A DNA stretch of 60,369 nt from a virus, in the IMG/VR virus record IMGVR_UViG_3300013133_000005, positions 1 to 60,369 of that record, one strand, 5' to 3'. Both the position numbers and the translations under genes were made by a program. The notes beneath the pieces are model-generated. The model did not search any database. It had not been told where the DNA came from and saw only the letters and a program-made list of their open reading frames with translations. This document shows positions 1 to 60,369 of this stretch, piece by piece (the stretch's first letter is position 1; each line of letters opens with the position of its first letter).

Positions 1-173
1 CCGGAACATTGATGCTGTCCGATGGATCAATTCTTAAGCCGTCGCCAACCACGACCGGCGTTGGTACGTCTACTGATGAGAAAACATATACTATCACAGC
101 CGATGGCGTTCCAAAAGTATTTAAGTTTGTCAACGGCGTTCTTGTCGATGTTGTTAGTAGTGTGACGCCATAA
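1..173 (+). CDS. C-terminal end of a virion protein (partial)
   Basis: An open frame enters from the left edge (first full codon at 3) and ends at a TAA at 171-173, giving 56 residues. It is rich in Gly, Thr, Ser and Val with a repeating beta-strand pattern (YTITADG, VFKFVNG), as in tail-fibre or decoration protein C-termini. The next gene follows after 19 bases on the same strand, so it belongs to the same late gene block. The function of the full protein cannot be judged. Confidence 0.55.
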   Translation, partial: GTLMLSDGSILKPSPTTTGVGTSTDEKTYTITADGVPKVFKFVNGVLVDVVSSVTP

Positions 174-192
174 TAATTTCAAAGGAGACGTC

Positions 193-852
193 ATGTACGC
201 GCTTCGCGATAAGTACCCAATCAACAGCAAGCCCGAACTTGAGAAGGCGGCAGCGTACTTTGACAGGTACCTGACTCGCTTCAGCCCGGATGACAGGGTC
301 ATCATAGCGGTTAATATGTCGAAACAGGCATCGGCCCTGTCTGTCGATATTGACAGACCGTGGATCGACAACTATTCACGCATGGTGAAGACCGGTCAGT
401 ATTCTCCGGAGTTCGCCAAGCGCATGAATGATCGCAAGACGTTCATCAAGAATGCCAGCATTCAGGGTACCAGCGGGGCCGACAAGCTCGCCGCCCTTAT
501 CGACAAGGTTGTCGCAAGCCATGATAAGGTTGAATCGGTCAAGATGGTCGGTGTTGTTGCCGAGATTGACAAGCAGGCCAACCTGTGCGGTCTGTACGAC
601 AGCAAGATATCAGATCCTGTGATGACCGTATTTGGATGTTCGGCCGATCCGCATTTTGATGCGTACAGTGTCGGGCACTCCCTGACCAATTACGACATCG
701 AGAAGATCGCCCGCACAGAGTCGACGATGGAGAAGATTGCTTCGACTGTCGGTAAGGACGTGGCTGATGCCATACGGAAAGGCCAGGCGGAAGGATTCAG
801 GGGCCTGAGCAATAGCGCCAAGATAGCCATATCAGCCGTACTCAGGAGATAG
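193..852 (+). CDS. Hypothetical virion-region protein (219 aa)
   Basis: Not recognised. The start is set by a strong ribosome site (AAAGGAGACGTC before ATG). The protein is mostly helical, with repeated Lys-Ile-Ala stretches, and has no membrane segment or cofactor motif. It overlaps nothing and is followed at once by a GTG-started gene and then the portal gene. This position suggests a head or packaging accessory protein, which is inference from context only. Confidence 0.75.
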   Translation: MYALRDKYPINSKPELEKAAAYFDRYLTRFSPDDRVIIAVNMSKQASALSVDIDRPWIDNYSRMVKTGQYSPEFAKRMNDRKTFIKNASIQGTSGADKLAALIDKVVASHDKVESVKMVGVVAEIDKQANLCGLYDSKISDPVMTVFGCSADPHFDAYSVGHSLTNYDIEKIARTESTMEKIASTVGKDVADAIRKGQAEGFRGLSNSAKIAISAVLRR

Positions 853-853
853 T

Positions 854-1600
854 GTGCCGTCCGACATTGCACAGAAATTGATGGACGCCCACATGGTGGG
901 TGACCAGCAGGCGATTCAGGCCATCCAAGCGCAGGTCGCCAAGATGGTTGAAGACGCTGCGCCCAAACCTTCTGGCGATGATGCGTTTAAGATCAGAACG
1001 ATATTCAGCGACGACAGTGCGTCAGCCATCAAGATGTACGACTTCATGAATGAAAGATTCGGAGCTGACTGGTATGACTGGGAACTTGAAACGATTGAGC
1101 GCATGCTTTTCATTGAATACGGCGTATCACTCGAAGACATCAACAGAGACAAGCTATTCGCCATCAGGCACGTTTGTCGCAGCGACGGCTGCTTCTCTGA
1201 CTGGTTCGAGTTCAATCAAGTTGCGCTATCTTTTGCCGGGTGCATTGCTGATTTTGAATGCCTTAGGGCTCCTTCACCTGGTATGCTTATCAATGCGGTG
1301 AAGACAGTAAAACACATCCGTCCCGACCGTAATGGTGAGTTTGGGATTGATGTGGAGAAGTATCTGTGCGTCGCCTTTATCAATGATGGGATCTACTGCC
1401 CTCCTCCGTCGCTGTTTGACTGGCTGAAGGACAGATTCAAGGCAATGGTACATGTGCCCACATCAAACATGTGGCAGGATATCCTGAAAAGGTCTCGCGA
1501 GATCATACAGGGCAGTCGTGACATTGAAGAGAATCCAGTAGACATACAGGCCGCCAGAATTGTTCGTACTGAATTGGCTGCACTATCTTACCAGGGATAA
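854..1600 (+). CDS. Hypothetical protein upstream of portal (248 aa)
   Basis: The GTG start at 854 lies one base after the previous stop and has AGGAGATA just upstream, so translation is probably coupled. The protein has an acidic helical N-terminus and a central part rich in Trp, Phe and Cys (DWYDWELE, CRSDGCFSDWF). No family is recognised. It ends three bases before the portal start, so it is likely co-transcribed with and functionally linked to head assembly. Confidence 0.75.
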   Translation: MPSDIAQKLMDAHMVGDQQAIQAIQAQVAKMVEDAAPKPSGDDAFKIRTIFSDDSASAIKMYDFMNERFGADWYDWELETIERMLFIEYGVSLEDINRDKLFAIRHVCRSDGCFSDWFEFNQVALSFAGCIADFECLRAPSPGMLINAVKTVKHIRPDRNGEFGIDVEKYLCVAFINDGIYCPPPSLFDWLKDRFKAMVHVPTSNMWQDILKRSREIIQGSRDIEENPVDIQAARIVRTELAALSYQG

Positions 1601-1603
1601 AAC

Positions 1604-3676
1604 ATGGCTAATGAAGGCGCAGCGGGAACTGGGCTTATCACCAACATGACTGGTGGTGATAAGAGTGGAAACACCAAGATTGCCTTTACTCGCGGCTCTC
1701 TGAAATACGACACTCCGTTCCTTGATATGACGAGTACGTTCATACCAAGGACAATCAAGGCCATTCTTCGATTCGTAGCTGCGTATGTTCTTGGCGATGG
1801 ACTTATTGCTCAGTGCATCGCCAAAATGGCCGAGTATCCAATTACCAGCCTGATCTACAACGATGACACGAAGGGGTCAATCAAGGACGACAAGTCTACC
1901 GAGTACTGGAAAGATCTCCTTGAAAAAAAGTTGAAGCTGTTGCGCGTTCTCAAGCAGTGCGGTATGGATTACTATGCGTACGGAAACTCAATCATCTCCA
2001 TCAGCTATCCGTTCATGCGCATGCTGGAGTGCCCGCGTTGCCACGTAAAGCACAATGCTGAATCTCTCAGGGTCAAGTTCCGTGGATTCAAGTTCTACGC
2101 CAATTGTACCACCAGGGGTTGCAACTACAATGGCGCCATGAACCCGAGCGACGTACTGACCAAAGAGATTTCGAAGATCTCCATTGTTCACTGGGACTTG
2201 ATGAACATCGACATCAAGTACAACAGCATCACTGGTGATCATTTCTACTTCTACACGGTTCCTGTTGATCTGGCGAATGCAATACGCCGTGGCGACATGG
2301 ATCTCGTGAAGACAACAAGGCTTGAGGTCATTGAGGCAGTTCGTCGTCGCAAGCAGTTGAAGCTGATGGCGGACAACGTGTTCCACATGAAGCGTCCTGC
2401 CCCTCAGTACATCATTCCTTCGGAACGCGGCTGGGGCATACCCGTCGTCATGCCGGTGATGAAGGACATCTTCCATATCAAGATTTTGAAGAAGGGCAAT
2501 GAGATGATCTCGTTTGATCACATTGTCCCACTTCGTCTTCTGTTCCCATCTGGAACTGGAGACATCAGCCCGCACGCTACGATGAATCTTGGGACATGGA
2601 GAACAAAGGTTGAGGCCGAGATTCAGAAGTGGCGAGCTGATCCAAACTATATCTCAATCATGCCGCTCCCTCTTGGTATGCAGAACCTCGGTGGCGACGC
2701 CAGGCTTCTCATGGTTACACCTGAGATCAAAATGACTGAGGATAGCATCATCACCGGTATTGGAATCATACCAGAAATAGTGCGCGGCGGTGCGACATGG
2801 TCTGGGAGCAACGTATCTCTCCGTGTGGTTGAAAACACGTTCCTCAATCACCGCGCAGACATTGACAGTCTCAAAGACTTCATTATCGACAACCTGTCGA
2901 CGTATCTCGGCAAGCCCAAGATCAACGTGTCCATGTCTGACTTCAAGATGGCCGATGACCTGCAGAAGAAACAGATGATGATACAGGCCGCAACAGGCGA
3001 CGCGCGGAATGCTGTTGTATCCAAAACAACTGTGACAAAGGAACTTGATTTCGATCCTGATGAAGAATTCGAATACATGAAGGAAGAGACCAAGAAGCGT
3101 ATCGAACTGGCTATCCAGCAGGCCGAGGGCGAAGCTGAAGCTCAGGGGGCCGCGTCCATTGTGGCAGCCCTGTATCAAGCTGACGCTCAAATGGAGAACC
3201 AGACTCGTCTTGAAACCCGTAATCGTGAGGCTCAGGCTCGTCGTGACAATGAGCGTGCGCTTATGAGCGAACAGAGCGCTGTTGGTGTTGATCAGGAGGT
3301 CGGCGGGCTGTCCAATCAGGCCGGTACACAGCCACAGGGTGTTTCGATACCGAACCTCATCCTTCTGCTTACCCAGAGGTTCTCAAGGCTTGCACAGGTT
3401 GATCGTAACGAGTTCAAGATTCGCATGCTTGCCATGAAGAATACTGCGCCAAACCTGTATCAGGAAGTCTATAACAACCTCAAGGAAATGAACCTCATTG
3501 AGGCCGATACAATGCCCGATCTGGCCACGGTGCAGCAATACACCCCTGGACAGATTCCAAGCGCTTCTCAGGGCGATTTGTATGCAGAACAGCCGCCTTC
3601 TACGGCAGAGGTTGGTGCAAGTGTCGGGGCGCTGCCAGAACAACGTCCTCCAAGATCGGTTTCATCGACTGTTTGA
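1604..3676 (+). CDS. Portal protein with zinc-ribbon insertion (690 aa)
   Basis: Portal proteins form the dodecameric DNA gate at one capsid vertex and dock the terminase. The length, the GWGIPVVMPVMKDI stretch, the helical stem/crown region after about residue 390 (ITGIGIIPEIVRGG) and a long charged coiled-coil C-terminus fit phage portals of this size. Four cysteines at about 143, 146, 168 and 173 form a zinc ribbon in the N-terminal wing, which is uncommon in portals. The last 150 residues are Gln/Glu rich. Start: ATG three bases after the preceding stop. The assignment rests on overall pattern and context rather than one catalytic motif. Confidence 0.8.
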   Translation: MANEGAAGTGLITNMTGGDKSGNTKIAFTRGSLKYDTPFLDMTSTFIPRTIKAILRFVAAYVLGDGLIAQCIAKMAEYPITSLIYNDDTKGSIKDDKSTEYWKDLLEKKLKLLRVLKQCGMDYYAYGNSIISISYPFMRMLECPRCHVKHNAESLRVKFRGFKFYANCTTRGCNYNGAMNPSDVLTKEISKISIVHWDLMNIDIKYNSITGDHFYFYTVPVDLANAIRRGDMDLVKTTRLEVIEAVRRRKQLKLMADNVFHMKRPAPQYIIPSERGWGIPVVMPVMKDIFHIKILKKGNEMISFDHIVPLRLLFPSGTGDISPHATMNLGTWRTKVEAEIQKWRADPNYISIMPLPLGMQNLGGDARLLMVTPEIKMTEDSIITGIGIIPEIVRGGATWSGSNVSLRVVENTFLNHRADIDSLKDFIIDNLSTYLGKPKINVSMSDFKMADDLQKKQMMIQAATGDARNAVVSKTTVTKELDFDPDEEFEYMKEETKKRIELAIQQAEGEAEAQGAASIVAALYQADAQMENQTRLETRNREAQARRDNERALMSEQSAVGVDQEVGGLSNQAGTQPQGVSIPNLILLLTQRFSRLAQVDRNEFKIRMLAMKNTAPNLYQEVYNNLKEMNLIEADTMPDLATVQQYTPGQIPSASQGDLYAEQPPSTAEVGASVGALPEQRPPRSVSSTV

Positions 3677-3791
3677 TCGTGTAGATAACCACCCAGGTCT
3701 TTCCGCACGATCAACGCCTGGCTCCGGGATGCGCCCCTGGGGCCAGTGCCTTTTCTAATGGCTAAAAAAAAGATGCTATGGGGTAAAATTG

Positions 3792-3806
3792 GGGGCCAAA
3801 GGCCCC
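3792..3806. terminator. Bidirectional terminator between portal and minus-strand operon
   Basis: GGGGCC-AAA-GGCCCC hairpin. On the plus strand it is followed by GCTCTTTGC, on the minus strand by CAATTTTACC. It lies in the 215-base gap between convergent genes. A second weak hairpin (TTTGC...GCAAA) sits just after it. Nothing else coding is seen in 3677-3891. Confidence 0.6.
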
Positions 3807-3891
3807 GCTCTTTGCTATCGGCAAAGTACATTTATGCGTTTTGTAGCGTACTGCCGTCTCTTACTGGGTCACTTTGCGTTCAGGCGTGTAG

Positions 3892-4194
3892 CTACCTGCT
3901 CACATTTGCGCTCAGTAAGTAGTTCTCCAGATCAGAGATCGTCTTAATCTGTCGGAAATCGCCATCGGGAGACGAACATGAGATGATGGTGTCCTCTTCG
4001 TCTGAAAGATCAAACGAGAGAATATTCCCATTTTTGAGAGCCAATTCAGCCTGACCCTCAAGGGCTTCCGAACCCGGTTCCTGGTCATCCTTGAGTTTGG
4101 AACACGAAAGACGAAAAGAGCTGATCTCGGTTGCGGCGACGTACGTTACATCTAACGCATCTATGCCTTCTGCCGATTTCACTATCTTCAACAT
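3892..4194 (-). CDS. Hypothetical acidic protein at end of the ubiquitin-like operon (100 aa)
   Basis: Not recognised. A clear AAGGAG site precedes ATG at 4194. The protein is acidic (EEDTIISCSSPDGD), about 100 residues, with alternating strands that could form a small beta sandwich. It is the last gene of the minus-strand run encoding the ubiquitin-like system, separated from the Ubl gene by 67 bases with a hairpin, so it may be read at a lower level. A role in the pathway is possible but has no direct support. Confidence 0.65.
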   Translation of the reverse strand: MLKIVKSAEGIDALDVTYVAATEISSFRLSCSKLKDDQEPGSEALEGQAELALKNGNILSFDLSDEEDTIISCSSPDGDFRQIKTISDLENYLLSANVSR

Positions 4195-4220
4195 CTGTAC
4201 TCCTTATAGGCCAAGGGAAG

Positions 4221-4248
4221 GCCCGACCGCCGTTAGACGGCCGGACCC
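4221..4248 (-). terminator. Hairpin after the ubiquitin-like gene
   Basis: GC-rich inverted repeat with core GCCGT-TAG-ACGGC in the 67-base gap after the Ubl gene. No long T-run follows on the minus strand, so it may be an attenuator or a partial terminator. Confidence 0.4.
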
Positions 4249-4261
4249 GGATGACAACTGG

Positions 4262-4729
4262 TCAGTTGCCCTTGGTCTTCGTGGCGCAGATGATGCGCTC
4301 GGTCCCAGAGGCGGGACGCACGATCGGCGCGTTGGCATCGATCAGCGAGCCGTTTCCGAGACGGTACTCCTGGTACACCTGGGTGCCATCGGCACGGATG
4401 AAGTTTGACCGACGGCCCGCGTCGAGAGCGTTGAACGCCGACAGGACCGTGGTACCCTCTTCAACCGCAACTGCGATCATGGGCTCGGCGGCACCGAGAC
4501 GGATGATCTGCAGCTCGAACGGAAGGTTGCCCTTGGTCTGACGGGCGATGAACACCAGGTTGCCGTCGCGGAGAATCGTGTTCTCGTTGACAATGGCACC
4601 GTTGATGGACACCGCGCCCTGGACGAAGTTTTCCTCGGCCATTTCGAACAGCCGACCGACAGTCGAACCATCCTCCATCGCGAACGACTTGATCTCGGCA
4701 CCCAGCATCGCAAGCTTTGCTACCAACAT
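4262..4729 (-). CDS. Tandem beta-grasp ubiquitin-like protein (155 aa)
   Basis: Two ThiS/MoaD/ubiquitin-like domains in one chain. Domain 1 (about 1-68) carries the classic pattern VSINGAIVNENTILRDGNLVFIA. Domain 2 (about 69-155) has VAVEEGTTVL, ADG and LIDANAP in matching places. Each domain ends in the same four residues, Thr-Lys-Gly-Asn (65-68 and 152-155), instead of the usual Gly-Gly. Cutting after Gly would yield two units with free C-terminal glycine, the form an E1 enzyme adenylates. The neighbouring JAMM protein is a natural candidate protease. The start has GGAGGAAGTAGA upstream. The fold is well supported; conjugation to a target is inferred from the E1, JAMM and E2-like neighbours. 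Confidence 0.82.
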   Translation of the reverse strand: MLVAKLAMLGAEIKSFAMEDGSTVGRLFEMAEENFVQGAVSINGAIVNENTILRDGNLVFIARQTKGNLPFELQIIRLGAAEPMIAVAVEEGTTVLSAFNALDAGRRSNFIRADGTQVYQEYRLGNGSLIDANAPIVRPASGTERIICATKTKGN

Positions 4730-4765
4730 TCTACTTCCTCCACGAATGAGTGAATAATGTCATGG

Positions 4766-5518
4766 CTACATTGCCATGACTGGGTCGCTCCCGAACACGC
4801 GCATAACAAACTGCTCGGGATACAGCGAGAAAAACACCTCATTCCACATCTTCGGAATCTTACCATTCGAATCCGAAAGCTTCCCGTTACCGTAGTGCGT
4901 GTTGAAATGCTGAATCACACGCCCGACAGCGAGAGACGCAAGGAATGAAGCTGTTGAAGCTATCGACTGAGAGGCTCCGCACGGGGATCTGTCAGCCGAC
5001 TCGTCTGAGTACAGTGTCTCCTTCCAAGCCTTCACCTCGGACGGGATCTGCGGGCAGAAGGCATACACGCGGCCTTCTTTCAGCCCCATCCTTGTTTCGA
5101 TTACCAGCTCGGTATTGAAGCTGCACCCAAGACACTGGTCGTAAATCTCTTGCCGGCTCTTCATCGTGTCCGTGAGAAGGAACACATATGTCGAGCGGGC
5201 GGATGGTTGGCCAGTAACCATCTCTGGGTAGGCTTCAATATCGAAGCCGCATTTCCGGTGAATCAGGTCTTTCATTGCCTCAACCTTGTGCATCCCAATG
5301 TGCTCAGGATAAAACTCTTGGTTGCATAGGTTGTGCTCTTCGACCTTGTCGCCGTCGAACAGTTTCAAAACACCCTGGCCCGTGTTGGAGTCGCCCCACC
5401 CCATTTGGGCCAGAGTCAAAGCAATCGTGCTTCCTGTTGCCCCGACGCCGATGAGAGAAATGCTTTTGCCTTTTATCTCTCTCGGGTCGAGTATTCCGAT
5501 TTGACGTACGTAGTCCAT
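4766..5518 (-). CDS. ThiF/E1-like ubiquitin-activating enzyme (250 aa)
   Basis: E1-type enzymes adenylate the C-terminus of a ubiquitin-like protein and often pass it to a cysteine. The protein shows the Rossmann nucleotide loop GVGATGS (24-30), the acidic strand end LFDGDKVEEHN (D55, D57, N63) and NQEF in place of the usual RQ-F. Cys180 in SPCGASQS is a likely thioester cysteine, followed by a helical segment (ASTASFLASLAVG) typical of this superfamily. The length matches single-domain ThiF proteins. The paired CxxC zinc site of many ThiF/MoeB proteins is not seen. It sits 36 bases upstream of the ubiquitin-like gene and 6 bases after the JAMM gene. Confidence 0.87.
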   Translation of the reverse strand: MDYVRQIGILDPREIKGKSISLIGVGATGSTIALTLAQMGWGDSNTGQGVLKLFDGDKVEEHNLCNQEFYPEHIGMHKVEAMKDLIHRKCGFDIEAYPEMVTGQPSARSTYVFLLTDTMKSRQEIYDQCLGCSFNTELVIETRMGLKEGRVYAFCPQIPSEVKAWKETLYSDESADRSPCGASQSIASTASFLASLAVGRVIQHFNTHYGNGKLSDSNGKIPKMWNEVFFSLYPEQFVMRVFGSDPVMAM

Positions 5519-5524
5519 TGTTTG

Positions 5525-6523
5525 TTATGCTCCACCATTGAATCGTCCGGTGAACTGCGGAGAAACCGACCCAGACCTGATTACCTGCCGGTTCTTTTTC
5601 CCTCTTCCTCCACCCCTCATGTGCTTGTCGACGATCGCGCCGTACTCCTGCCGAGATGCCGTTGTTCTCTGTTGGCCGCCAACAACAACTACACGGCCAG
5701 GTGAACCAGGAGAAGAAGCAAACGGCAAACTTTCGTTCTCAAAGCCTTCATAGTCATAGTATGGGGGATAGCCCCCATGATGATCGTAATGACAACCACC
5801 ATGATAGCCGTCGCCAGAATAACCATGGGTGGTTTGAACCGGAACATTCAGAGCTTTGAGCTTCAACACTTTGGCTTTGATTTCATCCGCGACCGGGTCC
5901 TGCTTGGTAATCTTATCAATTTCAGACAGTTTTTCCGATGCGGACTTTGTTTCGGCTAATACGGACGCAATGAGTGCCAGCTTCTCGTCCAGTATGGCTT
6001 GGAATTCTGCTTCAGTTGGAGCATCGATCGTCCAAGGCACATGCTCGAACTTGATCTGGCGCTCATAGTCGAAGAACGCCACATCCATCTTATAGTCCTT
6101 GTTGACAATCACGCGGATGAGATACGATTGATTCTGGTTCATCCGCTCCAGTGATTGCTGCTCATCCTGATGAGATGCAAACACCCCCATCGTGTGATGG
6201 GAGTGACCCCACAGGCGCAGCTTACTCAGGTCGGCTACCCTTCCGTGCTCACACAACCAGTTGACAATCTGAGCCTCGCCTTCCGGTGAAATCTCACATG
6301 TACCGGACGTGATCAGCTGATGCTTTGGATAGAATATGTCGCGAATCTTGTAGGTATTCGGCTCCGTGTCGTCAACCACTCCGAAGAATCCAACCTCCTC
6401 GGAATGATTTTCGACAAGAGCCTTAATCCACAGAATCGACATCGCCGAGAACGTGATTGATGGGGGGATTTTCGCCCTAACATCAATCGACGTATATGTG
6501 CACTTGTCGTCTGTTGGCTTCAT
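5525..6523 (-). CDS. JAB1/MPN (JAMM) metalloprotease (332 aa)
   Basis: JAMM enzymes are zinc isopeptidases that process or remove ubiquitin-like modifiers. The N-terminal 130 residues hold the complete motif: Glu43 (EEVGFFG) and His107-x-His109-x7-Ser117-x2-Asp120. A coiled coil follows (about 165-215), then a His/Tyr/Gly-rich low-complexity stretch and a basic Gly-rich tail ending in NGGA. The start at 6523 has GAGGAGA and overlaps the previous stop by four bases (ATGA), showing translational coupling. In this operon it probably matures the tandem ubiquitin-like protein and/or deconjugates it. The tail may bind nucleic acid or partners. Confidence 0.88.
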   Translation of the reverse strand: MKPTDDKCTYTSIDVRAKIPPSITFSAMSILWIKALVENHSEEVGFFGVVDDTEPNTYKIRDIFYPKHQLITSGTCEISPEGEAQIVNWLCEHGRVADLSKLRLWGHSHHTMGVFASHQDEQQSLERMNQNQSYLIRVIVNKDYKMDVAFFDYERQIKFEHVPWTIDAPTEAEFQAILDEKLALIASVLAETKSASEKLSEIDKITKQDPVADEIKAKVLKLKALNVPVQTTHGYSGDGYHGGCHYDHHGGYPPYYDYEGFENESLPFASSPGSPGRVVVVGGQQRTTASRQEYGAIVDKHMRGGGRGKKNRQVIRSGSVSPQFTGRFNGGA

Positions 6524-7599
6524 CGCGCTGTCTCCTCGGCTACAGGCCAATATGCAAGATGCGTACAGTACGCGTCAGTTGGCTCTGGGTTCTTGAGGAA
6601 TCGCAACATGATCTCAACCATCTGATCCAGATGGCACTCTGCTGCCGCTATCGCGAGTTGAGACATGTATCCACCAAGGCACGGATAGGTGTCGCGAACA
6701 TGGCCACACTGGAAATGGTCATATTCACGTTCCGTGTTCCAGACCCGTATTGTCGCATTGTCTTCATTGTTCGCGCCGAGAGTGGTCGGATTAGCAATCC
6801 ATCTCATATTGAAACCTATGAGCATGCGTCCAATGACACGGCGGTGGCCTTCGATTTCGACAGCCGTTGAAATCTCTTTCGTTTTGACAATCAGATACGT
6901 GTTGAACATTCCGACAGATTCCACATCGGAACACTGGCGCACGCGCTCGATCGCCGCAACCAGCTTATTGTAATTCGCCGCAGCATTGATGCTTCCATTT
7001 GAATCCATGCGATGGATGTATGACGCAAGATCTCTTTGTGCCGACACAAGAAGCGCAGCCTGCTCATCGACCCTTGTCCTCAACCTGTCAATAGCTCTTG
7101 CAGATTCGGCAGCAGAATTCATCGACAGATTTGTGTACATCGAGTAAATATCAGGTGGTGTCGGTGGCGTCGCGGTCGGCAACGGAGTCTGCGGATTTGT
7201 TACCTGATGTGTTACAGTTGTGGCCGCAGGCGCGTTCGCATCAACCGGTTCGAGTGGCGGCAGCACCGTCATATCGATAAGATGCTGCGGGTCGACATCT
7301 CCTGGCTCGTCGACATCTCCTGGCTCGTCGTCTGGATCCATTTCATCCATTTCATCCTGAGTTTCCTCGTCGGTGGTGAAATGGTATTGTCCGGGACTAT
7401 TGGCAGCAAGACACACATTGTGTGTGTTCTCATAGAACCCGATACCCACTTCTTCGGCGGCATCCACGAGATCATCTCTGCTCTCAAATACAAACTGGAT
7501 TCCGCCTGTCGCGTCGGGCGCCCACTCTTGAGCGCCCCTTATCAGCACTGGCAGCCGATCGCCAACCAACAGATCGGCCGCCACCCTCAGATAGACCAT
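6520..7599 (-). CDS. E2-like domain protein, shorter paralogue (359 aa)
   Basis: Residues about 228-352 align with the C-terminal domain of the next upstream gene: two predicted strands, then a Cys-containing loop (HFQCGHVRDTYPCLGG, Cys307), a helix, a second helix ending MLRFLKNPEPTD and a final WP. This order resembles the UBC/E2 fold, where the active Cys follows a HPxV-GxIC loop and precedes two helices. The E2 reading is inference; the paralogy is visible. Residues 90-103 hold a short repeat (EPGDVD twice), followed by a Pro/Thr-rich linker and a coiled coil (about 160-220). The N-terminal region is unassigned. It lies between the larger paralogue and the JAMM gene. Confidence 0.72.
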   Translation of the reverse strand: MVYLRVAADLLVGDRLPVLIRGAQEWAPDATGGIQFVFESRDDLVDAAEEVGIGFYENTHNVCLAANSPGQYHFTTDEETQDEMDEMDPDDEPGDVDEPGDVDPQHLIDMTVLPPLEPVDANAPAATTVTHQVTNPQTPLPTATPPTPPDIYSMYTNLSMNSAAESARAIDRLRTRVDEQAALLVSAQRDLASYIHRMDSNGSINAAANYNKLVAAIERVRQCSDVESVGMFNTYLIVKTKEISTAVEIEGHRRVIGRMLIGFNMRWIANPTTLGANNEDNATIRVWNTEREYDHFQCGHVRDTYPCLGGYMSQLAIAAAECHLDQMVEIMLRFLKNPEPTDAYCTHLAYWPVAEETAR

Positions 7600-7611
7600 G
7601 TTTGCCTTTCG

Positions 7612-9735
7612 TTATGCGATTGTTGAAACAGGAATTGGAATTGCCCCTGCGAGTTCCTCATCAAACTTTACCTCTTCTGCAACCTGCTCCTTCGGGTATG
7701 GGAGAGGAATTGAGGGGTCTGGAACTTTGCCAAGGGCGATATCTTCTGATACCTCTGGCCACTGGTTGACATACGCTCCGGCAGAATCGTCGGTGTTGGC
7801 GTACCCCAAGAACAGCAGCAACTGCATTACCAGTTGATACAAGTCCTTGCTCTTGTACGCTTCCGCCATTCCGACTGCCAAGTTGCCATGGCATATGTGA
7901 CCATCTTGAAATACATGCGGCGCTTCCATGACTCTCCCGCTGAACGCCACGACGTGATTTTTCAAATTCCTGACCCTGACGGTGTGAGCCGTGTCATACC
8001 TGTCACTGTGCATGTATATGATGATATGGAAATCACCAATTTCATGCCAGCGCTTTGTGCGCTCGTCTTTCGCGTAGATTGTACGCGTGTAGATATGCAC
8101 GGCTTCGTTGATTATGAACATTGATCTGACATTCTTCATTTGCATAATCAGTTCATAATCAGCAGCCGCCTTTTCTTCCGCACTCTTGTGCTGCGCAGAA
8201 GTATCCATTGAATTCCACATCATGGATGATGTGTTGATTGTTTTGGAAAGCTCCAACATTTCGGTCTTCAGATTATTGAACCTGTCAATCTGCTCGTCGA
8301 GTTCTTCCTTAATGCGTTCCTTGGCCCTCCTGATCGACGACGTGGCTGCCCGAATCAGGTTGTTTTTGGTGGCCTGCCTCATCAACTTATAAACTTCTTC
8401 ATGGCGCTCAGCACAGGCCGTCTGAGAATTGGTGAGCTGATAATGAACATCAACAAATGAACCGTGGATCCTCCAGATGCTCTTGACGAGAAATACTATC
8501 TCGTTATTTTTCATGACAGCGTATACAACACCGGTCGCCCAATCCCTGAATATCTTATCGTATCCAGTGAGCGGACGATTCTTGGCGGTGTTGATTATTT
8601 CGTTGAGCTTTGTTGTCCTGGCTTGCGCGGTGAGGTTCCTATCAAGCCGTATCTTATCCAATTCGGCATTCAGACCCTGAGACTTCACGAATGCGATCTC
8701 GTTTATTGCGATGGGCTCACCAAGAACAGATGCTATGTTTTCGCCGCCGTCCTCGTAGTACATGAACCCTGAGTATTCCGGCCGAGTCATGATTGCCAGA
8801 TATTCAGTGGTGGTATCCAAGAACCTCTTTGTAACGGTATCGGCCTCTCGATACCCACAGTGTACCAGCATCACATGCTTGTTGAGATGCTTGGATATTG
8901 CAACGACGGCGTCGTAATCATGACTGTCCAGAGTTAAGCGCTTGATCCCAAACATCATGATCGCATACTCTTTGTCTTCGGGAAAGTCTATCGACGCCCC
9001 CATGCCATAGCGCCCTTCGTAATCATGGCGCAACCTTTGATAGGTGCTGATAATAGCATTCCGGCGATCGAGCCGCTTCTTCACCGGATCTTCAGGCGCA
9101 GGCGACTTTTCTTCAGCCTTACCGGGTTCGGACCGATTGGGCTTCTGATCGTTCGCCTGCGATTTCTTTTCAGTGACACCAAGAATATCATTCACCACAT
9201 TGGTTGTTGGATGCGCCTGAGCTGCGACATTTATAGCGCCAGTCGCCGCCTCTATTGCCTCTATTTCGTTGTTGTCGATGCCTGTATTGAAATCTTCCGC
9301 TTCCGTCGGCTGCAGAATCTCGAACCGCTCAAACGTCGACTGGAATGGATGCGCCTGTTTGTATCTGACCACCAGATCAGCAATCACGACGGTCACATCA
9401 GGCACGGCGCGAACTATATCAACGCACCTTCGATACTCACGAGACGCCTTGACGGCATCGCTGGTAAGCGAGTCCACCACACTGAATCGTGAGTAATAGG
9501 CGCACATATACAGCGTCATCCCTTGTACATCAGCAGCGCAGGTCGTCACTGGCGACCATGCCAGGGTTTGATTATCTACGTGTCTTCTGATGTAATCATA
9601 CACCATTCCGATGTATGAGAACTCTTCCTGCGGAATCGCATAACACGTCGCATCCATGAGGGCATGAGGAATCTTTGCCTCAATGCCAAGCGCGTCGACC
9701 AACCACTGATCGGCAAATCCAATAAATGGCCTCAT
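7612..9735 (-). CDS. E2-like domain protein, large paralogue (707 aa)
   Basis: First gene of the ubiquitin-like operon, starting with AGGGGACGAT before ATG, about 60 bases below a conserved phage promoter element. The C-terminal domain (about 520-660) reads PHVFQDGHICHGN with Cys615, then two helices (KDLYQLVMQLLLFL) and QWP. This matches the shorter paralogue and resembles the ubiquitin-conjugating (E2) core motif HPxV-GxIC. The rest comprises an N-terminal globular part, a charged linker (about 185-225), a middle domain with MLVHCGYRE, and a coiled coil (about 460-510). The N-terminal domains match nothing I recognise. A combined E2/E3 or substrate-recruiting role is possible but unproven. 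Confidence 0.7.
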   Translation of the reverse strand: MRPFIGFADQWLVDALGIEAKIPHALMDATCYAIPQEEFSYIGMVYDYIRRHVDNQTLAWSPVTTCAADVQGMTLYMCAYYSRFSVVDSLTSDAVKASREYRRCVDIVRAVPDVTVVIADLVVRYKQAHPFQSTFERFEILQPTEAEDFNTGIDNNEIEAIEAATGAINVAAQAHPTTNVVNDILGVTEKKSQANDQKPNRSEPGKAEEKSPAPEDPVKKRLDRRNAIISTYQRLRHDYEGRYGMGASIDFPEDKEYAIMMFGIKRLTLDSHDYDAVVAISKHLNKHVMLVHCGYREADTVTKRFLDTTTEYLAIMTRPEYSGFMYYEDGGENIASVLGEPIAINEIAFVKSQGLNAELDKIRLDRNLTAQARTTKLNEIINTAKNRPLTGYDKIFRDWATGVVYAVMKNNEIVFLVKSIWRIHGSFVDVHYQLTNSQTACAERHEEVYKLMRQATKNNLIRAATSSIRRAKERIKEELDEQIDRFNNLKTEMLELSKTINTSSMMWNSMDTSAQHKSAEEKAAADYELIMQMKNVRSMFIINEAVHIYTRTIYAKDERTKRWHEIGDFHIIIYMHSDRYDTAHTVRVRNLKNHVVAFSGRVMEAPHVFQDGHICHGNLAVGMAEAYKSKDLYQLVMQLLLFLGYANTDDSAGAYVNQWPEVSEDIALGKVPDPSIPLPYPKEQVAEEVKFDEELAGAIPIPVSTIA

Positions 9736-9797
9736 ATCGTCCCCTAGTTAAAAAGAATTGTTGACGGGCACCCGAACGTTGCCCGGCGGTTAAATCT

Positions 9798-9822
9798 CCC
9801 ATTATTGTTGTTTCACAAATTC
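9798..9822 (-). promoter_or_regulatory. Class A phage promoter for the ubiquitin-like operon
   Basis: Minus strand reads TTTGTGAAACAACAATAATG then GGAG. It is nearly identical to the element at 28014-28037 and matches seven further copies. The start codon of the downstream gene is about 60 bases away. Confidence 0.65.
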
Positions 9823-10145
9823 TTGGGAGATAACATTGTGCCTGGAGGAGGAGGTATACCAAGAACTGATTTAACCTTCATCCATTCGGACCAGGTATCA
9901 CAAACGAATGTCTTACACCCACAAGCGTTCAGTCTGGCGATTCTGTGCTTCTGCAAATCAGATGGCCTCTCGCCCTCTCGCTTTGCTTCTACCATGCATG
10001 GACCACAGCATTCCATGGTAAAGAAGATGTCTGGGAATCCGTTCTTATTTGCCCTTTCGATCTTGAATACTTCGCATTTATCCCCATACGATTCAAGATC
10101 CGAGAGGATTGACGATTGCAGTTTTGACTCAAGCGCCTTTTTCAT
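9813..10145 (-). CDS. VRR-NUC type nuclease (110 aa)
   Basis: VRR-NUC proteins are small PD-(D/E)xK nucleases, often acting on branched or damaged DNA. Visible elements: an N-terminal helix, GFPDIFF (Asp39), the catalytic VEAKREG (Glu53, Lys55), Gln65 in PSDLQKH and the closing CGCKTFVCDTW. The length is typical for stand-alone phage members. An extra Cys pair (CCGPC) precedes the catalytic strand. Its 3' end overlaps the promoter of the downstream ubiquitin-like operon. The ribosome site is weak. Confidence 0.85.
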   Translation of the reverse strand: MKKALESKLQSSILSDLESYGDKCEVFKIERANKNGFPDIFFTMECCGPCMVEAKREGERPSDLQKHRIARLNACGCKTFVCDTWSEWMKVKSVLGIPPPPGTMLSPKNL

Positions 10146-10260
10146 CTGCGTGATTTCTTGCAGAATAGATTAATGACGGCTTTTGCAATCCGTATGATCA
10201 TAACATGTGATTCGTATCGTCCGCTTTTGCCTCGCGGTTGAACGTTTCGCATATCCATGA

Positions 10261-10485
10261 TCATTTACTGCCTGGAACAAACACGCATGCGTTCCCGATA
10301 GTGTGTATGTACCCTCCAGGAACACGCGTGACGAAGATTCTCAATGTGTACGAGCCGTCAACGCTAGACTCGTATGAAAACGAGTGCCCCATGGCGAGTT
10401 GTTCATATTGCGTGTAAAGATCTTCAACGCTAGTCTTGCTGACGCTGAGAGACAAGATGTTGCCAGCAGCATCATCTGAACTCAT
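10261..10485 (-). CDS. Small hypothetical protein (74 aa)
   Basis: The start ATG at 10485 is chosen because GGAGGTATC precedes it. A longer in-frame reading to 10653 would run back over a terminator and the HTH gene. No family is recognised; alternating hydrophobic residues suggest a small beta-rich domain (SYTLRIFVTRVPGG). The gap of 115 bases upstream of the VRR-NUC gene holds nothing else I can identify. Confidence 0.6.
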   Translation of the reverse strand: MSSDDAAGNILSLSVSKTSVEDLYTQYEQLAMGHSFSYESSVDGSYTLRIFVTRVPGGYIHTIGNACVFVPGSK

Positions 10486-10503
10486 GATACCTCCAATGAA
10501 AAC

Positions 10504-10521
10504 GGCCAGGTTCTCCTGGCC
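10504..10521 (-). terminator. Intrinsic terminator of the HTH gene
   Basis: GGCCAGG-AGAA-CCTGGCC hairpin on the minus strand followed by GTTTTC. It separates the HTH gene from the next small gene. Confidence 0.65.
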
Positions 10522-10537
10522 GCGCGACAGTCTGATG

Positions 10538-10861
10538 TTATACTGATCTTCGTTTATCGAGCGGAGCAGGGTCGATCCCAGTCCGTTTGCTTTCGGAACG
10601 TATGATCCTGTATATCTGAGATGAAGACATTCCGAGCTTCTGGCCGATTTCAATACCAGTCTTGCCCTTCTCGTAGGCTACCATGATGATTCTGTTTCTT
10701 TCACCGCTGTTGGCTCGCAACGACGGAAGACCGAACTTCTTTCGAAGATGGTGAACTGCCTGCCTCGTAATCCCAATGTTGGCGCCAATGTTCTGGTCGC
10801 TTCCATGTTCTTTTTGAAGTGTTGCAAGTTGAAATTTGGTTATATTCACTTTTTGCGGCAT
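10538..10861 (-). CDS. HTH DNA-binding regulator (107 aa)
   Basis: Two helix-turn-helix segments are visible: IGANIGITRQAVHHLRKKFG (about 25-44) and IEIGQKLGMSSSQIYRIIRS (about 71-90). Such two-HTH proteins resemble phage regulators or MarR/Trp-repressor-like sensors, and terminase small subunits can look similar. The gene has its own sigma70-like promoter (TTGACA at 10907-10912) and its own terminator, so it is expressed alone. This favours an early regulatory role. Confidence 0.75.
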   Translation of the reverse strand: MPQKVNITKFQLATLQKEHGSDQNIGANIGITRQAVHHLRKKFGLPSLRANSGERNRIIMVAYEKGKTGIEIGQKLGMSSSQIYRIIRSESKRTGIDPAPLDKRRSV

Positions 10862-10884
10862 GTTCCCTCCATTTCAACATGCAA

Positions 10885-10912
10885 TTTACACTATGCAATA
10901 CGCAAATGTCAA
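10885..10912 (-). promoter_or_regulatory. Host sigma70-like promoter
   Basis: TTGACA and TGTAAA separated by 16 bases on the minus strand, about 25 bases upstream of the HTH gene start. It overlaps the 3' end of the zinc-binding gene. Confidence 0.6.
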
Positions 10913-11235
10913 CTCAGCTCCAGCGAGTCATGCTGGGGGTTGGTACACCTTCCGTTCAATACTGTTTCGGTTCCGCACAGTTGGCACTTGCTCCACTCTG
11001 AGTGGTATGTCAATTGCGTCTTCGGGACAGAAATCATGGACGGTTCAGGCTCATGCAACGATGCCGCTGCACCGAATGATGCAGTCCACGAAAGAATAAG
11101 CCCGTTCTTGCGGGCAGCCGTATCTACACACGCAGGGCAACATTCAGAATCAATGTTGCCGCTAATTGCAGACATCAGATCTCCAGAAATTGTGTATTCT
11201 GGGAAACTGGCCTTACACAGACGACAGATCTTCAT
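10909..11235 (-). CDS. Small zinc-binding protein (108 aa)
   Basis: The start at 11235 follows GGAGGGCAT. Cysteine pairs CRLC near the N-terminus, CCPAC in the middle and CQLC near the C-terminus (then a single Cys) suggest two zinc knuckles. No catalytic motif is visible. Phage proteins of this kind often bind nucleic acid or protein partners, but the function is unknown. Confidence 0.7.
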   Translation of the reverse strand: MKICRLCKASFPEYTISGDLMSAISGNIDSECCPACVDTAARKNGLILSWTASFGAAASLHEPEPSMISVPKTQLTYHSEWSKCQLCGTETVLNGRCTNPQHDSLELS

Positions 11236-11251
11236 ATGCCCTCCGTTTGAA

Positions 11252-11281
11252 GGTGGCGGCCACCGATGTGTGACCGCCACC
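11252..11281 (-). terminator. Hairpin after the KRGPK-repeat basic gene
   Basis: GGTGGCGG / CCGCCACC stem (8 bp) in the 54-base gap. It has a weak T-run, so termination may be partial. Confidence 0.5.
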
Positions 11282-11289
11282 AATTCGCT

Positions 11290-11586
11290 CTAGCCTGCAG
11301 CCTGTTCGCCACCGGCCTTGATGCTTGCTGCGAACTTCTTGCGTGCGACGGCGGCTTCACCATCACCTGCAGCCTTGCGGCCAGGCTTCGGCCCACGCTT
11401 CTTGCCGGCCTTCGGTCCGCGCTTCTTGCCGACCTTTTCCTCGTTGCCGCTTCCGGCGCGCATTACAATGCCGGTTGCTTCCTCGATTGCCTTCTGGCGC
11501 AGAACGCCAGCTTCGATATACTGCTTTTCGATGACGCTCGCCAGCTCATCGATGCGCTTCTGCATTTCCTCTGACACTCGTGCCAT
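11290..11586 (-). CDS. Basic KRGPK-repeat DNA-binding-like protein (98 aa)
   Basis: An N-terminal helical part (about 1-45, coiled-coil type) is followed by a lysine/glycine-rich tail with two copies of KKRGPK and a third GPKPGRK. The tail resembles AT-hook/H-NS-type DNA-binding segments. This build suggests a small nucleoid-associated or DNA-bridging protein, which is inference. It sits between the SNF2-type ATPase and small zinc proteins and is transcribed separately from them by a hairpin-bounded unit. Confidence 0.7.
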   Translation of the reverse strand: MARVSEEMQKRIDELASVIEKQYIEAGVLRQKAIEEATGIVMRAGSGNEEKVGKKRGPKAGKKRGPKPGRKAAGDGEAAVARKKFAASIKAGGEQAAG

Positions 11587-11631
11587 GACGCTACTCCTTG
11601 TGTTGAAATGTAGGCCTGCACCATGCAGACC

Positions 11632-13398
11632 TTACCGCATGACCTTGGCAAGTTGCAATAACGATTCTGCCAATGACTCTTTAGCATTAAGCCGGTCCAA
11701 TATGATCTCGTCAATCGTTCCGACGGCCACTGTATCGTAAACGGTGACTTTATCTTTCTGGCCCTGCCTGTGCTGCCTGGCTTCCGCCTGTTCTCGTTGA
11801 ACCCAGGAGTATGAATTGTTGAAGTACACCTGATATGACGAGAACTGTATATTGAGACCCACCCCACCTTTGGATTGATTCGCAACCATCCATTGCTTTT
11901 CTGGCGACTTGAATTTCTCAACCTGAGCAAATGAGTCGTCGTCACCATAGCATGTCAGTACCGAATCTTCTCCGTATGCGTCTGCGATCGCATCTCTTAT
12001 CGTGCGAACAGCATGGGTATATGTTGTCCAGATGATTGTCTTCTTGCCATCAGGAATGTTGTTCAATACATTCATTAGTATCGACAGCTTGGCGTTGCTG
12101 TCAAGAGTGATGATAGCGTTGTTTCCCGTTCTTACACCCGTCTCTTGATTGACGTCGTATTGCGTCTGAATGTAGAAGCCGCATGTAATCTGGCGTAGCT
12201 TGGAAAGCAAAACGAGCGCATTCTTTGCTTCAACCGTGTCCTTACAAGACATATCGCATGAGATTGATTTAGAACACTTTGCACACATGCCATCTATCTG
12301 CGCAATCATCTCGTTTTTCATCTTATTGTACAGGGCCATTTGAGAATCGTTCAATGAGAACGTTATTCTTTCGTATATGATATCGGGAAGGTCCAGGCAC
12401 TCTTCCTTTGTAAAGCACACCGATATCTTTCCGACGATGTCCCTGACAATTGACTCGGATCCAGACGTTGGAACCCATATGTGTTTCTGATCATCAACCG
12501 GATACATGAGGTGCTCTCTGCATCCATAGAAATCAGCATACGGCACCACGTCAGGACCAAGGAACCTGAACGGCGAATAGAACGACATGACGTTGTTTGA
12601 ATGAAGCGATCCCGTTACTATCACCTTGTACGGAACGAATTCGAACTTGTCTATGATGGCGTTGGTCTGTCTGGACTGTGCAGAACCAATCCTGTGCGCT
12701 TCATCCAATACCACCATCTGGAAGTAACCATCCGGGATAAGCTCGACAAGCGAATACATCGATTCGTAATTCGCTATGTACACATGGTAGTCGACATTCT
12801 TCTTCTTAACCTTGTACGATTTGTTTAGAATCTTGTTGGCCTGTATCTTGTCATCCAGTATGACTCCAGACATGTGTGGAACCTGTACACGCATCTCACC
12901 CAACACGTTGGCTTTCAGGAATGGCTGCGTGATAACCAGGCACTTCTGCACCTGCCCCCTCTGTATCCTAGTGTCGATTGCCCACAGGTATGGGCCGGTT
13001 TTGCATGTTCCGGGCTCTGCAAGCAGGGCGCACACATCCATGTGGGCAGCCATGTTGTACATGACCTTCTGATGGCTCAGTGGTGCGTATTGCCCCTTGT
13101 AGTCATACTTGAATGTGATGTTGCCTGATTGATATTGACCCTTGATTACATCTGCCATTTTCTCTCTTCGAGCAACAATCGATGCAATCTTATCTATTGC
13201 TTCTCTGACTCCGGGGCTATAGTTTGCCCTTTCATGATGAGTAAACTCATCAATTTTCGGGCCAGACCGAAGAGGGACGATGATCTGGTTTTTCTCACGA
13301 ACTTTGGTCCCGCCCATCTTCGATCTCATGGCCCTGAGTAGTACGCCATCAGGTGTGCCGATCAATAGATGATTCGGATCGAACACTGATACGTGCAT
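11632..13398 (-). CDS. SNF2-type superfamily 2 helicase/ATPase (588 aa)
   Basis: ATP-driven DNA translocase of the SNF2/RapA type. Motif I is AEPGTCKT (about 126-133), where Cys replaces the usual second Gly of GxGKT. Motif II is VLDEAHRI and motif VI is QAEARQHRQGQ, followed by the usual VYDTVAVGTIDE. A small Cys cluster (CAKCSKSISCDMSC) lies between the two RecA lobes and may bind zinc. Phage SNF2 proteins act in replication, recombination or transcription remodelling. The start follows GGGGTGAG; the previous gene stops four bases upstream. Confidence 0.88.
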   Translation of the reverse strand: MHVSVFDPNHLLIGTPDGVLLRAMRSKMGGTKVREKNQIIVPLRSGPKIDEFTHHERANYSPGVREAIDKIASIVARREKMADVIKGQYQSGNITFKYDYKGQYAPLSHQKVMYNMAAHMDVCALLAEPGTCKTGPYLWAIDTRIQRGQVQKCLVITQPFLKANVLGEMRVQVPHMSGVILDDKIQANKILNKSYKVKKKNVDYHVYIANYESMYSLVELIPDGYFQMVVLDEAHRIGSAQSRQTNAIIDKFEFVPYKVIVTGSLHSNNVMSFYSPFRFLGPDVVPYADFYGCREHLMYPVDDQKHIWVPTSGSESIVRDIVGKISVCFTKEECLDLPDIIYERITFSLNDSQMALYNKMKNEMIAQIDGMCAKCSKSISCDMSCKDTVEAKNALVLLSKLRQITCGFYIQTQYDVNQETGVRTGNNAIITLDSNAKLSILMNVLNNIPDGKKTIIWTTYTHAVRTIRDAIADAYGEDSVLTCYGDDDSFAQVEKFKSPEKQWMVANQSKGGVGLNIQFSSYQVYFNNSYSWVQREQAEARQHRQGQKDKVTVYDTVAVGTIDEIILDRLNAKESLAESLLQLAKVMR

Positions 13399-13402
13399 GC
13401 AC

Positions 13403-13882
13403 TCACCCCGTCCAGTTGAAGTATCCAGTCTTGATTCGGTTGTCCTCGACTATGGCAACGAATTCAAGTTTCCTGCCAACGCTCCATTTATCTATGGTTA
13501 CCGAGTAATGATACTCTAATTTTGCTTGATTGCTCTTTGATTTTTCTTTGGTGAACTTACCAGACTTGCGAGCAACCGCAAGTGTGGTAAATACAAACGA
13601 TTCGAGATTCGATGGAACCAGAAGCGACTTGGTCGGATCTGCGTTGAACACATCGGAGAATATGACAGACTCTTCTTTTGCGATAACCTCAAGCCTCTCC
13701 GATATCTGTCTGAATCCATGCGCAGTTATTTCCAGCGGATAGCTGCCATCATCCGTAGGAGCCGACAGTTTTTTGCGCAGATCGTCAATGAGCCGCTTTT
13801 GATTATACAACTGAATCCCAAGATCGTTCATCATGCTGAGACCTTCAGCAAACTCCATATACAAATCATCGTTATCAATCAC
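13403..13882 (-). CDS. Hypothetical protein (159 aa)
   Basis: Not recognised. A GTG start at 13882 is preferred because AAGGAAGGCAAGC lies just before it and the overlap with the upstream gene is then only eight bases. Acidic N-terminal helices and a C-terminal beta-rich half (LEYHYSVTIDKWSVGRKLEFVAIVED) are visible. It is co-transcribed with the SNF2 gene. Confidence 0.7.
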   Translation of the reverse strand: MIDNDDLYMEFAEGLSMMNDLGIQLYNQKRLIDDLRKKLSAPTDDGSYPLEITAHGFRQISERLEVIAKEESVIFSDVFNADPTKSLLVPSNLESFVFTTLAVARKSGKFTKEKSKSNQAKLEYHYSVTIDKWSVGRKLEFVAIVEDNRIKTGYFNWTG

Positions 13883-14564
13883 GCTTGCCTTCCTTGAATA
13901 CGAGAATGGGAAAATCAAAACCATCAATGGGGCTGATCTCTTCAAACGCGTAGTCACTTGGTTCTTTCCCGCATTTGCGCAAGAAAGCCACCAATTGAGT
14001 CATCTGCCTCGTTTTCATTCCACCATGATATTTGTGAATTGGATACGTCATCTTCCTTGGATCATCATCAACAGTAAAGAATGCGAACATCTTTCCATCT
14101 CTTAGGCTCACCTCGGTATTGTGAGCGAACGAGACCTTGAAGGCAATCATTTTCGCACTCATCCGGTCAACAATGAATCTGGTCGGCAGAATCAACATGC
14201 CCTTCCTGGAAAGATACGGAATGGTGCGCTCTGCTGATCCTGACAGAAAGCTGCTGATTGAGAACTCTCGCGGAGACATCCTGAATATCTCATTGTCTTC
14301 CGGATACATGGTCTCAATCTGTTGCTCGAACTGTTTGCCAATGAATGGTTTGAGTATAGACGGCGTCCTCGTAAACGATCTGAACGCTGTCGTGTGAACC
14401 TTGTGCCATTCCTTATTGAGGCGCTCTGTCTGCATGTTTCCGGCAACCGCAACAACAACAGTGTCGCCGTTTGAATCAATAGCAAAACGATACTTTACAT
14501 ATGCGTTTGTCATTTTGATGGGAACCATGATGTTGGTGTCCCGTTTACCCACAGTGACAAGCAT
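13875..14564 (-). CDS. Hypothetical protein (229 aa)
   Basis: Not recognised. Strong site AAAGGAGGACC before ATG. Mixed alpha/beta composition, no membrane segment, no Cys cluster. Its position directly upstream of the SNF2 pair suggests replication or transcription support. No catalytic motif is identified. Confidence 0.75.
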   Translation of the reverse strand: MLVTVGKRDTNIMVPIKMTNAYVKYRFAIDSNGDTVVVAVAGNMQTERLNKEWHKVHTTAFRSFTRTPSILKPFIGKQFEQQIETMYPEDNEIFRMSPREFSISSFLSGSAERTIPYLSRKGMLILPTRFIVDRMSAKMIAFKVSFAHNTEVSLRDGKMFAFFTVDDDPRKMTYPIHKYHGGMKTRQMTQLVAFLRKCGKEPSDYAFEEISPIDGFDFPILVFKEGKRD

Positions 14565-14588
14565 GGTCCTCCTTTCTAAAATGATGGA

Positions 14589-14604
14589 GCGGGATTACTC
14601 CCGC
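14589..14604 (-). terminator. Terminator-like hairpin
   Basis: GCGGGA-GTAA-TCCCGC on the minus strand followed by TCCATCATTTTAG. It overlaps the stop of the 36-residue gene upstream. Confidence 0.5.
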
Positions 14605-14705
14605 CCCTCATAACCACTGAACAACGATTCAATAAACTTGTCGACATTCAAACAGACGAATACGTCTATGCCGACAAATACAGCTACAATTAAGGCTTTC
14701 CACAC
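14595..14705 (-). CDS. Very small membrane protein (36 aa)
   Basis: A GTG-started reading frame with an excellent ribosome site (AAGGAG, five bases before GTG) in an otherwise empty gap. It begins VWKALIVAVFVGIDVFVCL, a hydrophobic run long enough to span a membrane, and ends in a charged tail. Function unknown. The ribosome site and the hydrophobic pattern are the only support. Confidence 0.5.
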   Translation of the reverse strand: MWKALIVAVFVGIDVFVCLNVDKFIESLFSGYEGRE

Positions 14706-14768
14706 ACGCGCTCCTTAGGCGGCCATACGGCCAACCCTCGGGAGGGCTACCCATCTGGCTTCAGGAGA

Positions 14769-16835
14769 TCACGCGTTAAGGTATCCTTTGTTTGCGGCTT
14801 CTTCAGCGGTTAACGCATCAAACGAACTTTTTGTGGATGTGCTTGAGATTGACTCGATCTCTTCCGGGGTCAGCTCGATCTGCTTGAGTTGCAACAGCTT
14901 CTCGAAATCTGATTTTGGAAGTGAGCAGAATTTCATGGCATACTTGCCATCTACACCTTTGCTCTTCAGAAGGGCGATGGCCGCAATCGGGTCGTACGTT
15001 CTTGTCTTCTCGACCCAGAAGTCCAGAGTTGCGTGCTCATCTATCTGAATTTTGGCATCGCACGATTTGACAAACGACTTGCATTGCTTGGCAAGCCTGG
15101 TTATCTCTGCCTTATTGGCTTCAATGCGCTTCCAGGCCTCTCGGCACTTGTCGACCGTATCGACAACGTATCCCATTGGGTCGTCGATGCTGCCGACAAA
15201 CTTCTTGTTGAACAGCGGGCATATACCATCTTCGCTGAGGAAGCATGCATGGCAGTATTCGTTTCGGATTGGAGAAAACGAAGTCCCGTCCGTCTTCAGC
15301 ATCTCTTTTTCAATGTCTTGGATTGATGTCCTGATCCATTCCATTGCGGAATCAACCACAGCCTTGACGTCCTCAATCTCAAGCTGTATGACGGTACCGT
15401 ACCTGACATAGTTGATGCGTATGATTGCCCTGCTGAACGAATCTTTGGGCAGCATCATATGCACCAATGACAGGTATATCTTGGTCTGCATATCATTCAT
15501 CACTTCGTACTTGGTCATCATCTTGCGCGACGTCTTGTAGTCAGTGATGGTGACAATGCCGGTCGAGTAATCGATTACGTCAATAATGCCACGGAAGAAG
15601 ACGTTGGATGCATAGAAGTCATCAATCAGATTCCAGTCCTTATCGAACGCGAGCTTCTGCTCTGTGACACTTATCTCGCCAGGATACAGGGTGAAATCGT
15701 TCTTGTTGTAGAAGCGCCACATGATGGTTTGAACTTCAGATATGACCATGCCATCTTCGCACTTGTGTTCTGCAACCGCCTTGTTGATAAGACGAGCATA
15801 GTCATCTCTTGACGGCATTGATGGCTTCTCGTACTCGTCATCAGTCAGGGCCGCATCCATCGAGTTCATGAAATGGGCATATCCCATGGATGTTGAGTCT
15901 TTGAGGACCTGTCGATTGTCAAACAGAAACATGCCCACTGCTTTTTCGCGTGAGCATTTCTCAGATGTCTCTATTTCTCTGACAATATCGACATATCGAT
16001 CAGGTAGCTGTATTGGTTTTTTTGCCACGTACGCCTCAAACTTGTTGGCAAACAACATTCTGACGCACAGCTTGTTTGCGAGTTCGGCCACTCGGTGGCA
16101 TATCTTTCCAATTTGGAAGTACGAATAATCAGGCTCTTTCATCTTCCTGATGTACTTCATGTACCATTTGAAGGGGCACTGATGAAACAGCTCTATCCGG
16201 GAGAACGAATACGCCTGGGTTGCCATCATGCTCTTGTCGGCATCAGATGGCACAACTCCCATTACAACCGGTCCTGCGGCCTTATGTTGCATCATGGCCG
16301 CAATGAGTGGCGGCACGGTCGCGGATGTCGATTCGCGATCTTCCATTGCGCGTATCTTGAGAAACAGGTCGATCGTGCGCTCGGCGTCATATTCCGCACG
16401 GTGTGACCTGTCATCGGTCCATACGATACCAAGCCTCATGCATGCGGTTTTCAATTTGTTACTGCCGCTGAATCTTGACCGGCACATCTGGAGAGTGTCT
16501 CTGACAGATACCGGTTTGATCTTGAGAAACAACAGATCAAACTTGATGACGTTGTGGCCGATAATGGTTCTTTGTCCAACGAATTGCGCTATTTCTTCCT
16601 GGACGCCTTCCGTCAGATAGACCTTGGACCCCTTCACCATCTCCATGGTGATTCCGTGTATTCGAGTGGCATCTTCTGGGATTAGCCCACGGATTGGACG
16701 GCAGAATTTGACGATACGTCTGCCGCGCGTTCCAGTTGCTTCATCGAATTCGATTGCCGCCACTTCCAGAATCTCATCGGACTCAGAACTCAATCCGGTT
16801 GTTTCAACATCGATGGATACATATTTGAACTCCAT
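14769..16835 (-). CDS. DnaQ-like exonuclease fused to Cas4/AddB-like Fe-S nuclease (688 aa)
   Basis: The N-terminal part (1-160) is a DEDDh 3'-5' exonuclease: Asp9/Glu11 in IDVETTG, Asp100 in HNVIKFD, His145 and Asp150 in HRAEYD. The C-terminal part (about 205-560) is a RecB/Cas4-type PD-(D/E)xK nuclease: Asp419 in GIIDV, Asp432-x-Lys434 in TDYKT. Four cysteines are placed as in the iron-sulfur Cas4/AddB group: Cys220 before the nuclease core and Cys528, 531, 539 after it. Such a two-nuclease chain suggests end processing in recombination-dependent replication or host DNA breakdown. The start at 16835 follows GAAGGGATTG; the frame is open further upstream but without a site. Confidence 0.88.
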   Translation of the reverse strand: MEFKYVSIDVETTGLSSESDEILEVAAIEFDEATGTRGRRIVKFCRPIRGLIPEDATRIHGITMEMVKGSKVYLTEGVQEEIAQFVGQRTIIGHNVIKFDLLFLKIKPVSVRDTLQMCRSRFSGSNKLKTACMRLGIVWTDDRSHRAEYDAERTIDLFLKIRAMEDRESTSATVPPLIAAMMQHKAAGPVVMGVVPSDADKSMMATQAYSFSRIELFHQCPFKWYMKYIRKMKEPDYSYFQIGKICHRVAELANKLCVRMLFANKFEAYVAKKPIQLPDRYVDIVREIETSEKCSREKAVGMFLFDNRQVLKDSTSMGYAHFMNSMDAALTDDEYEKPSMPSRDDYARLINKAVAEHKCEDGMVISEVQTIMWRFYNKNDFTLYPGEISVTEQKLAFDKDWNLIDDFYASNVFFRGIIDVIDYSTGIVTITDYKTSRKMMTKYEVMNDMQTKIYLSLVHMMLPKDSFSRAIIRINYVRYGTVIQLEIEDVKAVVDSAMEWIRTSIQDIEKEMLKTDGTSFSPIRNEYCHACFLSEDGICPLFNKKFVGSIDDPMGYVVDTVDKCREAWKRIEANKAEITRLAKQCKSFVKSCDAKIQIDEHATLDFWVEKTRTYDPIAAIALLKSKGVDGKYAMKFCSLPKSDFEKLLQLKQIELTPEEIESISSTSTKSSFDALTAEEAANKGYLNA

Positions 16836-16845
16836 TTCAATCCCT

Positions 16846-17241
16846 TCACGGGTTCGGTGTAAGTTCCTGAGAGTCCGGCATCTTGTCAAGAAGCTCAGAG
16901 ATCTTTTTGGCGAGTGTTACCGCCATCTCCATATCTGCGATGTCCTTAGACTCCCTGGCTATCTTCATGGTGCCGGCCAGCATGATAACCAGTTCCAACT
17001 TGCTGAATTGCGAATGTACGATATTCTTAACTTGTCTCAACCGCACCTGGAATGCCTCAGACTTGTTGTCTTCCAGCATTTCCGTGCGCGTCTTGAATAG
17101 CGCCAACTCGGCTTGAAGATCGTTTATGCTCTTTCCTCTGAGTTCCGATATCTCAGTGATTTTTTCCAGACGATGCTCAAGAGATGATATTTCAGAGTCG
17201 ATGCTAGGAAACAATCTCCTTATGAGTTTTGCGATAGACAT
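16846..17241 (-). CDS. Coiled-coil hypothetical protein (131 aa)
   Basis: Helical throughout with heptad-like repeats (ISSLEHRLEKITEISELRGK, LQAELALFKTRTEMLED). No known domain. The start follows GGGAGACCAA. It lies 10 bases upstream of the nuclease fusion gene, so it is in the same operon and may be a partner of that enzyme. Confidence 0.7.
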   Translation of the reverse strand: MSIAKLIRRLFPSIDSEISSLEHRLEKITEISELRGKSINDLQAELALFKTRTEMLEDNKSEAFQVRLRQVKNIVHSQFSKLELVIMLAGTMKIARESKDIADMEMAVTLAKKISELLDKMPDSQELTPNP

Positions 17242-17250
17242 TTGGTCTCC

Positions 17251-17448
17251 CTACGATGATATGACCGTGATAAGGTTGGTTACCCTGCGGTACTCATCAT
17301 CAGTAAAAAAAAGTCTGTTGAGCTGCATTTGATACCGCAATCGACGAGGATTGCTGACCAGATTGGGGTCCATTCCTGCCCGATGAAGCATGTCTTTGAT
17401 CTCTTCATAGGCCGAGACCCAATCATCAACAATTGACGGGACATCCAT
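17251..17448 (-). CDS. Small hypothetical protein (65 aa)
   Basis: Not recognised. AGGAGGTCTT precedes ATG at 17448. It is the first gene of the operon that runs into the nuclease fusion. A perfect GTGGGGGTA-TTTC-TACCCCCAC hairpin lies in its leader at 17471-17492 and could control read-through. Confidence 0.65.
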   Translation of the reverse strand: MDVPSIVDDWVSAYEEIKDMLHRAGMDPNLVSNPRRLRYQMQLNRLFFTDDEYRRVTNLITVISS

Positions 17449-17497
17449 AAGACCTCCTGCGAAGAATGTTGTGGGGGTATTTCTACCCCCACTTATC

Positions 17498-17508
17498 TAC
17501 AAAATATA
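17498..17508 (-). promoter_or_regulatory. Class B (TATATT) promoter
   Basis: The minus strand carries TATATTTTGTA, the same 11 bases as at 55131-55141 on the plus strand before the terminase-region gene. It lies 50 bases upstream of the 65-residue gene. No convincing -35 box. Confidence 0.4.
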
Positions 17509-17544
17509 AGTGCACACAACAAAGATCGAACGAAGGAGAGAATC

Positions 17545-17979
17545 GAATCGCTGCAACCGTATATGTCGCTGAGACGCGGCCATCGCTTAGAGCGCCGATG
17601 ATAGCGCGGCACGGCGACTAATTGTAACCCGGAGCGGAGACATCTACAGCCCTGGCGACCAAAGGGAGCAGGGCGTAGGTGTCGTAGCGCGCTGAGAGCG
17701 CCGTAAGAACGCCAGCGTCGCGACACGGAGTGACGGCGACCTGGCGAGCGAGCGGCGCCTCTCGGCGGATGGGTTGCAATTTGTCGCGAGCAGCGTAACT
17801 CTTTATGGGAGGAGATATCAAAGCGCGAATGGGATAATTGCGTAGGCAGCGAAGCGCCTAGCAATTAATCCAATGAGCGCGCATTTTGATTTCTCCGAAA
17901 TAAAGAGTGGAGCGAGCGCTATTATCAAGCTCGTATGGCAGCGTGACAGCTAGACATATACGGTGCAAGCGAATCGATG
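17545..17979 (+). ncRNA. Large structured RNA, about 435 nt, family unknown
   Basis: The sequence folds into a closed multi-domain structure by simple reading. The outer helix pairs 17556-17567 with 17953-17964 (12 bp, extended by GAATCG-type pairs). A central helix pairs 17622-17630 with 17771-17779. Domain hairpins are 17639-17683 (ACATCTAC/GTAGGTGT plus GCCCT/AGGGC), 17695-17764 (GCGCCG/CGGCGC then CGCCAG/CTGGCG then GTCGC/GCGAC) and 17798-17908 (9, 5, 6, 5, 7 and 5 bp helices stacked). Three pairs are G-U on the plus strand and would be A-C on the minus strand, which favours plus-strand transcription, opposite to the flanking genes. No open frame of note crosses it. Size and complexity resemble ornate phage RNAs such as GOLLD or ROOL, but I cannot match it to either. 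Confidence 0.75.
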
Positions 17980-18042
17980 AAACGAGTGAGGCAATGATCA
18001 ACAGACTGGCCTGATGGTACATCAGACATTAGTCCTTGTGTG

Positions 18043-18222
18043 CTATTTTATTATCGTTACGTCTTTGACATTGATTGCAACAACGCACCCCTTTGCCGAT
18101 TTCGGCTCAGCCAGAAACTCTGTTTCATTTCTGATCACATCTTCTGGACTGTTGCCTTCATCAACGGCAACAACAAGACTCAACACCACTGTTGCCCTAT
18201 GCTTCTTCACTTTGCTTGGCAT
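18043..18222 (-). CDS. Small hypothetical protein inside the RNA island (59 aa)
   Basis: ATG at 18222 preceded by GAAAGGTGAGTC, stop TAG at 18043. The lysine-rich start (MPSKVKKHRATVVLSLVVAV) is followed by an acidic centre and a beta-like end (CVVAINVKDVTIIK). No family recognised. It is the only credible gene in the 1.2 kb between 17449 and 18684. Confidence 0.6.
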   Translation of the reverse strand: MPSKVKKHRATVVLSLVVAVDEGNSPEDVIRNETEFLAEPKSAKGCVVAINVKDVTIIK

Positions 18223-18264
18223 GACTCACCTTTCAAGGTTGACAATAGGTCGCCATCCAGCGCG

Positions 18265-18302
18265 AAACAATTTATAAAACCCCCGGTTTTAATAAATTGT
18301 TT
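18265..18302. terminator. Long inverted repeat, possible terminator
   Basis: AAACAATTTAT-AAAACC / GGTTTT-AATAAATTGTTT, about 16 bp with one bulged A. It is AT rich and symmetrical, lying upstream of the 59-residue gene. It could end transcription in either direction or be a protein-binding palindrome. Confidence 0.45.
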
Positions 18303-18336
18303 CAAGAGCGCAGATGTATTCACTTCTTACGATTTC

Positions 18337-18503
18337 CGATGATGCATCGGACAAGTCGCTCAACCCTTATTTTTTTCGAATACCAACATAATCGAATGTA
18401 AGTGGAGATCCTCCTGGAACCGGTGAGCGCTTTCAAAGCGACCTGGTTCCTGGAGGTCGAAACGTGGGTTCCACCGATTCAACGTACTGGTGATACACCA
18501 GTA
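18337..18503. other. Cluster of hairpins in the RNA island
   Basis: Three hairpins: CCGATG-ATG-CATCGG (18337-18351), an arm-and-loop element at about 18406-18456 with CTCC-T-GGAACC / GGTTCC-T-GGAG enclosing CGCTTT/AAAGCG, and TACTGGTG-ATA-CACCAGTA (18484-18502). No reading frame longer than about 10 codons has a ribosome site here. Role unknown; together they suggest one or more structured transcripts. Confidence 0.5.
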
Positions 18504-18527
18504 TAAGTCCTTGGTATTCTATATGCT

Positions 18528-18682
18528 AGACATCAACAAAATCGAATAAACGGAAAGCAGCGCGGGGAGATGCACAGCGACGAAGCAGTATGCGAGGAGC
18601 GGAGCGTCTCCCGGGGCGGTCTTTCCACGGGTGTTTCCGTAAGACTATGGCGATGATGCATCGCCTAAAGTTCTTGATGTCT
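18528..18682. ncRNA. Second structured RNA candidate, about 155 nt
   Basis: Nested helices: AGACATCAA/TTGATGTCT (18528-18536 with 18674-18682), ACGGAAA/TTTCCGT (18550-18556 with 18634-18640), GGGAGA/TCTCCC (18565-18570 with 18607-18612), and a local hairpin GGCGATG-ATG-CATCGCC near 18646-18662. The same GATGATGCATC hairpin core recurs at 18337-18351. The strand is undecided: a weak class A-like element (GGACAATAATAAGAC) at about 18683-18704 would fire into it on the minus strand. Confidence 0.55.
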
Positions 18683-18684
18683 TA

Positions 18685-19746
18685 TTATTGTCCGTTACCA
18701 GCAAGTTTGTCGATCGCATTGAGCGCGGCAGTATTGCTTGGGGCCGGCTCTCCATGCGATCCTGATTCCTCAACATCATCTACCGCGTCTGCGTCTGCAC
18801 CGAAGTTGACAGCAATATCTCGCTGATCTTCCACATCAATCGGCACAGCTTCTGTTTCGGGAATGCTCTGCGGAGTTTGATCCGTCAGCATACCGATGTT
18901 TGCAGATCCGGCAAGAGCGGCGGCGCCGACGTTCTTCAGCATGCCCCTCTTGATCGGCTCCATGACAGACTGTGTAAATTCGGCCGATGGAAGCACTTCG
19001 GTAATGTACACGTCCCTGCCGCCAGACTTTACCTTGTGATGCCACAAGATGAGTTTCTGCCCGAAGAAGCCATCAAACGGCAATGGCTTTCCTGCTTCAA
19101 TTTGTCTGACTGTGTGCGCCGCATTGAGGAGCGACCACAGGTCGGACAGCGAGGATTCAATCCTCATGATAGTATTGATTGATCTTGTCTCAAACCGATA
19201 TGGGTTTGGGGCCATGTCTGCCGTTGGAAACACCTTCATGAGTCCTATGGCTTTGCATGCCCCAGACTTGTAATCAGGGCATTCTTCGAATGCACACTTG
19301 GCAACTTCGTTGAATTGCCTGTCGATCCATGTGCGTTCGCCCTTTTCGTTGTATTGCAGATATCGGGCAACAGTGCCAGCGCCATGGCTTTTGCACAGAA
19401 GACCATCAGACTGCGAATACATAGCTAATGAAGATTCCCAGAATTCCTCGGGTGTCTTGTACAGACATATGAATGAAATCTTGCGAGGCTCTTTGGATTT
19501 CGCTTCTTCCATCAGCTTGTCTTGAACAGGGCCGTTCAAAACCCACTGTTTTGTGTTCACGACTTGGCCACTCTGGGTTCTTTGAGCGGATACTGTTTCC
19601 TTCAGAATCCTGAAGTGTCCAGCCGGGATTGGGTGATTGGACTTGTTGATACCCTCTCCGGCCGCGAATCCTGCCGAAATCTTTCCACGATAGGTGGTAG
19701 TCTTTTGGATAACACCATCTTCGTTATGCGTTATGCCCACAATCAT
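18685..19746 (-). CDS. gp3-like (recombination directionality factor family) protein (353 aa)
   Basis: The central part resembles the phage gp3-like family: LLCKSHGAG-VARYL, a Cys cluster CAFEECPDYKSGACKAIG, PNPYRFETRSINTI and GKPLPFDGFFGQKL. Family members include the excision factor of phiC31, yet most phages with the gene lack a serine integrase, and the cluster probably binds zinc and nucleic acid. The C-terminal 90 residues are acidic and disordered, like an SSB tail. It lies beside the dNTP hydrolase and SSB-like genes, so a replication or recombination role is more likely here than excision. No integrase is in the window. Confidence 0.55.
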   Translation of the reverse strand: MIVGITHNEDGVIQKTTTYRGKISAGFAAGEGINKSNHPIPAGHFRILKETVSAQRTQSGQVVNTKQWVLNGPVQDKLMEEAKSKEPRKISFICLYKTPEEFWESSLAMYSQSDGLLCKSHGAGTVARYLQYNEKGERTWIDRQFNEVAKCAFEECPDYKSGACKAIGLMKVFPTADMAPNPYRFETRSINTIMRIESSLSDLWSLLNAAHTVRQIEAGKPLPFDGFFGQKLILWHHKVKSGGRDVYITEVLPSAEFTQSVMEPIKRGMLKNVGAAALAGSANIGMLTDQTPQSIPETEAVPIDVEDQRDIAVNFGADADAVDDVEESGSHGEPAPSNTAALNAIDKLAGNGQ

Positions 19747-19769
19747 GCAGTGCCCTCCGTGGTGAAAAG

Positions 19770-19796
19770 CCCTCTACTATTGGTATTTCATAAAAG
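19770..19796 (-). promoter_or_regulatory. Class A phage promoter before the gp3-like gene
   Basis: Minus strand reads TTTTATGAAATACCAATAGT then AGAGGG, close to the copy at 33509-33531. The start codon lies about 25 bases below it, after GGAGGGCACTGC. Confidence 0.5.
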
Positions 19797-19950
19797 TCGA
19801 CATGATAACAGGCATGACAATCATGTGCCCTCTCGCTACTGAGGAACTCGCTTTACTTTGCCAGCCATGGACTGGCGACCCAGCGAGCCACTGTTTCTGT
19901 GAGCCATCACTTGCTTCACATGATTGCATACCGCTTGATGTGGCAGGTTC

Positions 19951-20304
19951 TCATTTGCGGGAGGGCTGGGAAACCTGCGAAGCCCTTTTCTCCTGCTGAC
20001 CGTCTCCATCAAGATTGTGCATAAGGAAGATGATGCAGCACGCAGCATGTGCCAGATGACTGCACCCATCTTCCTTATCAAGCTTTTCTCCATTCCACCA
20101 CGAAACCATGTGCCTCATGGCTGCGGCAAAATAGCGAACACGAGAGTTTGGGACAAACTTCCAATCGAAATCGCCATACTTGGCGGCTCCGTTTTCAAGA
20201 ACCTTGACAATTTCTTCAACGGCGCCCCATGGAAGTAAGTCCCATCGCCTTTTCCCTTGGTCGTCCTTACGGCCGACCTTAGAAGGGCATGTCTTCGCCA
20301 TCAT
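19951..20304 (-). CDS. dATP/dGTP diphosphohydrolase-like protein (117 aa)
   Basis: All-helical MazG-related phage enzyme family that removes pyrophosphate from purine dNTPs. Hallmarks: KDDQGKRRWDLLPWGAVEEIVKVLENGA, the Lys-Tyr-Gly-Asp turn, RHMVSWW and DGCSHLAHAACCIIFLMHN, with the metal-binding Glu, His and Asp residues in place. Related enzymes (MazZ) support 2-aminoadenine DNA, but no PurZ-like gene is seen in this window. The start is taken at the second of three clustered ATGs (GGTGGAG six bases upstream), overlapping the SSB-like gene by 26 bases. About 200 bases after the gene hold no clear coding frame. Confidence 0.75.
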   Translation of the reverse strand: MMAKTCPSKVGRKDDQGKRRWDLLPWGAVEEIVKVLENGAAKYGDFDWKFVPNSRVRYFAAAMRHMVSWWNGEKLDKEDGCSHLAHAACCIIFLMHNLDGDGQQEKRASQVSQPSRK

Positions 20305-21037
20305 CGACATCTCCACCGGTATTAACTTCAGCCGTGCCTGCCGCTGGAGCCTGACCCTCGGCACTTCCGAATCCAGAACGGTCCTGTACTGTTCCGACAC
20401 TTGACTTGGACGCGCCAACTGGGTACGTGATGCTCTTGTCATCCGGCTTGGCTGCTGCAAATGTTTCGATTGCTACGCCGTCGCGGGCCTGCCCGGTTGT
20501 TGATACATACGGCTGGTCCTTGAATGCAATGTATACTTCCTGATTCATCTTGTGAGTCCGAGTGATGACGACCTTTCCATTCTTCTCCTCGGCATCAATG
20601 GTGAGATTGTTGATCATCCATTCGGGATCGATTGGTATGCCTTTTGCCCCTGTGAGAGCAATCAGCCGAGGCTTTGCCATCGACATCACCTTATCAAAAT
20701 CCTCCTTGGTTGACGCTCCCTTGGGCGGCATGATAACGATGCGGGCGATTGTCGATGACCCCTTCTGAACTTCTGGAGTTCCATCAACAACAGCAAGGCG
20801 CACGACCAGGGCATAGCTTTGCTTCTTTGTCTTCTCGATTCGCGGGAACAGCACGATTTGCCCGGTATTCTTGTCTTTCCACGCAACAGGATCAACTTTC
20901 ATCCTGTATCGGCCGGCGCGAGTAAGAATTGGCGCTCGTTCAATTTCTTGTGCGGAATCGCTCGACTGCTGGGCAATTGTCCTCTGATCAGTCGACCTTC
21001 CCTCCATCATATCCATTACAGCCTTACGTGAATCCAT
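20279..21037 (-). CDS. Single-stranded DNA-binding-like protein with acidic tail (252 aa)
   Basis: The build is that of a phage SSB: a beta-rich core (about 45-175; AGRYRMKVDPVAWKDK, SYALVVRLAVVDG, QEVYIAFKDQPYV), a Gly/Ala-rich linker, and a terminal acidic peptide ending DDGEDMPF. Such tails recruit replication partners. The start at 21037 follows AGGAGAAACGGTC. It lies between the primase-helicase and dNTP hydrolase genes, as expected for a replication module. Confidence 0.65.
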   Translation of the reverse strand: MDSRKAVMDMMEGRSTDQRTIAQQSSDSAQEIERAPILTRAGRYRMKVDPVAWKDKNTGQIVLFPRIEKTKKQSYALVVRLAVVDGTPEVQKGSSTIARIVIMPPKGASTKEDFDKVMSMAKPRLIALTGAKGIPIDPEWMINNLTIDAEEKNGKVVITRTHKMNQEVYIAFKDQPYVSTTGQARDGVAIETFAAAKPDDKSITYPVGASKSSVGTVQDRSGFGSAEGQAPAAGTAEVNTGGDVDDGEDMPF

Positions 21038-21053
21038 TGACCGTTTCTCCTGG

Positions 21054-21635
21054 TTAGAATGGTAAATCCGAGGATGACATATCAATCACATCGACATCTT
21101 CTATAACTCTCTTCACGTTTTCGATGCTGATTGATTCCGTGTACTGCCGAAAATCAACATCATCGATGTACATTGGTTCAATGATACGCGGACTGTAAAA
21201 GATCGGAACAATGTACACCACTTCGTTGTACTTCACCCAACACAGTGGCTCGCCGTCAAACGCTTTGACTATATCCGCAAGCTCGTCCGGTATTGGAATT
21301 GTGCCAGCCACAGATCTCATCTGTCGAGCTGACGGCTGAAGTATTGACAGCATTGCGCTCACAAACTGGTCTTTGCATATATCTCTTTTGCATGGAAATG
21401 CCGCATGTGTAACCAAATACCAATGGGTAGGCGAATTGACAGGCAGAAGACTCCTGAGCACATCCAGGTAATCAATGTTGATTTCTCCTGCTTTTGCAAG
21501 GAACTGCTTTAGATCGACATCCGCCCCGCCGGCATGTTTTGGTATCCATCCAAGTTCTTTATATGTCTGCAGGCACCTTCCATACATCTTCATCAAATAT
21601 TGCGAATCATGCAGCAGTTGATCGTCGTGCAGCAT
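21054..21635 (-). CDS. Hypothetical protein with SSB-like acidic tail (193 aa)
   Basis: Not recognised as a family. It ends IDMSSSDLPF, very like the acidic tail of the neighbouring SSB-like protein, so both may bind the same replication partner. The start is uncertain: ATG 21635 is chosen to limit overlap with the primase gene to 29 bases, but the frame is open to 21737. No ribosome site decides it. Confidence 0.65.
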   Translation of the reverse strand: MLHDDQLLHDSQYLMKMYGRCLQTYKELGWIPKHAGGADVDLKQFLAKAGEINIDYLDVLRSLLPVNSPTHWYLVTHAAFPCKRDICKDQFVSAMLSILQPSARQMRSVAGTIPIPDELADIVKAFDGEPLCWVKYNEVVYIVPIFYSPRIIEPMYIDDVDFRQYTESISIENVKRVIEDVDVIDMSSSDLPF

Positions 21636-24600
21636 CCTCAACAACACTTCTGAATTCCGCAACATCTTGGTTGACATTGCTACTGCGCTGAGTTGGTAGA
21701 TTTTCGAGGATATCGCTAGTGGGGGCATTGTCTCCAAGCCTCACGTAATCTTTCAGCCATAGGTTGAACATCTCCGTCTTCTTGTATCGACCGGACCTTG
21801 TTCTTGAAAAACAATTCCTCGCTACCAATGTTCCTATCAGCTTGTGGATATTCTGATACGGCGGGCCGCCAATTGTGCGCGACTGCGGTCTATCATCTCT
21901 GGCTCCCGTCATGAATATCTTGTTTGCCGACACAAGCCCAAGGTAATCGAAGAATATCTGAATCAGGTCATTTGTGGTGAAATCATCATGTTGCATGAGT
22001 GGTTCACATGGGATATACTTGAAGATGTTGGCCATGAAATCCATGTTGCCAAGCTTCTTCGATCTTGAGACGGCTTCTGAATAGATGTCCATCTGAAGAT
22101 TGGGACCGCAGTATGTCTTCATCAACATGTCTCTGATAAACTCAACATGTTCCTTACGGACCATGATCTTTTCGTAGTCATCGTCTGGAGTTGACACTGT
22201 TATCGCCGCTACTGATATGGCCATCCTGCATATCTTCGCTCGCATTTCAGTATTGACAAACTGTGTAGACTCGTGGAATTTGGCCGACATTTCATTCTGG
22301 ATTGAATGAATGAGTTCAGTCACTCCCTCCTCGTACACGATTTGATCTGGCTTGCGAGATTTGGCCCACTTCAGGTGGGTCTGGCACTGAAGCGGCGTAA
22401 AGATGTTTGATATTGGGGTATATGATGACTGTAGTGATGATACCGGAACGTCAGACTGTTTGACGTACAACACGTAGTCGAACCGGCTTGCTACCTCGTC
22501 TTTTGTGCAGAAATTCTTGATCTCCATGACACCATATTGGGACGAGCGGGCGTCTTCTGTCTTCCAGACTCGCGGGTTTGACAGCATGATCTTTGCGGTA
22601 CGAGCATAAGCTGTTCCGCTTGTGATCATGGCCATATCCAATATGCCATCCGAACGGCTTGGTGTCATATCCTGAAGCGTTTGCACATCGAGGTTACTCA
22701 GTTCATCTATAATCACAATCCCCATGTCGTTCATTGGTATCTTGCCCCATGAAATACTGGGCTTACCATTGAACATCCTGACTCCAGCAAGTAGCCCCGA
22801 ACGAGTGGTTGCACTTGATCCTGCAACGTATTCGCCAAGACGATAGTGGTCTCTGAGAAATCCTGCTGCGATACTTTTGCCGCACCGGGAGTCTCCAAAT
22901 ATCAAGACCTCAACCCATCCGCGATGAACACGCGGAAGCAATTCCTGATTGTTGAGAATCGCCTGACTGAAGAAGGCCAGATCACAAGCAAGGAATATGT
23001 CCTCTCTTCCGGTAAGTCCTGCGGCATCTCCGAAGATTTTGTATCGGTGCTTCAACACATCGGCAACAGTCTGACCTGGCTTCTGCCTGAAAATCTGCAG
23101 TATGTCAATGACACTGTCGCTCATCTGGAACATCTCAATTGACGTCTGAACTGGTTCCGCTTCCCAGATAAACAGGACAGCGTATTGATCGTTCCAATTG
23201 TGAGTCTGTTGCGCTTTGAATCGATATGATCGGTTTGGATAGATGTCACGAGCACCAAGAAGAAATCCCTCAATACCGATATCTGCTGACCCTGGCTCAT
23301 GAACCTTATCTGACATCTGGTGGGTTGTTACGTCATCTACAAGTCGAACACGGAGTAGCTTTTCTTTTTCCTTGTCAGCAATCACTACTGACGGGCACCT
23401 CATATTGATCTTCAACAGCTTCTTGCATTGCTTGGTTCTCTGGTCTTCGGTTACGCCGATAAGTCCGAGAATGTCATGCGGGTCAACTTTGATGTGATTC
23501 ACTTTGTTTGCATGCTCTGTGGGGATATCTTTGACATGCATGTGTATTTCGACTGGTTCTTCATTTGTGAACCCAGGCATTAACGGTATCATGCATTCTG
23601 AGCATATGCCTGGTCTGCCCTTCTTTCCAGACTTCTCCATTCTGGATCTGCGCTCACACCCATCACATTTGACTATCACACTTGTTGGGTACAGGTACGC
23701 ATTGGAGTCAAGATCGGATACTGACGCTATTGTTTCCAGCTGTATGTTTCCATCAACCGAGTAGTATTTCGGGTTTCGCGCTTCTTGAACTGACACCTTG
23801 CATACAACTTTGCGCTCTCTGTCTGGATTCAGGGTGAAAACGGGATTTGACGCTTCGAGCTTGTACCATACAGCTGCCGCGTTTTCATTGAATCCATTCT
23901 TTCTCAAGAAGTCCGTGTAATCCTTCTCGGCTCTCTTGCTATGCCATGTCCCCCCCAGATACGTTTCATTGACCACTGCCGGGTCGAGACCATTGGGATT
24001 CATCTCGCTTTTGTCAAGGTCGATGATCTTGATCTGCTTGGCGATCGGGTGTAGCTGCTCCGCCAGCTTCTGGGCATTTCGCCTTCCAGCGGAATCGCTG
24101 TCAGGGACAATGACGATCTCCTTGCCCTTGAAGTGCTGGATCACACGATCCTGGCTGCCGAAAGCCTTAATGAGGTCGTAGTTTGACGCTGAGCCGAGCG
24201 TAAACGCGCCGTCGACACCGAAGGCGAGCGCACAATACATGTCCGGCTCCCCCTCAAAGAACACGATCTTGTTCCCGGCCAGGCTCGACATCGGAACCGG
24301 CTTCACCTGTCGGCCAACAAAGAAGTACTTCCATTTGAGTTCGGGGATGTCGGTTCGCGGGTTGTATCCCTTGGCATTGACCCACTCGCCGGCTTCGTTG
24401 AACTGGGGCAACACGAAATACTCATTCTTGAGGTCAAGCCCGAGCTTGTACTTTACGATCATCTCTTTCGTTATGCCACGAGTCGCCAGCAGGTAATCGC
24501 ACGCTTCAGCATTCTCCAGAAGGTGCGCGTTCCAGTCGTTCAGGGCGCTGATGTCGAGGGCAGAATCATCCTTCTCTGCCACTCTCGACGCTTCACCCAT

Positions 24601-25050
24601 CATGTGTTTGCGGCCATACTTCTTCTCATAGGCCGCATCCAACTGGTCCTGGAACTTCTTGAACTGATCCATCTTGGTCGCGTACTCAGCAGTATCCGTA
24701 CCATGTCCGACCGGCAGCTGTCCCGCGATATTGAGGAGGTCAATGACGAAGTCGAGATAATGCTCTCCGCCACTGCGCCCTTTCAGGTAGTCACGCCAGA
24801 AGCTCTGGAAGTTACCCTTGATACCGCAGGCATGACACCGGTACAAACCGGTCTGGTTGTTGATGGATAGCGATGGGTGACGATCGGTTCCCTTACCATG
24901 TGCTGACGCTTCGAAGCAATGGAAATTCCCATTACCGCCCTGGTGGAGACCGAGCTGTTTGTACAGCTCGTGGTAACGGTTTTCCATGACCATGTCGATG
25001 GTCTTGTAGATGTAGGCCAGATCTTCTTTTTTGAAGGCGTATTTCCGCAT
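21607..25050 (-). CDS. CHC2-TOPRIM primase fused to MCM-like AAA+ helicase (1147 aa)
   Basis: The N-terminal zinc domain has Cys45, His58, Cys72, Cys75 (YRCHACGIKGN), followed by a TOPRIM catalytic centre (Glu266 in FFEGEPD; Asp317/Asp319 in PDSDSAG), as in DnaG-type primases. After a Cys4 zinc ribbon (CDGCERR...CSEC) comes an AAA+ module of MCM type rather than DnaB: Walker A GDSRCGKS (about 716-723), Walker B IIDELS, sensor LSNPR and arginine finger SRFDYVLYV. A winged-helix-like tail follows. A fused primase-MCM would prime and unwind DNA in one polypeptide. The start follows AGGGAAAAGA. Confidence 0.88.
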   Translation of the reverse strand: MRKYAFKKEDLAYIYKTIDMVMENRYHELYKQLGLHQGGNGNFHCFEASAHGKGTDRHPSLSINNQTGLYRCHACGIKGNFQSFWRDYLKGRSGGEHYLDFVIDLLNIAGQLPVGHGTDTAEYATKMDQFKKFQDQLDAAYEKKYGRKHMMGEASRVAEKDDSALDISALNDWNAHLLENAEACDYLLATRGITKEMIVKYKLGLDLKNEYFVLPQFNEAGEWVNAKGYNPRTDIPELKWKYFFVGRQVKPVPMSSLAGNKIVFFEGEPDMYCALAFGVDGAFTLGSASNYDLIKAFGSQDRVIQHFKGKEIVIVPDSDSAGRRNAQKLAEQLHPIAKQIKIIDLDKSEMNPNGLDPAVVNETYLGGTWHSKRAEKDYTDFLRKNGFNENAAAVWYKLEASNPVFTLNPDRERKVVCKVSVQEARNPKYYSVDGNIQLETIASVSDLDSNAYLYPTSVIVKCDGCERRSRMEKSGKKGRPGICSECMIPLMPGFTNEEPVEIHMHVKDIPTEHANKVNHIKVDPHDILGLIGVTEDQRTKQCKKLLKINMRCPSVVIADKEKEKLLRVRLVDDVTTHQMSDKVHEPGSADIGIEGFLLGARDIYPNRSYRFKAQQTHNWNDQYAVLFIWEAEPVQTSIEMFQMSDSVIDILQIFRQKPGQTVADVLKHRYKIFGDAAGLTGREDIFLACDLAFFSQAILNNQELLPRVHRGWVEVLIFGDSRCGKSIAAGFLRDHYRLGEYVAGSSATTRSGLLAGVRMFNGKPSISWGKIPMNDMGIVIIDELSNLDVQTLQDMTPSRSDGILDMAMITSGTAYARTAKIMLSNPRVWKTEDARSSQYGVMEIKNFCTKDEVASRFDYVLYVKQSDVPVSSLQSSYTPISNIFTPLQCQTHLKWAKSRKPDQIVYEEGVTELIHSIQNEMSAKFHESTQFVNTEMRAKICRMAISVAAITVSTPDDDYEKIMVRKEHVEFIRDMLMKTYCGPNLQMDIYSEAVSRSKKLGNMDFMANIFKYIPCEPLMQHDDFTTNDLIQIFFDYLGLVSANKIFMTGARDDRPQSRTIGGPPYQNIHKLIGTLVARNCFSRTRSGRYKKTEMFNLWLKDYVRLGDNAPTSDILENLPTQRSSNVNQDVAEFRSVVEDAARRSTAA

Positions 25051-25120
25051 TCTTTTCCCTACAGAGATACCACAGGCAAGACGTACAATACGCTTGTACC
25101 GTTCCTACCGTCTGGCTGAT

Positions 25121-25384
25121 TTATCGGACGTCTGACAACGTAGGTGTTTTTTCTGACGACGCTCCAGGTGCGCTATCGTCAGGTCTCTTGATTCGGATAC
25201 TGTTGGTGACAGTCGGCTTGAGGAAGATCATATCTTTGCTGCGATTGCTGACATTGATGACTACCAGCGGCTCTTTTGCGCCTTCGACAAACAGGGCTAC
25301 TTGAGAATTGTTGTCAAATCCTGGGGCTTTCATCATCGTGAAGGTTACGTCATCGATCTTTTGAGTGAGAATCTTTTCAGCCAT
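25121..25384 (-). CDS. Hypothetical protein before the primase gene (87 aa)
   Basis: Not recognised. GAGGCGGGCT precedes ATG. Beta-rich body (VTFTMMKAPGFD, VALFVEGAKEPLVVINVS) with a disordered Ser/Pro-rich tail. It is the first gene below a strong sigma70-like promoter and leads the primase-helicase operon, so it is probably expressed early. Confidence 0.7.
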   Translation of the reverse strand: MAEKILTQKIDDVTFTMMKAPGFDNNSQVALFVEGAKEPLVVINVSNRSKDMIFLKPTVTNSIRIKRPDDSAPGASSEKTPTLSDVR

Positions 25385-25448
25385 AGCCCGCCTCGACGTT
25401 AGGGGATTAGGTTAAGAATACTAGGTGCGCCCCGAAAGCGCAACTGAA

Positions 25449-25477
25449 AATCTACACATACATTATGTGTTTGTCAA
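25449..25477 (-). promoter_or_regulatory. Strong host sigma70-like promoter of the replication operon
   Basis: TTGACA (25472-25477) and TAGATT (25449-25454) with a 17-base spacer on the minus strand, about 65 bases upstream of the first gene. The spacer holds an ACACATAATGTATGTGT palindrome that could be an operator. Confidence 0.7.
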
Positions 25478-25495
25478 GCCACTAAATCTGGTATG

Positions 25496-25696
25496 TCATG
25501 ACTTTTTACACACAAGCGCTCGTAGCTTCCTTACCGTATGCGGCATACGCGACAGACTATGAAAGATATGTTTACGCTTGTCTCTGCGCGAGCATGTCAT
25601 ATAGTGAGACATTTCATCATCCACATACATCGTTACCACTGACATGACATCTTTGTCAAGTTGCTCAATCAATTTTTCAATTTCAGTCTTTTCCAA
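25496..25696 (-). CDS. Small charged hypothetical protein (66 aa)
   Basis: A TTG start at 25696 is preferred because GGAAGAAG lies at the right distance; the longer ATG start lacks a site. Begins LEKTEIEKLIEQLDKDV and ends in a basic helix rich in Arg/His. It overlaps the upstream 65-codon gene by 14 bases. Function unknown. Confidence 0.55.
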   Translation of the reverse strand: MEKTEIEKLIEQLDKDVMSVVTMYVDDEMSHYMTCSRRDKRKHIFHSLSRMPHTVRKLRALVCKKS

Positions 25697-25880
25697 GACT
25701 CTTCTTCCTTTCATGTAAAAAATCAATCAATGTGTTAACAGCTAAAAGTAGAGTCTTGCCAGAACGGGAGAATGACTGATAGGATACCGTGCATACCCCT
25801 TCGCCAAACTCCGTTCTGGCACTGTGACTCTTGCACCACCGTACGGCCTGCGCGTTGCTTACAAGCTTGTTGTGATTCAC
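25683..25880 (-). CDS. Small hypothetical protein (65 aa)
   Basis: GTG start with AGGAGG four bases upstream. Sequence features: Cys16, FGEGVCTVSYQSFSRSGKTLLLAVNTL. No family recognised. It is coupled to the next gene by overlap and sits 56 bases below the zinc-ribbon gene. Moderate support, from the ribosome site and the packing only. Confidence 0.5.
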   Translation of the reverse strand: MNHNKLVSNAQAVRWCKSHSARTEFGEGVCTVSYQSFSRSGKTLLLAVNTLIDFLHERKKSLGKD

Positions 25881-25936
25881 CCACCCTCCTCATGGATTGA
25901 GTGCATGGACGCGTCAGATCACCCATGCACTTCAAA

Positions 25937-26566
25937 TCAATCCATAAGGCCATCTTCATACGGCGGCGTGCTCGCCGATTCGGCCAACTTCGGAACCGGG
26001 TTGTCAATTGTTGGGGCTGGCGAGGCAGCATCCTCCTCTGGCTCCAATTCAATCTCACCCTCTTCCGGAACATCATACACTGCGTCGCACAAAGTGCAAC
26101 ATACGATCTTCTTCGCATTGTCGTACTTGAACTCGTGCCGACAGGTGAGCACATCGCTGTCCAGGTCCGTGTCGAAGATATCATTACACCTGAGACAGGT
26201 GATCTCCCCAGTATCCACATCGAAATTGAGCATGTGTCTATGGCTGCCCTCGGGGATGTCGTCATCAAGCAAGAACCTTGAACCACACTTCACACACCTC
26301 ACATATGTGCTGACGCCGGTCAGGTCCTCGACGATCTCGAATGCGTGCGAGCACAAATCCTGAACCTTGTTGAGATTGCCCTTGTCTCCAACAACGGGAT
26401 TTGTTGGCGAAGAGTACATAGTGGCATCCACCAGAACACTCATGCGCTCCCTAACCACTGCGCAGAAATCGTTGAGCATGTGGAACACACGCGTTGCCAC
26501 ATCGTCCTGACCTTGATCGCTCAAATTGCTGGAAATTCTTACATCCAGAACTATCTTGTGCTGCAT
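25937..26566 (-). CDS. Multi-zinc-ribbon protein (209 aa)
   Basis: After an alpha/beta N-terminal part (about 1-75) come three cysteine-pair units: CVKCGSRF, CLRCNDIF plus an isolated CRH, and CCTLCDAVY. Together these form two or three zinc ribbons. The last 50 residues are acidic and Pro-rich. The start at 26566 follows AAAGGTAGACGCC. It could be a transcription or nucleic-acid-binding adapter; no specific family is recognised. It follows the AcrVA2-like gene by five bases. Confidence 0.7.
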   Translation of the reverse strand: MQHKIVLDVRISSNLSDQGQDDVATRVFHMLNDFCAVVRERMSVLVDATMYSSPTNPVVGDKGNLNKVQDLCSHAFEIVEDLTGVSTYVRCVKCGSRFLLDDDIPEGSHRHMLNFDVDTGEITCLRCNDIFDTDLDSDVLTCRHEFKYDNAKKIVCCTLCDAVYDVPEEGEIELEPEEDAASPAPTIDNPVPKLAESASTPPYEDGLMD

Positions 26567-26571
26567 GGCGT

Positions 26572-27645
26572 CTACCTTTCTTCTACAATGTATTTCTTGT
26601 GAAGCCCCTCTATTAACCCTTTGCCTTTGGTATAGGGGGCAATCCAGATATGCTCTTGAGTTTGGGTGTCTTTTGGGCCTTTCCACTGCCAACGCCAGTG
26701 CCCGGAGACGGAAAACATACATGTAATCTTTCCGCCAGCACGAGACGAAATTGCTTCCGACTCAAGTGGTGGAACGTTCGGACCAACCATGATGAATGGA
26801 TACTGTGCAAATCTACCGATTTTTTCCAACAGCTTTTTCGCCTTGGCTGGGTTCGTCTTTTTGTCAGCCGCTTCTGAAAAACTGTCTGGCTTTACGGGAA
26901 GCGTGTCGGCATCTTTGCTTGTTATGTACAGCAAGATGTTGACAGCCAGCCTGAACGATTCTTGAATCATATTGCGATTGACGTCGGTTAGGCTGAATGC
27001 GGTAATCTTACCAGCACCCAAATCTCTCATCATAATGTTTATTGCATCATCAACAGTTGCATGCGAGTCAGGTATATCCAGAACGTAGTGGTAGTTGATG
27101 TCACTACGATTTTCAATTCCCGCCCCGCCAGATGAGGCCATGACTCTCATGCGCGTTTTGCCACTAGATTCTTTCTTCAGGCCGATGTACATGCCGCGCA
27201 TTGGCCTCACGGTATTGTCGATTCGATCATCGATCACGATTTCACTTTGATCCAGGCAGACATAAATTTCGTCAAATGGAGCTTTGACGTATTCGCAGCT
27301 TACGTTTGCCCTTGTGTGTATCAGGCGATGGCACAGATCTTTTGCCACATAGTAGATCCGCTCTCCATTATGCCTCATCTGCCAGCAATGCCACAGCATG
27401 TTGCCCATCAGATTCATGGACTCCTGATTAGCCATCATGCGCTGTAGTGATTGGATGCCCACCATGAGCTGGTTTTCATCAGCGTTTCCAAGAAGGGAAG
27501 ACTCAATCTCCTTTACGAGCGCATCGCAAAACGTCAGGTAGTCAGCGCTTCGATAAGCATCCATCCGTCCAAACAGATCATTGATTGCGGCCCCATAGAC
27601 GGAATTCATCATTGCTTCATAATGAGTCACTGGAAACAATTTCAT
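26572..27645 (-). CDS. AcrVA2-like protein (357 aa)
   Basis: AcrVA2 blocks type V CRISPR by triggering loss of Cas12a mRNA, and homologues are common in phages without proven anti-CRISPR activity. Similar features: a central block IYVCLDQSEIVIDDRIDN...MRGMYIGL, a hydrophobic helix (LAVNILLYITSKDAD) and the C-terminal GHWRWQWKGPKDTQTQEHIWIAP, matching the GHW-x-YW-G-x-W pattern of AcrVA2. The assignment is from remembered family pattern, not a search. The start at 27645 follows AAAGGTGATC. Confidence 0.55.
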   Translation of the reverse strand: MKLFPVTHYEAMMNSVYGAAINDLFGRMDAYRSADYLTFCDALVKEIESSLLGNADENQLMVGIQSLQRMMANQESMNLMGNMLWHCWQMRHNGERIYYVAKDLCHRLIHTRANVSCEYVKAPFDEIYVCLDQSEIVIDDRIDNTVRPMRGMYIGLKKESSGKTRMRVMASSGGAGIENRSDINYHYVLDIPDSHATVDDAINIMMRDLGAGKITAFSLTDVNRNMIQESFRLAVNILLYITSKDADTLPVKPDSFSEAADKKTNPAKAKKLLEKIGRFAQYPFIMVGPNVPPLESEAISSRAGGKITCMFSVSGHWRWQWKGPKDTQTQEHIWIAPYTKGKGLIEGLHKKYIVEER

Positions 27646-27647
27646 GA

Positions 27648-27989
27648 TCACCTTTCTTTTGGTTGACCGCATCCATACAGCTCGTAAATGATGAATTCAC
27701 CATGTCCGACGTAACAAGCTTTCCTTGCCACGCTTACGCCATTGATGTTAACGGCTTTGAATTCGTATCCACCATTCTCTACGCACTCACATTCGTTGGG
27801 TGAAAACTTCAATATCTCAACATTGGAGTATCCGTGTTTCTCCAGATACCTCTGAGTGTGCTTCTCGCCAGAATGGTGATACGCAAGAGAGTTGATGATA
27901 GATATTAACGCAACGTTTGCAACAACCATGACGATGATGACTTGAATGATGCGCCAATCATATTCATGCAGTCCAAATGGAGGTCTCAT
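27648..27989 (-). CDS. Single-span membrane protein (113 aa)
   Basis: ATG at 27989 with AGGAGAACC upstream; a longer open frame only reads through the promoter. Residues about 12-35 (IIQVIIVMVVANVALISIINSLAY) form one transmembrane segment. The C-terminal 75 residues contain three Cys (CECVENGG, KACYVG) and a beta pattern. Function unknown. It is the first gene of the operon that also encodes the AcrVA2-like protein. Confidence 0.7.
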   Translation of the reverse strand: MRPPFGLHEYDWRIIQVIIVMVVANVALISIINSLAYHHSGEKHTQRYLEKHGYSNVEILKFSPNECECVENGGYEFKAVNINGVSVARKACYVGHGEFIIYELYGCGQPKER

Positions 27990-28013
27990 CTGGTTCTCCT
28001 GTGGAAGAAAGGC

Positions 28014-28037
28014 TCTCATTATTGTTGTTTCACAAAT
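28014..28037 (-). promoter_or_regulatory. Class A phage promoter before the membrane/AcrVA2-like operon
   Basis: Minus strand reads ATTTGTGAAACAACAATAAT then GAGAG, identical over 20 positions to the element at 9798-9822. The start codon is about 25 bases below it. Confidence 0.7.
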
Positions 28038-28050
28038 AGTCAAAACATAA

Positions 28051-28071
28051 CCGGCGCCTTATCGGCGCCGG
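28051..28071 (-). terminator. Intrinsic terminator of the DinG/XPD gene
   Basis: CCGGCGCC / GGCGCCGG perfect 8-bp stem followed on the minus strand by GGTTATGTTTTG. It sits directly between the helicase stop and the next promoter. Confidence 0.65.
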
Positions 28072-28076
28072 TATGT

Positions 28077-30668
28077 TTACAGGTCGTCGAAATACACCCT
28101 TCCGTTTTTTATCCCGCCACGAATGCCCTGGAGGAAATAATCAACGTTAAGGTTGGTTGAACCACCAGGCCTCAGCATATACCAGAGGGTTTTCGCCATT
28201 GCCTGATCAAACACAATGGTGATTCCCCAGTCCTTCGGAGTTCTTACGATGCGGCCATATTGCTGGATTGTATCGGTAAATATGATACGATCCATAAACA
28301 TGGGGTCGCGCTCTATGCCGACATCCTCACAACCCTGAAATCTCGACTTCACGTATGGGTCGCCGAGATATGGGATCGGCTTCTTGAGAAGTACCTGTAT
28401 TCTGGCTATGCCATCTTTGAAATCTACGCCTTCTGATATTGAGGCAGACACAAGTGTCATCCCTGAATCTGGATGATCCATGAATTGCTGAACCAGATCG
28501 TCCTTGTGCCTCGGCATTGTGATGTGCCCAGTATGAACATTGGTGATCTCTCTATCATTGGGGCCGATATGCATAAGGTAGCTGGCATTGATACCCTTCA
28601 TATGCTCAGCTATTCGTCTTGCAAGATCAAACGTGTGGCAGTGGACAATCGCGTTCGGCTCAACCCCAATCTTGTCACGTATGCGTGCGCGCGCCGTTTG
28701 AAGGACCTCGTACAATTCATCACAGAACTTCTTGGTTCCGTCCTTCGTCTTGTAGATGAATTCGCCCTTATCGGTCTTTTCGCTGAAGTTGGTTCGGCCC
28801 TTATTGCTGATGACAAATACTGGCCGATTAGATCTCGGGAATGTTGTTGGTATGCGGATGTATTCGCTATCCGATTCTCGTATGCCATATGTGATTCTGG
28901 AGCTTTCCAGATTGACCCATGTTCCACTGCTCAGGATTACATGGTTGGCCTGCGAGAAGAAGAATTTATGAAGGAACGATGCTATGGCCACCGGGGTAAG
29001 CATGACATTGGTAACCTTGTCCTTACACGATGGCCCGAAATACTTGGATGCCAGATAATCAAGCCCATCGATGCCTTCGCATGATGCCTTGAAGAAGCAT
29101 TCTGTATCAACGGTTGTCATGAAGGCGGGATATTCCTTGTCGCCAATCTTGTTGGTAACAGAAATGATTTTTTCAATCCCCTTGCTCATCTCAGTAAGCA
29201 TCTCGGCGAGAACAACGATGTGCCGCGAATAATGCGTATCGACGTTCTTGATACCTTCATTCTTTCTGATTCCGCCGCAGGCCTCAAAGTATTTGATTGC
29301 CCCAGGGATCATCCACTTGTCCATGTCAAAATAGAAGCGCTTATCTGGTACCTCCGTACCGCTTACATACTCGGAGTACTTGGCAGATACGGCATGTGCG
29401 AAGTTGGGGTAATCGGGAACAGAATCTCCACGGAGCGCCCTGGCAATAATCGAAAGCGTTGACAGCCCGCCCTCGCCGCCGACATTGTTCCCGGCTCTCA
29501 TGTCATCGATGAGTGGCCTGTAAGCCCATGAATCCTTGTGCTTCGACGCCATGACGTCCATGAACGAATCAACATTGATCAGGTCGCGCATCTCAGTCAA
29601 AACTCTCCCAACCGCGATGGTCGGAAGAATCACATCCGCATAGAATTTTGGATATGCCGAGATGAATCCAGTAGATGATTTCGCCAATAACGGATTCATT
29701 GGCACGCCAAACATCTTGTGGAATATTTCTGTTGGTATCGAGACTTCAAATATCCTGGAAATGAAGCTCTCAATGGAATGACATTCATCTATTACCATGA
29801 CCTCGGCGCCAGGGAAAAATCGACTCTGACCGAAGTTCTGCAGTGCATACAAAACGTCTGGATTCAGCACCTTGGTTCCAAACATCCTGGCAAGAAATCT
29901 TGAACTCTTTGCCGGGCATTCAAGGTCTGGATTGCACTGGCAGCACATTCTTGATTGGAATATGCCCCGCACCTTGTCCGGGCTAGTGTTCAAAGGGAGC
30001 GCGTTGCGTATGAAGTCCTTCACTGCGCCGACAACTTTTGGTACATCGTCCTCGTATTCAAACGCCGTCTTCATGCGGCGCATTCTTTCATCTGATGCGA
30101 ATCTTTCAAGCATTTTGCGGACATTGTCAATGTATGTAGAAATGTCAACAGGTTTCTTTTTCGAGAACGTCGTGTTGTTGCACATTACAAACCTGTCACC
30201 CTTATAGTCGCATCTGGCCACATCCTGTGCCGCTGATACAAAATTACAGGAATAGGCGCCCTTGCCCTTGACCATCTTCACGTTCTTCCAGTGCTCCCGT
30301 GCGATCTGGTCTTGAAGCTGCTTCTGCGATGTCAGGTAAAATGAAGACCCACATACGGCGCCGATCGTGTAATTGATGGCCGATTTTCCGCATCCAACCG
30401 GGCCATCAATCAGCACGAATTTCTTCCCGGCGCGCATGGCCATGATGGCCTTGGTGATAGTCTCTTTCTGATGGGCGCGATAATCCGGTGCGCCACTCTC
30501 CTGACGATATGGAAAGTTTATATCGATCAGTGCATCAATCTGATCAGGGCCGAGAGAGGCAAGACGCTTCTCTTCTTTCTGAATCAGTTCTTCGCCGGCC
30601 CTTAACTCTTCAGGGCTTCCTTCCATTTCGTTGCGTACTGTAATCATCTCCGAGCGACCATTCTTCAT
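28077..30668 (-). CDS. DinG/XPD-type superfamily 2 helicase (863 aa)
   Basis: Walker A GPVGCGKS (89-96), Walker B/DEAH-like VIDECHSIE, motif III LSSGTWVN, and motif VI QQYGRIVRTPKDWG. Between motifs I and II is a cysteine-rich region (CDYKGDRFVMC, MCCQCNPDLECPAKSS) typical of the iron-sulfur cluster of XPD/DinG helicases. These unwind DNA 5'-3' and clear R-loops or displaced strands; some phages use them in replication or recombination. The start is not fixed: ATG 30668 overlaps the previous gene by 59 bases and ATG 30626 is an alternative. Confidence 0.88.
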   Translation of the reverse strand: MKNGRSEMITVRNEMEGSPEELRAGEELIQKEEKRLASLGPDQIDALIDINFPYRQESGAPDYRAHQKETITKAIMAMRAGKKFVLIDGPVGCGKSAINYTIGAVCGSSFYLTSQKQLQDQIAREHWKNVKMVKGKGAYSCNFVSAAQDVARCDYKGDRFVMCNNTTFSKKKPVDISTYIDNVRKMLERFASDERMRRMKTAFEYEDDVPKVVGAVKDFIRNALPLNTSPDKVRGIFQSRMCCQCNPDLECPAKSSRFLARMFGTKVLNPDVLYALQNFGQSRFFPGAEVMVIDECHSIESFISRIFEVSIPTEIFHKMFGVPMNPLLAKSSTGFISAYPKFYADVILPTIAVGRVLTEMRDLINVDSFMDVMASKHKDSWAYRPLIDDMRAGNNVGGEGGLSTLSIIARALRGDSVPDYPNFAHAVSAKYSEYVSGTEVPDKRFYFDMDKWMIPGAIKYFEACGGIRKNEGIKNVDTHYSRHIVVLAEMLTEMSKGIEKIISVTNKIGDKEYPAFMTTVDTECFFKASCEGIDGLDYLASKYFGPSCKDKVTNVMLTPVAIASFLHKFFFSQANHVILSSGTWVNLESSRITYGIRESDSEYIRIPTTFPRSNRPVFVISNKGRTNFSEKTDKGEFIYKTKDGTKKFCDELYEVLQTARARIRDKIGVEPNAIVHCHTFDLARRIAEHMKGINASYLMHIGPNDREITNVHTGHITMPRHKDDLVQQFMDHPDSGMTLVSASISEGVDFKDGIARIQVLLKKPIPYLGDPYVKSRFQGCEDVGIERDPMFMDRIIFTDTIQQYGRIVRTPKDWGITIVFDQAMAKTLWYMLRPGGSTNLNVDYFLQGIRGGIKNGRVYFDDL

Positions 30669-30783
30669 TTGTGGTGTGGTTAGTGGCTATCAAAACCCTG
30701 ACCGCATTGTACGTTACAGGTATCGTAGGTACCATCGCGTACAATGCGATCAATATTGATATGAACAGCAGAGAATCATTCAT
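30610..30783 (-). CDS. Small membrane-anchored protein (57 aa)
   Basis: ATG at 30783 overlaps the preceding stop (GATGAATGA), suggesting coupling. Begins MNDSLLFISILIALYAMV, a transmembrane segment, followed by a polar tail. The frame runs 59 bases into the helicase gene. Function unknown. Supported by the packing and the hydrophobic pattern only. Confidence 0.45.
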   Translation of the reverse strand: MNDSLLFISILIALYAMVPTIPVTYNAVRVLIATNHTTNEEWSLGDDYSTQRNGRKP

Positions 30784-31603
30784 CGCCATCGTCGCTGTTG
30801 ATTGCCTGGATGACCCTGATTGACTTTTTGATTGCATCTTCCAGTGTCTCTTTGAGTGAGTCTGAGATTTGTTGATCCTTAATGTCTTTGACCATATCCC
30901 CGACCAAATACATGGGGTAATTGATATTAACCCCGATCTTCTGGCCAATCAGCATCAATGCGAAGAGTTCGATATTGTGTGTTCCGTACATTCCCTGCGC
31001 ATTGAGTTCGCCAATCAATTTGCCGGCTTCAATGGAATAGTACTCTTTTGCTTCGTCGAATGACAAAAAGGTTCCAACTTCGCGAAGGCTGTCGCACTTT
31101 TTGATGATGAATGACATTGCTTTTTCAAACTCATCAAGCTGCATCAACATCACCATATACTCTTGTGGCAGCATACTGCTTGGAGCACCCATTTTGATCA
31201 GGATGCGGGCGTCGTTTGTTACATGGTGGGAATCTGATCCAAGCGATACTCCGAGCAGCGACCTAAACATTGAGAATTCGGCATTGCTCAGGTATGCCCG
31301 CCCGACGATTTTGCATGTATACATATACAACAGACAGGTTACACGCAACAGGCCGTCCTTCTTCAGGCGGTCTTGAAGTGATTCCTGGCCAAACGTCTTT
31401 TCATCATCTCCAAGAATAAACCTTAGGGAGTTGGCGATAATGTTATCCACCCTATCTGACTTTGAGAACGATTTGATCTTGTTCAGACAATCAATGCTTT
31501 CACCCTGCGACTTCAGAAATGCGCGAGCATATCTGACAAGATCTTTCTCGATCGCCTTAATCGACGACTTGGTCCTAACCCTTTTTATTCTTTTTTTTAG
31601 CAT
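30776..31603 (-). CDS. Helical hypothetical protein (275 aa)
   Basis: Not recognised. Begins with a very basic segment (MLKKRIKRVRTK) and continues as an all-helical protein with an acidic end (NSDDGDE). GAGGGGACAG precedes the start. It overlaps the zinc protein gene upstream by 29 bases. The basic N-terminus suggests nucleic-acid contact, an inference. Confidence 0.7.
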   Translation of the reverse strand: MLKKRIKRVRTKSSIKAIEKDLVRYARAFLKSQGESIDCLNKIKSFSKSDRVDNIIANSLRFILGDDEKTFGQESLQDRLKKDGLLRVTCLLYMYTCKIVGRAYLSNAEFSMFRSLLGVSLGSDSHHVTNDARILIKMGAPSSMLPQEYMVMLMQLDEFEKAMSFIIKKCDSLREVGTFLSFDEAKEYYSIEAGKLIGELNAQGMYGTHNIELFALMLIGQKIGVNINYPMYLVGDMVKDIKDQQISDSLKETLEDAIKKSIRVIQAINSDDGDE

Positions 31604-31814
31604 TCTGTCCCCTCACCAGGAAATTGGCCATCTTGTTACAACACGATTGACAAACAGGCATTGGAAACCCGCCGGCGATGTGCACGACAAGGTGATTGGT
31701 TCCAGCCTTGATTGCCCGATGGCACCCGCAAGTTCTGCTTCTTACCGATGACTCAAAACGAAAATCCACCAGTCTGTATCCAGTGGCTCTGCGAATACTG
31801 AATTGATTAGGCAT
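31575..31814 (-). CDS. Small zinc-binding protein (79 aa)
   Basis: Cys-Gly-Cys-His (CGCH) and CQSCC motifs frame a central GGFPMPVC segment, consistent with one zinc site. The C-terminus is strongly basic (KKKNKKG). GGAGGGG precedes ATG. Function unknown. The gene lies directly below tRNA-Pro in the same transcription unit. Confidence 0.65.
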   Translation of the reverse strand: MPNQFSIRRATGYRLVDFRFESSVRSRTCGCHRAIKAGTNHLVVHIAGGFPMPVCQSCCNKMANFLVRGQNAKKKNKKG

Positions 31815-31829
31815 ACCCCTCCAGGCAAA

Positions 31830-31904
31830 TCGGGAAGACAGGATTTGAACCTGCGACTTCTTGGTCCCAAACCAAGCGCTCTAGCCAGACTGAGCTACTT
31901 CCCG
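31830..31904 (-). tRNA. tRNA-Pro (UGG)
   Basis: Full cloverleaf: acceptor CGGGAAG/CTTCCCG with discriminator A, D arm AGCTC/GAGC, anticodon stem CTTGG/CCAAG with loop TTTGGGA (anticodon TGG), T loop TTTGAAT. No encoded CCA. It lies in the minus-strand operon between small genes. Confidence 0.93.
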
Positions 31905-31910
31905 TTGTGG

Positions 31911-32207
31911 TTATCGGCTACTGAATCGTAGTGTGAATGACTGCAAGATCGTCCAGCGCTCTCGGGCGCCAAGCTTATTGAGCGCCGTCAGCAATTCATC
32001 TGAATAATCCATGACAACAGAGAAACAAAGAACCTCTTCGCCATCGAATTTCACCTTGGGAATCAAGATCATGCTTTTTGATACTGGAATCAAGTCTGTA
32101 ACAATTCCTACACGAAGAGAGTTGTCGTCCGGGTTTGCCTCAAAGGAATTGGATACAGATATGACTTTCTTCCCAATCCAGTGTTCTTTCAATTTGTCAG
32201 GTGACAT
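31911..32207 (-). CDS. Hypothetical protein (98 aa)
   Basis: Not recognised. Predominantly beta (KKVISVSNSFEA, RVGIVTDLIPV, MILIPKVKFDGEEVLCFSVV), like a small SH3/Tudor-like barrel. GGAGGAGCAC lies upstream and the start overlaps the membrane protein gene by 11 bases. Its position between two tRNA genes gives no functional hint. Confidence 0.65.
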   Translation of the reverse strand: MSPDKLKEHWIGKKVISVSNSFEANPDDNSLRVGIVTDLIPVSKSMILIPKVKFDGEEVLCFSVVMDYSDELLTALNKLGARERWTILQSFTLRFSSR

Positions 32208-32514
32208 GTTGGTTGTGCTCCTCCACCTGGTGTAAGATTTTCTTTATATTTCGCTTATGCCTGACATCTTCAGCGAAGCTGCTGATCGTAGACCTGATCA
32301 TAAAGCCTACAAACCATGCACCAAACCCTATGACCATGACGACGAACCCTGCAATGAGTCCATAAACAAAAACTGAAAAGGCCTTATCAATCCAGTGCGC
32401 CATGTTGGACATTGGGATTTTCCAAATCGCAAATCCAATCGATGACAGGATCACCAGGCCGAGGATGAGGTCAACAAGCGGCCCCTCCCATAGCGCAACG
32501 AAAAAACGTTTCAT
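32197..32514 (-). CDS. Membrane protein, two to three spans (105 aa)
   Basis: Hydrophobic segments at about 13-33 (LVDLILGLVILSSIGFAIW) and 46-72 (FSVFVYGLIAGFVVMVIGFGAWFVGF), then a basic cytoplasmic tail with coiled-coil character. CGGAGGATAG precedes ATG. The size fits a holin, but no endolysin is adjacent, so it is left as a membrane protein. Confidence 0.7.
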   Translation of the reverse strand: MKRFFVALWEGPLVDLILGLVILSSIGFAIWKIPMSNMAHWIDKAFSVFVYGLIAGFVVMVIGFGAWFVGFMIRSTISSFAEDVRHKRNIKKILHQVEEHNQHVT

Positions 32515-32532
32515 CTATCCTCCGGTAGAATT

Positions 32533-32604
32533 CTGGGGTGGATGGATTCGAACCACCAAATAGCAGGACCAAAACCTGCTGGCTTGCCATTTGCCGACAC
32601 CCCA
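32533..32604 (-). tRNA. tRNA-Gln (UUG)
   Basis: Acceptor TGGGGTG/CACCCCA with discriminator G, anticodon stem GCAGG/CCTGC with loop TTTTGGT (anticodon TTG), T arm TGGTGG-TTCGAAT-CCATCCA (five or so pairs). Starts with U as bacterial tRNA-Gln does. No encoded CCA. First feature of the minus-strand operon. Confidence 0.92.
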
Positions 32605-32644
32605 ATGGGCATATGTCAAGTATACACCATGCGAAAAAAAGAGA

Positions 32645-32674
32645 ATTATATACTCGTCCAGGCTGTGTCAGCAA
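32645..32674 (-). promoter_or_regulatory. Host sigma70-like promoter of the tRNA operon
   Basis: A perfect TATAAT (32645-32650) with TTGCTG 18 bases upstream on the minus strand, 40 bases before tRNA-Gln. Confidence 0.6.
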
Positions 32675-32713
32675 AAAACAGGAAGGTGGCACTGGCGCAA
32701 TGCGCGCCAGTGC
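32674..32713 (-). terminator. Terminator of the 218-residue gene
   Basis: GCACTGGCGC / GCGCCAGTGC 10-bp stem (32689-32713), followed on the minus strand after about nine bases by a T-run (GTTTTTTGC). The T-run is separated from the stem, so efficiency may be low. It overlaps the -35 region of the tRNA promoter. Nothing coding is seen in 32605-32788. Confidence 0.5.
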
Positions 32714-32788
32714 CTGCGGTCCACTTGTTGTTTTCACCACAAGTCGATCAGGATCATCATCGAGATCATAATGACCTCCCTTCCTGTG

Positions 32789-33445
32789 TCACTTCTGGTC
32801 GTCGGTCGGTTCCAGGGCGACACTCATTTCCTCGTCCGACAGCAGGCCGTCGTCGCCTTCGTCCTCTGAGGACGAGTCTACAGCTCTACCACCCATTGCA
32901 TCCACTGCCATGACGTACTGCTCGTACGCCATTGCAGTCAACGACTGCCCCATCTTGATAACGGTCTTGCACCCATTGATTGTGATCACCAGGGCGTCGT
33001 TGATGGGCGTGGACTTGAGTCTCCACACCTCATCCAGGTAGACCGGCCCACCACGGTCACGCTCGTAGCCCGAACCAAACGCCACGCGTTGAGGATGACC
33101 AGACAATACCTCGATCTTCCCTGACCCCGTCATTTTGGACGGGGTCGAAGTAAGAATGCGTACGAGAGCCTGGCCCTTCATCTCGTACTTTGGCTTGGCG
33201 AGCACCGGGAACTTGGGCCTCGTGGACGGCTCCTTGCGGGAGTCCACGATGAAAGGAAATGCCTCTAAGACCCGCATCCCCGTGATGACGGGGGGATGGT
33301 GGATTGAAAGCCTAAGGTGGTAGAATACCTTGTTCTCAGATCCCAGATACACAACTGGGATTTCAATCCCACGTTTGCGATCTTCGGCCATGGTGACATT
33401 CAGGCCTTCTTCCAATACACCATTGTGGTACGTGAAGCACTTCAT
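32789..33445 (-). CDS. Hypothetical protein with acidic tail (218 aa)
   Basis: The start at 33445 follows GGAGGGTGT; the frame is open further upstream but lacks a site and crosses a promoter. Beta-rich body (about 1-170) with KGQALVRILTSTP and a terminal Ser/Glu/Asp-rich tail (SSSEDEGDDGLLSDEE). No family recognised. It is transcribed away from the RNA polymerase gene from a class A promoter. Confidence 0.7.
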   Translation of the reverse strand: MKCFTYHNGVLEEGLNVTMAEDRKRGIEIPVVYLGSENKVFYHLRLSIHHPPVITGMRVLEAFPFIVDSRKEPSTRPKFPVLAKPKYEMKGQALVRILTSTPSKMTGSGKIEVLSGHPQRVAFGSGYERDRGGPVYLDEVWRLKSTPINDALVITINGCKTVIKMGQSLTAMAYEQYVMAVDAMGGRAVDSSSEDEGDDGLLSDEEMSVALEPTDDQK

Positions 33446-33508
33446 CTTACACCCTCCATTGGTTGGTTTTTTTACCCCCATCACCACATGATGACAGGGA
33501 ACAGCCAT

Positions 33509-33531
33509 CTCATATTTGTAATTCCATAAAA
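33509..33531 (-). promoter_or_regulatory. Class A phage promoter
   Basis: Minus strand reads TTTTATGGAATTACAAATAT then GAGATG, matching the TGNAATNACNA-N2-ATG core. About 65 bases upstream of the 218-residue gene. Confidence 0.55.
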
Positions 33532-33552
33532 CACATCGTGATAACAATAGTG

Positions 33553-33582
33553 TTGTGATGTCGCAATTTGGTATGGTATATT
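33553..33582 (+). promoter_or_regulatory. Promoter of the RNA polymerase gene
   Basis: TTGTGA (33553-33558) and TATATT (33577-33582) with an 18-base spacer. It can be read as a host sigma70 promoter or as a member of the TATATT class. The start codon lies 25-37 bases downstream. Confidence 0.6.
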
Positions 33583-33606
33583 CATGGTGTACTCTCCTCT
33601 ATCTTA

Positions 33607-36600
33607 ATGGATCGTAAGATGCCAACGACATCTGAGCAAAAGGTCCTTCAGAGAATCATTAATCTTTCCGCAGAACAGCGCAACAATATCTTCATGAAGG
33701 ATTCTGTAGTCGAAACGGCTAAACAGATCCTGGATGGTATTGAGAGCGAGGGCACAAAGCTTGTTGTGAGGGATGTGTTCGTCAAAGAAAGATTTGACAA
33801 CGCAGACATACAGTCACAGCAAGAGATACGGAACAAAGGGCAAACGTGGGGAGATGAACTTCGCGCCAATCTGGATGTGGTCGATTCTGTCACTGGCAAA
33901 AAGATCGACTCTGTTAATGGCATCAAGATTGCCACGATTCCCAAGATGACAGATCGTGGCACATACTTGATCAACGGCAATGAATTTGAGTTTACACGAC
34001 AGGCCAGGCTGAAGCCTGGTGTGTATACCAAGGTTCAGAATAACGGCGAGATCAGTTCGTTTTTCAATGTCGACAAGACGGTTGACTTCGAGCGCGGATT
34101 CAACAACAACTTCAAGATCAGCTTCAATCCTGAACGTCGCGCATTCTTCATGCAGTACGGAACCAAGAACATACCCCTGATCAATGCCATGAGAGCGCTT
34201 GGTGCCACCAAGGATGAAATGCAGAGGATGTGGGGCAAGGATGTGTATGAGGCAAACGCATCCGCATACGATAAGCATGAGAACCGAGATCAGAATAAGT
34301 TCTACCTTGCCGTGTTCGGTAAGAATCCTGATCCAAAAGCGACCCAGGAACAGATACAGCAAGAAATCAAACAGCGCCTGTTCGACACTGAACTTGATCC
34401 AGACGTAACTCAGATTACTCTCGGTAAGCGATACAGCAAGGTTGATAAGGGCGCCATTCTCGATGCGTCGAAGAAGGTTATCGATATCCATCGTGGCGAT
34501 GTCGAACCGGACGACCGAGAGGCGCTCATATTCAAATCATTCCATGATGCCGATGATCATGTCAGAGAGCGCCTGATCAAGAACGCTGATAAGATCCGCA
34601 GCAACATCAGGTTCAAGCTTGGCAAGACGCGCCAGATAAACAAGTCGATGAGCACACAGACATTCGACCCGTTTATCTCTGGAACGCTGACTACAAGCGT
34701 TCTTGCCAATCCACCGTCTCAAACAAATGTCATGTCCATCGTTGGAGACACGACAAAGATGACGGTCATGGGCGAGGGCGGCATCGGATCGGCCAACGCA
34801 GTCACCAATGATACGCGCCAGATATCCAACAGCGAGGCCGGGTTTATAGACCCGCTGCATACGCCGGAGGGTGGCAATATTGGTATTGCAGTTCATATTG
34901 GAATCAAGACTGTTAAAATGGGCAATGACCTGTACAGTCAATTCTACAATATGAGTGGCGAGAAGCAAATGCTTCGCCCGGTGGATACATATAACCAATA
35001 CGTGGCGTTTCCGGACCAGTATGATGTTTCTGGCGGCAACATGAAGGCTAAGTCTGGAACCATCAAAGCAGTCTACAGGGGGAAGCTTGTTGATGTTCCC
35101 AAATCGAAAATTGACCTTGTAATATCAAGCCCCATCAACATGTTTGACACATCGGCAAACATGATACCGTTCCTTGATTCAATTCAGGGAAACCGTGGGC
35201 TCACGGCGTCCAAAATGCAGGAGCAGGCTCTTCCACTGAAATTCCGCGAGAAGCCGCTATTTAAGATAGTCGATGAAAAAAGAAGGTCGCTCAGCGAATC
35301 GATAGCATCCAATTTCGGTCTTCCTAAGGCAACCGATGATGGCGTTGTCGAATCGGTTACTGATAGGGCCATTACGATCAGGATGAAGGACGGGGAAACT
35401 AAGAAATTCCCTCTCTACAAAGACTTCTCATTGAACGCTGAAAGCTTCATATCCAACATTCCAAGAGTATCTGTTGGCGACAGAGTTGTGAAGGGCCAGG
35501 TTCTTGCTGATAACAATTTCACACAAGATGGCCAGGTCACCGTTGGCGCCAATCTACGTGTTGCATATCTGCCATACAAGGGATACAACTACGAAGATTC
35601 TGCCATCATTTCAGAGAGCGCAGCCAAGAAGCTAACCTCTGAACACATGTATGATTTGAAAGCTCGCAAATCATCCAAGGGTGTTTTTTCTCGTGAGAAG
35701 TTCAGGGCATACTATCCAGAAGAGATGTCCGCCAAGGTTGCAGAAAAGCTTGATAAGGACGGCGTTATCAAGCCTGGGCAGCGGGTCGAGCGCGACGACA
35801 TTATCATAGCCCACCTTGAAAGGCGCACGCCGACCGCAGACGATATAGCGGTCGGGCGTCTCGACAAGCAGCTCAAGAGAGACATGACGAGCCATGCCGT
35901 CAAGTGGGACCATGATTCGGTTGGCGTTGTCACGAGCGTTCAGAAGCATGGCAACAACGTAGTCGTCAACGTGAAGTCAGAAGAACCACTCAAGGTCGCA
36001 GACAAGATATCTGGATTGCATGGCAATAAGCATATCATATCCAAGATTGTTCCAGACGATCAGATGCCATATAATCCAGAAACCGGTGAACGCATCGATT
36101 TGACGATGAGCCCAATCGGAGTGTCCAACCGTATCAATACATCTCAGCTTCTTGAAAATGCGGCCGGTAAGATAGCCGCCAAGACAGGAAAGCAATATGA
36201 AGTTCAGAACTTCAGAGATGTAGACAATACCAAACAGCTGCTTGAGGATCTGAAGGCCGCCGGACTGTCGGACAAAGATGTGCTCATTGATCCTGAAACC
36301 AACAAGCCATTCATCAACCCTGTCGCCAATGGTGTGTCTCATATCATGAAACTTGAGCACAGGATTGATCACAAGTTCTCTGCCAGATACCGTGAAGGCT
36401 ACGATTCAAATGAGCAGCCAGCGTCAGGCGGCCCAGAAGGAGCAAAGAATCTTGGCCGCATGGAGTTTGCCGCCCTGCTTGCCAGAGGCGCTGATGCCAA
36501 CTTGAAAGAGATGTTCAAGATTAAGGGTCAGCGCAATGACGAATACTGGCGCGCGATGGAGATGGGCCAAAGTCTTCCGCCACCGAAGAACGCATTCGTG

Positions 36601-39600
36601 TGGGACAAGATGCTTGCAATGATGGCCGGTTCTGGCATCAACGTCGAGCAGAAGGGCAAGACGTTTACCATGAAGCCGATGACCGACAAGGACATCGACT
36701 CTATTTCTACCGGGGAACTGTCAAAGCCAACAGAGACATATCGCAAGAAAGACCTTGCGCCGATCAATGGCGGCCTGTTCGATCCATCAAAGGCCGGCGG
36801 AATACACGGCGACAATTACACGCATTTCAAATTACCAGAAAAGATACTCAATCCAATTACAGAGGCTGCTGTAGCTTCAATGTTGGACATGCCTCAAACC
36901 AGGCTTGTTAATATCATTGATGGTAAGCAGTTTGTGGATAGGACAACCGGAAAGCTTGTTGATCCCGGAACCCCCAACTCATTCTCCGGCGGCCCGGCAG
37001 TAGAATTGCTATTGAGCAGAATCGATGTTGATGGTGACCTCAAATCGCTCAAGGATCTTGCCCAGACTACCAAGAATTCAACGGCGCTCAACAAGTACAA
37101 CAAGCGTATCAAATATCTCAGAGCACTCAAAGAGAATGGGCTACAGCCAACAGACTACATGATGAGCAAGGTTCTTGTTGTTCCATCGAAGTATCGACCC
37201 ATGTTTACCATGGGTACCGATGGAACCGTCATCATGTCAGATGTTAATGAGCTGTATCAACAGGCTGCGCATACTGCCGAATCAGTGTCTGAACTGAAAT
37301 CGTCTCTCAAAGAAGTTGTCAAGGATAAAGACGCTCAGGATCTCCATCTTGCCGAGGTTCGCGGGCAGATGTATCAGGACGTTAAGGCTGTGGCCGGCCT
37401 TCGCGAGCCCACCGCATTCCTTCACAGGGTAAAAGACAAAAAGGGATTCATCTCTCAGATTGATGGTGGCAAAAAGCAGAGCAAAGAAGGATTCTTCCAG
37501 GACAAGGTTTTTGAGCGCAGGCAGGACTTGGTTGGACGCTCAACAATCATTCTGAATCCAGAACTCGGCGGAGATGAAATGGGCATACCAAAGTCCATGG
37601 CCGAGAAGATATTCAGACCATTCATTATGAAGAAGATGGTCAGCTGGGGCTATTCTCCGCTTGAGGCTCAGAGGCACATCAAAGAGAAGACCTCAATATT
37701 CAACCGAGCCCTTGAGGTTGTATCGGATGAGCGCCTTGTTATCGCCAACCGTGCTCCTACGCTGCATCGATGGAACATGACGGCGTTCAAGCCGAAGTTG
37801 ACTGACGGAAAGTCAATCGAGGTTCCGTCTGTGGTGATAAATAGGAACTTCGGCGGCGATTTCGACGGCGATTGCACTTTGTCAAACGTCATAATTGCCA
37901 TAAATTTCAACGAGTTACAACGAGAAATTCAAAAAAATCAAAAAATACGCTTTGACAGTGATTTCTACATTGACTTAAGCAGTAATATTGACTATATTAC
38001 CTCCATACTCAAGCCTATGGAGGTAAGAATGCCAAGTGTTGAAAAGTTGCTTGTGGACCATGAGGTGGTGGTCCATATGCATATCAGCCAATTTCCAAGG
38101 ATTGAAGAAACCAAAAAGGTCAAAGATAACGGCAATGAGGAATATGATGTTCCTGATGGGGTCTCCATATTTACAATCGACAATGTGACCCACGAGTTTT
38201 CAAAGGTCCCCGTCAAGACGTTCAGCATTCACAAAAATCTGCCGAACTATACGATTGAAACGTCGAGTGGTGATTCGATGCTTTTGTCACACGACCAAAG
38301 TGCCGTCGCCATCAATAGAGCCACCTGGGAAATTGAGAGGGTTACACCAGAAGATCTACAAGACGGCAGGATGATTCCAAAGATTAAGAATACCAACATC
38401 GCCGAGACGATCTTTGAGGTTCCGTTGATAGATTATTCAACTTCAGAAGGTCCAAGCCATAATCCAACCAATCATTGTAAGAAATCAGTAAAGTTGAATA
38501 ATGATTTTGGATGGCTCATAGGAGCTATGGTTGGAGACGGATGGGTCTCAAATTCTATTGGCACACATCAACTATGTCTTGCGGCAATGGATGAAAACAT
38601 AGGCGCCAAATTCTGTCGCGTCGTCAACACGATGCTTGATAGAGACGCGACACCAACTATTATTGATAGGCCGCATGAATTTGAAGGGCGCAAATGTTTT
38701 AGCAGGAAGTATTCGATTACCACGACTGCGCTAACTAACAACTTTGTTCCATGGATAGGCAGGGGCGCCTACAACAAACACCTGCCACCTTTTTATATGT
38801 CAGCGCCTCGCGAGTTTAGGGAAGGTCTCCTTTCCGGCCTGCTTGATACCGATGGAGCAGTGTGCTGGCTCCAAAAGAAGAACGGTAGACAGTTTAACAT
38901 TCAGTACAGTTCTATGTCGGAAGTATTGATTGACGAAATTGTATCATTGTGTCGATCCCTTGGAATATCAGCCTCTATCTCTTTGGGCAATAAAAGACCG
39001 GGTGGAATTGAGCGTCGAGCGGTCTTGTCAACAAACACTGTGCATGGGAAAAAGCTATCATTGGTACACAGAGACAAGTCGAAAGCATTTGCCGAATTTT
39101 GTTCATCAGCACTAAAGGATAGTTCAATATCCGCTCGGCAAGATCTTGTTCCATTTAGTCCTGAAATATTGATGATAGCCAAAGAATTTGTTCATCATAT
39201 TGAAAACAAGGCCCTGTATAACAATATTAATGATTCTAAGAGATACCGTTGGCGCATTTCGCGTCAATCGGCCAAAAGGCTTATAGCGCTCGATTTGAAT
39301 CACAGGCTCCCACAAAGATGGGTTGACATTGTCAACAATGAAAATGTCACCTGGATATATGCCACCTCTGTTAGACTTAACCGACACGGCGTTGATATGT
39401 ACGATATCACCGCCCCTGGACCATACACGTTTATGCTGTCCAATGGAATTATCGTTCAGGACACTTTCCAAATCCATACTCCGATCAGCCCGAAAGCCCT
39501 CAAGGAAGCTGAGTCGATGAAGCCGTCTTCAAGTATGTTGAAGACGGGATACGATTCGGTTCTCAACGCTCCAGCGATGGATATGGTTGTAGGCAGCTGG

Positions 39601-41547
39601 CTTGCATCAACCGGCAGGGGTGGTTCAGACACCGGTCTGAAATTCGACAGCGTTGACGATGCCATAAAGGCACTCAAGGCGGGTACGATCAATTATGCGG
39701 ACCGTGTAACCATTGATGGGCGCAAGGCTACGCTGGCAATACATGACATCAATGAATCTGTCCCAGATGACATGAAAAGGTGGGACATAACCCTTGATAA
39801 TAAGGGCGTGTCTGGGTGGATCAAAGATGTCACCAAATCCCATAACGGCAAATTGGGACTTCAACTTGCCGACAAGATCAAGCAGGTTGGAAACAATTAC
39901 GTTACCACTTTTGGCTTCACCCTTGGTCTTTCAGACACCATCGCCGACAAAGAGGTTCGCAACAAGGTATTGAAAGAGGCCAAAAAGAAGGTCAAACCTG
40001 GCGATGACATGAGTGTCATCAAGGCGTACGCTGAAGCCAAGAGCGCTGGTGAGAAAATGCTGGTTGAAAAGCATGGAGATAAAACCATGCTAGGCATAGG
40101 CATCAAGTCTGGTGGTGGCAAGGGGATTGGAAATACCGCCGCCATCACGTTGATGCCGGGAATTGTCATGGACGCCCAAGACCGGCCGATTCCAATGCCA
40201 ATCACCAGATCGTACTCAGAAGGGCTTGATACATTCGGATATTGGGCTGCTGCCCATGGTGCTCGTGGCGGAAACATCAAGAAGTCCATATCGTCGTCAA
40301 AGCCTGGATGGATGACGAAGGATCTGATCAACTCGATTTATGAGACCAGGATTGCCACCGAAGATCCAATGGATAACGAAGGGATCGAGTACGACATTGG
40401 GGACCGCAAGGGGATTGCCAACCGGTATCTTGCACAGGACGTGAAAGACACTGGCGGCAAGATTATTGGAAAGCGCGGAGACCTTATTGATAGCGATCTG
40501 ATCAACAAAATGATGGCCAGAAAGATATCAAAGGTGTTTGTACAATCTCCAATTTCGGATCCATCTCCAGGCGATGGATTTTCAAGCTGGTCGTATGGTG
40601 CCGACTACGATGGTAAGAGGCACAATCGTGGCGACCATATCGGCATCATCTCGTCGCATACAATCACGGAGCCGTCGGTCAACCTGGCCATGAAGTCGTT
40701 TCACACCGGTGGCGCATTCGAAATTGCCAAACGATCAACTGGTACATTTTTTGATGCCCTTGATAGAACGCTGAGATTTACACAAAACCTACCAGACAAG
40801 GGCACCCTGTCCAGCATCGACGGCGTCGTGAAATCAATCAAACCATCGTCCATCGGCGGATACGACGTTATTATTAATGACGGAGATGTTGAAGAAGTGC
40901 GATATGTTCAACCGGGTAACCACGTATCAGTCAAGGAAGGGCAGAGGGTATCAAAGGGTGCGCAGCTTGATGATGGAATACCAAGCCCTCACGACATGCT
41001 GAAATATCGCGGGATGCGAGAGGCTCAGAAATTCCTTGTCAAAAGGATAGATGCCCTTACTGATAACAAGCTCGATAAGCGCGACATTGAGACAATTGTT
41101 CGTGGCATAACCAATACCACAAAGGTGATGAAGCCAGGATCAAGCAATTATGTTCCTGGGGACGTCGCACCACTATCTACGATTGAATGGTACAACAAGA
41201 ACAATCGCAGAGAAGAAGATGTTGACAATGCGACCGGGGATCATTTTGCGGTCGACCAATTCGGATATAAGCAAGGCATCAAGATCACTGATGCTATCAA
41301 AAAAGACCTGCGCAAAAAAGGCGTCAAGAGGCTTGATGTGTTCAAAGACCGCATCAAGCATGAACCGTTCCTGACGCCTGCAGGCATTGGAGCGAAGTCT
41401 GCAACTGGAGAAGACTGGATAGCCAGACTCGCACATAACCGCATCAAGCAGGTTCTTGAAGAAGGAACGACACAGGGTTGGAAATCTATTGCTTCTGACA
41501 CGGGGCACCCAATCCCTCAGTATATTACAGGCGAGTACACATGGTAA
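33607..41547 (+). CDS. Fused beta-beta' RNA polymerase with intein (2646 aa before splicing)
   Basis: One chain carries both large subunits of a multisubunit RNA polymerase. Beta part: AGFIDPLHTPEGGNIG (about 419), YEDSAIISE, MSPIGVSNRINTSQLLE and RMEFAALLARGA. Beta' part: QDLVGRSTIIL, NRAPTLHRWNMTAF and the Mg-binding GGDFDGD (Asp1418, 1420, 1422). The trigger-loop region is HGARGGNIKKS (about 2219), followed by EPSVNLAMKSFHTGG and a C-terminal ARLAHNRIKQVLEEGT. A 530-residue intein splits it right after DFDGD; mature length is about 2116 residues, well below bacterial beta plus beta'. No alpha, omega or sigma is seen in the window. Start: ATG 33607 or 33619, both without a strong ribosome site. 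Confidence 0.93.
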   Translation: MDRKMPTTSEQKVLQRIINLSAEQRNNIFMKDSVVETAKQILDGIESEGTKLVVRDVFVKERFDNADIQSQQEIRNKGQTWGDELRANLDVVDSVTGKKIDSVNGIKIATIPKMTDRGTYLINGNEFEFTRQARLKPGVYTKVQNNGEISSFFNVDKTVDFERGFNNNFKISFNPERRAFFMQYGTKNIPLINAMRALGATKDEMQRMWGKDVYEANASAYDKHENRDQNKFYLAVFGKNPDPKATQEQIQQEIKQRLFDTELDPDVTQITLGKRYSKVDKGAILDASKKVIDIHRGDVEPDDREALIFKSFHDADDHVRERLIKNADKIRSNIRFKLGKTRQINKSMSTQTFDPFISGTLTTSVLANPPSQTNVMSIVGDTTKMTVMGEGGIGSANAVTNDTRQISNSEAGFIDPLHTPEGGNIGIAVHIGIKTVKMGNDLYSQFYNMSGEKQMLRPVDTYNQYVAFPDQYDVSGGNMKAKSGTIKAVYRGKLVDVPKSKIDLVISSPINMFDTSANMIPFLDSIQGNRGLTASKMQEQALPLKFREKPLFKIVDEKRRSLSESIASNFGLPKATDDGVVESVTDRAITIRMKDGETKKFPLYKDFSLNAESFISNIPRVSVGDRVVKGQVLADNNFTQDGQVTVGANLRVAYLPYKGYNYEDSAIISESAAKKLTSEHMYDLKARKSSKGVFSREKFRAYYPEEMSAKVAEKLDKDGVIKPGQRVERDDIIIAHLERRTPTADDIAVGRLDKQLKRDMTSHAVKWDHDSVGVVTSVQKHGNNVVVNVKSEEPLKVADKISGLHGNKHIISKIVPDDQMPYNPETGERIDLTMSPIGVSNRINTSQLLENAAGKIAAKTGKQYEVQNFRDVDNTKQLLEDLKAAGLSDKDVLIDPETNKPFINPVANGVSHIMKLEHRIDHKFSARYREGYDSNEQPASGGPEGAKNLGRMEFAALLARGADANLKEMFKIKGQRNDEYWRAMEMGQSLPPPKNAFVWDKMLAMMAGSGINVEQKGKTFTMKPMTDKDIDSISTGELSKPTETYRKKDLAPINGGLFDPSKAGGIHGDNYTHFKLPEKILNPITEAAVASMLDMPQTRLVNIIDGKQFVDRTTGKLVDPGTPNSFSGGPAVELLLSRIDVDGDLKSLKDLAQTTKNSTALNKYNKRIKYLRALKENGLQPTDYMMSKVLVVPSKYRPMFTMGTDGTVIMSDVNELYQQAAHTAESVSELKSSLKEVVKDKDAQDLHLAEVRGQMYQDVKAVAGLREPTAFLHRVKDKKGFISQIDGGKKQSKEGFFQDKVFERRQDLVGRSTIILNPELGGDEMGIPKSMAEKIFRPFIMKKMVSWGYSPLEAQRHIKEKTSIFNRALEVVSDERLVIANRAPTLHRWNMTAFKPKLTDGKSIEVPSVVINRNFGGDFDGDCTLSNVIIAINFNELQREIQKNQKIRFDSDFYIDLSSNIDYITSILKPMEVRMPSVEKLLVDHEVVVHMHISQFPRIEETKKVKDNGNEEYDVPDGVSIFTIDNVTHEFSKVPVKTFSIHKNLPNYTIETSSGDSMLLSHDQSAVAINRATWEIERVTPEDLQDGRMIPKIKNTNIAETIFEVPLIDYSTSEGPSHNPTNHCKKSVKLNNDFGWLIGAMVGDGWVSNSIGTHQLCLAAMDENIGAKFCRVVNTMLDRDATPTIIDRPHEFEGRKCFSRKYSITTTALTNNFVPWIGRGAYNKHLPPFYMSAPREFREGLLSGLLDTDGAVCWLQKKNGRQFNIQYSSMSEVLIDEIVSLCRSLGISASISLGNKRPGGIERRAVLSTNTVHGKKLSLVHRDKSKAFAEFCSSALKDSSISARQDLVPFSPEILMIAKEFVHHIENKALYNNINDSKRYRWRISRQSAKRLIALDLNHRLPQRWVDIVNNENVTWIYATSVRLNRHGVDMYDITAPGPYTFMLSNGIIVQDTFQIHTPISPKALKEAESMKPSSSMLKTGYDSVLNAPAMDMVVGSWLASTGRGGSDTGLKFDSVDDAIKALKAGTINYADRVTIDGRKATLAIHDINESVPDDMKRWDITLDNKGVSGWIKDVTKSHNGKLGLQLADKIKQVGNNYVTTFGFTLGLSDTIADKEVRNKVLKEAKKKVKPGDDMSVIKAYAEAKSAGEKMLVEKHGDKTMLGIGIKSGGGKGIGNTAAITLMPGIVMDAQDRPIPMPITRSYSEGLDTFGYWAAAHGARGGNIKKSISSSKPGWMTKDLINSIYETRIATEDPMDNEGIEYDIGDRKGIANRYLAQDVKDTGGKIIGKRGDLIDSDLINKMMARKISKVFVQSPISDPSPGDGFSSWSYGADYDGKRHNRGDHIGIISSHTITEPSVNLAMKSFHTGGAFEIAKRSTGTFFDALDRTLRFTQNLPDKGTLSSIDGVVKSIKPSSIGGYDVIINDGDVEEVRYVQPGNHVSVKEGQRVSKGAQLDDGIPSPHDMLKYRGMREAQKFLVKRIDALTDNKLDKRDIETIVRGITNTTKVMKPGSSNYVPGDVAPLSTIEWYNKNNRREEDVDNATGDHFAVDQFGYKQGIKITDAIKKDLRKKGVKRLDVFKDRIKHEPFLTPAGIGAKSATGEDWIARLAHNRIKQVLEEGTTQGWKSIASDTGHPIPQYITGEYTW
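37873..39462 (+). other. LAGLIDADG intein in the beta' catalytic loop (530 aa)
   Basis: Begins with Cys (37873) directly after DFDGD and ends with Asp (39460-39462); the next extein residue is Thr. Block B-like TSSGDSMLLSHDQ, endonuclease motifs LIGAMVGDGW (about 38517) and LLSGLLDTDG (about 38828), block F YDITAPGPYTFML and block G SNGIIVQD. The usual penultimate His-Asn is Gln-Asp here, so the C-terminal cleavage chemistry is unusual. Base composition is visibly richer in A+T than the surrounding gene, as expected for a mobile insertion. Without splicing, the polymerase active site would be interrupted. Confidence 0.92.
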
Positions 41548-41557
41548 AGGAGATAGA

Positions 41558-42493
41558 ATGAATCAAGCAATTTTGGACATTTCAAGACAAATCGATGATC
41601 GAAGAAGCACGCTGAATGCGCTATCTCAAGAAATAGACAAAACTGCTGCGGCTGGTTTTCTTAAGACATTGCTTAGCCCCGGCAGCGCCATACGAAGGGG
41701 AGCAGAAGAGGCTTTTACAGCAGTCAGAAACAAAGCGATGAGTGCAGCGTATGCCGCACATCCAAAAGTTGATGTTCTTCCTCGTGCCTCAGAACTTATA
41801 GGACAGCATCGTAGAGAAGTTCATGGCGCTGCCAAGAACATGTCTGAATTGGCCAGTCGGCAAGCAAGACTTACTACGAAGAACAACAAGATTCTACAAC
41901 AAGCCGAAAAATCGCAATCTTCATATCGTAAGAAATATGACGTCCTGAATGCAAAGCGGAAACAACTCGAAGCATCGCCCATCAGGCAGAAAATTGATCA
42001 GGCCGCATCAAAGTTTGGGTTCGGCATTAAAGACCGAATGGTCAAGACGAGGGCGCAACATCGAAGGGTTTTGAATAGGCAGGGCGACAAATCGATAGCG
42101 ATTGACAAGCAGATGATATCGAATCAGGCAAGGCTTGATAGGGCTTCTTCCAATTACCAGAAACTTACAACCACCGGACGCCAGGAAGTTATTGGAAATC
42201 TGAAGAAACTTCGAAATGAAGCGTCTGCCCCACGGCAACACCGCCAAGCAATGGTGAATAGCGCCACTAAACAACAAAAAGACACGTATGAGTTTGCAAG
42301 GCGTATGGAAAAGCCATTAAATTACATGGCTAGGGCGGGCCTGGCTGGAGTCGGATCGCTTGCTGCGGTGGGTGGTATTTCTATGGCAAGAAATGCTGGT
42401 AACAATAGCTCTCAACAACAGTCATACTATCAACCACGGTACTATCAACAACAGCCTGCATATCAACAGCAACCACAACAGTATTATCAGTAA
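41558..42493 (+). CDS. Helical protein with membrane-like segment and Gln/Tyr-rich tail (311 aa)
   Basis: ATG at 41558 follows AAAGGAGATAG. Mostly coiled-coil helices rich in Lys, Arg, Gln (about 90-260), then a Gly/Ala hydrophobic segment (MARAGLAGVGSLAAVGGI) and a low-complexity end of Gln, Tyr and Pro repeats resembling prion-like domains. Function unknown. The position after the polymerase and before virion genes, plus the high Lys content, suggest a virion-internal protein, possibly packaged with DNA. Confidence 0.7.
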   Translation: MNQAILDISRQIDDRRSTLNALSQEIDKTAAAGFLKTLLSPGSAIRRGAEEAFTAVRNKAMSAAYAAHPKVDVLPRASELIGQHRREVHGAAKNMSELASRQARLTTKNNKILQQAEKSQSSYRKKYDVLNAKRKQLEASPIRQKIDQAASKFGFGIKDRMVKTRAQHRRVLNRQGDKSIAIDKQMISNQARLDRASSNYQKLTTTGRQEVIGNLKKLRNEASAPRQHRQAMVNSATKQQKDTYEFARRMEKPLNYMARAGLAGVGSLAAVGGISMARNAGNNSSQQQSYYQPRYYQQQPAYQQQPQQYYQ

Positions 42494-42507
42494 TACCAGG
42501 AGGAAAT

Positions 42508-43182
42508 ATGAGCAGCGTACTCATCAAATTGGCAGATTCTGTCAACACGACCGACAGAAACACTTCGATTGCGGGGAATGAGAACGGATCTTCAGACACC
42601 AGTGTCTCTTCGGCAAAGACTCCGAACATGGAAAAGGCAGCCCCAGGAGTAAGCTCTTCTGAGGAACAGCCGGCGGCACAGCCAGAACCGCAGGGTGAGC
42701 CAACTCCTAATATTGGCGTTGCAATTATTGACATGTTTGCACAGAACGACGACATTGCGGATAGCGATTTTCATGCGTTTGCAGAACAGCTTGGTATCGA
42801 TGTTCACATGGCGGAGCAGGCTGCTTACAAGCTCGCTGGAATTGCTGCCCGACTGATTCGTGGCGGCAAGTTTGCAGAATCCGGATTGACATACGATGAT
42901 CTTGATCCAGAGCAGCTCCAGATGGGAATCGAGATCGAACAAGAGCACACCCCTGACATTGAGGTCGCGACAAAGATTACTGCAGACCATCTGTGCGAAA
43001 ACCCAATGTACTATTCATATCTGACTGAAATGGAAAGTCTTGCTGAAGAAGATATGGGTGGAGGACAAGAGCAAGGGCAAGAGCAGCAGAATGGTCAAGA
43101 ACAACAAGATCCACAGGAAGAGCAAGGACAAGTCCAAGCAACTGGGACAAATAACAATTCTGAAACCCCATTCCAATCGTGA
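42508..43182 (+). CDS. Virion-region protein, DUF5661-like (224 aa)
   Basis: Low-complexity Ser/Pro/Glu-rich first third, a helical middle domain, and a conserved-looking end of the middle domain, EHTPDIEVATKITADHLCENPMYYSYL, recalling DUF5661 proteins of many phages. The last 40 residues are Gln/Glu-rich repeats. AGGAGGAAAT precedes ATG. Likely a structural or virion-associated protein; no activity known. Confidence 0.65.
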   Translation: MSSVLIKLADSVNTTDRNTSIAGNENGSSDTSVSSAKTPNMEKAAPGVSSSEEQPAAQPEPQGEPTPNIGVAIIDMFAQNDDIADSDFHAFAEQLGIDVHMAEQAAYKLAGIAARLIRGGKFAESGLTYDDLDPEQLQMGIEIEQEHTPDIEVATKITADHLCENPMYYSYLTEMESLAEEDMGGGQEQGQEQQNGQEQQDPQEEQGQVQATGTNNNSETPFQS

Positions 43183-43185
43183 TGG

Positions 43186-43233
43186 GTAAAAAAAGCTCAT
43201 AGGGAAAATGAGTCGAGATTGCTCTCAACTCAT
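43186..43233 (-). ncRNA. Very short RNA with terminator, about 45-50 nt
   Basis: A class A promoter (43229-43252) fires on the minus strand into a hairpin GAGT-x-GAGA-GCAA-TCTC-x-ACTC. This is followed at once by a terminator (CTCAT/ATGAG plus seven T) ending near 43186. No start codon with a ribosome site lies within. The RNA would run antisense toward, but stop just before, the plus-strand gene ending at 43182. Alternatively it only terminates read-through between convergent genes. Confidence 0.5.
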
Positions 43234-43252
43234 TATAGTTATTTCACCAATT
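43229..43252 (-). promoter_or_regulatory. Class A phage promoter
   Basis: Minus strand reads AATTGGTGAAATAACTATAA then TGAG; the core TGAAATAAC-N-ATAATG matches the consensus. Confidence 0.6.
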
Positions 43253-43254
43253 AG

Positions 43255-43402
43255 GTAAAAATAACAGAACAGGCCAATGGGTGTCAGGAATGGAGTCGGG
43301 TCTGCCGGGTAGCGGCTCGCCAACATTCCATTCCTGACACCGACCGTGCGGGACATACCGCTAGATATTGGATTCGGTTATCCATATCTCGGCCGCCTGA
43401 AT
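43255..43402 (-). ncRNA. Structured RNA of about 150 nt between convergent genes
   Basis: Below a class A promoter (43403-43427) on the minus strand. It holds a hairpin AGATAT-GGAT/ATCC-ATATCT (around 43350-43385) and a perfect 15-bp stem GGTGTCAGGAATGGA / TCCATTCCTGACACC (43276-43337) with a GC-rich 32-base loop, then GTTATTTTTACC, a possible end. There is no reading frame with a ribosome site. Confidence 0.55.
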
Positions 43403-43427
43403 CTTCCACAATAATTATTCCACAAAC
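43403..43427 (-). promoter_or_regulatory. Class A phage promoter
   Basis: Minus strand reads GTTTGTGGAATAATTATTGT then GGAAG, matching the consensus core with one T for C. No protein gene lies immediately downstream, only the structured RNA. Confidence 0.55.
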
Positions 43428-43440
43428 CACCGTAGAATAA

Positions 43441-44082
43441 CTATCGTGCCTTGATACCGTAGGTCTTGGCAAGTTCGCCGATTGACGCCGCGATATCTTT
43501 CTGATTGACGCTGTCGAGAGCATTGCCAACAAGATTGACAGTTGACCGCTCTTTCTCTGTTGACAATTCGCTCAACTTTCGACATCCATCCAAAGACATC
43601 GATACTTCAACGCCAATCCTGTCGAGCTTTTGCTGCAGCCAGATTGAAAGCGTATGCTTCTTGATCTTGTTTGCCGGCCAGTAGCCGATCAAACGAGAAC
43701 TGTAGATCACTGTCTTTCCTGCGTCCTTGTTTGCGCGGCGCTTGATTGCCGATATGACGCGGAGGTCGAGTTCGTACAGATCAATTTCATTGGCATCAAC
43801 AACGCTTGCGTTGAATGCCTTCCGTGCTTTTTCGGCAGTTTTGCATGCCGATATCTTGTCAAGCGCCTGCTTGTTCAGCATCAAGGCGGGATGCCTTCTG
43901 AACAAGAATGGCGCCCAGCGCGCGTTCTTTTTCAACAGCAGCTCGGCCAAACGATATGATCCGATGCCTGGGGTCTCGTCGATCAATTGCAACTGAGCCT
44001 GTACCATCTCGTCGGGTATGGGGATGTACTGGCGGTCGCCAATTGCCTCGCTATTGACCGGCACCTTCTTCTGCTTGGCCAT
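43441..44082 (-). CDS. Hypothetical protein (213 aa)
   Basis: Not recognised. Basic N-terminus (MAKQKKVPVN), a helical middle with ARWAPFLFRRHPAL and a Lys/Arg-rich part (ISAIKRRANKDAGK). The start overlaps the preceding stop (TAATG), so it is coupled. It is the last of three minus-strand genes below the class A promoter at 44951. Confidence 0.65.
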   Translation of the reverse strand: MAKQKKVPVNSEAIGDRQYIPIPDEMVQAQLQLIDETPGIGSYRLAELLLKKNARWAPFLFRRHPALMLNKQALDKISACKTAEKARKAFNASVVDANEIDLYELDLRVISAIKRRANKDAGKTVIYSSRLIGYWPANKIKKHTLSIWLQQKLDRIGVEVSMSLDGCRKLSELSTEKERSTVNLVGNALDSVNQKDIAASIGELAKTYGIKAR

Positions 44083-44537
44083 TATACGACACCGCTATTC
44101 TGAAGGTTGTACAGCACGACCTTCATGACGTTGAACTCACGCTTGATTTCGGAGATATCTGCCGCGATCGAAGCGATGGCGCTGTCGGAAGACTGAGCCT
44201 GTTGTATCTGCTGCGCCTGGGCCTGAGCCTTGGCCTGCACTTTTGCCTTGTGGATCTTTCTTGCCTTTTTGGTGGCTTCTCCTGCGCGCTGAAGTTTGCG
44301 CACACAATTCATCGCCTTGGCGACCCGGTCAGGGGTGATGGGGCCACTCCACTTGTAGGCCCCATCGCCGTTCTTGTGCACGAATCCGCACTGCGACAAG
44401 GCCGTGGTGTACAGGAAATTCGACATGCCGACCTTCTTCACAGCCAGGCCGAGATTGGTGACCTTCGCCGAGTCAATAAGCGACTTCAGCTTGATCATGC
44501 CATTCCGCACATCTGCAACCGGTGTTACATAACGCAT
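44082..44537 (-). CDS. Hypothetical Ala/Gln-rich protein (151 aa)
   Basis: The start at 44537 follows GAGGGAGGTGTC. The N-terminal half has a winged-helix-like pattern (MSNFLYTTALSQCGFV, GAYKWSGPITPDRVAKAM). A basic, then Ala/Gln-rich coiled-coil segment follows (KAKVQAKAQAQAQQIQQ). It may bind DNA; this is inference. Confidence 0.65.
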   Translation of the reverse strand: MRYVTPVADVRNGMIKLKSLIDSAKVTNLGLAVKKVGMSNFLYTTALSQCGFVHKNGDGAYKWSGPITPDRVAKAMNCVRKLQRAGEATKKARKIHKAKVQAKAQAQAQQIQQAQSSDSAIASIAADISEIKREFNVMKVVLYNLQNSGVV

Positions 44538-44565
44538 GACACCTCCCTCATTGTAGGTAAAAGAA

Positions 44566-44593
44566 TGGCGCCCACACGAATGTGTGAGCGCCA
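44566..44593 (-). terminator. Terminator after the 93-residue gene
   Basis: TGGCGCTCACAC / GTGTGGGCGCCA stem with ATTC loop, one G-U pair, followed on the minus strand by TTCTTTTACC. Confidence 0.6.
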
Positions 44594-44602
44594 ATGGACG
44601 CC

Positions 44603-44884
44603 TTACTTGTCGGCAGGCAAGAACATTATCTTGCCTACCCAGGCTATCGCTGTGGCGCGGTCGAGAATCCAGTTATCCCCAACTACTTCCCCGAATTTCG
44701 ACAATGCCTCATGCAGTCCCTGTATCGCCAGCAGGACCGAGCATGCCTCCTCGGGATGATGTTTTGCGGCCTCGACGATTTGAACCACCTCCCGCTGAAA
44801 CTGGGCGCCAACCTCCTTGCCGTACTTCTTCGCACCCGCAGGGTCTACCCCTCTGAGAAAACTAAGAATCCGCTTCTTGTCCAC
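44603..44884 (-). CDS. Hypothetical protein (93 aa)
   Basis: A GTG start at 44884 is chosen for its GGAGGGGCAGCA site; the frame upstream is the promoter leader. Helical, with LSFLRGVDPAGAKKYGKEVG and a conserved-looking ILDRATAIAWVGKIMF end. No family recognised. Confidence 0.65.
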   Translation of the reverse strand: MDKKRILSFLRGVDPAGAKKYGKEVGAQFQREVVQIVEAAKHHPEEACSVLLAIQGLHEALSKFGEVVGDNWILDRATAIAWVGKIMFLPADK

Positions 44885-44950
44885 TGCTGCCCCTCCCTGG
44901 CGGGATCTCCGCCGTTGAATGATGTGCGGGCGCCATCGTAATGGCATGTC

Positions 44951-44979
44951 CCACACTACTACTGTTATTCCACAAATCT
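44951..44979 (-). promoter_or_regulatory. Class A phage promoter
   Basis: Minus strand reads AGATTTGTGGAATAACAGTA then GTAGTGTGGG, matching the consensus in the GTGGAATAAC half. It drives the three minus-strand genes 44884 to 43441. Confidence 0.55.
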
Positions 44980-44994
44980 GAGAAAACTAACAGG

Positions 44995-45000
44995 TATATT
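44995..45000 (+). promoter_or_regulatory. Class B (TATATT) promoter of the baseplate-like gene
   Basis: AACAGG-TATATT-ACAG lies 28 bases before the start codon at 45028, divergent from the class A element just upstream. No good -35 box. Confidence 0.45.
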
Positions 45001-45027
45001 ACAGATGCGAATTGCAAGGAGGGCAGT

Positions 45028-46392
45028 ATGAATGAGACCACATATGTGTCGGTTCCATGCGTCTGCACCGGACGAATAACAAGCAAGTTGGAAGACCAAA
45101 ACGGTCTGTTTGAAGTTCAAATACACAAGTCTCCAACAGGAGACTTCACTGCCCCGATCCACTGTGACTTGATATATTCGCCAGGGACAGAAGGAAACTT
45201 CAAGGTAGGCCATACCGTGAAGGTTCTAGTCAATTTCTGGTACGGCGGAGTCGAGCGTGGCTACAAAGATGTAGACCACTCTCGCGGACATTACATACTC
45301 GGGCTGTACAATGAGAAGTCAATTATGGGAGATGTTGGCACCGATCATCCCATAGCTTACAATGACAGCGACCGCATGGGACTCAAGAATCCGATAAGTC
45401 TGGCAGCGCTCGTTCTTACAGACAGCGGTTCAGCACAGCTCGTGTCTGGCGGGGCGACGAGCCTTCTGTTGACATCATTTGGCAATGGCCTCAATGAGAA
45501 CTCATGTCGAATTACCGCCCAGAACCATCATCGCATCGTCGGCCAGAATGGGCCATTCTATCTTGCCAGAGAACACTTCGGCGTGTACCTTGGAGCCAAT
45601 GATGATGATAAGATGTCCAAGGCTACACCAGAGGATTGTCTTGTTTCGTATCGTCGATTTGTGACTCAGTCCCAGAGTATTGAGAATTACGTCTCTACAT
45701 GCGAAGGCGCATTCAATCCGTGGCTTGGCCCGAACAATGATAGCGACAGCATTACTAAGGGCCGCGAGACACTGTTCGCCAAGATTGTCAATTACAAAGA
45801 CAAGCGATTGACCATTGAAGCTGGAGAGCCTGGTGAAGAATTCGTCAAGATCAGAATTGATGATGTAATCAATCCAGAAAAAGATGCATCTGGCTCTGCG
45901 TCCCCGGCAACCGTAGGAAACCGATTCAAGCTCACGATAAGCGATGAAGGCGAAGTTGTTCTCAGGGCCGGCGGCAAGGGCATACCATCATCCAACCAAA
46001 ACGCCTTCGCATTGAAGATTACGGCTGACGGTGATCTCCTCATCAATACGGCGAACTCCATTGTTATGACTCATGGTGATCAGGACGAACCTCAGAATTC
46101 AATCAAGATGAGCAAAGACTCTGGCATTGAGATCATGGCTAAAAAGGGCATGAAGGTCAATGGGGTAGAGCTTGTAACGAAGGCATATCTTGACTGGATG
46201 CAAAAATATCAGGCTGCTCTTTGTCAGGTTACGACCATTGGTGGGCCTGCACCAATTCACCCATCGGCACTGCCAGAATTCACATCTGGGCTGTCGTCTC
46301 CAATGGCGGCCAACGGGTTCACGACGACTGAGGTATCTGGTGCGCCAACAGGCATCATACAGGATCAGGATTCGCACACTTCATCAGCATAG
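45028..46392 (+). CDS. Baseplate/tail-spike hub-like protein (454 aa)
   Basis: The start at 45028 follows AAGGAGGGCAGT. The N-terminal ~75 residues look like the OB-fold domain of gp5/VgrG-type baseplate proteins (GRITSKLEDQNGLFEVQIHK, VGHTVKVLVNFWYGG). The C-terminal third has short repeating strands (EVVLRAGG, KITADGDLLINTA, SIKMSKDSGIEIMAKKG), typical of a beta-helical needle, followed by LVTKAYLDW. This supports a tail-tip or baseplate spike role. No lysozyme or metallopeptidase motif is seen. Confidence 0.6.
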   Translation: MNETTYVSVPCVCTGRITSKLEDQNGLFEVQIHKSPTGDFTAPIHCDLIYSPGTEGNFKVGHTVKVLVNFWYGGVERGYKDVDHSRGHYILGLYNEKSIMGDVGTDHPIAYNDSDRMGLKNPISLAALVLTDSGSAQLVSGGATSLLLTSFGNGLNENSCRITAQNHHRIVGQNGPFYLAREHFGVYLGANDDDKMSKATPEDCLVSYRRFVTQSQSIENYVSTCEGAFNPWLGPNNDSDSITKGRETLFAKIVNYKDKRLTIEAGEPGEEFVKIRIDDVINPEKDASGSASPATVGNRFKLTISDEGEVVLRAGGKGIPSSNQNAFALKITADGDLLINTANSIVMTHGDQDEPQNSIKMSKDSGIEIMAKKGMKVNGVELVTKAYLDWMQKYQAALCQVTTIGGPAPIHPSALPEFTSGLSSPMAANGFTTTEVSGAPTGIIQDQDSHTSSA

Positions 46393-46393
46393 G

Positions 46394-46421
46394 TAAAAAA
46401 CGCGGGGAGCTAGTCCCCGCG
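46394..46421 (-). terminator. Intrinsic terminator of the 81-residue gene
   Basis: CGCGGGGA / TCCCCGCG perfect stem with a CTAGC loop, followed on the minus strand by TTTTTTACC. It overlaps the gene's stop codon. Confidence 0.75.
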
Positions 46422-46655
46422 AGTCTTGTCGATCACCCGGACTCCGCGTAGGCGCGCGAAGCCCAACAATGAGTCGTGGATTTCTGCCTCACCCAGCGTG
46501 CGGTTCAGGACTATCGTACCCCAGCCCTTCAGGGCGCGGGACAGCACCTTCCTCCGGGCGTCTGCGTTCCCGGAGAAATTATCGAAAGCCGACAAAAACA
46601 ACCACGTCGGCAATCCACTTTCAGTCGCCATCTTGTGGGCTGCGTAAGACGTCAT
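46410..46655 (-). CDS. Small hypothetical protein (81 aa)
   Basis: AGGGGGATCCCC precedes ATG. Pattern PTWLFLSAFDNFSGNADARRKVLSRALKGWG, then LRGVRVIDK, consistent with a small alpha/beta fold. Not recognised. It is a single-gene minus-strand unit between plus-strand virion genes, with its own promoter (46700) and terminator, like a moron gene. Confidence 0.65.
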   Translation of the reverse strand: MTSYAAHKMATESGLPTWLFLSAFDNFSGNADARRKVLSRALKGWGTIVLNRTLGEAEIHDSLLGFARLRGVRVIDKTRGD

Positions 46656-46699
46656 GGGGATCCCCCTGGAAGTCCTCGCCTGTATGGCGATTTAAGGCT

Positions 46700-46722
46700 T
46701 CCATAATGGTTATTCCAGATTT
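46700..46722 (-). promoter_or_regulatory. Class A phage promoter
   Basis: Minus strand reads ATCTGGAATAACCATTATGG then AAGCC, a close consensus match, 45 bases upstream of the 81-residue gene. Confidence 0.6.
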
Positions 46723-46769
46723 CACAATGACATAACCACTATTGCTTTCGCGAATGGTCAATGGTAGAT

Positions 46770-46775
46770 TATATT
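46770..46775 (+). promoter_or_regulatory. Class B (TATATT) promoter
   Basis: GTAGAT-TATATT-ATGG, 17 bases before the start at 46792. No clear -35 box. Confidence 0.4.
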
Positions 46776-46791
46776 ATGGCAAGGAGAACCA

Positions 46792-47073
46792 ATGGAGCCA
46801 GTCAAAATAACATTGTCTGCTCTTGGCTTATCAATTGTCGGCGACATTGAGGCGTTCATAAAAGCCAACAATGATGCCGCTGCGCTGGCGTCTTCATCGT
46901 CACCAGACGATGGGGCAAAAGCCCTCGCGAACGCAATCGCATACGGAATCGCAAAAGCACTAACGAGCCCATCAGTTCAGGCTGCCATGTCTGCCGGAGT
47001 GTGCGGAACCCCCGGAACGCCTGTTGGCACACTGATATTCAATATCTTGAAACCTCAATGCATTGAACCATAA
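46792..47073 (+). CDS. Small virion-region protein (93 aa)
   Basis: AAGGAGAACC precedes ATG. Ala-rich helices (AKALANAIAYGIAKALTSPSV) with two Cys near the C-terminus. Proteins of this size and Ala-rich type sit beside baseplate genes in many large phages, but no function is known. Confidence 0.65.
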   Translation: MEPVKITLSALGLSIVGDIEAFIKANNDAAALASSSSPDDGAKALANAIAYGIAKALTSPSVQAAMSAGVCGTPGTPVGTLIFNILKPQCIEP

Positions 47074-47087
47074 CAAAAGGAATTCAT

Positions 47088-49283
47088 ATGCTCAGCCTGC
47101 AGAGCGCAGTTATTGAAAAGCCAACATTTGAGAAGGTCGCCTCGTTCGACCTTTCTCACGATTCGATGCAGTGGAACGAAGAGATCATGAAGCAGTTCTT
47201 CGAGCAGGTGAACTACCTGCCGAAGGAGCTTGGCACGGAAGTGGTCATCAACTCGATGGAGCCGAACGAGGGCTACGCAAAGGGCAGCATCGTTGTCTGG
47301 TTCAACAACAAGAAAATCAACTTCCCGATCATCATCAGGGACTTCAAACTGTCGCCGTTCGATGTGTTCATCTATGACAACGGCAACGAAATCGAATACT
47401 TCCCAGCGAATCTGAAGAATGTCAGAGCGATCCTGTTCTCAGAGAAGATGGCTACTCTACAGAACCGGTACGACAACATGATGCCGCAGGATCTGAAGGT
47501 TCCAGGGACGATTGCTCCGAAGGTGTCAGTTCCGATATACGATCTGCCGGAGGGCGCTCTTGAGCCTCCGTTCTCAAAGATGTCGTCACTGATCTCCAGG
47601 GTGAAGCCGAGAAAGACCGACATCGAGAAGCTTGCATCTGACGTTCAGGCCATGCCCAGCGTGGCTCAGAACTTCGTGGATAATACTGGTGATCTGATCA
47701 CCAACATCATCCGCCTGAAGGACAACGACAAGTACGTGACGCTTGATCAGCAGAAGCAGGGCCCAATCAACCTCAATGGCGTTGTTGACGCCAAGCGCGC
47801 AGTGACAGTTCTTGATTCTGAATTCATCGATCCAAATCGGCTCGTCCCGGTCAGGCCACCATCAGTATGTGAGCTTCGGATTGCGACATTCCCGACCATG
47901 GAAGACTTCATCGAAAGTGGAGAGACCATCTCTGAGCGCTACGTGGCGTCGAAGGTTGGTAAGCCAATTCTCGGGGTGGTCCTTGATGCGAAGCGGAGCA
48001 GTGATTGTTGTGAACCGGTTGAAGCTGATTACACAAGAGATTCCAATGGCAACAAGATTCCTAGAAAGCCTCGCAGAGACCAGATTTTTCTGTCCCTGTG
48101 CGGCAAGTGCTACTCTCGCCATGACGATTGGGACAGAACCAACATCGGATTCTACGCATCAAATATCAGCCAGGTTCCAGGGGCTGTCGAAAAGGCCATC
48201 AACGCGATTGCTGCGAATGCAAAGCCGTTCATGGCATCGATTGATTGGGCGAATCGCGGAGACGGGTCAGACAAGTTGTTCAACCCGGTTCCGGAAAAGA
48301 ACGAAGGCAAGACGGCAGACGGATACTACAACCAGATGAACCCGCGTTCGTCAGACTACTATGACAATGGAGTGCTGGTCATATACGGCGCCGGAGACGC
48401 GTGGGAGTGTGTTGAGTTCCGTGGCGAATTCCGCAAACTGAGAATCAATGACACTGAGGCGTATCGTTCCAAGAAAACCGTTTTGATCCCGGCCAAGATA
48501 GGGTCTGTTCAGGCCGTCTCTGGTGTAATCGATCCTGTTTACAAGATGGTTATCGGCGACGCCAAGGAAGTCTTCCTGATCCCCGAAACAACCATTATTC
48601 TCAGTGTTGGAGAAATGAACAGCATCAACAAGAACGACTTCATATCTCCAAACACTGACATCAAGAAGATCTACGAAGAAGCCGGAATCCCCAAAATCGC
48701 AGTTGCGTTTGATGGCAATGGCTTCAAGATTTCTGGTGAAGCATATGATCCAATCAGGACCGTGACCGGTATTGAAAAGGATGCGTCGCTCACATCGATT
48801 CAGGCCAAGGGGGCCCTCGGCACGATGGGAATGTCAAATGCCAAGGCCAACCAGGCACTTCTTGAAGCGGCGTATCGCTTTACAAAGCATGCCAGTGCGC
48901 CCGTTCTTGTTTATGGTGTTCGCGGCGATTACATTACCACGGACTCGCTGGTCCTCCGCGACAAGCAGGTGCAGTTCAGGGGATTGCTCAAAGAGGCGTC
49001 GATGAAGCTCCGTCACGACCTTGTCAAAGAGGCCAGTGCAATTGATGACCCAGAAGCGGTTGATGTGGTCCTCTCCCTCAATTTCATCAACGAGGACAAC
49101 CTTGGTGACTACATCGACAACATCGGCAGCATGAAGAAGACAATATCGAAGCTTGCGAGCATGTTGGTTGCCTCGCGGATGGGTCTGTCCGAGTTGAATG
49201 AAGGGGCTGTCAAAAAGGCCATGGATGGACTTGATACGGTTGTCACTGGCCTGGAGAATATCAAAATAGCCATAGGCAAGTAA
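47088..49283 (+). CDS. Large virion structural protein (731 aa)
   Basis: AAAGGAATTCAT carries the start. A globular protein with a Cys cluster (SSDCCEPVE, SLCGKCYSRHDDWD) in the middle and a helical C-terminal 150 residues containing repeated Lys-Glu-Ala-Ser stretches. No enzymatic motif is seen. Size and placement between small virion genes suggest a tail or head structural component; the family is not recognised. Confidence 0.65.
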   Translation: MLSLQSAVIEKPTFEKVASFDLSHDSMQWNEEIMKQFFEQVNYLPKELGTEVVINSMEPNEGYAKGSIVVWFNNKKINFPIIIRDFKLSPFDVFIYDNGNEIEYFPANLKNVRAILFSEKMATLQNRYDNMMPQDLKVPGTIAPKVSVPIYDLPEGALEPPFSKMSSLISRVKPRKTDIEKLASDVQAMPSVAQNFVDNTGDLITNIIRLKDNDKYVTLDQQKQGPINLNGVVDAKRAVTVLDSEFIDPNRLVPVRPPSVCELRIATFPTMEDFIESGETISERYVASKVGKPILGVVLDAKRSSDCCEPVEADYTRDSNGNKIPRKPRRDQIFLSLCGKCYSRHDDWDRTNIGFYASNISQVPGAVEKAINAIAANAKPFMASIDWANRGDGSDKLFNPVPEKNEGKTADGYYNQMNPRSSDYYDNGVLVIYGAGDAWECVEFRGEFRKLRINDTEAYRSKKTVLIPAKIGSVQAVSGVIDPVYKMVIGDAKEVFLIPETTIILSVGEMNSINKNDFISPNTDIKKIYEEAGIPKIAVAFDGNGFKISGEAYDPIRTVTGIEKDASLTSIQAKGALGTMGMSNAKANQALLEAAYRFTKHASAPVLVYGVRGDYITTDSLVLRDKQVQFRGLLKEASMKLRHDLVKEASAIDDPEAVDVVLSLNFINEDNLGDYIDNIGSMKKTISKLASMLVASRMGLSELNEGAVKKAMDGLDTVVTGLENIKIAIGK

Positions 49284-49633
49284 TGAATCTCAAATTGCCG
49301 AAATCAAGCCTGGGATCGTTTTCGTTGGGAGTCAAGACGAGAACGATCCCAAACCTTTCTGGAAGCAAGTCGCTGAGATCATCAGCGTCATTCAAGCTTC
49401 CAAAGCTCGATAGCGACGTCGCCCTGTCTGGCAACTATCGCAGAGCAATTGAACGCTCGTCAGTTCCAGTAAAGATACGAACTGAAGTTGTGAAATCAAC
49501 CGATGCAATCTATATGGGCGGAAATACCAAAGGGCAGTTTGCAGCCGCAGTCAATGCATCCAACAAAGCCATGAAGAATCTTCTGACGTCAAGGCAACAG
49601 AGACACTACTTCCCCAAAGGGAGGGTACGATGA
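49283..49633 (+). CDS. Small basic hypothetical protein (116 aa)
   Basis: ATG shares one base with the preceding TAA and the stop overlaps the next start (ATGA), so all three genes are translationally coupled. Rich in Ser, Lys, Leu with repeated KLPKSSLGSF-like segments at the N-terminus. Not recognised. Confidence 0.65.
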   Translation: MNLKLPKSSLGSFSLGVKTRTIPNLSGSKSLRSSASFKLPKLDSDVALSGNYRRAIERSSVPVKIRTEVVKSTDAIYMGGNTKGQFAAAVNASNKAMKNLLTSRQQRHYFPKGRVR

Positions 49634-50583
49634 AGCTTATAGTTCAAGTCGATGGTGGAGACAGCAAGGGCATCATTCCTGCGTTCTTGTTCAATTGGAT
49701 TGAGCAGAAGACCGGGCACTCGATGAACAAGCGTGTAAGTATGTACTCTGGTGCCTCGACCGGAGCCGTCATCACCGGCGCCAAGGCGATCGGGTTGACC
49801 GGCGAGCGCATCTATACGTCCTACACGACCGATGTGATCAACTGGTTCAAGAAGGACAGGAAGCATTGGTACAATCCAGTCAGCTGGTTCCGGCCGGCGT
49901 TTGACCGCAAGGACTTCTACCGTGGCTTGGAACAGGCCATTGGAACCGGTCTGATGAAAGCAGTTGAGGTCCCGTGTGTGTCGGTGGCGATGGGCCTGTG
50001 TAAAGGCGGAAGCCACTTCATCAAGTCGTGGGATACCGCCGATGGCAACCGCAAGCTTATCGACACCATCAGTTGGTCTGCTCTTTCTGCTGCCTGGTAT
50101 TTCGGCGGCATATCGGTTGCTGACTACAAGTGGTCGTATCGAGATGTTGAGACTGACGAAGTCAAGGACAGAGTCGGTGAGGTGTTTCAGGATGGCGGAC
50201 AGGGCGTCAATTGCTGCACCGCCATGTTTGATCTTATCGAGTCGGTCGCCAAGGGTTGGGAGAAAGAAGAAGTGCACATTGTGTCTTTTGGATGCGGCGC
50301 ACCAAAACCAAAGGATGCATACAAGTCGCTGAAAGAAGCAGAGCGCATGTCGTACCTGCGCGAAACCTTCCAGTTCATCGGACAGGCTCGTGAGGAATCG
50401 ATACCGCTTCAGGTCGGCGCTTGCGAATACGTGTCGGCATCACGCAAAGACATCAAGTTCCACCGCATTGATTGCACGCTTCCAAAGGCCGCCCAGAAGT
50501 TCGGCGATATTGAGCACAAAGACCTGTTCATTGAGAAGGCCAAGGCGCTCACGGCACGCATTCCGCTTGAGCTGTTCCAATAG
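49630..50583 (+). CDS. Patatin-like phospholipase (317 aa)
   Basis: Patatin enzymes hydrolyse phospholipids with a Ser-Asp dyad. The oxyanion loop is VDGGDSKGI (residues 7-15), the nucleophile elbow is GASTG (Ser43) and the catalytic Asp is in QDGGQG (Asp188). All lie in canonical order and spacing. The length matches single-domain patatins. It sits at the end of a coupled plus-strand virion block, so it may act in membrane breach at entry or in lysis. Alternatively it is a moron affecting host membranes. No signal peptide is seen. Confidence 0.88.
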   Translation: MKLIVQVDGGDSKGIIPAFLFNWIEQKTGHSMNKRVSMYSGASTGAVITGAKAIGLTGERIYTSYTTDVINWFKKDRKHWYNPVSWFRPAFDRKDFYRGLEQAIGTGLMKAVEVPCVSVAMGLCKGGSHFIKSWDTADGNRKLIDTISWSALSAAWYFGGISVADYKWSYRDVETDEVKDRVGEVFQDGGQGVNCCTAMFDLIESVAKGWEKEEVHIVSFGCGAPKPKDAYKSLKEAERMSYLRETFQFIGQAREESIPLQVGACEYVSASRKDIKFHRIDCTLPKAAQKFGDIEHKDLFIEKAKALTARIPLELFQ

Positions 50584-50584
50584 G

Positions 50585-50615
50585 TAAAAAAATCCCAGCA
50601 ATTGCTTGCTGGGAT
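50585..50615 (-). terminator. Intrinsic terminator
   Basis: ATCCCAGCA / TGCTGGGAT stem followed on the minus strand by TTTTTTTACC. It ends minus-strand transcription coming from the RT/RNase H region. Confidence 0.7.
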
Positions 50616-50845
50616 CCACTAGATTGAAACTGAACCTGTCTGGAGTCGGGGCAGGCAGGTTCAGACCTGACTGACCCGGAAACCGCTTGCGATCACATCG
50701 AGCGCAAGCGGTTGGTCCAGGCAGGAGATTGAGTCAAACCAGCGAACGAAAATCACCCGTGAACTGGTGCCCAGCGACTACATGTCACCCACGATGTTAC
50801 ATCGTGGCCGAGAGCATTCGACACTCCCCTTTCAATCTATTTGGT
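50616..50845 (-). ncRNA. Structured 3' RNA region with four hairpins
   Basis: Between the patatin gene and the basic protein gene. Hairpins: CTGAACCTG/CAGGTTCAG (50631-50667), AACCGCTTGCG/CGCAAGCGGTT (about 50684-50716) and CCACGATG-TAA-CATCGTGG (about 50790-50808), enclosed by weaker pairs, and ending in the terminator above. No gene with a ribosome site is seen in 50584-50849. It could be the 3' untranslated region of the minus operon or a processed RNA. Confidence 0.5.
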
Positions 50846-50849
50846 TTTC

Positions 50850-51152
50850 TTACATATCTTTGATCAGGCGACGGACAGATGGCGCTACCGCCTTGACGAG
50901 ATTGGCGGAAGCGTCCACTATCCGGTCGAACTCCTGTGCTTCAGAGTCGGATTGAGTTGCTTGTTGCCGTGTAGATACCTTGCGAGAGTCCGTACGGCGT
51001 GCCGTACGTCGGGTATTCCGGCGGCGCTTCGTAGAAGGCCTGCGGCCTTGTGAATTCTCTGAAGACACTTGATTCGATGGCAGACCCGCCCCATTCGATG
51101 TCGTGAGAATAGCTTCCGCAGACCGTCTGATCTCCGGTACAGGCTGATCCAT
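50850..51152 (-). CDS. Small basic low-complexity protein (100 aa)
   Basis: A strong site AAGGAGCTATTC precedes ATG at 51152. The middle is Arg/Thr/Ser-rich (STKRRRNTRRTARRTDSRK), likely disordered and able to bind nucleic acid; the C-terminus is a short amphipathic helix. It overlaps the RNase H-like frame by 212 bases, which is unusual (see findings). Confidence 0.55.
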   Translation of the reverse strand: MDQPVPEIRRSAEAILTTSNGAGLPSNQVSSENSQGRRPSTKRRRNTRRTARRTDSRKVSTRQQATQSDSEAQEFDRIVDASANLVKAVAPSVRRLIKDM

Positions 51153-51615
51153 GAATAGCTCCTTCTGAAATATGGGATATATCAAATAAAGATAAAGACA
51201 AACAGCCATTGTACCACACATTGAAAGAGCCTATCAGCCCCAATTCGTCAAATATTACTGCCCACAAATCTCTATTGATGACTGGTTTGCCATTGTGTTT
51301 CACCCACCTGTTTGTGACCCATCGGCGAAGGTCTTCACCAATATGATCAAACACATACTTTGATGATGTGTATACTTGAAAATTGCATGGTTCAGACTCA
51401 GAAAAGAATCCATGCGATTCGAATTCTCGTTTGTTCATGGTATACCACCGGATTGATTCAAGGATGGCGATCAACTCGGTTCTGTTGATAGACCAGTTAT
51501 ATTCGAAAGCTCGCCCATTGATCACTCCTCTGATTCCACGCCAATCAGCTGAAATACCAACATGAAACTGAGATGGATATTCGCGGCTGGTTGTAATTGT
51601 GGCCACTACATTCAT
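50941..51615 (-). CDS. RNase H-like protein, probably catalytically altered (224 aa)
   Basis: RNase HI pattern: a first strand (FHVGISADWRG), NRTELIAILESIRWY (the second catalytic Glu region), then VYTSSKYVFDHI where the usual catalytic Asp of TDSKYV is Ser, and RRWVTNRWVKHNGKPVINRDLWAVI as in RNase HI. The first Asp-Gly is also not clear, so activity may be lost or changed. The domain ends near residue 155; the remaining 70 residues are read over the next gene and may be only an open frame. AGGGGGCAATAC precedes ATG. It follows the reverse transcriptase gene. Confidence 0.6.
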   Translation of the reverse strand: MNVVATITTSREYPSQFHVGISADWRGIRGVINGRAFEYNWSINRTELIAILESIRWYTMNKREFESHGFFSESEPCNFQVYTSSKYVFDHIGEDLRRWVTNRWVKHNGKPVINRDLWAVIFDELGLIGSFNVWYNGCLSLSLFDISHISEGAIHGSACTGDQTVCGSYSHDIEWGGSAIESSVFREFTRPQAFYEAPPEYPTYGTPYGLSQGIYTATSNSIRL

Positions 51616-51630
51616 TGTATTGCCCCCTTG

Positions 51631-51720
51631 TGAGTACAGACAAAAATCGACTGTCGGAGACTGTATTGTCCAAATAACGCCTCAATGGTGATGCACCATT
51701 GATGTAGTTCTCTGTACTCA
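51631..51720 (-). ncRNA. Inverted-repeat bounded RNA next to the reverse transcriptase
   Basis: A perfect 10-bp inverted repeat TGAGTACAGA / TCTGTACTCA (51631-51640, 51711-51720) encloses a 9-bp hairpin TCAATGGTG-ATG-CACCATTGA (51682-51702) and further short complementary segments. It lies between the RT and RNase H-like genes, with one arm containing the RT stop codon. The layout recalls the a1/a2 repeats of retron msr-msd RNAs, but those are normally upstream of RT and longer. Confidence 0.45.
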
Positions 51721-52782
51721 TATTGCTACTCTGGATTTTTCGAACTCGCGAAGCTTATTCATGTACTTCTCACCTTTTGGTCTGTCGATTGACATCACAA
51801 AAGATGTTATACCCTTCAGGTGTCGAATATCTTTTTTCGTGGTCTGACCGGGTTGCATAACGGTTGCCCTGTGGATCTGACCTCTGAGCGTATTGACGAG
51901 CTGTCGCGTCGGTGATAGTTTTTGATTGATGACCACCCCGCACAATCTCATTCGTCTCGCTCTTGTCACAAAGCTGATCTTCTTGTTGTTGACTCTGAAT
52001 TGGAAGGCCCACAAAAGACGCCTTGCCTTCGGTAGTACCAATGCTTTCAATTGGTCTCTTGTTAATGTGCTGCTGCTGAACGCAAGGTCGTCGGCATACC
52101 TTGTGTACACAATACCATGTTCCTTGCAGAATGCCGCCAGACGAAGATCGACGCCACGCATGACGATATTGGCCAGGACCGGGGACGTCGGAAATCCCTG
52201 CGCTGTAAACCCGTCCAATGTGCATAGTTCAATCATTGTCTTGATGAGCGGCTGATATCCGCGCCGTTCGCAATACGTCGGTATGAATACCGCCTTCATT
52301 TCCTCGCATCCGAATTCGTACTTCTTCTTCTTGTTGGCATACAGGGACGGATGGCATTTGCCATCAAGCATTCGCTCGTGATACTTGCATCGTCGGCACA
52401 GACCTCTGTTCCCGAACAAACAGTTCTTCAAATGGTCTGCCGAAATAGTATCAAAGAAGCTCTTGATGTCAATCTTTCCAAGAACCGTGGCGCCAACATG
52501 GGGAGATGCATTGGACTTGATGTTCCGTCTTGCGATAAACCCATGAGCATAATCAGTTGGCTTGTACTGCTTGAAAACATAGTAGTAGAGACGCCTTTGA
52601 AGAAACTTGAGTTTTTCATCAGGCGCGGTAATCCTGCGCTTTGATCCGTCCTTCTTTGGTATCTCAATTCTACGGATATGAGATTTGATGTTTTTTATCA
52701 GCTCCAACACTTCGGAGAATGGCATTCCGAAGATTTCCCCCAAGTTGAAATTGGAGTTACTCTGAACTTGCTGGTCCGCCAT
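51718..52782 (-). CDS. Retron-type reverse transcriptase (354 aa)
   Basis: RT motifs: KIDIKSFFD (Asp105), AQGFPTSPVLAN (195-205) and RYADDLAFS (229-232 YADD). The retron-associated NAxxH element is present (NASPH, 91-95), while the VTG element reads LCG (280-282) before VVINQKLSPTR. Between motifs there is a Cys-rich insertion (about 129-171 with C129, C132, C143, C159) that may bind zinc. QGxPTSP rather than the DGR form argues against a diversity-generating element. The start at 52782 has GGAGAAATG upstream, overlapping the DHH gene by 26 bases, so no msr-msd fits directly upstream. Confidence 0.9.
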   Translation of the reverse strand: MADQQVQSNSNFNLGEIFGMPFSEVLELIKNIKSHIRRIEIPKKDGSKRRITAPDEKLKFLQRRLYYYVFKQYKPTDYAHGFIARRNIKSNASPHVGATVLGKIDIKSFFDTISADHLKNCLFGNRGLCRRCKYHERMLDGKCHPSLYANKKKKYEFGCEEMKAVFIPTYCERRGYQPLIKTMIELCTLDGFTAQGFPTSPVLANIVMRGVDLRLAAFCKEHGIVYTRYADDLAFSSSTLTRDQLKALVLPKARRLLWAFQFRVNNKKISFVTRARRMRLCGVVINQKLSPTRQLVNTLRGQIHRATVMQPGQTTKKDIRHLKGITSFVMSIDRPKGEKYMNKLREFEKSRVAI

Positions 52783-53893
52783 CTGGCATTTCTCCATTCG
52801 TGGGCTTTGGTTGAATACCGATTGACTTATCCCCATCGAAGGCAGACGCAACCCTGCGAGCCTCATCAATCGTCTTGACCGCTCCGGTCTTCACAAGATC
52901 AATTGCTCTTGCCTCGACACTGTCGGATTGATCGACACCGTACTTCTCCATTGACTCCTCCGAACCATTGAATAGTTCATCGAAATATTCGAGTACCGCA
53001 TCGGCATCCGCAAGCTTGATCGTGCCAGCACCAACATTGTAATGGCCGCCGCCTGTGATGAACATCTTACAGTTGCGAATCGACTCACCAATGTTGATCT
53101 TGCTTCCTTCCCTCAGCCACCTGTTGTACCCGATCTGTATGTACAAAACACCGTTTCCGGCAGTTGATGACCTGATGAAATACTTGATCTTCGGGTATAC
53201 ATAGAACTCAGCATACCTTGGGAATTGATTGGGTCTTCGCTGTTCCAAATATGAGAACGAGCGCATCAACACTACAGATTTTTCACATTTGTGGGCGTCT
53301 TCTCTGGCTTTTGTAATGCCTTCATCTCCAATTCCGAGTTGTGCATTGCATCTTCTCAAATCAAAATGGCATGAAGCCATCATTTCGACGATACGATTGA
53401 GCATCATGGCAGATGGATACGATTGCTCAATGTATGTGCGTACAGCCATCAGCGGATGCGTGTCGTAAAAAATCTGATCAACACTCTTGTAGTCGGCAGC
53501 GTCTATCATATCCGCCATGTGCAGAAATCCGGCGGGATAGTTCCTATACCGACTGGGGATTGCATGAACCAATCTTGCAGCAGACTTGCTTTTGGGATCA
53601 TACAACATGCTCTCATTGGATACTACGCACTCGCCAAACCTTGGAGTAAAGTGATGATCTACCCAGAGGTCGGCCTTCTCGTGCCACTCGAAATCAAGAA
53701 CAGCGACATAGTTTTGATCATCATACCCATTTGCATCAGCCTTCAAAGAATCAACCATTTTTGAGAAGGCTACACCGCGCGTTGTCGACGGAAGCGGGTA
53801 TAGCCGATACGTCTCTCCCCTTGCGTGATTGTGTAAAAAAATTGCTGCTGAAACGATGCCGTCTACATCGTGGTGGTACACGATGTGCTTCAT
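52757..53893 (-). CDS. DHH/DHHA1 phosphoesterase (378 aa)
   Basis: NrnA-like family that cleaves short oligonucleotides, pAp or cyclic dinucleotides with two metal ions. Metal ligands: HHDVDG (His8, Asp9, Asp11), VLDFEW (Asp67) and WVDHH (Asp79, His80, His81). The DHHA1 substrate loop is TGGGHYNVGAG (280-290). Start ATG 53893 follows GGAGGTGG. It shares an operon with the reverse transcriptase. Removal of nanoRNA, of RT by-products or of signalling nucleotides used in host defence are all possible; sequence cannot choose. Confidence 0.87.
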   Translation of the reverse strand: MKHIVYHHDVDGIVSAAIFLHNHARGETYRLYPLPSTTRGVAFSKMVDSLKADANGYDDQNYVAVLDFEWHEKADLWVDHHFTPRFGECVVSNESMLYDPKSKSAARLVHAIPSRYRNYPAGFLHMADMIDAADYKSVDQIFYDTHPLMAVRTYIEQSYPSAMMLNRIVEMMASCHFDLRRCNAQLGIGDEGITKAREDAHKCEKSVVLMRSFSYLEQRRPNQFPRYAEFYVYPKIKYFIRSSTAGNGVLYIQIGYNRWLREGSKINIGESIRNCKMFITGGGHYNVGAGTIKLADADAVLEYFDELFNGSEESMEKYGVDQSDSVEARAIDLVKTGAVKTIDEARRVASAFDGDKSIGIQPKPTNGEMPDGGPASSE

Positions 53894-53931
53894 GCCACCT
53901 CCTGCCATTAGATGGTGAGCGAAACAATCTG

Positions 53932-53955
53932 TCTATAATTGTTATTGCAGAAAGA
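53932..53955 (-). promoter_or_regulatory. Class A phage promoter of the DHH/RT/RNase H operon
   Basis: Minus strand reads TTTCTGCAATAACAATTATA then GACAG, a good consensus match, about 40 bases upstream of the DHH start. Confidence 0.6.
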
Positions 53956-53973
53956 GGGTCGAAATAACGACCG

Positions 53974-54285
53974 CTATTGATTTCTCAGGTGGGAGTCCAG
54001 CAGGCGCCGGTCCTGGATATCCGATAGTCTTGAGTCTCTTGTGGTAATGGATTGGATGGTGTCCATATCCTTACCGCTTGGAGTGTACTGCTGAAGATCC
54101 CGGTTCTTATGAAACTTCGACATGGTCGAATTGGGATCGTAACGCCGCGTGTAGCTGTGAAAGGTTGGAGATTCATCAAGACCGTCTGGCTGATCAATAC
54201 TGTCAGAGTATGAAGAAAGGCCAGCAAGGCCTTGCCCCATCGATTCGGCACACTTCAGCATTCCACGCAGTATTGATATGTTCAT
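53974..54285 (-). CDS. Hypothetical protein (103 aa)
   Basis: ATG at 54285 begins just after a terminator hairpin and has no clear ribosome site, so it depends on read-through or a missed start. Helical N-terminus (MNISILRGMLKCAES), then a Ser/Asp/Arg-rich, probably disordered remainder with an SDIQDRRLLDSHLR helix. Not recognised. Confidence 0.45.
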   Translation of the reverse strand: MNISILRGMLKCAESMGQGLAGLSSYSDSIDQPDGLDESPTFHSYTRRYDPNSTMSKFHKNRDLQQYTPSGKDMDTIQSITTRDSRLSDIQDRRLLDSHLRNQ

Positions 54286-54293
54286 ACAAATAC

Positions 54294-54317
54294 GGCCCGG
54301 CTGTTTCCAGCCGGGCC
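54294..54317 (-). terminator. Strong hairpin terminator
   Basis: GGCCCGGCTG / CAGCCGGGCC 10-bp stem with a four-base loop, followed on the minus strand by GTATTTGT. Confidence 0.6.
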
Positions 54318-54340
54318 GAAAGATTCGACAGTGCGAATCG

Positions 54341-55036
54341 TTAGTCCTTCTTCTTCTTGCCGCCAGAAAGCGCCAGTCCGGCGCCGCCAAGCCCAAGGCC
54401 ACCGAGAGCAAGCACTGGGGACGCTTTCATGGCATTGTTCAGCATCTCTGAACGAGCATTCGAAGCCATCATCCGACCAAGCGCGGAGTTCCTTGCCGGG
54501 CCAGATGCGCGCATAGCCTTGACTTGCCGAATAATCGACCCGGGAAGATCTCTGGTTGCCGCAAGAGACTCTCCCACGCGCACCTTTGCGCTAGCCAGAA
54601 GTTTCTTGATTGCCGCAACACTCTTGGCGCTGCCACCGGCAGCGATCTTGCTCAGCTCGTCCTCAAACGCCGCCCCCTTGATCTGATCCAAATACGCAAC
54701 CTTGTTCATGACACACTCCTTGTGTTGGATTGTTTGCTCTTGCAGTACTGATTCAGTCTTGTTCAAAGATGATGTTTTTCTCATGGCCGCAGCGTCTCGC
54801 AGGCCGGCCATGTACGCATGTTGCGCAAGAGCCTGGTTCTCAATCTTGTTGAATTTCCCAAACTCCGTTGCCAACGACATAGCCGTACGCTTAGCGCCCT
54901 TCTTCTTACCAATCCTATGGCCAACGGCACCGCCGACGATGCTGCCAGCAGCGACGCCGGCAGCAGAACTTATCAGAGGGGTCTTTATTTTCTTTGCAAG
55001 CTCCCGCAACTTAGCCATATCTGGCTTGAGATTCAT
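54341..55036 (-). CDS. Glycine-zipper membrane/virion protein with an internal start (231 aa)
   Basis: ATG 55036 follows AAGGAGAATGC. The N-terminal part has a Gly/Ala zipper (SSAAGVAAGSIVGGAVGHRIG, about 25-45) and the C-terminus another (PVLALGGLGLGGAGLALSGG) followed by Lys4. In frame at 54709 lies a second ATG with an equally strong AAGGAGTGTG site, giving a 122-residue product beginning MNKVAYLDQIKGAAF, a typical start for small virion proteins here. Both products are plausible. Function unknown; membrane association is likely. Confidence 0.7.
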   Translation of the reverse strand: MNLKPDMAKLRELAKKIKTPLISSAAGVAAGSIVGGAVGHRIGKKKGAKRTAMSLATEFGKFNKIENQALAQHAYMAGLRDAAAMRKTSSLNKTESVLQEQTIQHKECVMNKVAYLDQIKGAAFEDELSKIAAGGSAKSVAAIKKLLASAKVRVGESLAATRDLPGSIIRQVKAMRASGPARNSALGRMMASNARSEMLNNAMKASPVLALGGLGLGGAGLALSGGKKKKD

Positions 55037-55071
55037 GAGCATTCTCCTTGATAATTCCTCGTTACGACAAT

Positions 55072-55077
55072 AATATA
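55072..55077 (-). promoter_or_regulatory. Class B (TATATT) promoter
   Basis: CATAAC-TATATT-ATTG on the minus strand, 36 bases before the glycine-zipper gene start. Divergent from the class B box at 55131. Confidence 0.45.
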
Positions 55078-55130
55078 GTTATGGTAAGGGGTGAATGCAA
55101 GCTAAGGGTGGAGCATGACACAAAATGTAG

Positions 55131-55136
55131 TATATT
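55131..55136 (+). promoter_or_regulatory. Class B (TATATT) promoter of the terminase block
   Basis: TGTAG-TATATT-TTGTA, 22 bases before the start at 55158. No clear -35 box. Confidence 0.45.
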
Positions 55137-55157
55137 TTGTAATGTAGGAGCATACCT

Positions 55158-56207
55158 ATGGTGGTCATACCATTCAAGCGCTTCATCATAACGCTTCTGC
55201 TCTTCAACAAGAGCATACCATACATCGTCGACAAGCTCAAGTCTTTTGGGTACCACGTCGAAGATGCTGCAGTTGGCGTGATATTCAAAGAGCTGAAGGA
55301 CACGCTGCCCAGTTCAATCAAGTCTTTGATTGAGAGCGGTACTTCACTTGACCCATCGGATGAGACGCATAAACAATGGCTTGAACACTTTGGTATACTG
55401 GATTTCTACGATTATATCAATTCCAGCGGCAAGCGCTCCGATGGATCTCCGCTGTATTTCAAGTGGTTTGACGACTGCATGTGGATTCACACCTACCGTG
55501 ACATCATGTGCCTTGTCAACATCTTCTTGTTCAACGGCGAGCCGCCAGACCAGATATCGGATGTTGTCCAGTTCAAATACAAGAAGAAGATTGGCGTCGA
55601 TGCGATAGGCCGATACCAATCAATATTTTGGAACACAGATGGCATGACGGCAAAGGATGCCGTTGAGTCGTGTATTCCATTCCAGGACAACTCTGTCATC
55701 GTCCGAAGCATACGGAAGGGCAGTGAAAAATTTCTACCTACTGAAAATGAACCGTCCAATGATGGTTCAGACATAGGGTTCGTCTTCCATGATTCTGAAT
55801 ACATCAAGTGGAAGATCGGGTACCGCTCAACCAGGGTCCCCGGCACGGCCGATTTTCTTGACCAGGTAAAGCGGGATTCGTACTTCAAATACTACGAATC
55901 CATGAACGCGACTCAGAGCGTAGAGTCAGAGGAGTCCACTGGATTCAACGACAAGATCGGCGAATTCAGCCAGAAGATGACTCGGTATCGCAACCTTGAA
56001 GAACAGCGGGCTAAGCTTGCAGGAAAATGGCTTGAAACGTTCTTGAAGGCCGATAAGGGCAAGCCGCCTGAGAATATGGATAAAGACGACTTCTTCGAGC
56101 GGATGCAGCAGGTTGAGCTTGAGTTCTCTGAGTTTACAGATGAGAAGATCGTCAACATCAAAGATAACCCTGATGTCATCAAAGACATTAAGGGCGACAT
56201 GCAATGA
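55158..56207 (+). CDS. Terminase-adjacent protein (349 aa), possible small subunit
   Basis: AGGAGCATACCT precedes ATG. It ends with a four-base overlap into the terminase large subunit gene, so the two products are made together. The N-terminal segment (FKRFIITLLLFNKSIPYIVDKLKSFGY) could be an HTH, as in terminase small subunits. The C-terminal 100 residues are coiled coil with an acidic end. No family is recognised with certainty; small subunit is inferred from position and build. Confidence 0.6.
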   Translation: MVVIPFKRFIITLLLFNKSIPYIVDKLKSFGYHVEDAAVGVIFKELKDTLPSSIKSLIESGTSLDPSDETHKQWLEHFGILDFYDYINSSGKRSDGSPLYFKWFDDCMWIHTYRDIMCLVNIFLFNGEPPDQISDVVQFKYKKKIGVDAIGRYQSIFWNTDGMTAKDAVESCIPFQDNSVIVRSIRKGSEKFLPTENEPSNDGSDIGFVFHDSEYIKWKIGYRSTRVPGTADFLDQVKRDSYFKYYESMNATQSVESEESTGFNDKIGEFSQKMTRYRNLEEQRAKLAGKWLETFLKADKGKPPENMDKDDFFERMQQVELEFSEFTDEKIVNIKDNPDVIKDIKGDMQ

Positions 56208-57871
56208 ACATTTCTCCTGTTGCATTCGCAACAAGCGTGTTTCGTATCAACGGCATGCCAATGCATATGCCGCCAGATACAATGCGCCACCTGTTTCCTA
56301 TATACAATCGTAAATCAAATGCACTGCTTCTCAAGTTTGGCAGACAGACCCATAAGTCTACCACCATTGGCAACAAGCTTACATTGCCATGCCTGAAATA
56401 TCCAAACTATCACGCCCTGTACGTTGCGCCCACTGGAAACCAGGTATCGGTTTTTTCAACAGACAAGCTTGACGGAACACTGCGCGGATCAGAAATCATC
56501 AGCAACCACTATGTAGACACCAGCACCAAAGACCAGGTGTACTACAAGGAAATGGTCAACGGAAGTCGCATCTATCTCAGATCGGCCTTCCACTCTGCTG
56601 ACTCAATCCGTGGAATATCTGCTGATGAAACGTGCCTCGATGAGATACAGGATATGATCAGTGACCATATCCCGGTCATCGAACAGTGTATGAGCCACAG
56701 TTTGGCCAAGTATGAACAGATGAAAGAAATTCATCCTGGCCTGCCAATGCACCTGTTCAACAGCCGCATATACGCAGGTACTCCGAAAACAATGGAGAAT
56801 ACGCTTGAGAAGTATTGGGGCAACTCAAGTCAGAATGAGTGGATCATCAAGTGTACCCATTGCAACAAATGGAACTACATCAATGAAAACAACATTGGTC
56901 CGACATGCCTGATATGTAACAAGTGCGGTAAGCCGATCCATTATCAGGATGGGCGATGGATATCCATGAACCCGGAAGGGTTTATTGATGGATACCGGCT
57001 TCCTCAGATTGTCCTTGAGTGGATCAACAACCCAAGGAATCCAGAAGCTTGGAAGATCAACGTCATCAACACCCGCAAGATTTATTCGACTGAGAAGTAC
57101 TTCAACGAAGTTCTTGCCCTTCCGTACGCCAACGCACGCCATCCGCTCAACATCATGGAGATCCGCGCCGTATGCAAAGACAGTATTGAGGTCATCGAAC
57201 CAGAACGTGCCTTTGGTCATCCGTTGATATCCGATCTTCCGAAATACGCAGGAATAGACTGGGGCAAAGGGGATACGGCGAACGGGACATCGTATAGCAT
57301 GATTTGTATCGGCACGTTCATCAACAGTCGATTCAGATTGCTGTACATGAAGCGATACTCAGGAAGAATGTCAGACCCGCTTCTCCAGGTTGAAGACATG
57401 CTGAGGATCATCGAACAGTATGGAGTCACCCTTACACTTGCCGATACCGGGGACGGGCGTACATCGAACGCTATGATGGTTCAGAAGCTGACCGCTTCAA
57501 AGTTCGGCGAAGTCTATGAGCACGCGACACTGAAGCAGAAGATCAAATGGGACAGGTTCAAGGGAACCTATCTCATCAATCGCACAAGAATGATGACCGA
57601 CATCTTCATGCAGATCAAGCGTGCTGAGGTCGACTTCTTCAATTACGCGTCATTTCAAGACTTCTCCGATGACTTCCTTGGCATTTATTCCGAGTATAGC
57701 GATCGAACCAGGCTGACCAAGTACGACCACAACATACCAGACGATGCCTTCCACGCGTACATGTTCTGCAGGATGGCGGCCGGCATACATCGTGGTGAAT
57801 ACAACAAGTATCTTGTTGGTGGTATGAATGAAGACCAGTACGCCGAAGACACCCACAGGGTTCTGGGGTAA
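56204..57871 (+). CDS. Terminase large subunit (555 aa)
   Basis: The packaging motor. ATPase part: Walker A-like FGRQTHKST (about 44-52), Walker B region GISADETCLDEIQDM, and a coupling segment after it. A Cys4 zinc ribbon (CTHCNKW...CLICNKCGK, about 217-243) sits between ATPase and nuclease. RNase H-fold nuclease: AGIDWGKGD (about 350), LADTGDGR and a final PDDAFHAYMF. The length is typical. The zinc ribbon is shared with the terminases of some large phages. Confidence 0.93.
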   Translation: MNISPVAFATSVFRINGMPMHMPPDTMRHLFPIYNRKSNALLLKFGRQTHKSTTIGNKLTLPCLKYPNYHALYVAPTGNQVSVFSTDKLDGTLRGSEIISNHYVDTSTKDQVYYKEMVNGSRIYLRSAFHSADSIRGISADETCLDEIQDMISDHIPVIEQCMSHSLAKYEQMKEIHPGLPMHLFNSRIYAGTPKTMENTLEKYWGNSSQNEWIIKCTHCNKWNYINENNIGPTCLICNKCGKPIHYQDGRWISMNPEGFIDGYRLPQIVLEWINNPRNPEAWKINVINTRKIYSTEKYFNEVLALPYANARHPLNIMEIRAVCKDSIEVIEPERAFGHPLISDLPKYAGIDWGKGDTANGTSYSMICIGTFINSRFRLLYMKRYSGRMSDPLLQVEDMLRIIEQYGVTLTLADTGDGRTSNAMMVQKLTASKFGEVYEHATLKQKIKWDRFKGTYLINRTRMMTDIFMQIKRAEVDFFNYASFQDFSDDFLGIYSEYSDRTRLTKYDHNIPDDAFHAYMFCRMAAGIHRGEYNKYLVGGMNEDQYAEDTHRVLG

Positions 57872-57874
57872 GCT

Positions 57875-58216
57875 ATGCCATTCAAATCAAAAGCACAGAT
57901 GCGGATGATGTTCGCGAAAGAAGAGCGTGGAGAAGTTGTCAAAGGTACTGCCAAGAGGTGGGCCAAAGAGACCAAGAATATCGACAATCTTCCAGAACAT
58001 GTCAAGCAGGCTCAGGTCATTCAATTGTTCACAAAGCTGGCCGAACGCCTCATTAACACTCGGCCAGTTCCGGCAGCCATAGCTCTTCAAAAAGCTTCTG
58101 CCGCAGAGAGGGATCGTAAGCAAAAGGGGATGAACATAGTTGAGTACCGCAATTACCTTGCTCAAAAACGCAATGTGGTAACCAAAAGCTCATCGCCAAA
58201 AGGGACGCCACATTAG
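57875..58216 (+). CDS. Small head-associated protein, MPFKSKAQ type (113 aa)
   Basis: Begins MPFKSKAQMRMMFAKEERG...VVKGTAKRWAKETK, a pattern seen at the start of many small phage proteins encoded near terminase or portal genes. The rest is basic and helical. It lies four bases after the terminase gene and converges on the next gene with a 4-base overlap. Likely virion associated. Confidence 0.7.
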   Translation: MPFKSKAQMRMMFAKEERGEVVKGTAKRWAKETKNIDNLPEHVKQAQVIQLFTKLAERLINTRPVPAAIALQKASAAERDRKQKGMNIVEYRNYLAQKRNVVTKSSSPKGTPH

Positions 58217-58626
58217 CCTGGAACAATCAGGCCGGACGGAGCGACCTTCATGTCGTGTGATGCTGCATATTGCTTCTTGTGGATACCGAGGGTCTGGTCT
58301 GCCAAACTGACCGAGTCCTGTCCTTTGTGCCGCAGAGCTGCCTCGCTCAGAATCTCCTGCACCGTCTTATCAAACAAGTCTTCGTACCACTCGACGCTTT
58401 TCTGGTATTCGGCCAGATTAGCTTTTCTGAATTCGTGGATCAGGTTGCGCTTGACGACAACCAGGACATCGAGCGGCATCCTGTCCCCACGGCTGATCTT
58501 CAATTCGAAAAGCTTTGCGACATACGCCTTGAAGATATCAACGAGAAGCTCATGTCTGTCAAGCTTCGGGTCTGCATTGATTACCGATTTGACCAGCTCT
58601 TCCTGGAAGTTGTATTCATCGCTCAT
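58213..58626 (-). CDS. Helical hypothetical protein (137 aa)
   Basis: The start at 58626 follows AAGGAGGCCGCTC. All-helical and charged (VDIFKAYVAKLFELKISRG, LADQTLGIHKKQ). Not recognised. It is an isolated minus-strand gene within the plus-strand packaging block and has its own TATATT box. Confidence 0.7.
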   Translation of the reverse strand: MSDEYNFQEELVKSVINADPKLDRHELLVDIFKAYVAKLFELKISRGDRMPLDVLVVVKRNLIHEFRKANLAEYQKSVEWYEDLFDKTVQEILSEAALRHKGQDSVSLADQTLGIHKKQYAASHDMKVAPSGLIVPG

Positions 58627-58651
58627 GAGCGGCCTCCTTAGGGCTGTCGGT

Positions 58652-58657
58652 AATATA
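58652..58657 (-). promoter_or_regulatory. Class B (TATATT) promoter
   Basis: AAACG-TATATT-ACCG on the minus strand, 26 bases before the start at 58626. Confidence 0.4.
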
Positions 58658-58715
58658 CGTTTGCATTTCGCATATGGCAAGCTGGTATTTTGTTGATGGG
58701 CGGTTGATTACATGC

Positions 58716-58721
58716 TATATT
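58716..58721 (+). promoter_or_regulatory. Class B (TATATT) promoter
   Basis: CATGC-TATATT-TGCG with TTGATG 17 bases upstream (58693-58698), 19 bases before ATG 58740. Confidence 0.5.
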
Positions 58722-58739
58722 TGCGTTAAGAGGACGAAT

Positions 58740-59012
58740 ATGAATAAGATTGCCATGGCTTCATTCCGCAACGAGTTGGAAAAGAATTCATCACTCGGGT
58801 CATTGATGGCTACCAATGTGATGCCATTCCTGCATAAGCCAATATCGATAGTTGGCGGGTCGTTTAACAAATACTTTCCAACGTTCAAGAAGGGTTTTGC
58901 TGGACTTGGAAACGCCCTGGCAATGGGAGCAACTGGCGCTGCTGGAGTTGGGGCGTACGCGCTCTATAAAGGCATGAAAGAACCACCAGAAGTAAACATG
59001 AGCGGATATTGA
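58740..59012 (+). CDS. Small virion/membrane protein (90 aa)
   Basis: Start ATG 58740 with AAGAGGACG upstream; the first in-frame ATG further upstream lies before the promoter. Begins MNKIAMASFRNELEK, similar to the internal start product of the 54341-55036 gene, and has a Gly/Ala-rich hydrophobic segment (LGNALAMGATGAAGVGAYALY). Likely virion or membrane associated. Confidence 0.7.
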   Translation: MNKIAMASFRNELEKNSSLGSLMATNVMPFLHKPISIVGGSFNKYFPTFKKGFAGLGNALAMGATGAAGVGAYALYKGMKEPPEVNMSGY

Positions 59013-59013
59013 C

Positions 59014-59844
59014 ATGGAACTTATCGATTCCATCAAACAGGTTGCTCACCGTGCTGCAGAAAATTATCTGCTGACCGGCAACAGTATGAATGATGTTATC
59101 TTTCAAGCGTACGTCGCTGGAGAGATCGAAAATGATGAAATTCTCAAACGAGTATGTGAGCAGGCTAACCAGAATGTTTACCTATCCCTGTTCAACGATT
59201 CATCTGTAGATAAATCCAACATACAATTCGAAATGGCCGATTGGAACGAAATACTTACCAACATCAAGCAAAGAGAGATCGAAATGAAAGAATACGACAC
59301 TCCTCCGGTTGACTTCAGAACACAGATCAATCCTCGCGTCGTCGAGTCTGAAAAAACCGCAGAGGACGCATCTGTATTCAAGAAGCTTGGATCTCTGCGA
59401 ATAATGGTGAATCTCAAGGACAGGATGGAGAAACTCGCGAGAGATTTTGAATCCATGCGTGTATCAGAAGTTGGAAATGCCGAAGAGGCGTTTACAAAAA
59501 TGTCTCATGATGCGCGCGTCATGGTTGCCAATAACGAATCGATTGGCGACATGGCAAAGATTTCTGCAAGGCTTGCTGTTTCTATGGGTCTTGGTTTTGA
59601 AAAGGTTGCATCTGCATATAGTATTATTCAAGCAGATCTGCATAAGCACGGGTTTGTCGTTAACAGCGAATTCACTAAGCTGTCATCCATGACGATAAAC
59701 GATCAATCTACAATACTTGAACCGGTTAAAACCTTCCTTCTATCTATTGAAAAGGCCGCCGCGTTCAAGGCAATGCACGATCGGGCCGAAGGGGTCGCGT
59801 CCAAGATAAGTGAATCAATCGCCAGGGAAATGGCTAAGTCATGA
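59014..59844 (+). CDS. Helical virion-region protein (276 aa)
   Basis: Not recognised. ATG one base after the previous stop. Long helices with repeated Lys-Ile/Leu-Ala patterns and an N-terminal MELIDSIKQVAHRAAENYLLTG. It ends in a four-base overlap (ATGA) with the next gene. Probably a structural or scaffold-type component, from context. Confidence 0.7.
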   Translation: MELIDSIKQVAHRAAENYLLTGNSMNDVIFQAYVAGEIENDEILKRVCEQANQNVYLSLFNDSSVDKSNIQFEMADWNEILTNIKQREIEMKEYDTPPVDFRTQINPRVVESEKTAEDASVFKKLGSLRIMVNLKDRMEKLARDFESMRVSEVGNAEEAFTKMSHDARVMVANNESIGDMAKISARLAVSMGLGFEKVASAYSIIQADLHKHGFVVNSEFTKLSSMTINDQSTILEPVKTFLLSIEKAAAFKAMHDRAEGVASKISESIAREMAKS

Positions 59845-60369
59845 GTGTGAGCAATGTTGGAATAGAGGCCAAGATAAAGCTCCTCAAGGGAGTTGCCGAC
59901 GCCATTGAAGACTCGCCGGTGGAAGACAATTTGTTGAACAGAACGCTTCTCGCTGGTGTTACTGGCGGCACGACATTTGGACTATCAAGAGCATTCGGGC
60001 AGAAAATGCCAACATCTGTTGCTCTTGGGATTGCTGGTCTTGTGTCTGGATATGGCGTATTGCCTCTTACCCATATGATCAGGAACAATCAAAAAACCTC
60101 AATCATCAAGAAACAGATGCACAAAATGCATGACGCAAGTCGAGACGTATTCGACAATGCAAGTGCGCCAATTAATGAGTTGTTTGCAAAACGGGCCGGG
60201 CTTGGATGGAACACCGTTAGGGGCGTCGGCAAACTTCTTGGTGGCGCTGCAATTTTTGGTGGAAGGCAAATATGGAAAGGCTTGAAGCCTGCCGCAAAGG
60301 CTGTATTGCCTTCCGGTAAAACGTATATGCCACCACATAGATTGGTTCGAGGGGCTGTTGTGAAAGGAA
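59841..60369 (+). CDS. Membrane-like virion protein (partial, runs off the right edge)
   Basis: ATG at 59841 overlaps the preceding stop; the frame is open to the window end (at least 176 residues). One or two hydrophobic Gly-rich segments (LLAGVTGGTTFGLSRAFG, VALGIAGLVSGYGVLPL), then basic helices. Similar build to the glycine-zipper protein at 54341-55036. Function unknown. Confidence 0.7.
   Translation, partial: MSVSNVGIEAKIKLLKGVADAIEDSPVEDNLLNRTLLAGVTGGTTFGLSRAFGQKMPTSVALGIAGLVSGYGVLPLTHMIRNNQKTSIIKKQMHKMHDASRDVFDNASAPINELFAKRAGLGWNTVRGVGKLLGGAAIFGGRQIWKGLKPAAKAVLPSGKTYMPPHRLVRGAVVKG

Follow-up and report, generated by a model that had tools for sequence, protein, structure and literature searches.

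The window, by which we mean the whole stretch of viral DNA that was analysed (60,369 nt), carries a run of six minus-strand open reading frames from position 9735 to position 3892 (Table 1), in the order E2A-E2B-JAMM-E1-Ubl and then a small protein, X. The spacing is 12 nt between E2A and E2B, a 4-nt overlap (ATGA) between E2B and JAMM, 6 nt between JAMM and E1, 36 nt between E1 and Ubl and 67 nt from Ubl to X, with the start of the JAMM gene taken at the ATG at 6523 and not at the TTG at 6550 where the mechanical reading frame begins. These coordinates match exactly the six minus-strand genes, with gaps of 12, 6 and 36 bases and one 4-base overlap, that a first-pass annotation of this DNA had described. 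The phage promoter that it had placed over the run found no support: in a promoter scan against shuffled sequences, 6 sigma-70-like matches were found where 7.0 were expected, and none lay just upstream of E2A.

Table 1. Genes of the cassette, with positions in the window.
Gene	Position	Strand	Product length	Remark
E2A	7612..9735	-	707 aa	
E2B	6520..7599	-	359 aa	
JAMM/JAB metalloprotease	5525..6523	-	332 aa	counted from ATG 6523
ThiF/E1-type adenylating enzyme	4766..5518	-	250 aa	
Tandem Ubl modifier	4262..4729	-	155 aa	
Small protein X	3892..4194	-	100 aa	no assigned function

The identities proposed at first pass, namely a ThiF/E1 enzyme, a JAMM isopeptidase with all of its ligands, a double ubiquitin-like protein and two large proteins sharing an E2-like domain, are all borne out. 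The E1 has one ThiF domain (Pfam ThiF, 4.6e-17), its profile matches UBA5, UBA6 and ThiF in the PDB, and it combines the adenylation fold with the nucleotide-binding residues and a conserved cysteine: among 55 E1 sequences, Asp55, Asn63 and Lys78 are present in all, and Asp117 and Cys180 in 54. One classical residue differs, the arginine of the NLxRQ motif of ThiF/MoeB being replaced by asparagine in the window E1 and most of its relatives (34/55). The JAMM protein has the WGHSHHTMGVFASHQD metal site together with an upstream glutamate, as in the HxH-x7-S-x2-D signature, and a tail rich in Gly and His. Its metal-site residues are near-invariant in 51 JAMM sequences (Glu in 49; His, His, Ser and Asp in 50 each), and the family profile matches RPN11 at 3.3e-11, followed by CSN5, AMSH and BRCC36. 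The modifier is predicted to fold into two beta-grasp domains (mean pLDDT 85.6), and fold comparison with the PDB puts linear di-ubiquitin, ISG15 and FAT10 at the head of the list; its profile matches SAMP2 (1.9e-5). The first repeat terminates at Lys66-Gly67 and the second at Lys153-Gly154-Asn155-stop, both within TKGN, and the two glycines are invariant in 11 tandem Ubls while the tails beyond them vary, as in ubiquitin precursors, where an invariant glycine is followed by a variable tail; processing at these glycines is predicted. It should be noted that direct family searches with the window JAMM, E2 and Ubl proteins returned nothing useful, that the Ubl alone as a scan query gave no confirmed match, and that these three assignments derive from relatives and profiles.

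The two large proteins each end in an E2-like domain. In E2A it occupies about residues 510-665, preceded by a long predicted helix, and holds an HPx-like APH at 605-607 and a predicted catalytic Cys615; residues 1-380 have no family match. In E2B an acidic, proline-rich linker leads into the paralogous domain, with CGHV...C and Cys307. Profiles iterated over relatives each recovered the other window protein, at 2e-35 and 6e-73. The E2 motif, HP[HN][VI]xxxGxxCxG, has the spacing seen in UBC, and both the cysteine and the histidine eight residues before it are present in 33 of 34 E2 sequences. In sequence profile searches of the PDB the best E value was 0.027, with 58 of the 60 matches listed being named ubiquitin-conjugating enzymes aligned on HPN...Cys, cysteine on cysteine in the alignments shown. 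The C-terminal part of E2A has a confident predicted fold across the catalytic region, with histidine in place of the HPN asparagine, and its top PDB match, human UBE2H (E 0.024, probability 0.72), agrees with the UBC fold that the first-pass annotation had put up for checking by structure prediction; FTS, UbcH5b, Atg10 and UBE2E2 are among its best eight. The assignment of E2A to the UBC fold rests on fold, motif and profile jointly, because no PDB match fell below E 0.001, and the weakness of the E2 matches taken one by one (sequence and fold alike) is the counterpoint to the pathway proposed below. In favour of the assignment, one relative (L030) matches Pfam UQ_con at a sub-threshold E of 0.014; its E2, searched alone against the PDB with phmmer, gave chance matches only; a tblastn search of phages with E2A gave no match.

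The same cassette recurs in other viruses. All six genes are found in window order on a 208 kb virus contig (L001), and the five genes from E2A to Ubl occur in that order in seven distinct relatives (L001, L006, L008, L009, L010, L012 and L014), or ten when the near-copies L007, L013 and L015 are counted, with intergenic gaps of -50 to +43 nt in these five-gene relatives. This recurrence places the gene arrangement beyond chance, and it disposes of the concern that homologous phages might keep these genes scattered. Simpler relatives (L019, L022, L023, L030 and L038) have the order Ubl-E2-JAMM-E1, and at several JAMM-E1 loci no E2 or Ubl was recognised. The kit is found in many large phages, mostly uncultured. 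Among cultured jumbo phages, Erwinia Ep032 and Xanthomonas PhiXhv-12/15/16 encode modifier, E2 and E1 in a row, the E2 domain lying inside a large protein; the modifier candidate of Ep032 has 141 aa and a GG end, the PhiXhv-12 gene is similar in size and place, and no JAMM was detectable in Ep032. In crAss001, whose E1 is gp76, and in Fipvunavirus FpV4 (Flavobacterium phages for the latter kind) JAMM adjoins E1, and we did not identify E2 or Ubl in either. A nucleotide search against phages gave no match. A genome scan with the E1 alignment gave only a weak Coprococcus match, and since its patterns differed from those of the viral scan it does not show that the set is absent from bacteria.

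Based on these data we put forward a mechanism in which the cassette is a phage-owned, reversible pathway of ubiquitin-like protein conjugation, a reading to which we give a probability of roughly three in four. We propose that JAMM trims whatever follows the last glycine of the tandem Ubl, be it one residue or more, and that it may additionally split the two repeats. The exposed glycine would be adenylated by the ThiF-type E1, which may also charge the Ubl on its own Cys180. Together with its paralogue E2B, E2A would then accept the Ubl as a thioester on Cys615 and transfer it to amino groups on phage or host proteins, from which JAMM would later remove it. Computation shows the homology or fold of each part, the catalytic residues, the joint inheritance as a single block and the invariant glycine tails; that the parts act as one cascade with a covalent product is a strong inference. 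Reversible covalent protein tagging is the likely function. At the loci where JAMM and E1 stand with no recognised E2 or Ubl, these two proteins may also have another purpose. Such loci count against the pathway, as do the lack of a detectable JAMM in Ep032 and the asparagine in the NLxRQ motif of the E1. We identified no E3 or substrate. The annotated neighbours that were read are replication and repair genes, and a role in DNA metabolism or host takeover is therefore favoured; as a guess at the targets, they suggest phage DNA replication and repair or early host takeover over virion assembly, and the earlier idea that virion parts are tagged found no specific support.

A variant of this mechanism, which we regard as a real contender at somewhat worse than even odds, makes E2A the sole catalyst and E2B a scaffold or partner, much as UEV proteins are partners of Ubc13. 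Most members of the clade have lost the HPx proline in E2B (CGH), and in one relative (L018) the cysteine of the second E2 is gone (GYPVAG), but Cys307 is otherwise kept in the clade. A different chemistry, in which the Ubl is a sulfur carrier like ThiS or MoaD, the E1 forms its thiocarboxylate for cofactor or nucleic-acid thiolation and JAMM processes the carrier, would fit an E1 of the ThiF type and the modifier of one relative (L027), which passes Pfam ThiS in two stretches. We consider it very improbable, as it leaves two conserved, cysteine-bearing E2-like proteins with no role in sulfur transfer, the tandem modifiers look like ISG15 and di-ubiquitin, and no thiamine, molybdopterin or sulfur genes were recognised among the scanned neighbours of the cassette.

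The closest known systems have similar parts, as had been noted at first pass for Bil and PRTRC, whose parts lists we found to be the same. The PRTRC systems of plasmids and the type 6d operons (Iyer, Burroughs and Aravind, 2006; PMC1779556) resemble the phage sets in having separate genes for Ubl, E2, JAMM and a ThiF-type E1, and the PRTRC order C-(F)-B-A-ThiF is that of the simpler phage sets with F missing. PRTRC-C ends in TKG, as do the repeats of the cassette Ubl. By profile comparison, E1 (2.9e-28) and JAMM (probability 92, 5.7e-7 to PRTRC-A) appear clearly homologous to their PRTRC counterparts, E2 against PRTRC-B (0.0036, aligned on the cysteine motif) gives a hint only, and Ubl against PRTRC-C gives nothing. 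One could thus regard the cassette as a phage branch of PRTRC that does the same job, perhaps DNA maintenance, but we think this unlikely. The window E1 scores 47.9 bits against PRTRC_ThiF (TIGR03736), where the cut-off is 144.75; no other PRTRC model, PRTRC_A, B and C among them, matches a window protein, and the JAMM of L030 reaches E 0.071 only. In the E1 tree the sampled PRTRC sequences form a group of their own (99/95). Scans of cassette neighbours with Pfam and PHROGs, the PRTRC models for ParB, E and F covering at most part of them, recognised none of these partners. In addition, the window order departs from Ubl-(F)-E2-JAMM-ThiF, the window clade has two E2s and a tandem Ubl, unlike PRTRC, and the cassette E2s have the histidine at -8 whereas type 6d E2s are reported to be without it (PMC1779556). 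We therefore do not apply the PRTRC label, as the E1 scores below the model cut-off, the A, B and C proteins are not recognised by their models and the window order differs.

The Bil (bacterial ISG15-like) defence operon encodes an ISG15-homologous tandem Ubl, E1, E2 and JAMM (PMC11354881), and thus shares with the cassette both the tandem modifier and a separate JAMM. On this likeness the cassette could be a Bil-like weapon against competing phages, whose structural proteins it would tag to bring about superinfection exclusion. We think this unlikely: motif and E1 architecture are not those of Bil, and the cassette lies among replication genes, away from accessory defence genes. Specifically, the CEHH motif of the Bil E2 (Cys, Glu+6, His+8, His+13; PMC11354881) is replaced by Val, Met and Lys after Cys615 of E2A and by Ser, Leu and Ala after Cys307 of E2B, and the Bil E1 comprises inactive and active adenylation domains plus a Cys domain, whereas that of the cassette is a single domain of 250 aa. 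The cassette, unlike Bil, also has two E2s and is carried by a phage. The Bil label is rejected on the missing motif and one-domain E1. The E1 and JAMM chemistry is also common to CBASS type II (Cap2/Cap3) and the E1-E2 fusions in PADLOC, but Cap2 is an E1-E2 fusion while the cassette encodes E1 and E2 separately and is not CBASS type II. The PADLOC matches span the E1 part only. A JAB peptidase also accompanies a phage Ubl among the tail assembly proteins of the lambda type, I and K (PMC1779556); unlike the cassette, these are tail genes without an E1 or E2.

What is known of Ubl conjugation in bacteria comes mostly from anti-phage defence and from plasmid operons whose use is unknown. The recurrence of an apparently complete kit, with parts to produce, attach and take off a Ubl tag, points to a protein-tagging chemistry that belongs to the phages themselves, and with a complete, conserved set in several phage lineages, viruses of bacteria may have protein tagging among their tools. 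The broader proposal is that several tailed-phage lineages run a complete and reversible Ubl system distinct from Bil, in some of them with a modifier that is double and ISG15-like and with E2s in pairs, and that this system regulates phage replication or inactivates host proteins early in infection; we hold it at only slightly less than an even chance. The literature covered, to which neither preprints nor most subscription journals belonged, the main Bil and Bub papers among the latter, contained no account of such phage cassettes, and an earlier description is possible. The relatives in cultured jumbo phages, and the part in crAss001, provide tractable genes for studying what is modified. 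In the annotated phage records that were read, the E1 is labelled as thiamine biosynthesis, ThiF or E1 family, JAMM at best as a metalloprotease, and E2 and modifier as hypothetical. In L001, L009 and L010 a counterpart of X is encoded after the Ubl; the window and L001 proteins are weakly similar, at 19% identity.

The six minus-strand genes of the cassette lie where the first-pass annotation had placed them, as an ORF check of the window confirmed, and the spacing that it gave (gaps of 12, 6 and 36 bases and a 4-base overlap among the first five) agrees with the coordinates. The JAMM metalloprotease gene most likely starts at the ATG at 6523, which results in an ATGA overlap with E2B. The identities of the parts, their catalytic residues and their co-inheritance are evident from the computations, and we infer that the enzymes act as one cascade. 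Because the window record, a virus fragment of 60,369 bases, also encodes a terminase large subunit (PHROG 675, 4.5e-58), a primase and helicases, the virus is a tailed phage. Its protein with a Pfam Gp3-like match (recombination directionality factor-like, 1.5e-11) is relevant to whether the phage is strictly lytic, and the record also carries a pair of tRNA genes.

Locations of the features discussed (L numbers denote related loci)
Feature	Source	Position	Strand
E2A	window	9735-7612	minus
E2B	window	7599-6520	minus
JAMM	window	6523-5525	minus
E1	window	5518-4766	minus
Tandem Ubl	window	4729-4262	minus
Small protein X	window	4194-3892	minus
Gp3-like protein	window	18685-19746	
tRNA pair, Pro-TGG and Gln-TTG	window	31830-32605	minus
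Tandem Ubl, near-alike repeats	L016	10687-11100	
Second E2 lacking catalytic Cys	L018	7769-9130	
E2 with Cys-rich tail	L019	1850-3232	
E2 with Cys-rich tail	L022	714-2096	
E2 with Cys-rich tail	L023	2422-3780	
E2 with Cys-rich tail	L030	7867-9081	
Extra JAMM, two E1-like genes	L045	501-3511	
Usual JAMM-E1 pair	L045	8763-10648	
ThiF-family region	L064	4880-8868	
gp78	L075 (crAss001)	3986-5320	

The E1 matches Pfam ThiF (4.6e-17), and its profile matches UBA5, UBA6, ThiF and MccB in the PDB; the JAMM family profile finds RPN11 best (3.3e-11), then CSN5, BRCC36 and AMSH. Alignments of relatives show near-invariant catalytic residues in each component, the exception being an E1 position, which we take to be the Arg of the ThiF/MoeB NLxRQ motif, where Asn stands in 34 of 55 E1s and Arg in five. 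Many E2 relatives share HP[HN][VI]xxxGxxCxG, where E2A reads APH and E2B reads CGH; the Cys follows at a spacing of eight residues, as in the HPN...Cys motif of UBC proteins. With E up to 10 allowed, a 34-domain E2 profile matched 85 PDB sequences; of the 60 matches listed, 58 bear the names of ubiquitin-conjugating enzymes, UBC proteins or fusions thereof and the other two are named L3A2-1, and the printed alignments place the E2 Cys on the catalytic Cys. Single E2 matches are modest (0.027 by sequence profile; 0.024 by fold, to UBE2H); what carries the assignment is that sequence, fold, motif and context all point the same way. Residues 1-380 of E2A form a large N-terminal region kept across the clade and without a family match. 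The second E2 of L018 has lost its catalytic Cys (GYPVAG), recalling a UEV pseudo-E2, and the Cys-rich C-terminal tails of four E2s are possibly zinc-binding and could be built-in E3-like parts.

AlphaFold2 models the Ubl modifier as a pair of beta-grasp domains (pLDDT 85.6); confidence drops below 50 in just the two tails (residues 64-68 and 153-155). Foldseek ranks linear di-ubiquitin, ISG15 and FAT10 highest among the PDB matches of this model, with E-values of about 2e-6 to 1e-5. Whole-chain TM-scores lie at a low 0.3-0.4, which would follow from the two domains having no fixed mutual orientation (pTM 0.51). The sequence profile matches SAMP2 (1.9e-5), and the L027 Ubl exceeds the Pfam ThiS cut-off in two stretches. 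The terminal glycine of each repeat is invariant in all 11 tandem proteins, and the residues past the last KG/GG vary (N-stop in the window, NRW, NKS, SR, and in L008 a stretch of about 21 residues behind KGN), a pattern of precursors that would need C-terminal processing. Plasmid PRTRC-C proteins often terminate exactly at TKG, in keeping with a mature end of the window Ubl at ...TKTKG, so the Thr-Lys-Gly-ended adducts anticipated by the first-pass annotation are a sensible expectation. Among the 30 window genes measured for GC3, the Ubl gene stands highest by far (0.79, against 0.66 for the runner-up), and it ranks first in eight of 11 tandem-Ubl loci, compatible with high expression; high GC3 was not seen in the Ubl genes of single-Ubl relatives. 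The polyubiquitin-like L016 repeats both end in KQIKGN, suggesting a recent doubling.

An alignment-based scan recovered 55 viral loci, and iterated profiles for each component were run over all ORFs of the scanned loci. Scanning viral contigs with E1 found the whole block in L001, a 208 kb contig. One locus type has E2A-E2B-JAMM-E1-tandem Ubl on a single strand (window, L001, L006, L008-L010, L012, L014; L011, of the same clade, is interrupted by its contig end). A more divergent type has single Ubl, single E2, JAMM and E1, ordered Ubl-E2-JAMM-E1 in L019, L022, L023, L030 and L038, and in a third only JAMM and E1 were recognised. The E1 tree groups the eight tandem-Ubl rows of the window clade (support 100/99), or nine with L014 (99/95). 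Because the tandem label takes three changes on this tree, Ubl doubling was probably gained or lost more than once. The window's terminase family occurs in nine of 18 records with such loci, many being fragments. L045 has an extra JAMM gene followed by two more E1-like genes, apart from its usual pair.

Among known systems the PRTRC plasmid operons come nearest, together with the type 6d operons described in PMC1779556, and the phage sets seem to work in the manner of these operons. They nevertheless fall below the PRTRC model cut-offs, on which we reject membership, and Pfam and PHROGs recognised no ParB, E or F partner among the neighbours scanned. Bacterial Bil defence has the same parts list, with a different E1 and an E2 with a CEHH motif (PMC11354881); the window E1 differs and its E2s lack CEHH, and Bil membership is likewise rejected. 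We file the cassette as a variant of the known E1-E2-Ubl-JAMM kind, belonging to neither. A tentative hint of its role comes from separate phage groups, in which the recognised neighbours belong to DNA metabolism: VRR-NUC, SNF2-type helicase, exonuclease and primase (window); toprim protein and uracil-DNA glycosylase (UDG; Fipvunavirus FpV4); helicase, primase, UDG-like protein and dUTPase (a bajarodcaudo virus); primase, UDG, Holliday-junction resolvase and exonuclease (crAss001); DNA ligase and topoisomerases (PhiXhv-12). On the 251 kb Lysinibacillus irui plasmid (L064), a 365 aa hypothetical protein is followed by a ThiF-family gene and dnaX, another replication-gene neighbour.

Four jumbo phages, Ep032 of Erwinia and PhiXhv-12/15/16 of Xanthomonas, have E1 adjoining a large E2-domain protein (profile E 1.3e-9 in Ep032) that is 98.7-100% identical over 878 residues among the four. 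A 141 aa protein with a GG end precedes it in Ep032, where no JAMM was detected, and PhiXhv-12 has a similar-sized gene at that place. JAMM and E1 are carried by crAss001 and FpV4. The searchable literature, itself of partial coverage, contains no paper treating the Ep032, PhiXhv, crAss001 or FpV4 genes as a conjugation pathway. Their presence in these phages should make the proposed pathway testable. In crAss001, gp78, encoded before JAMM (gp77) and E1 (gp76), contains GYMHSHVSS...PCTGRG, which recalls the E2 HPx...Cys; if this motif is real, crAss001 would carry E2, JAMM and E1.
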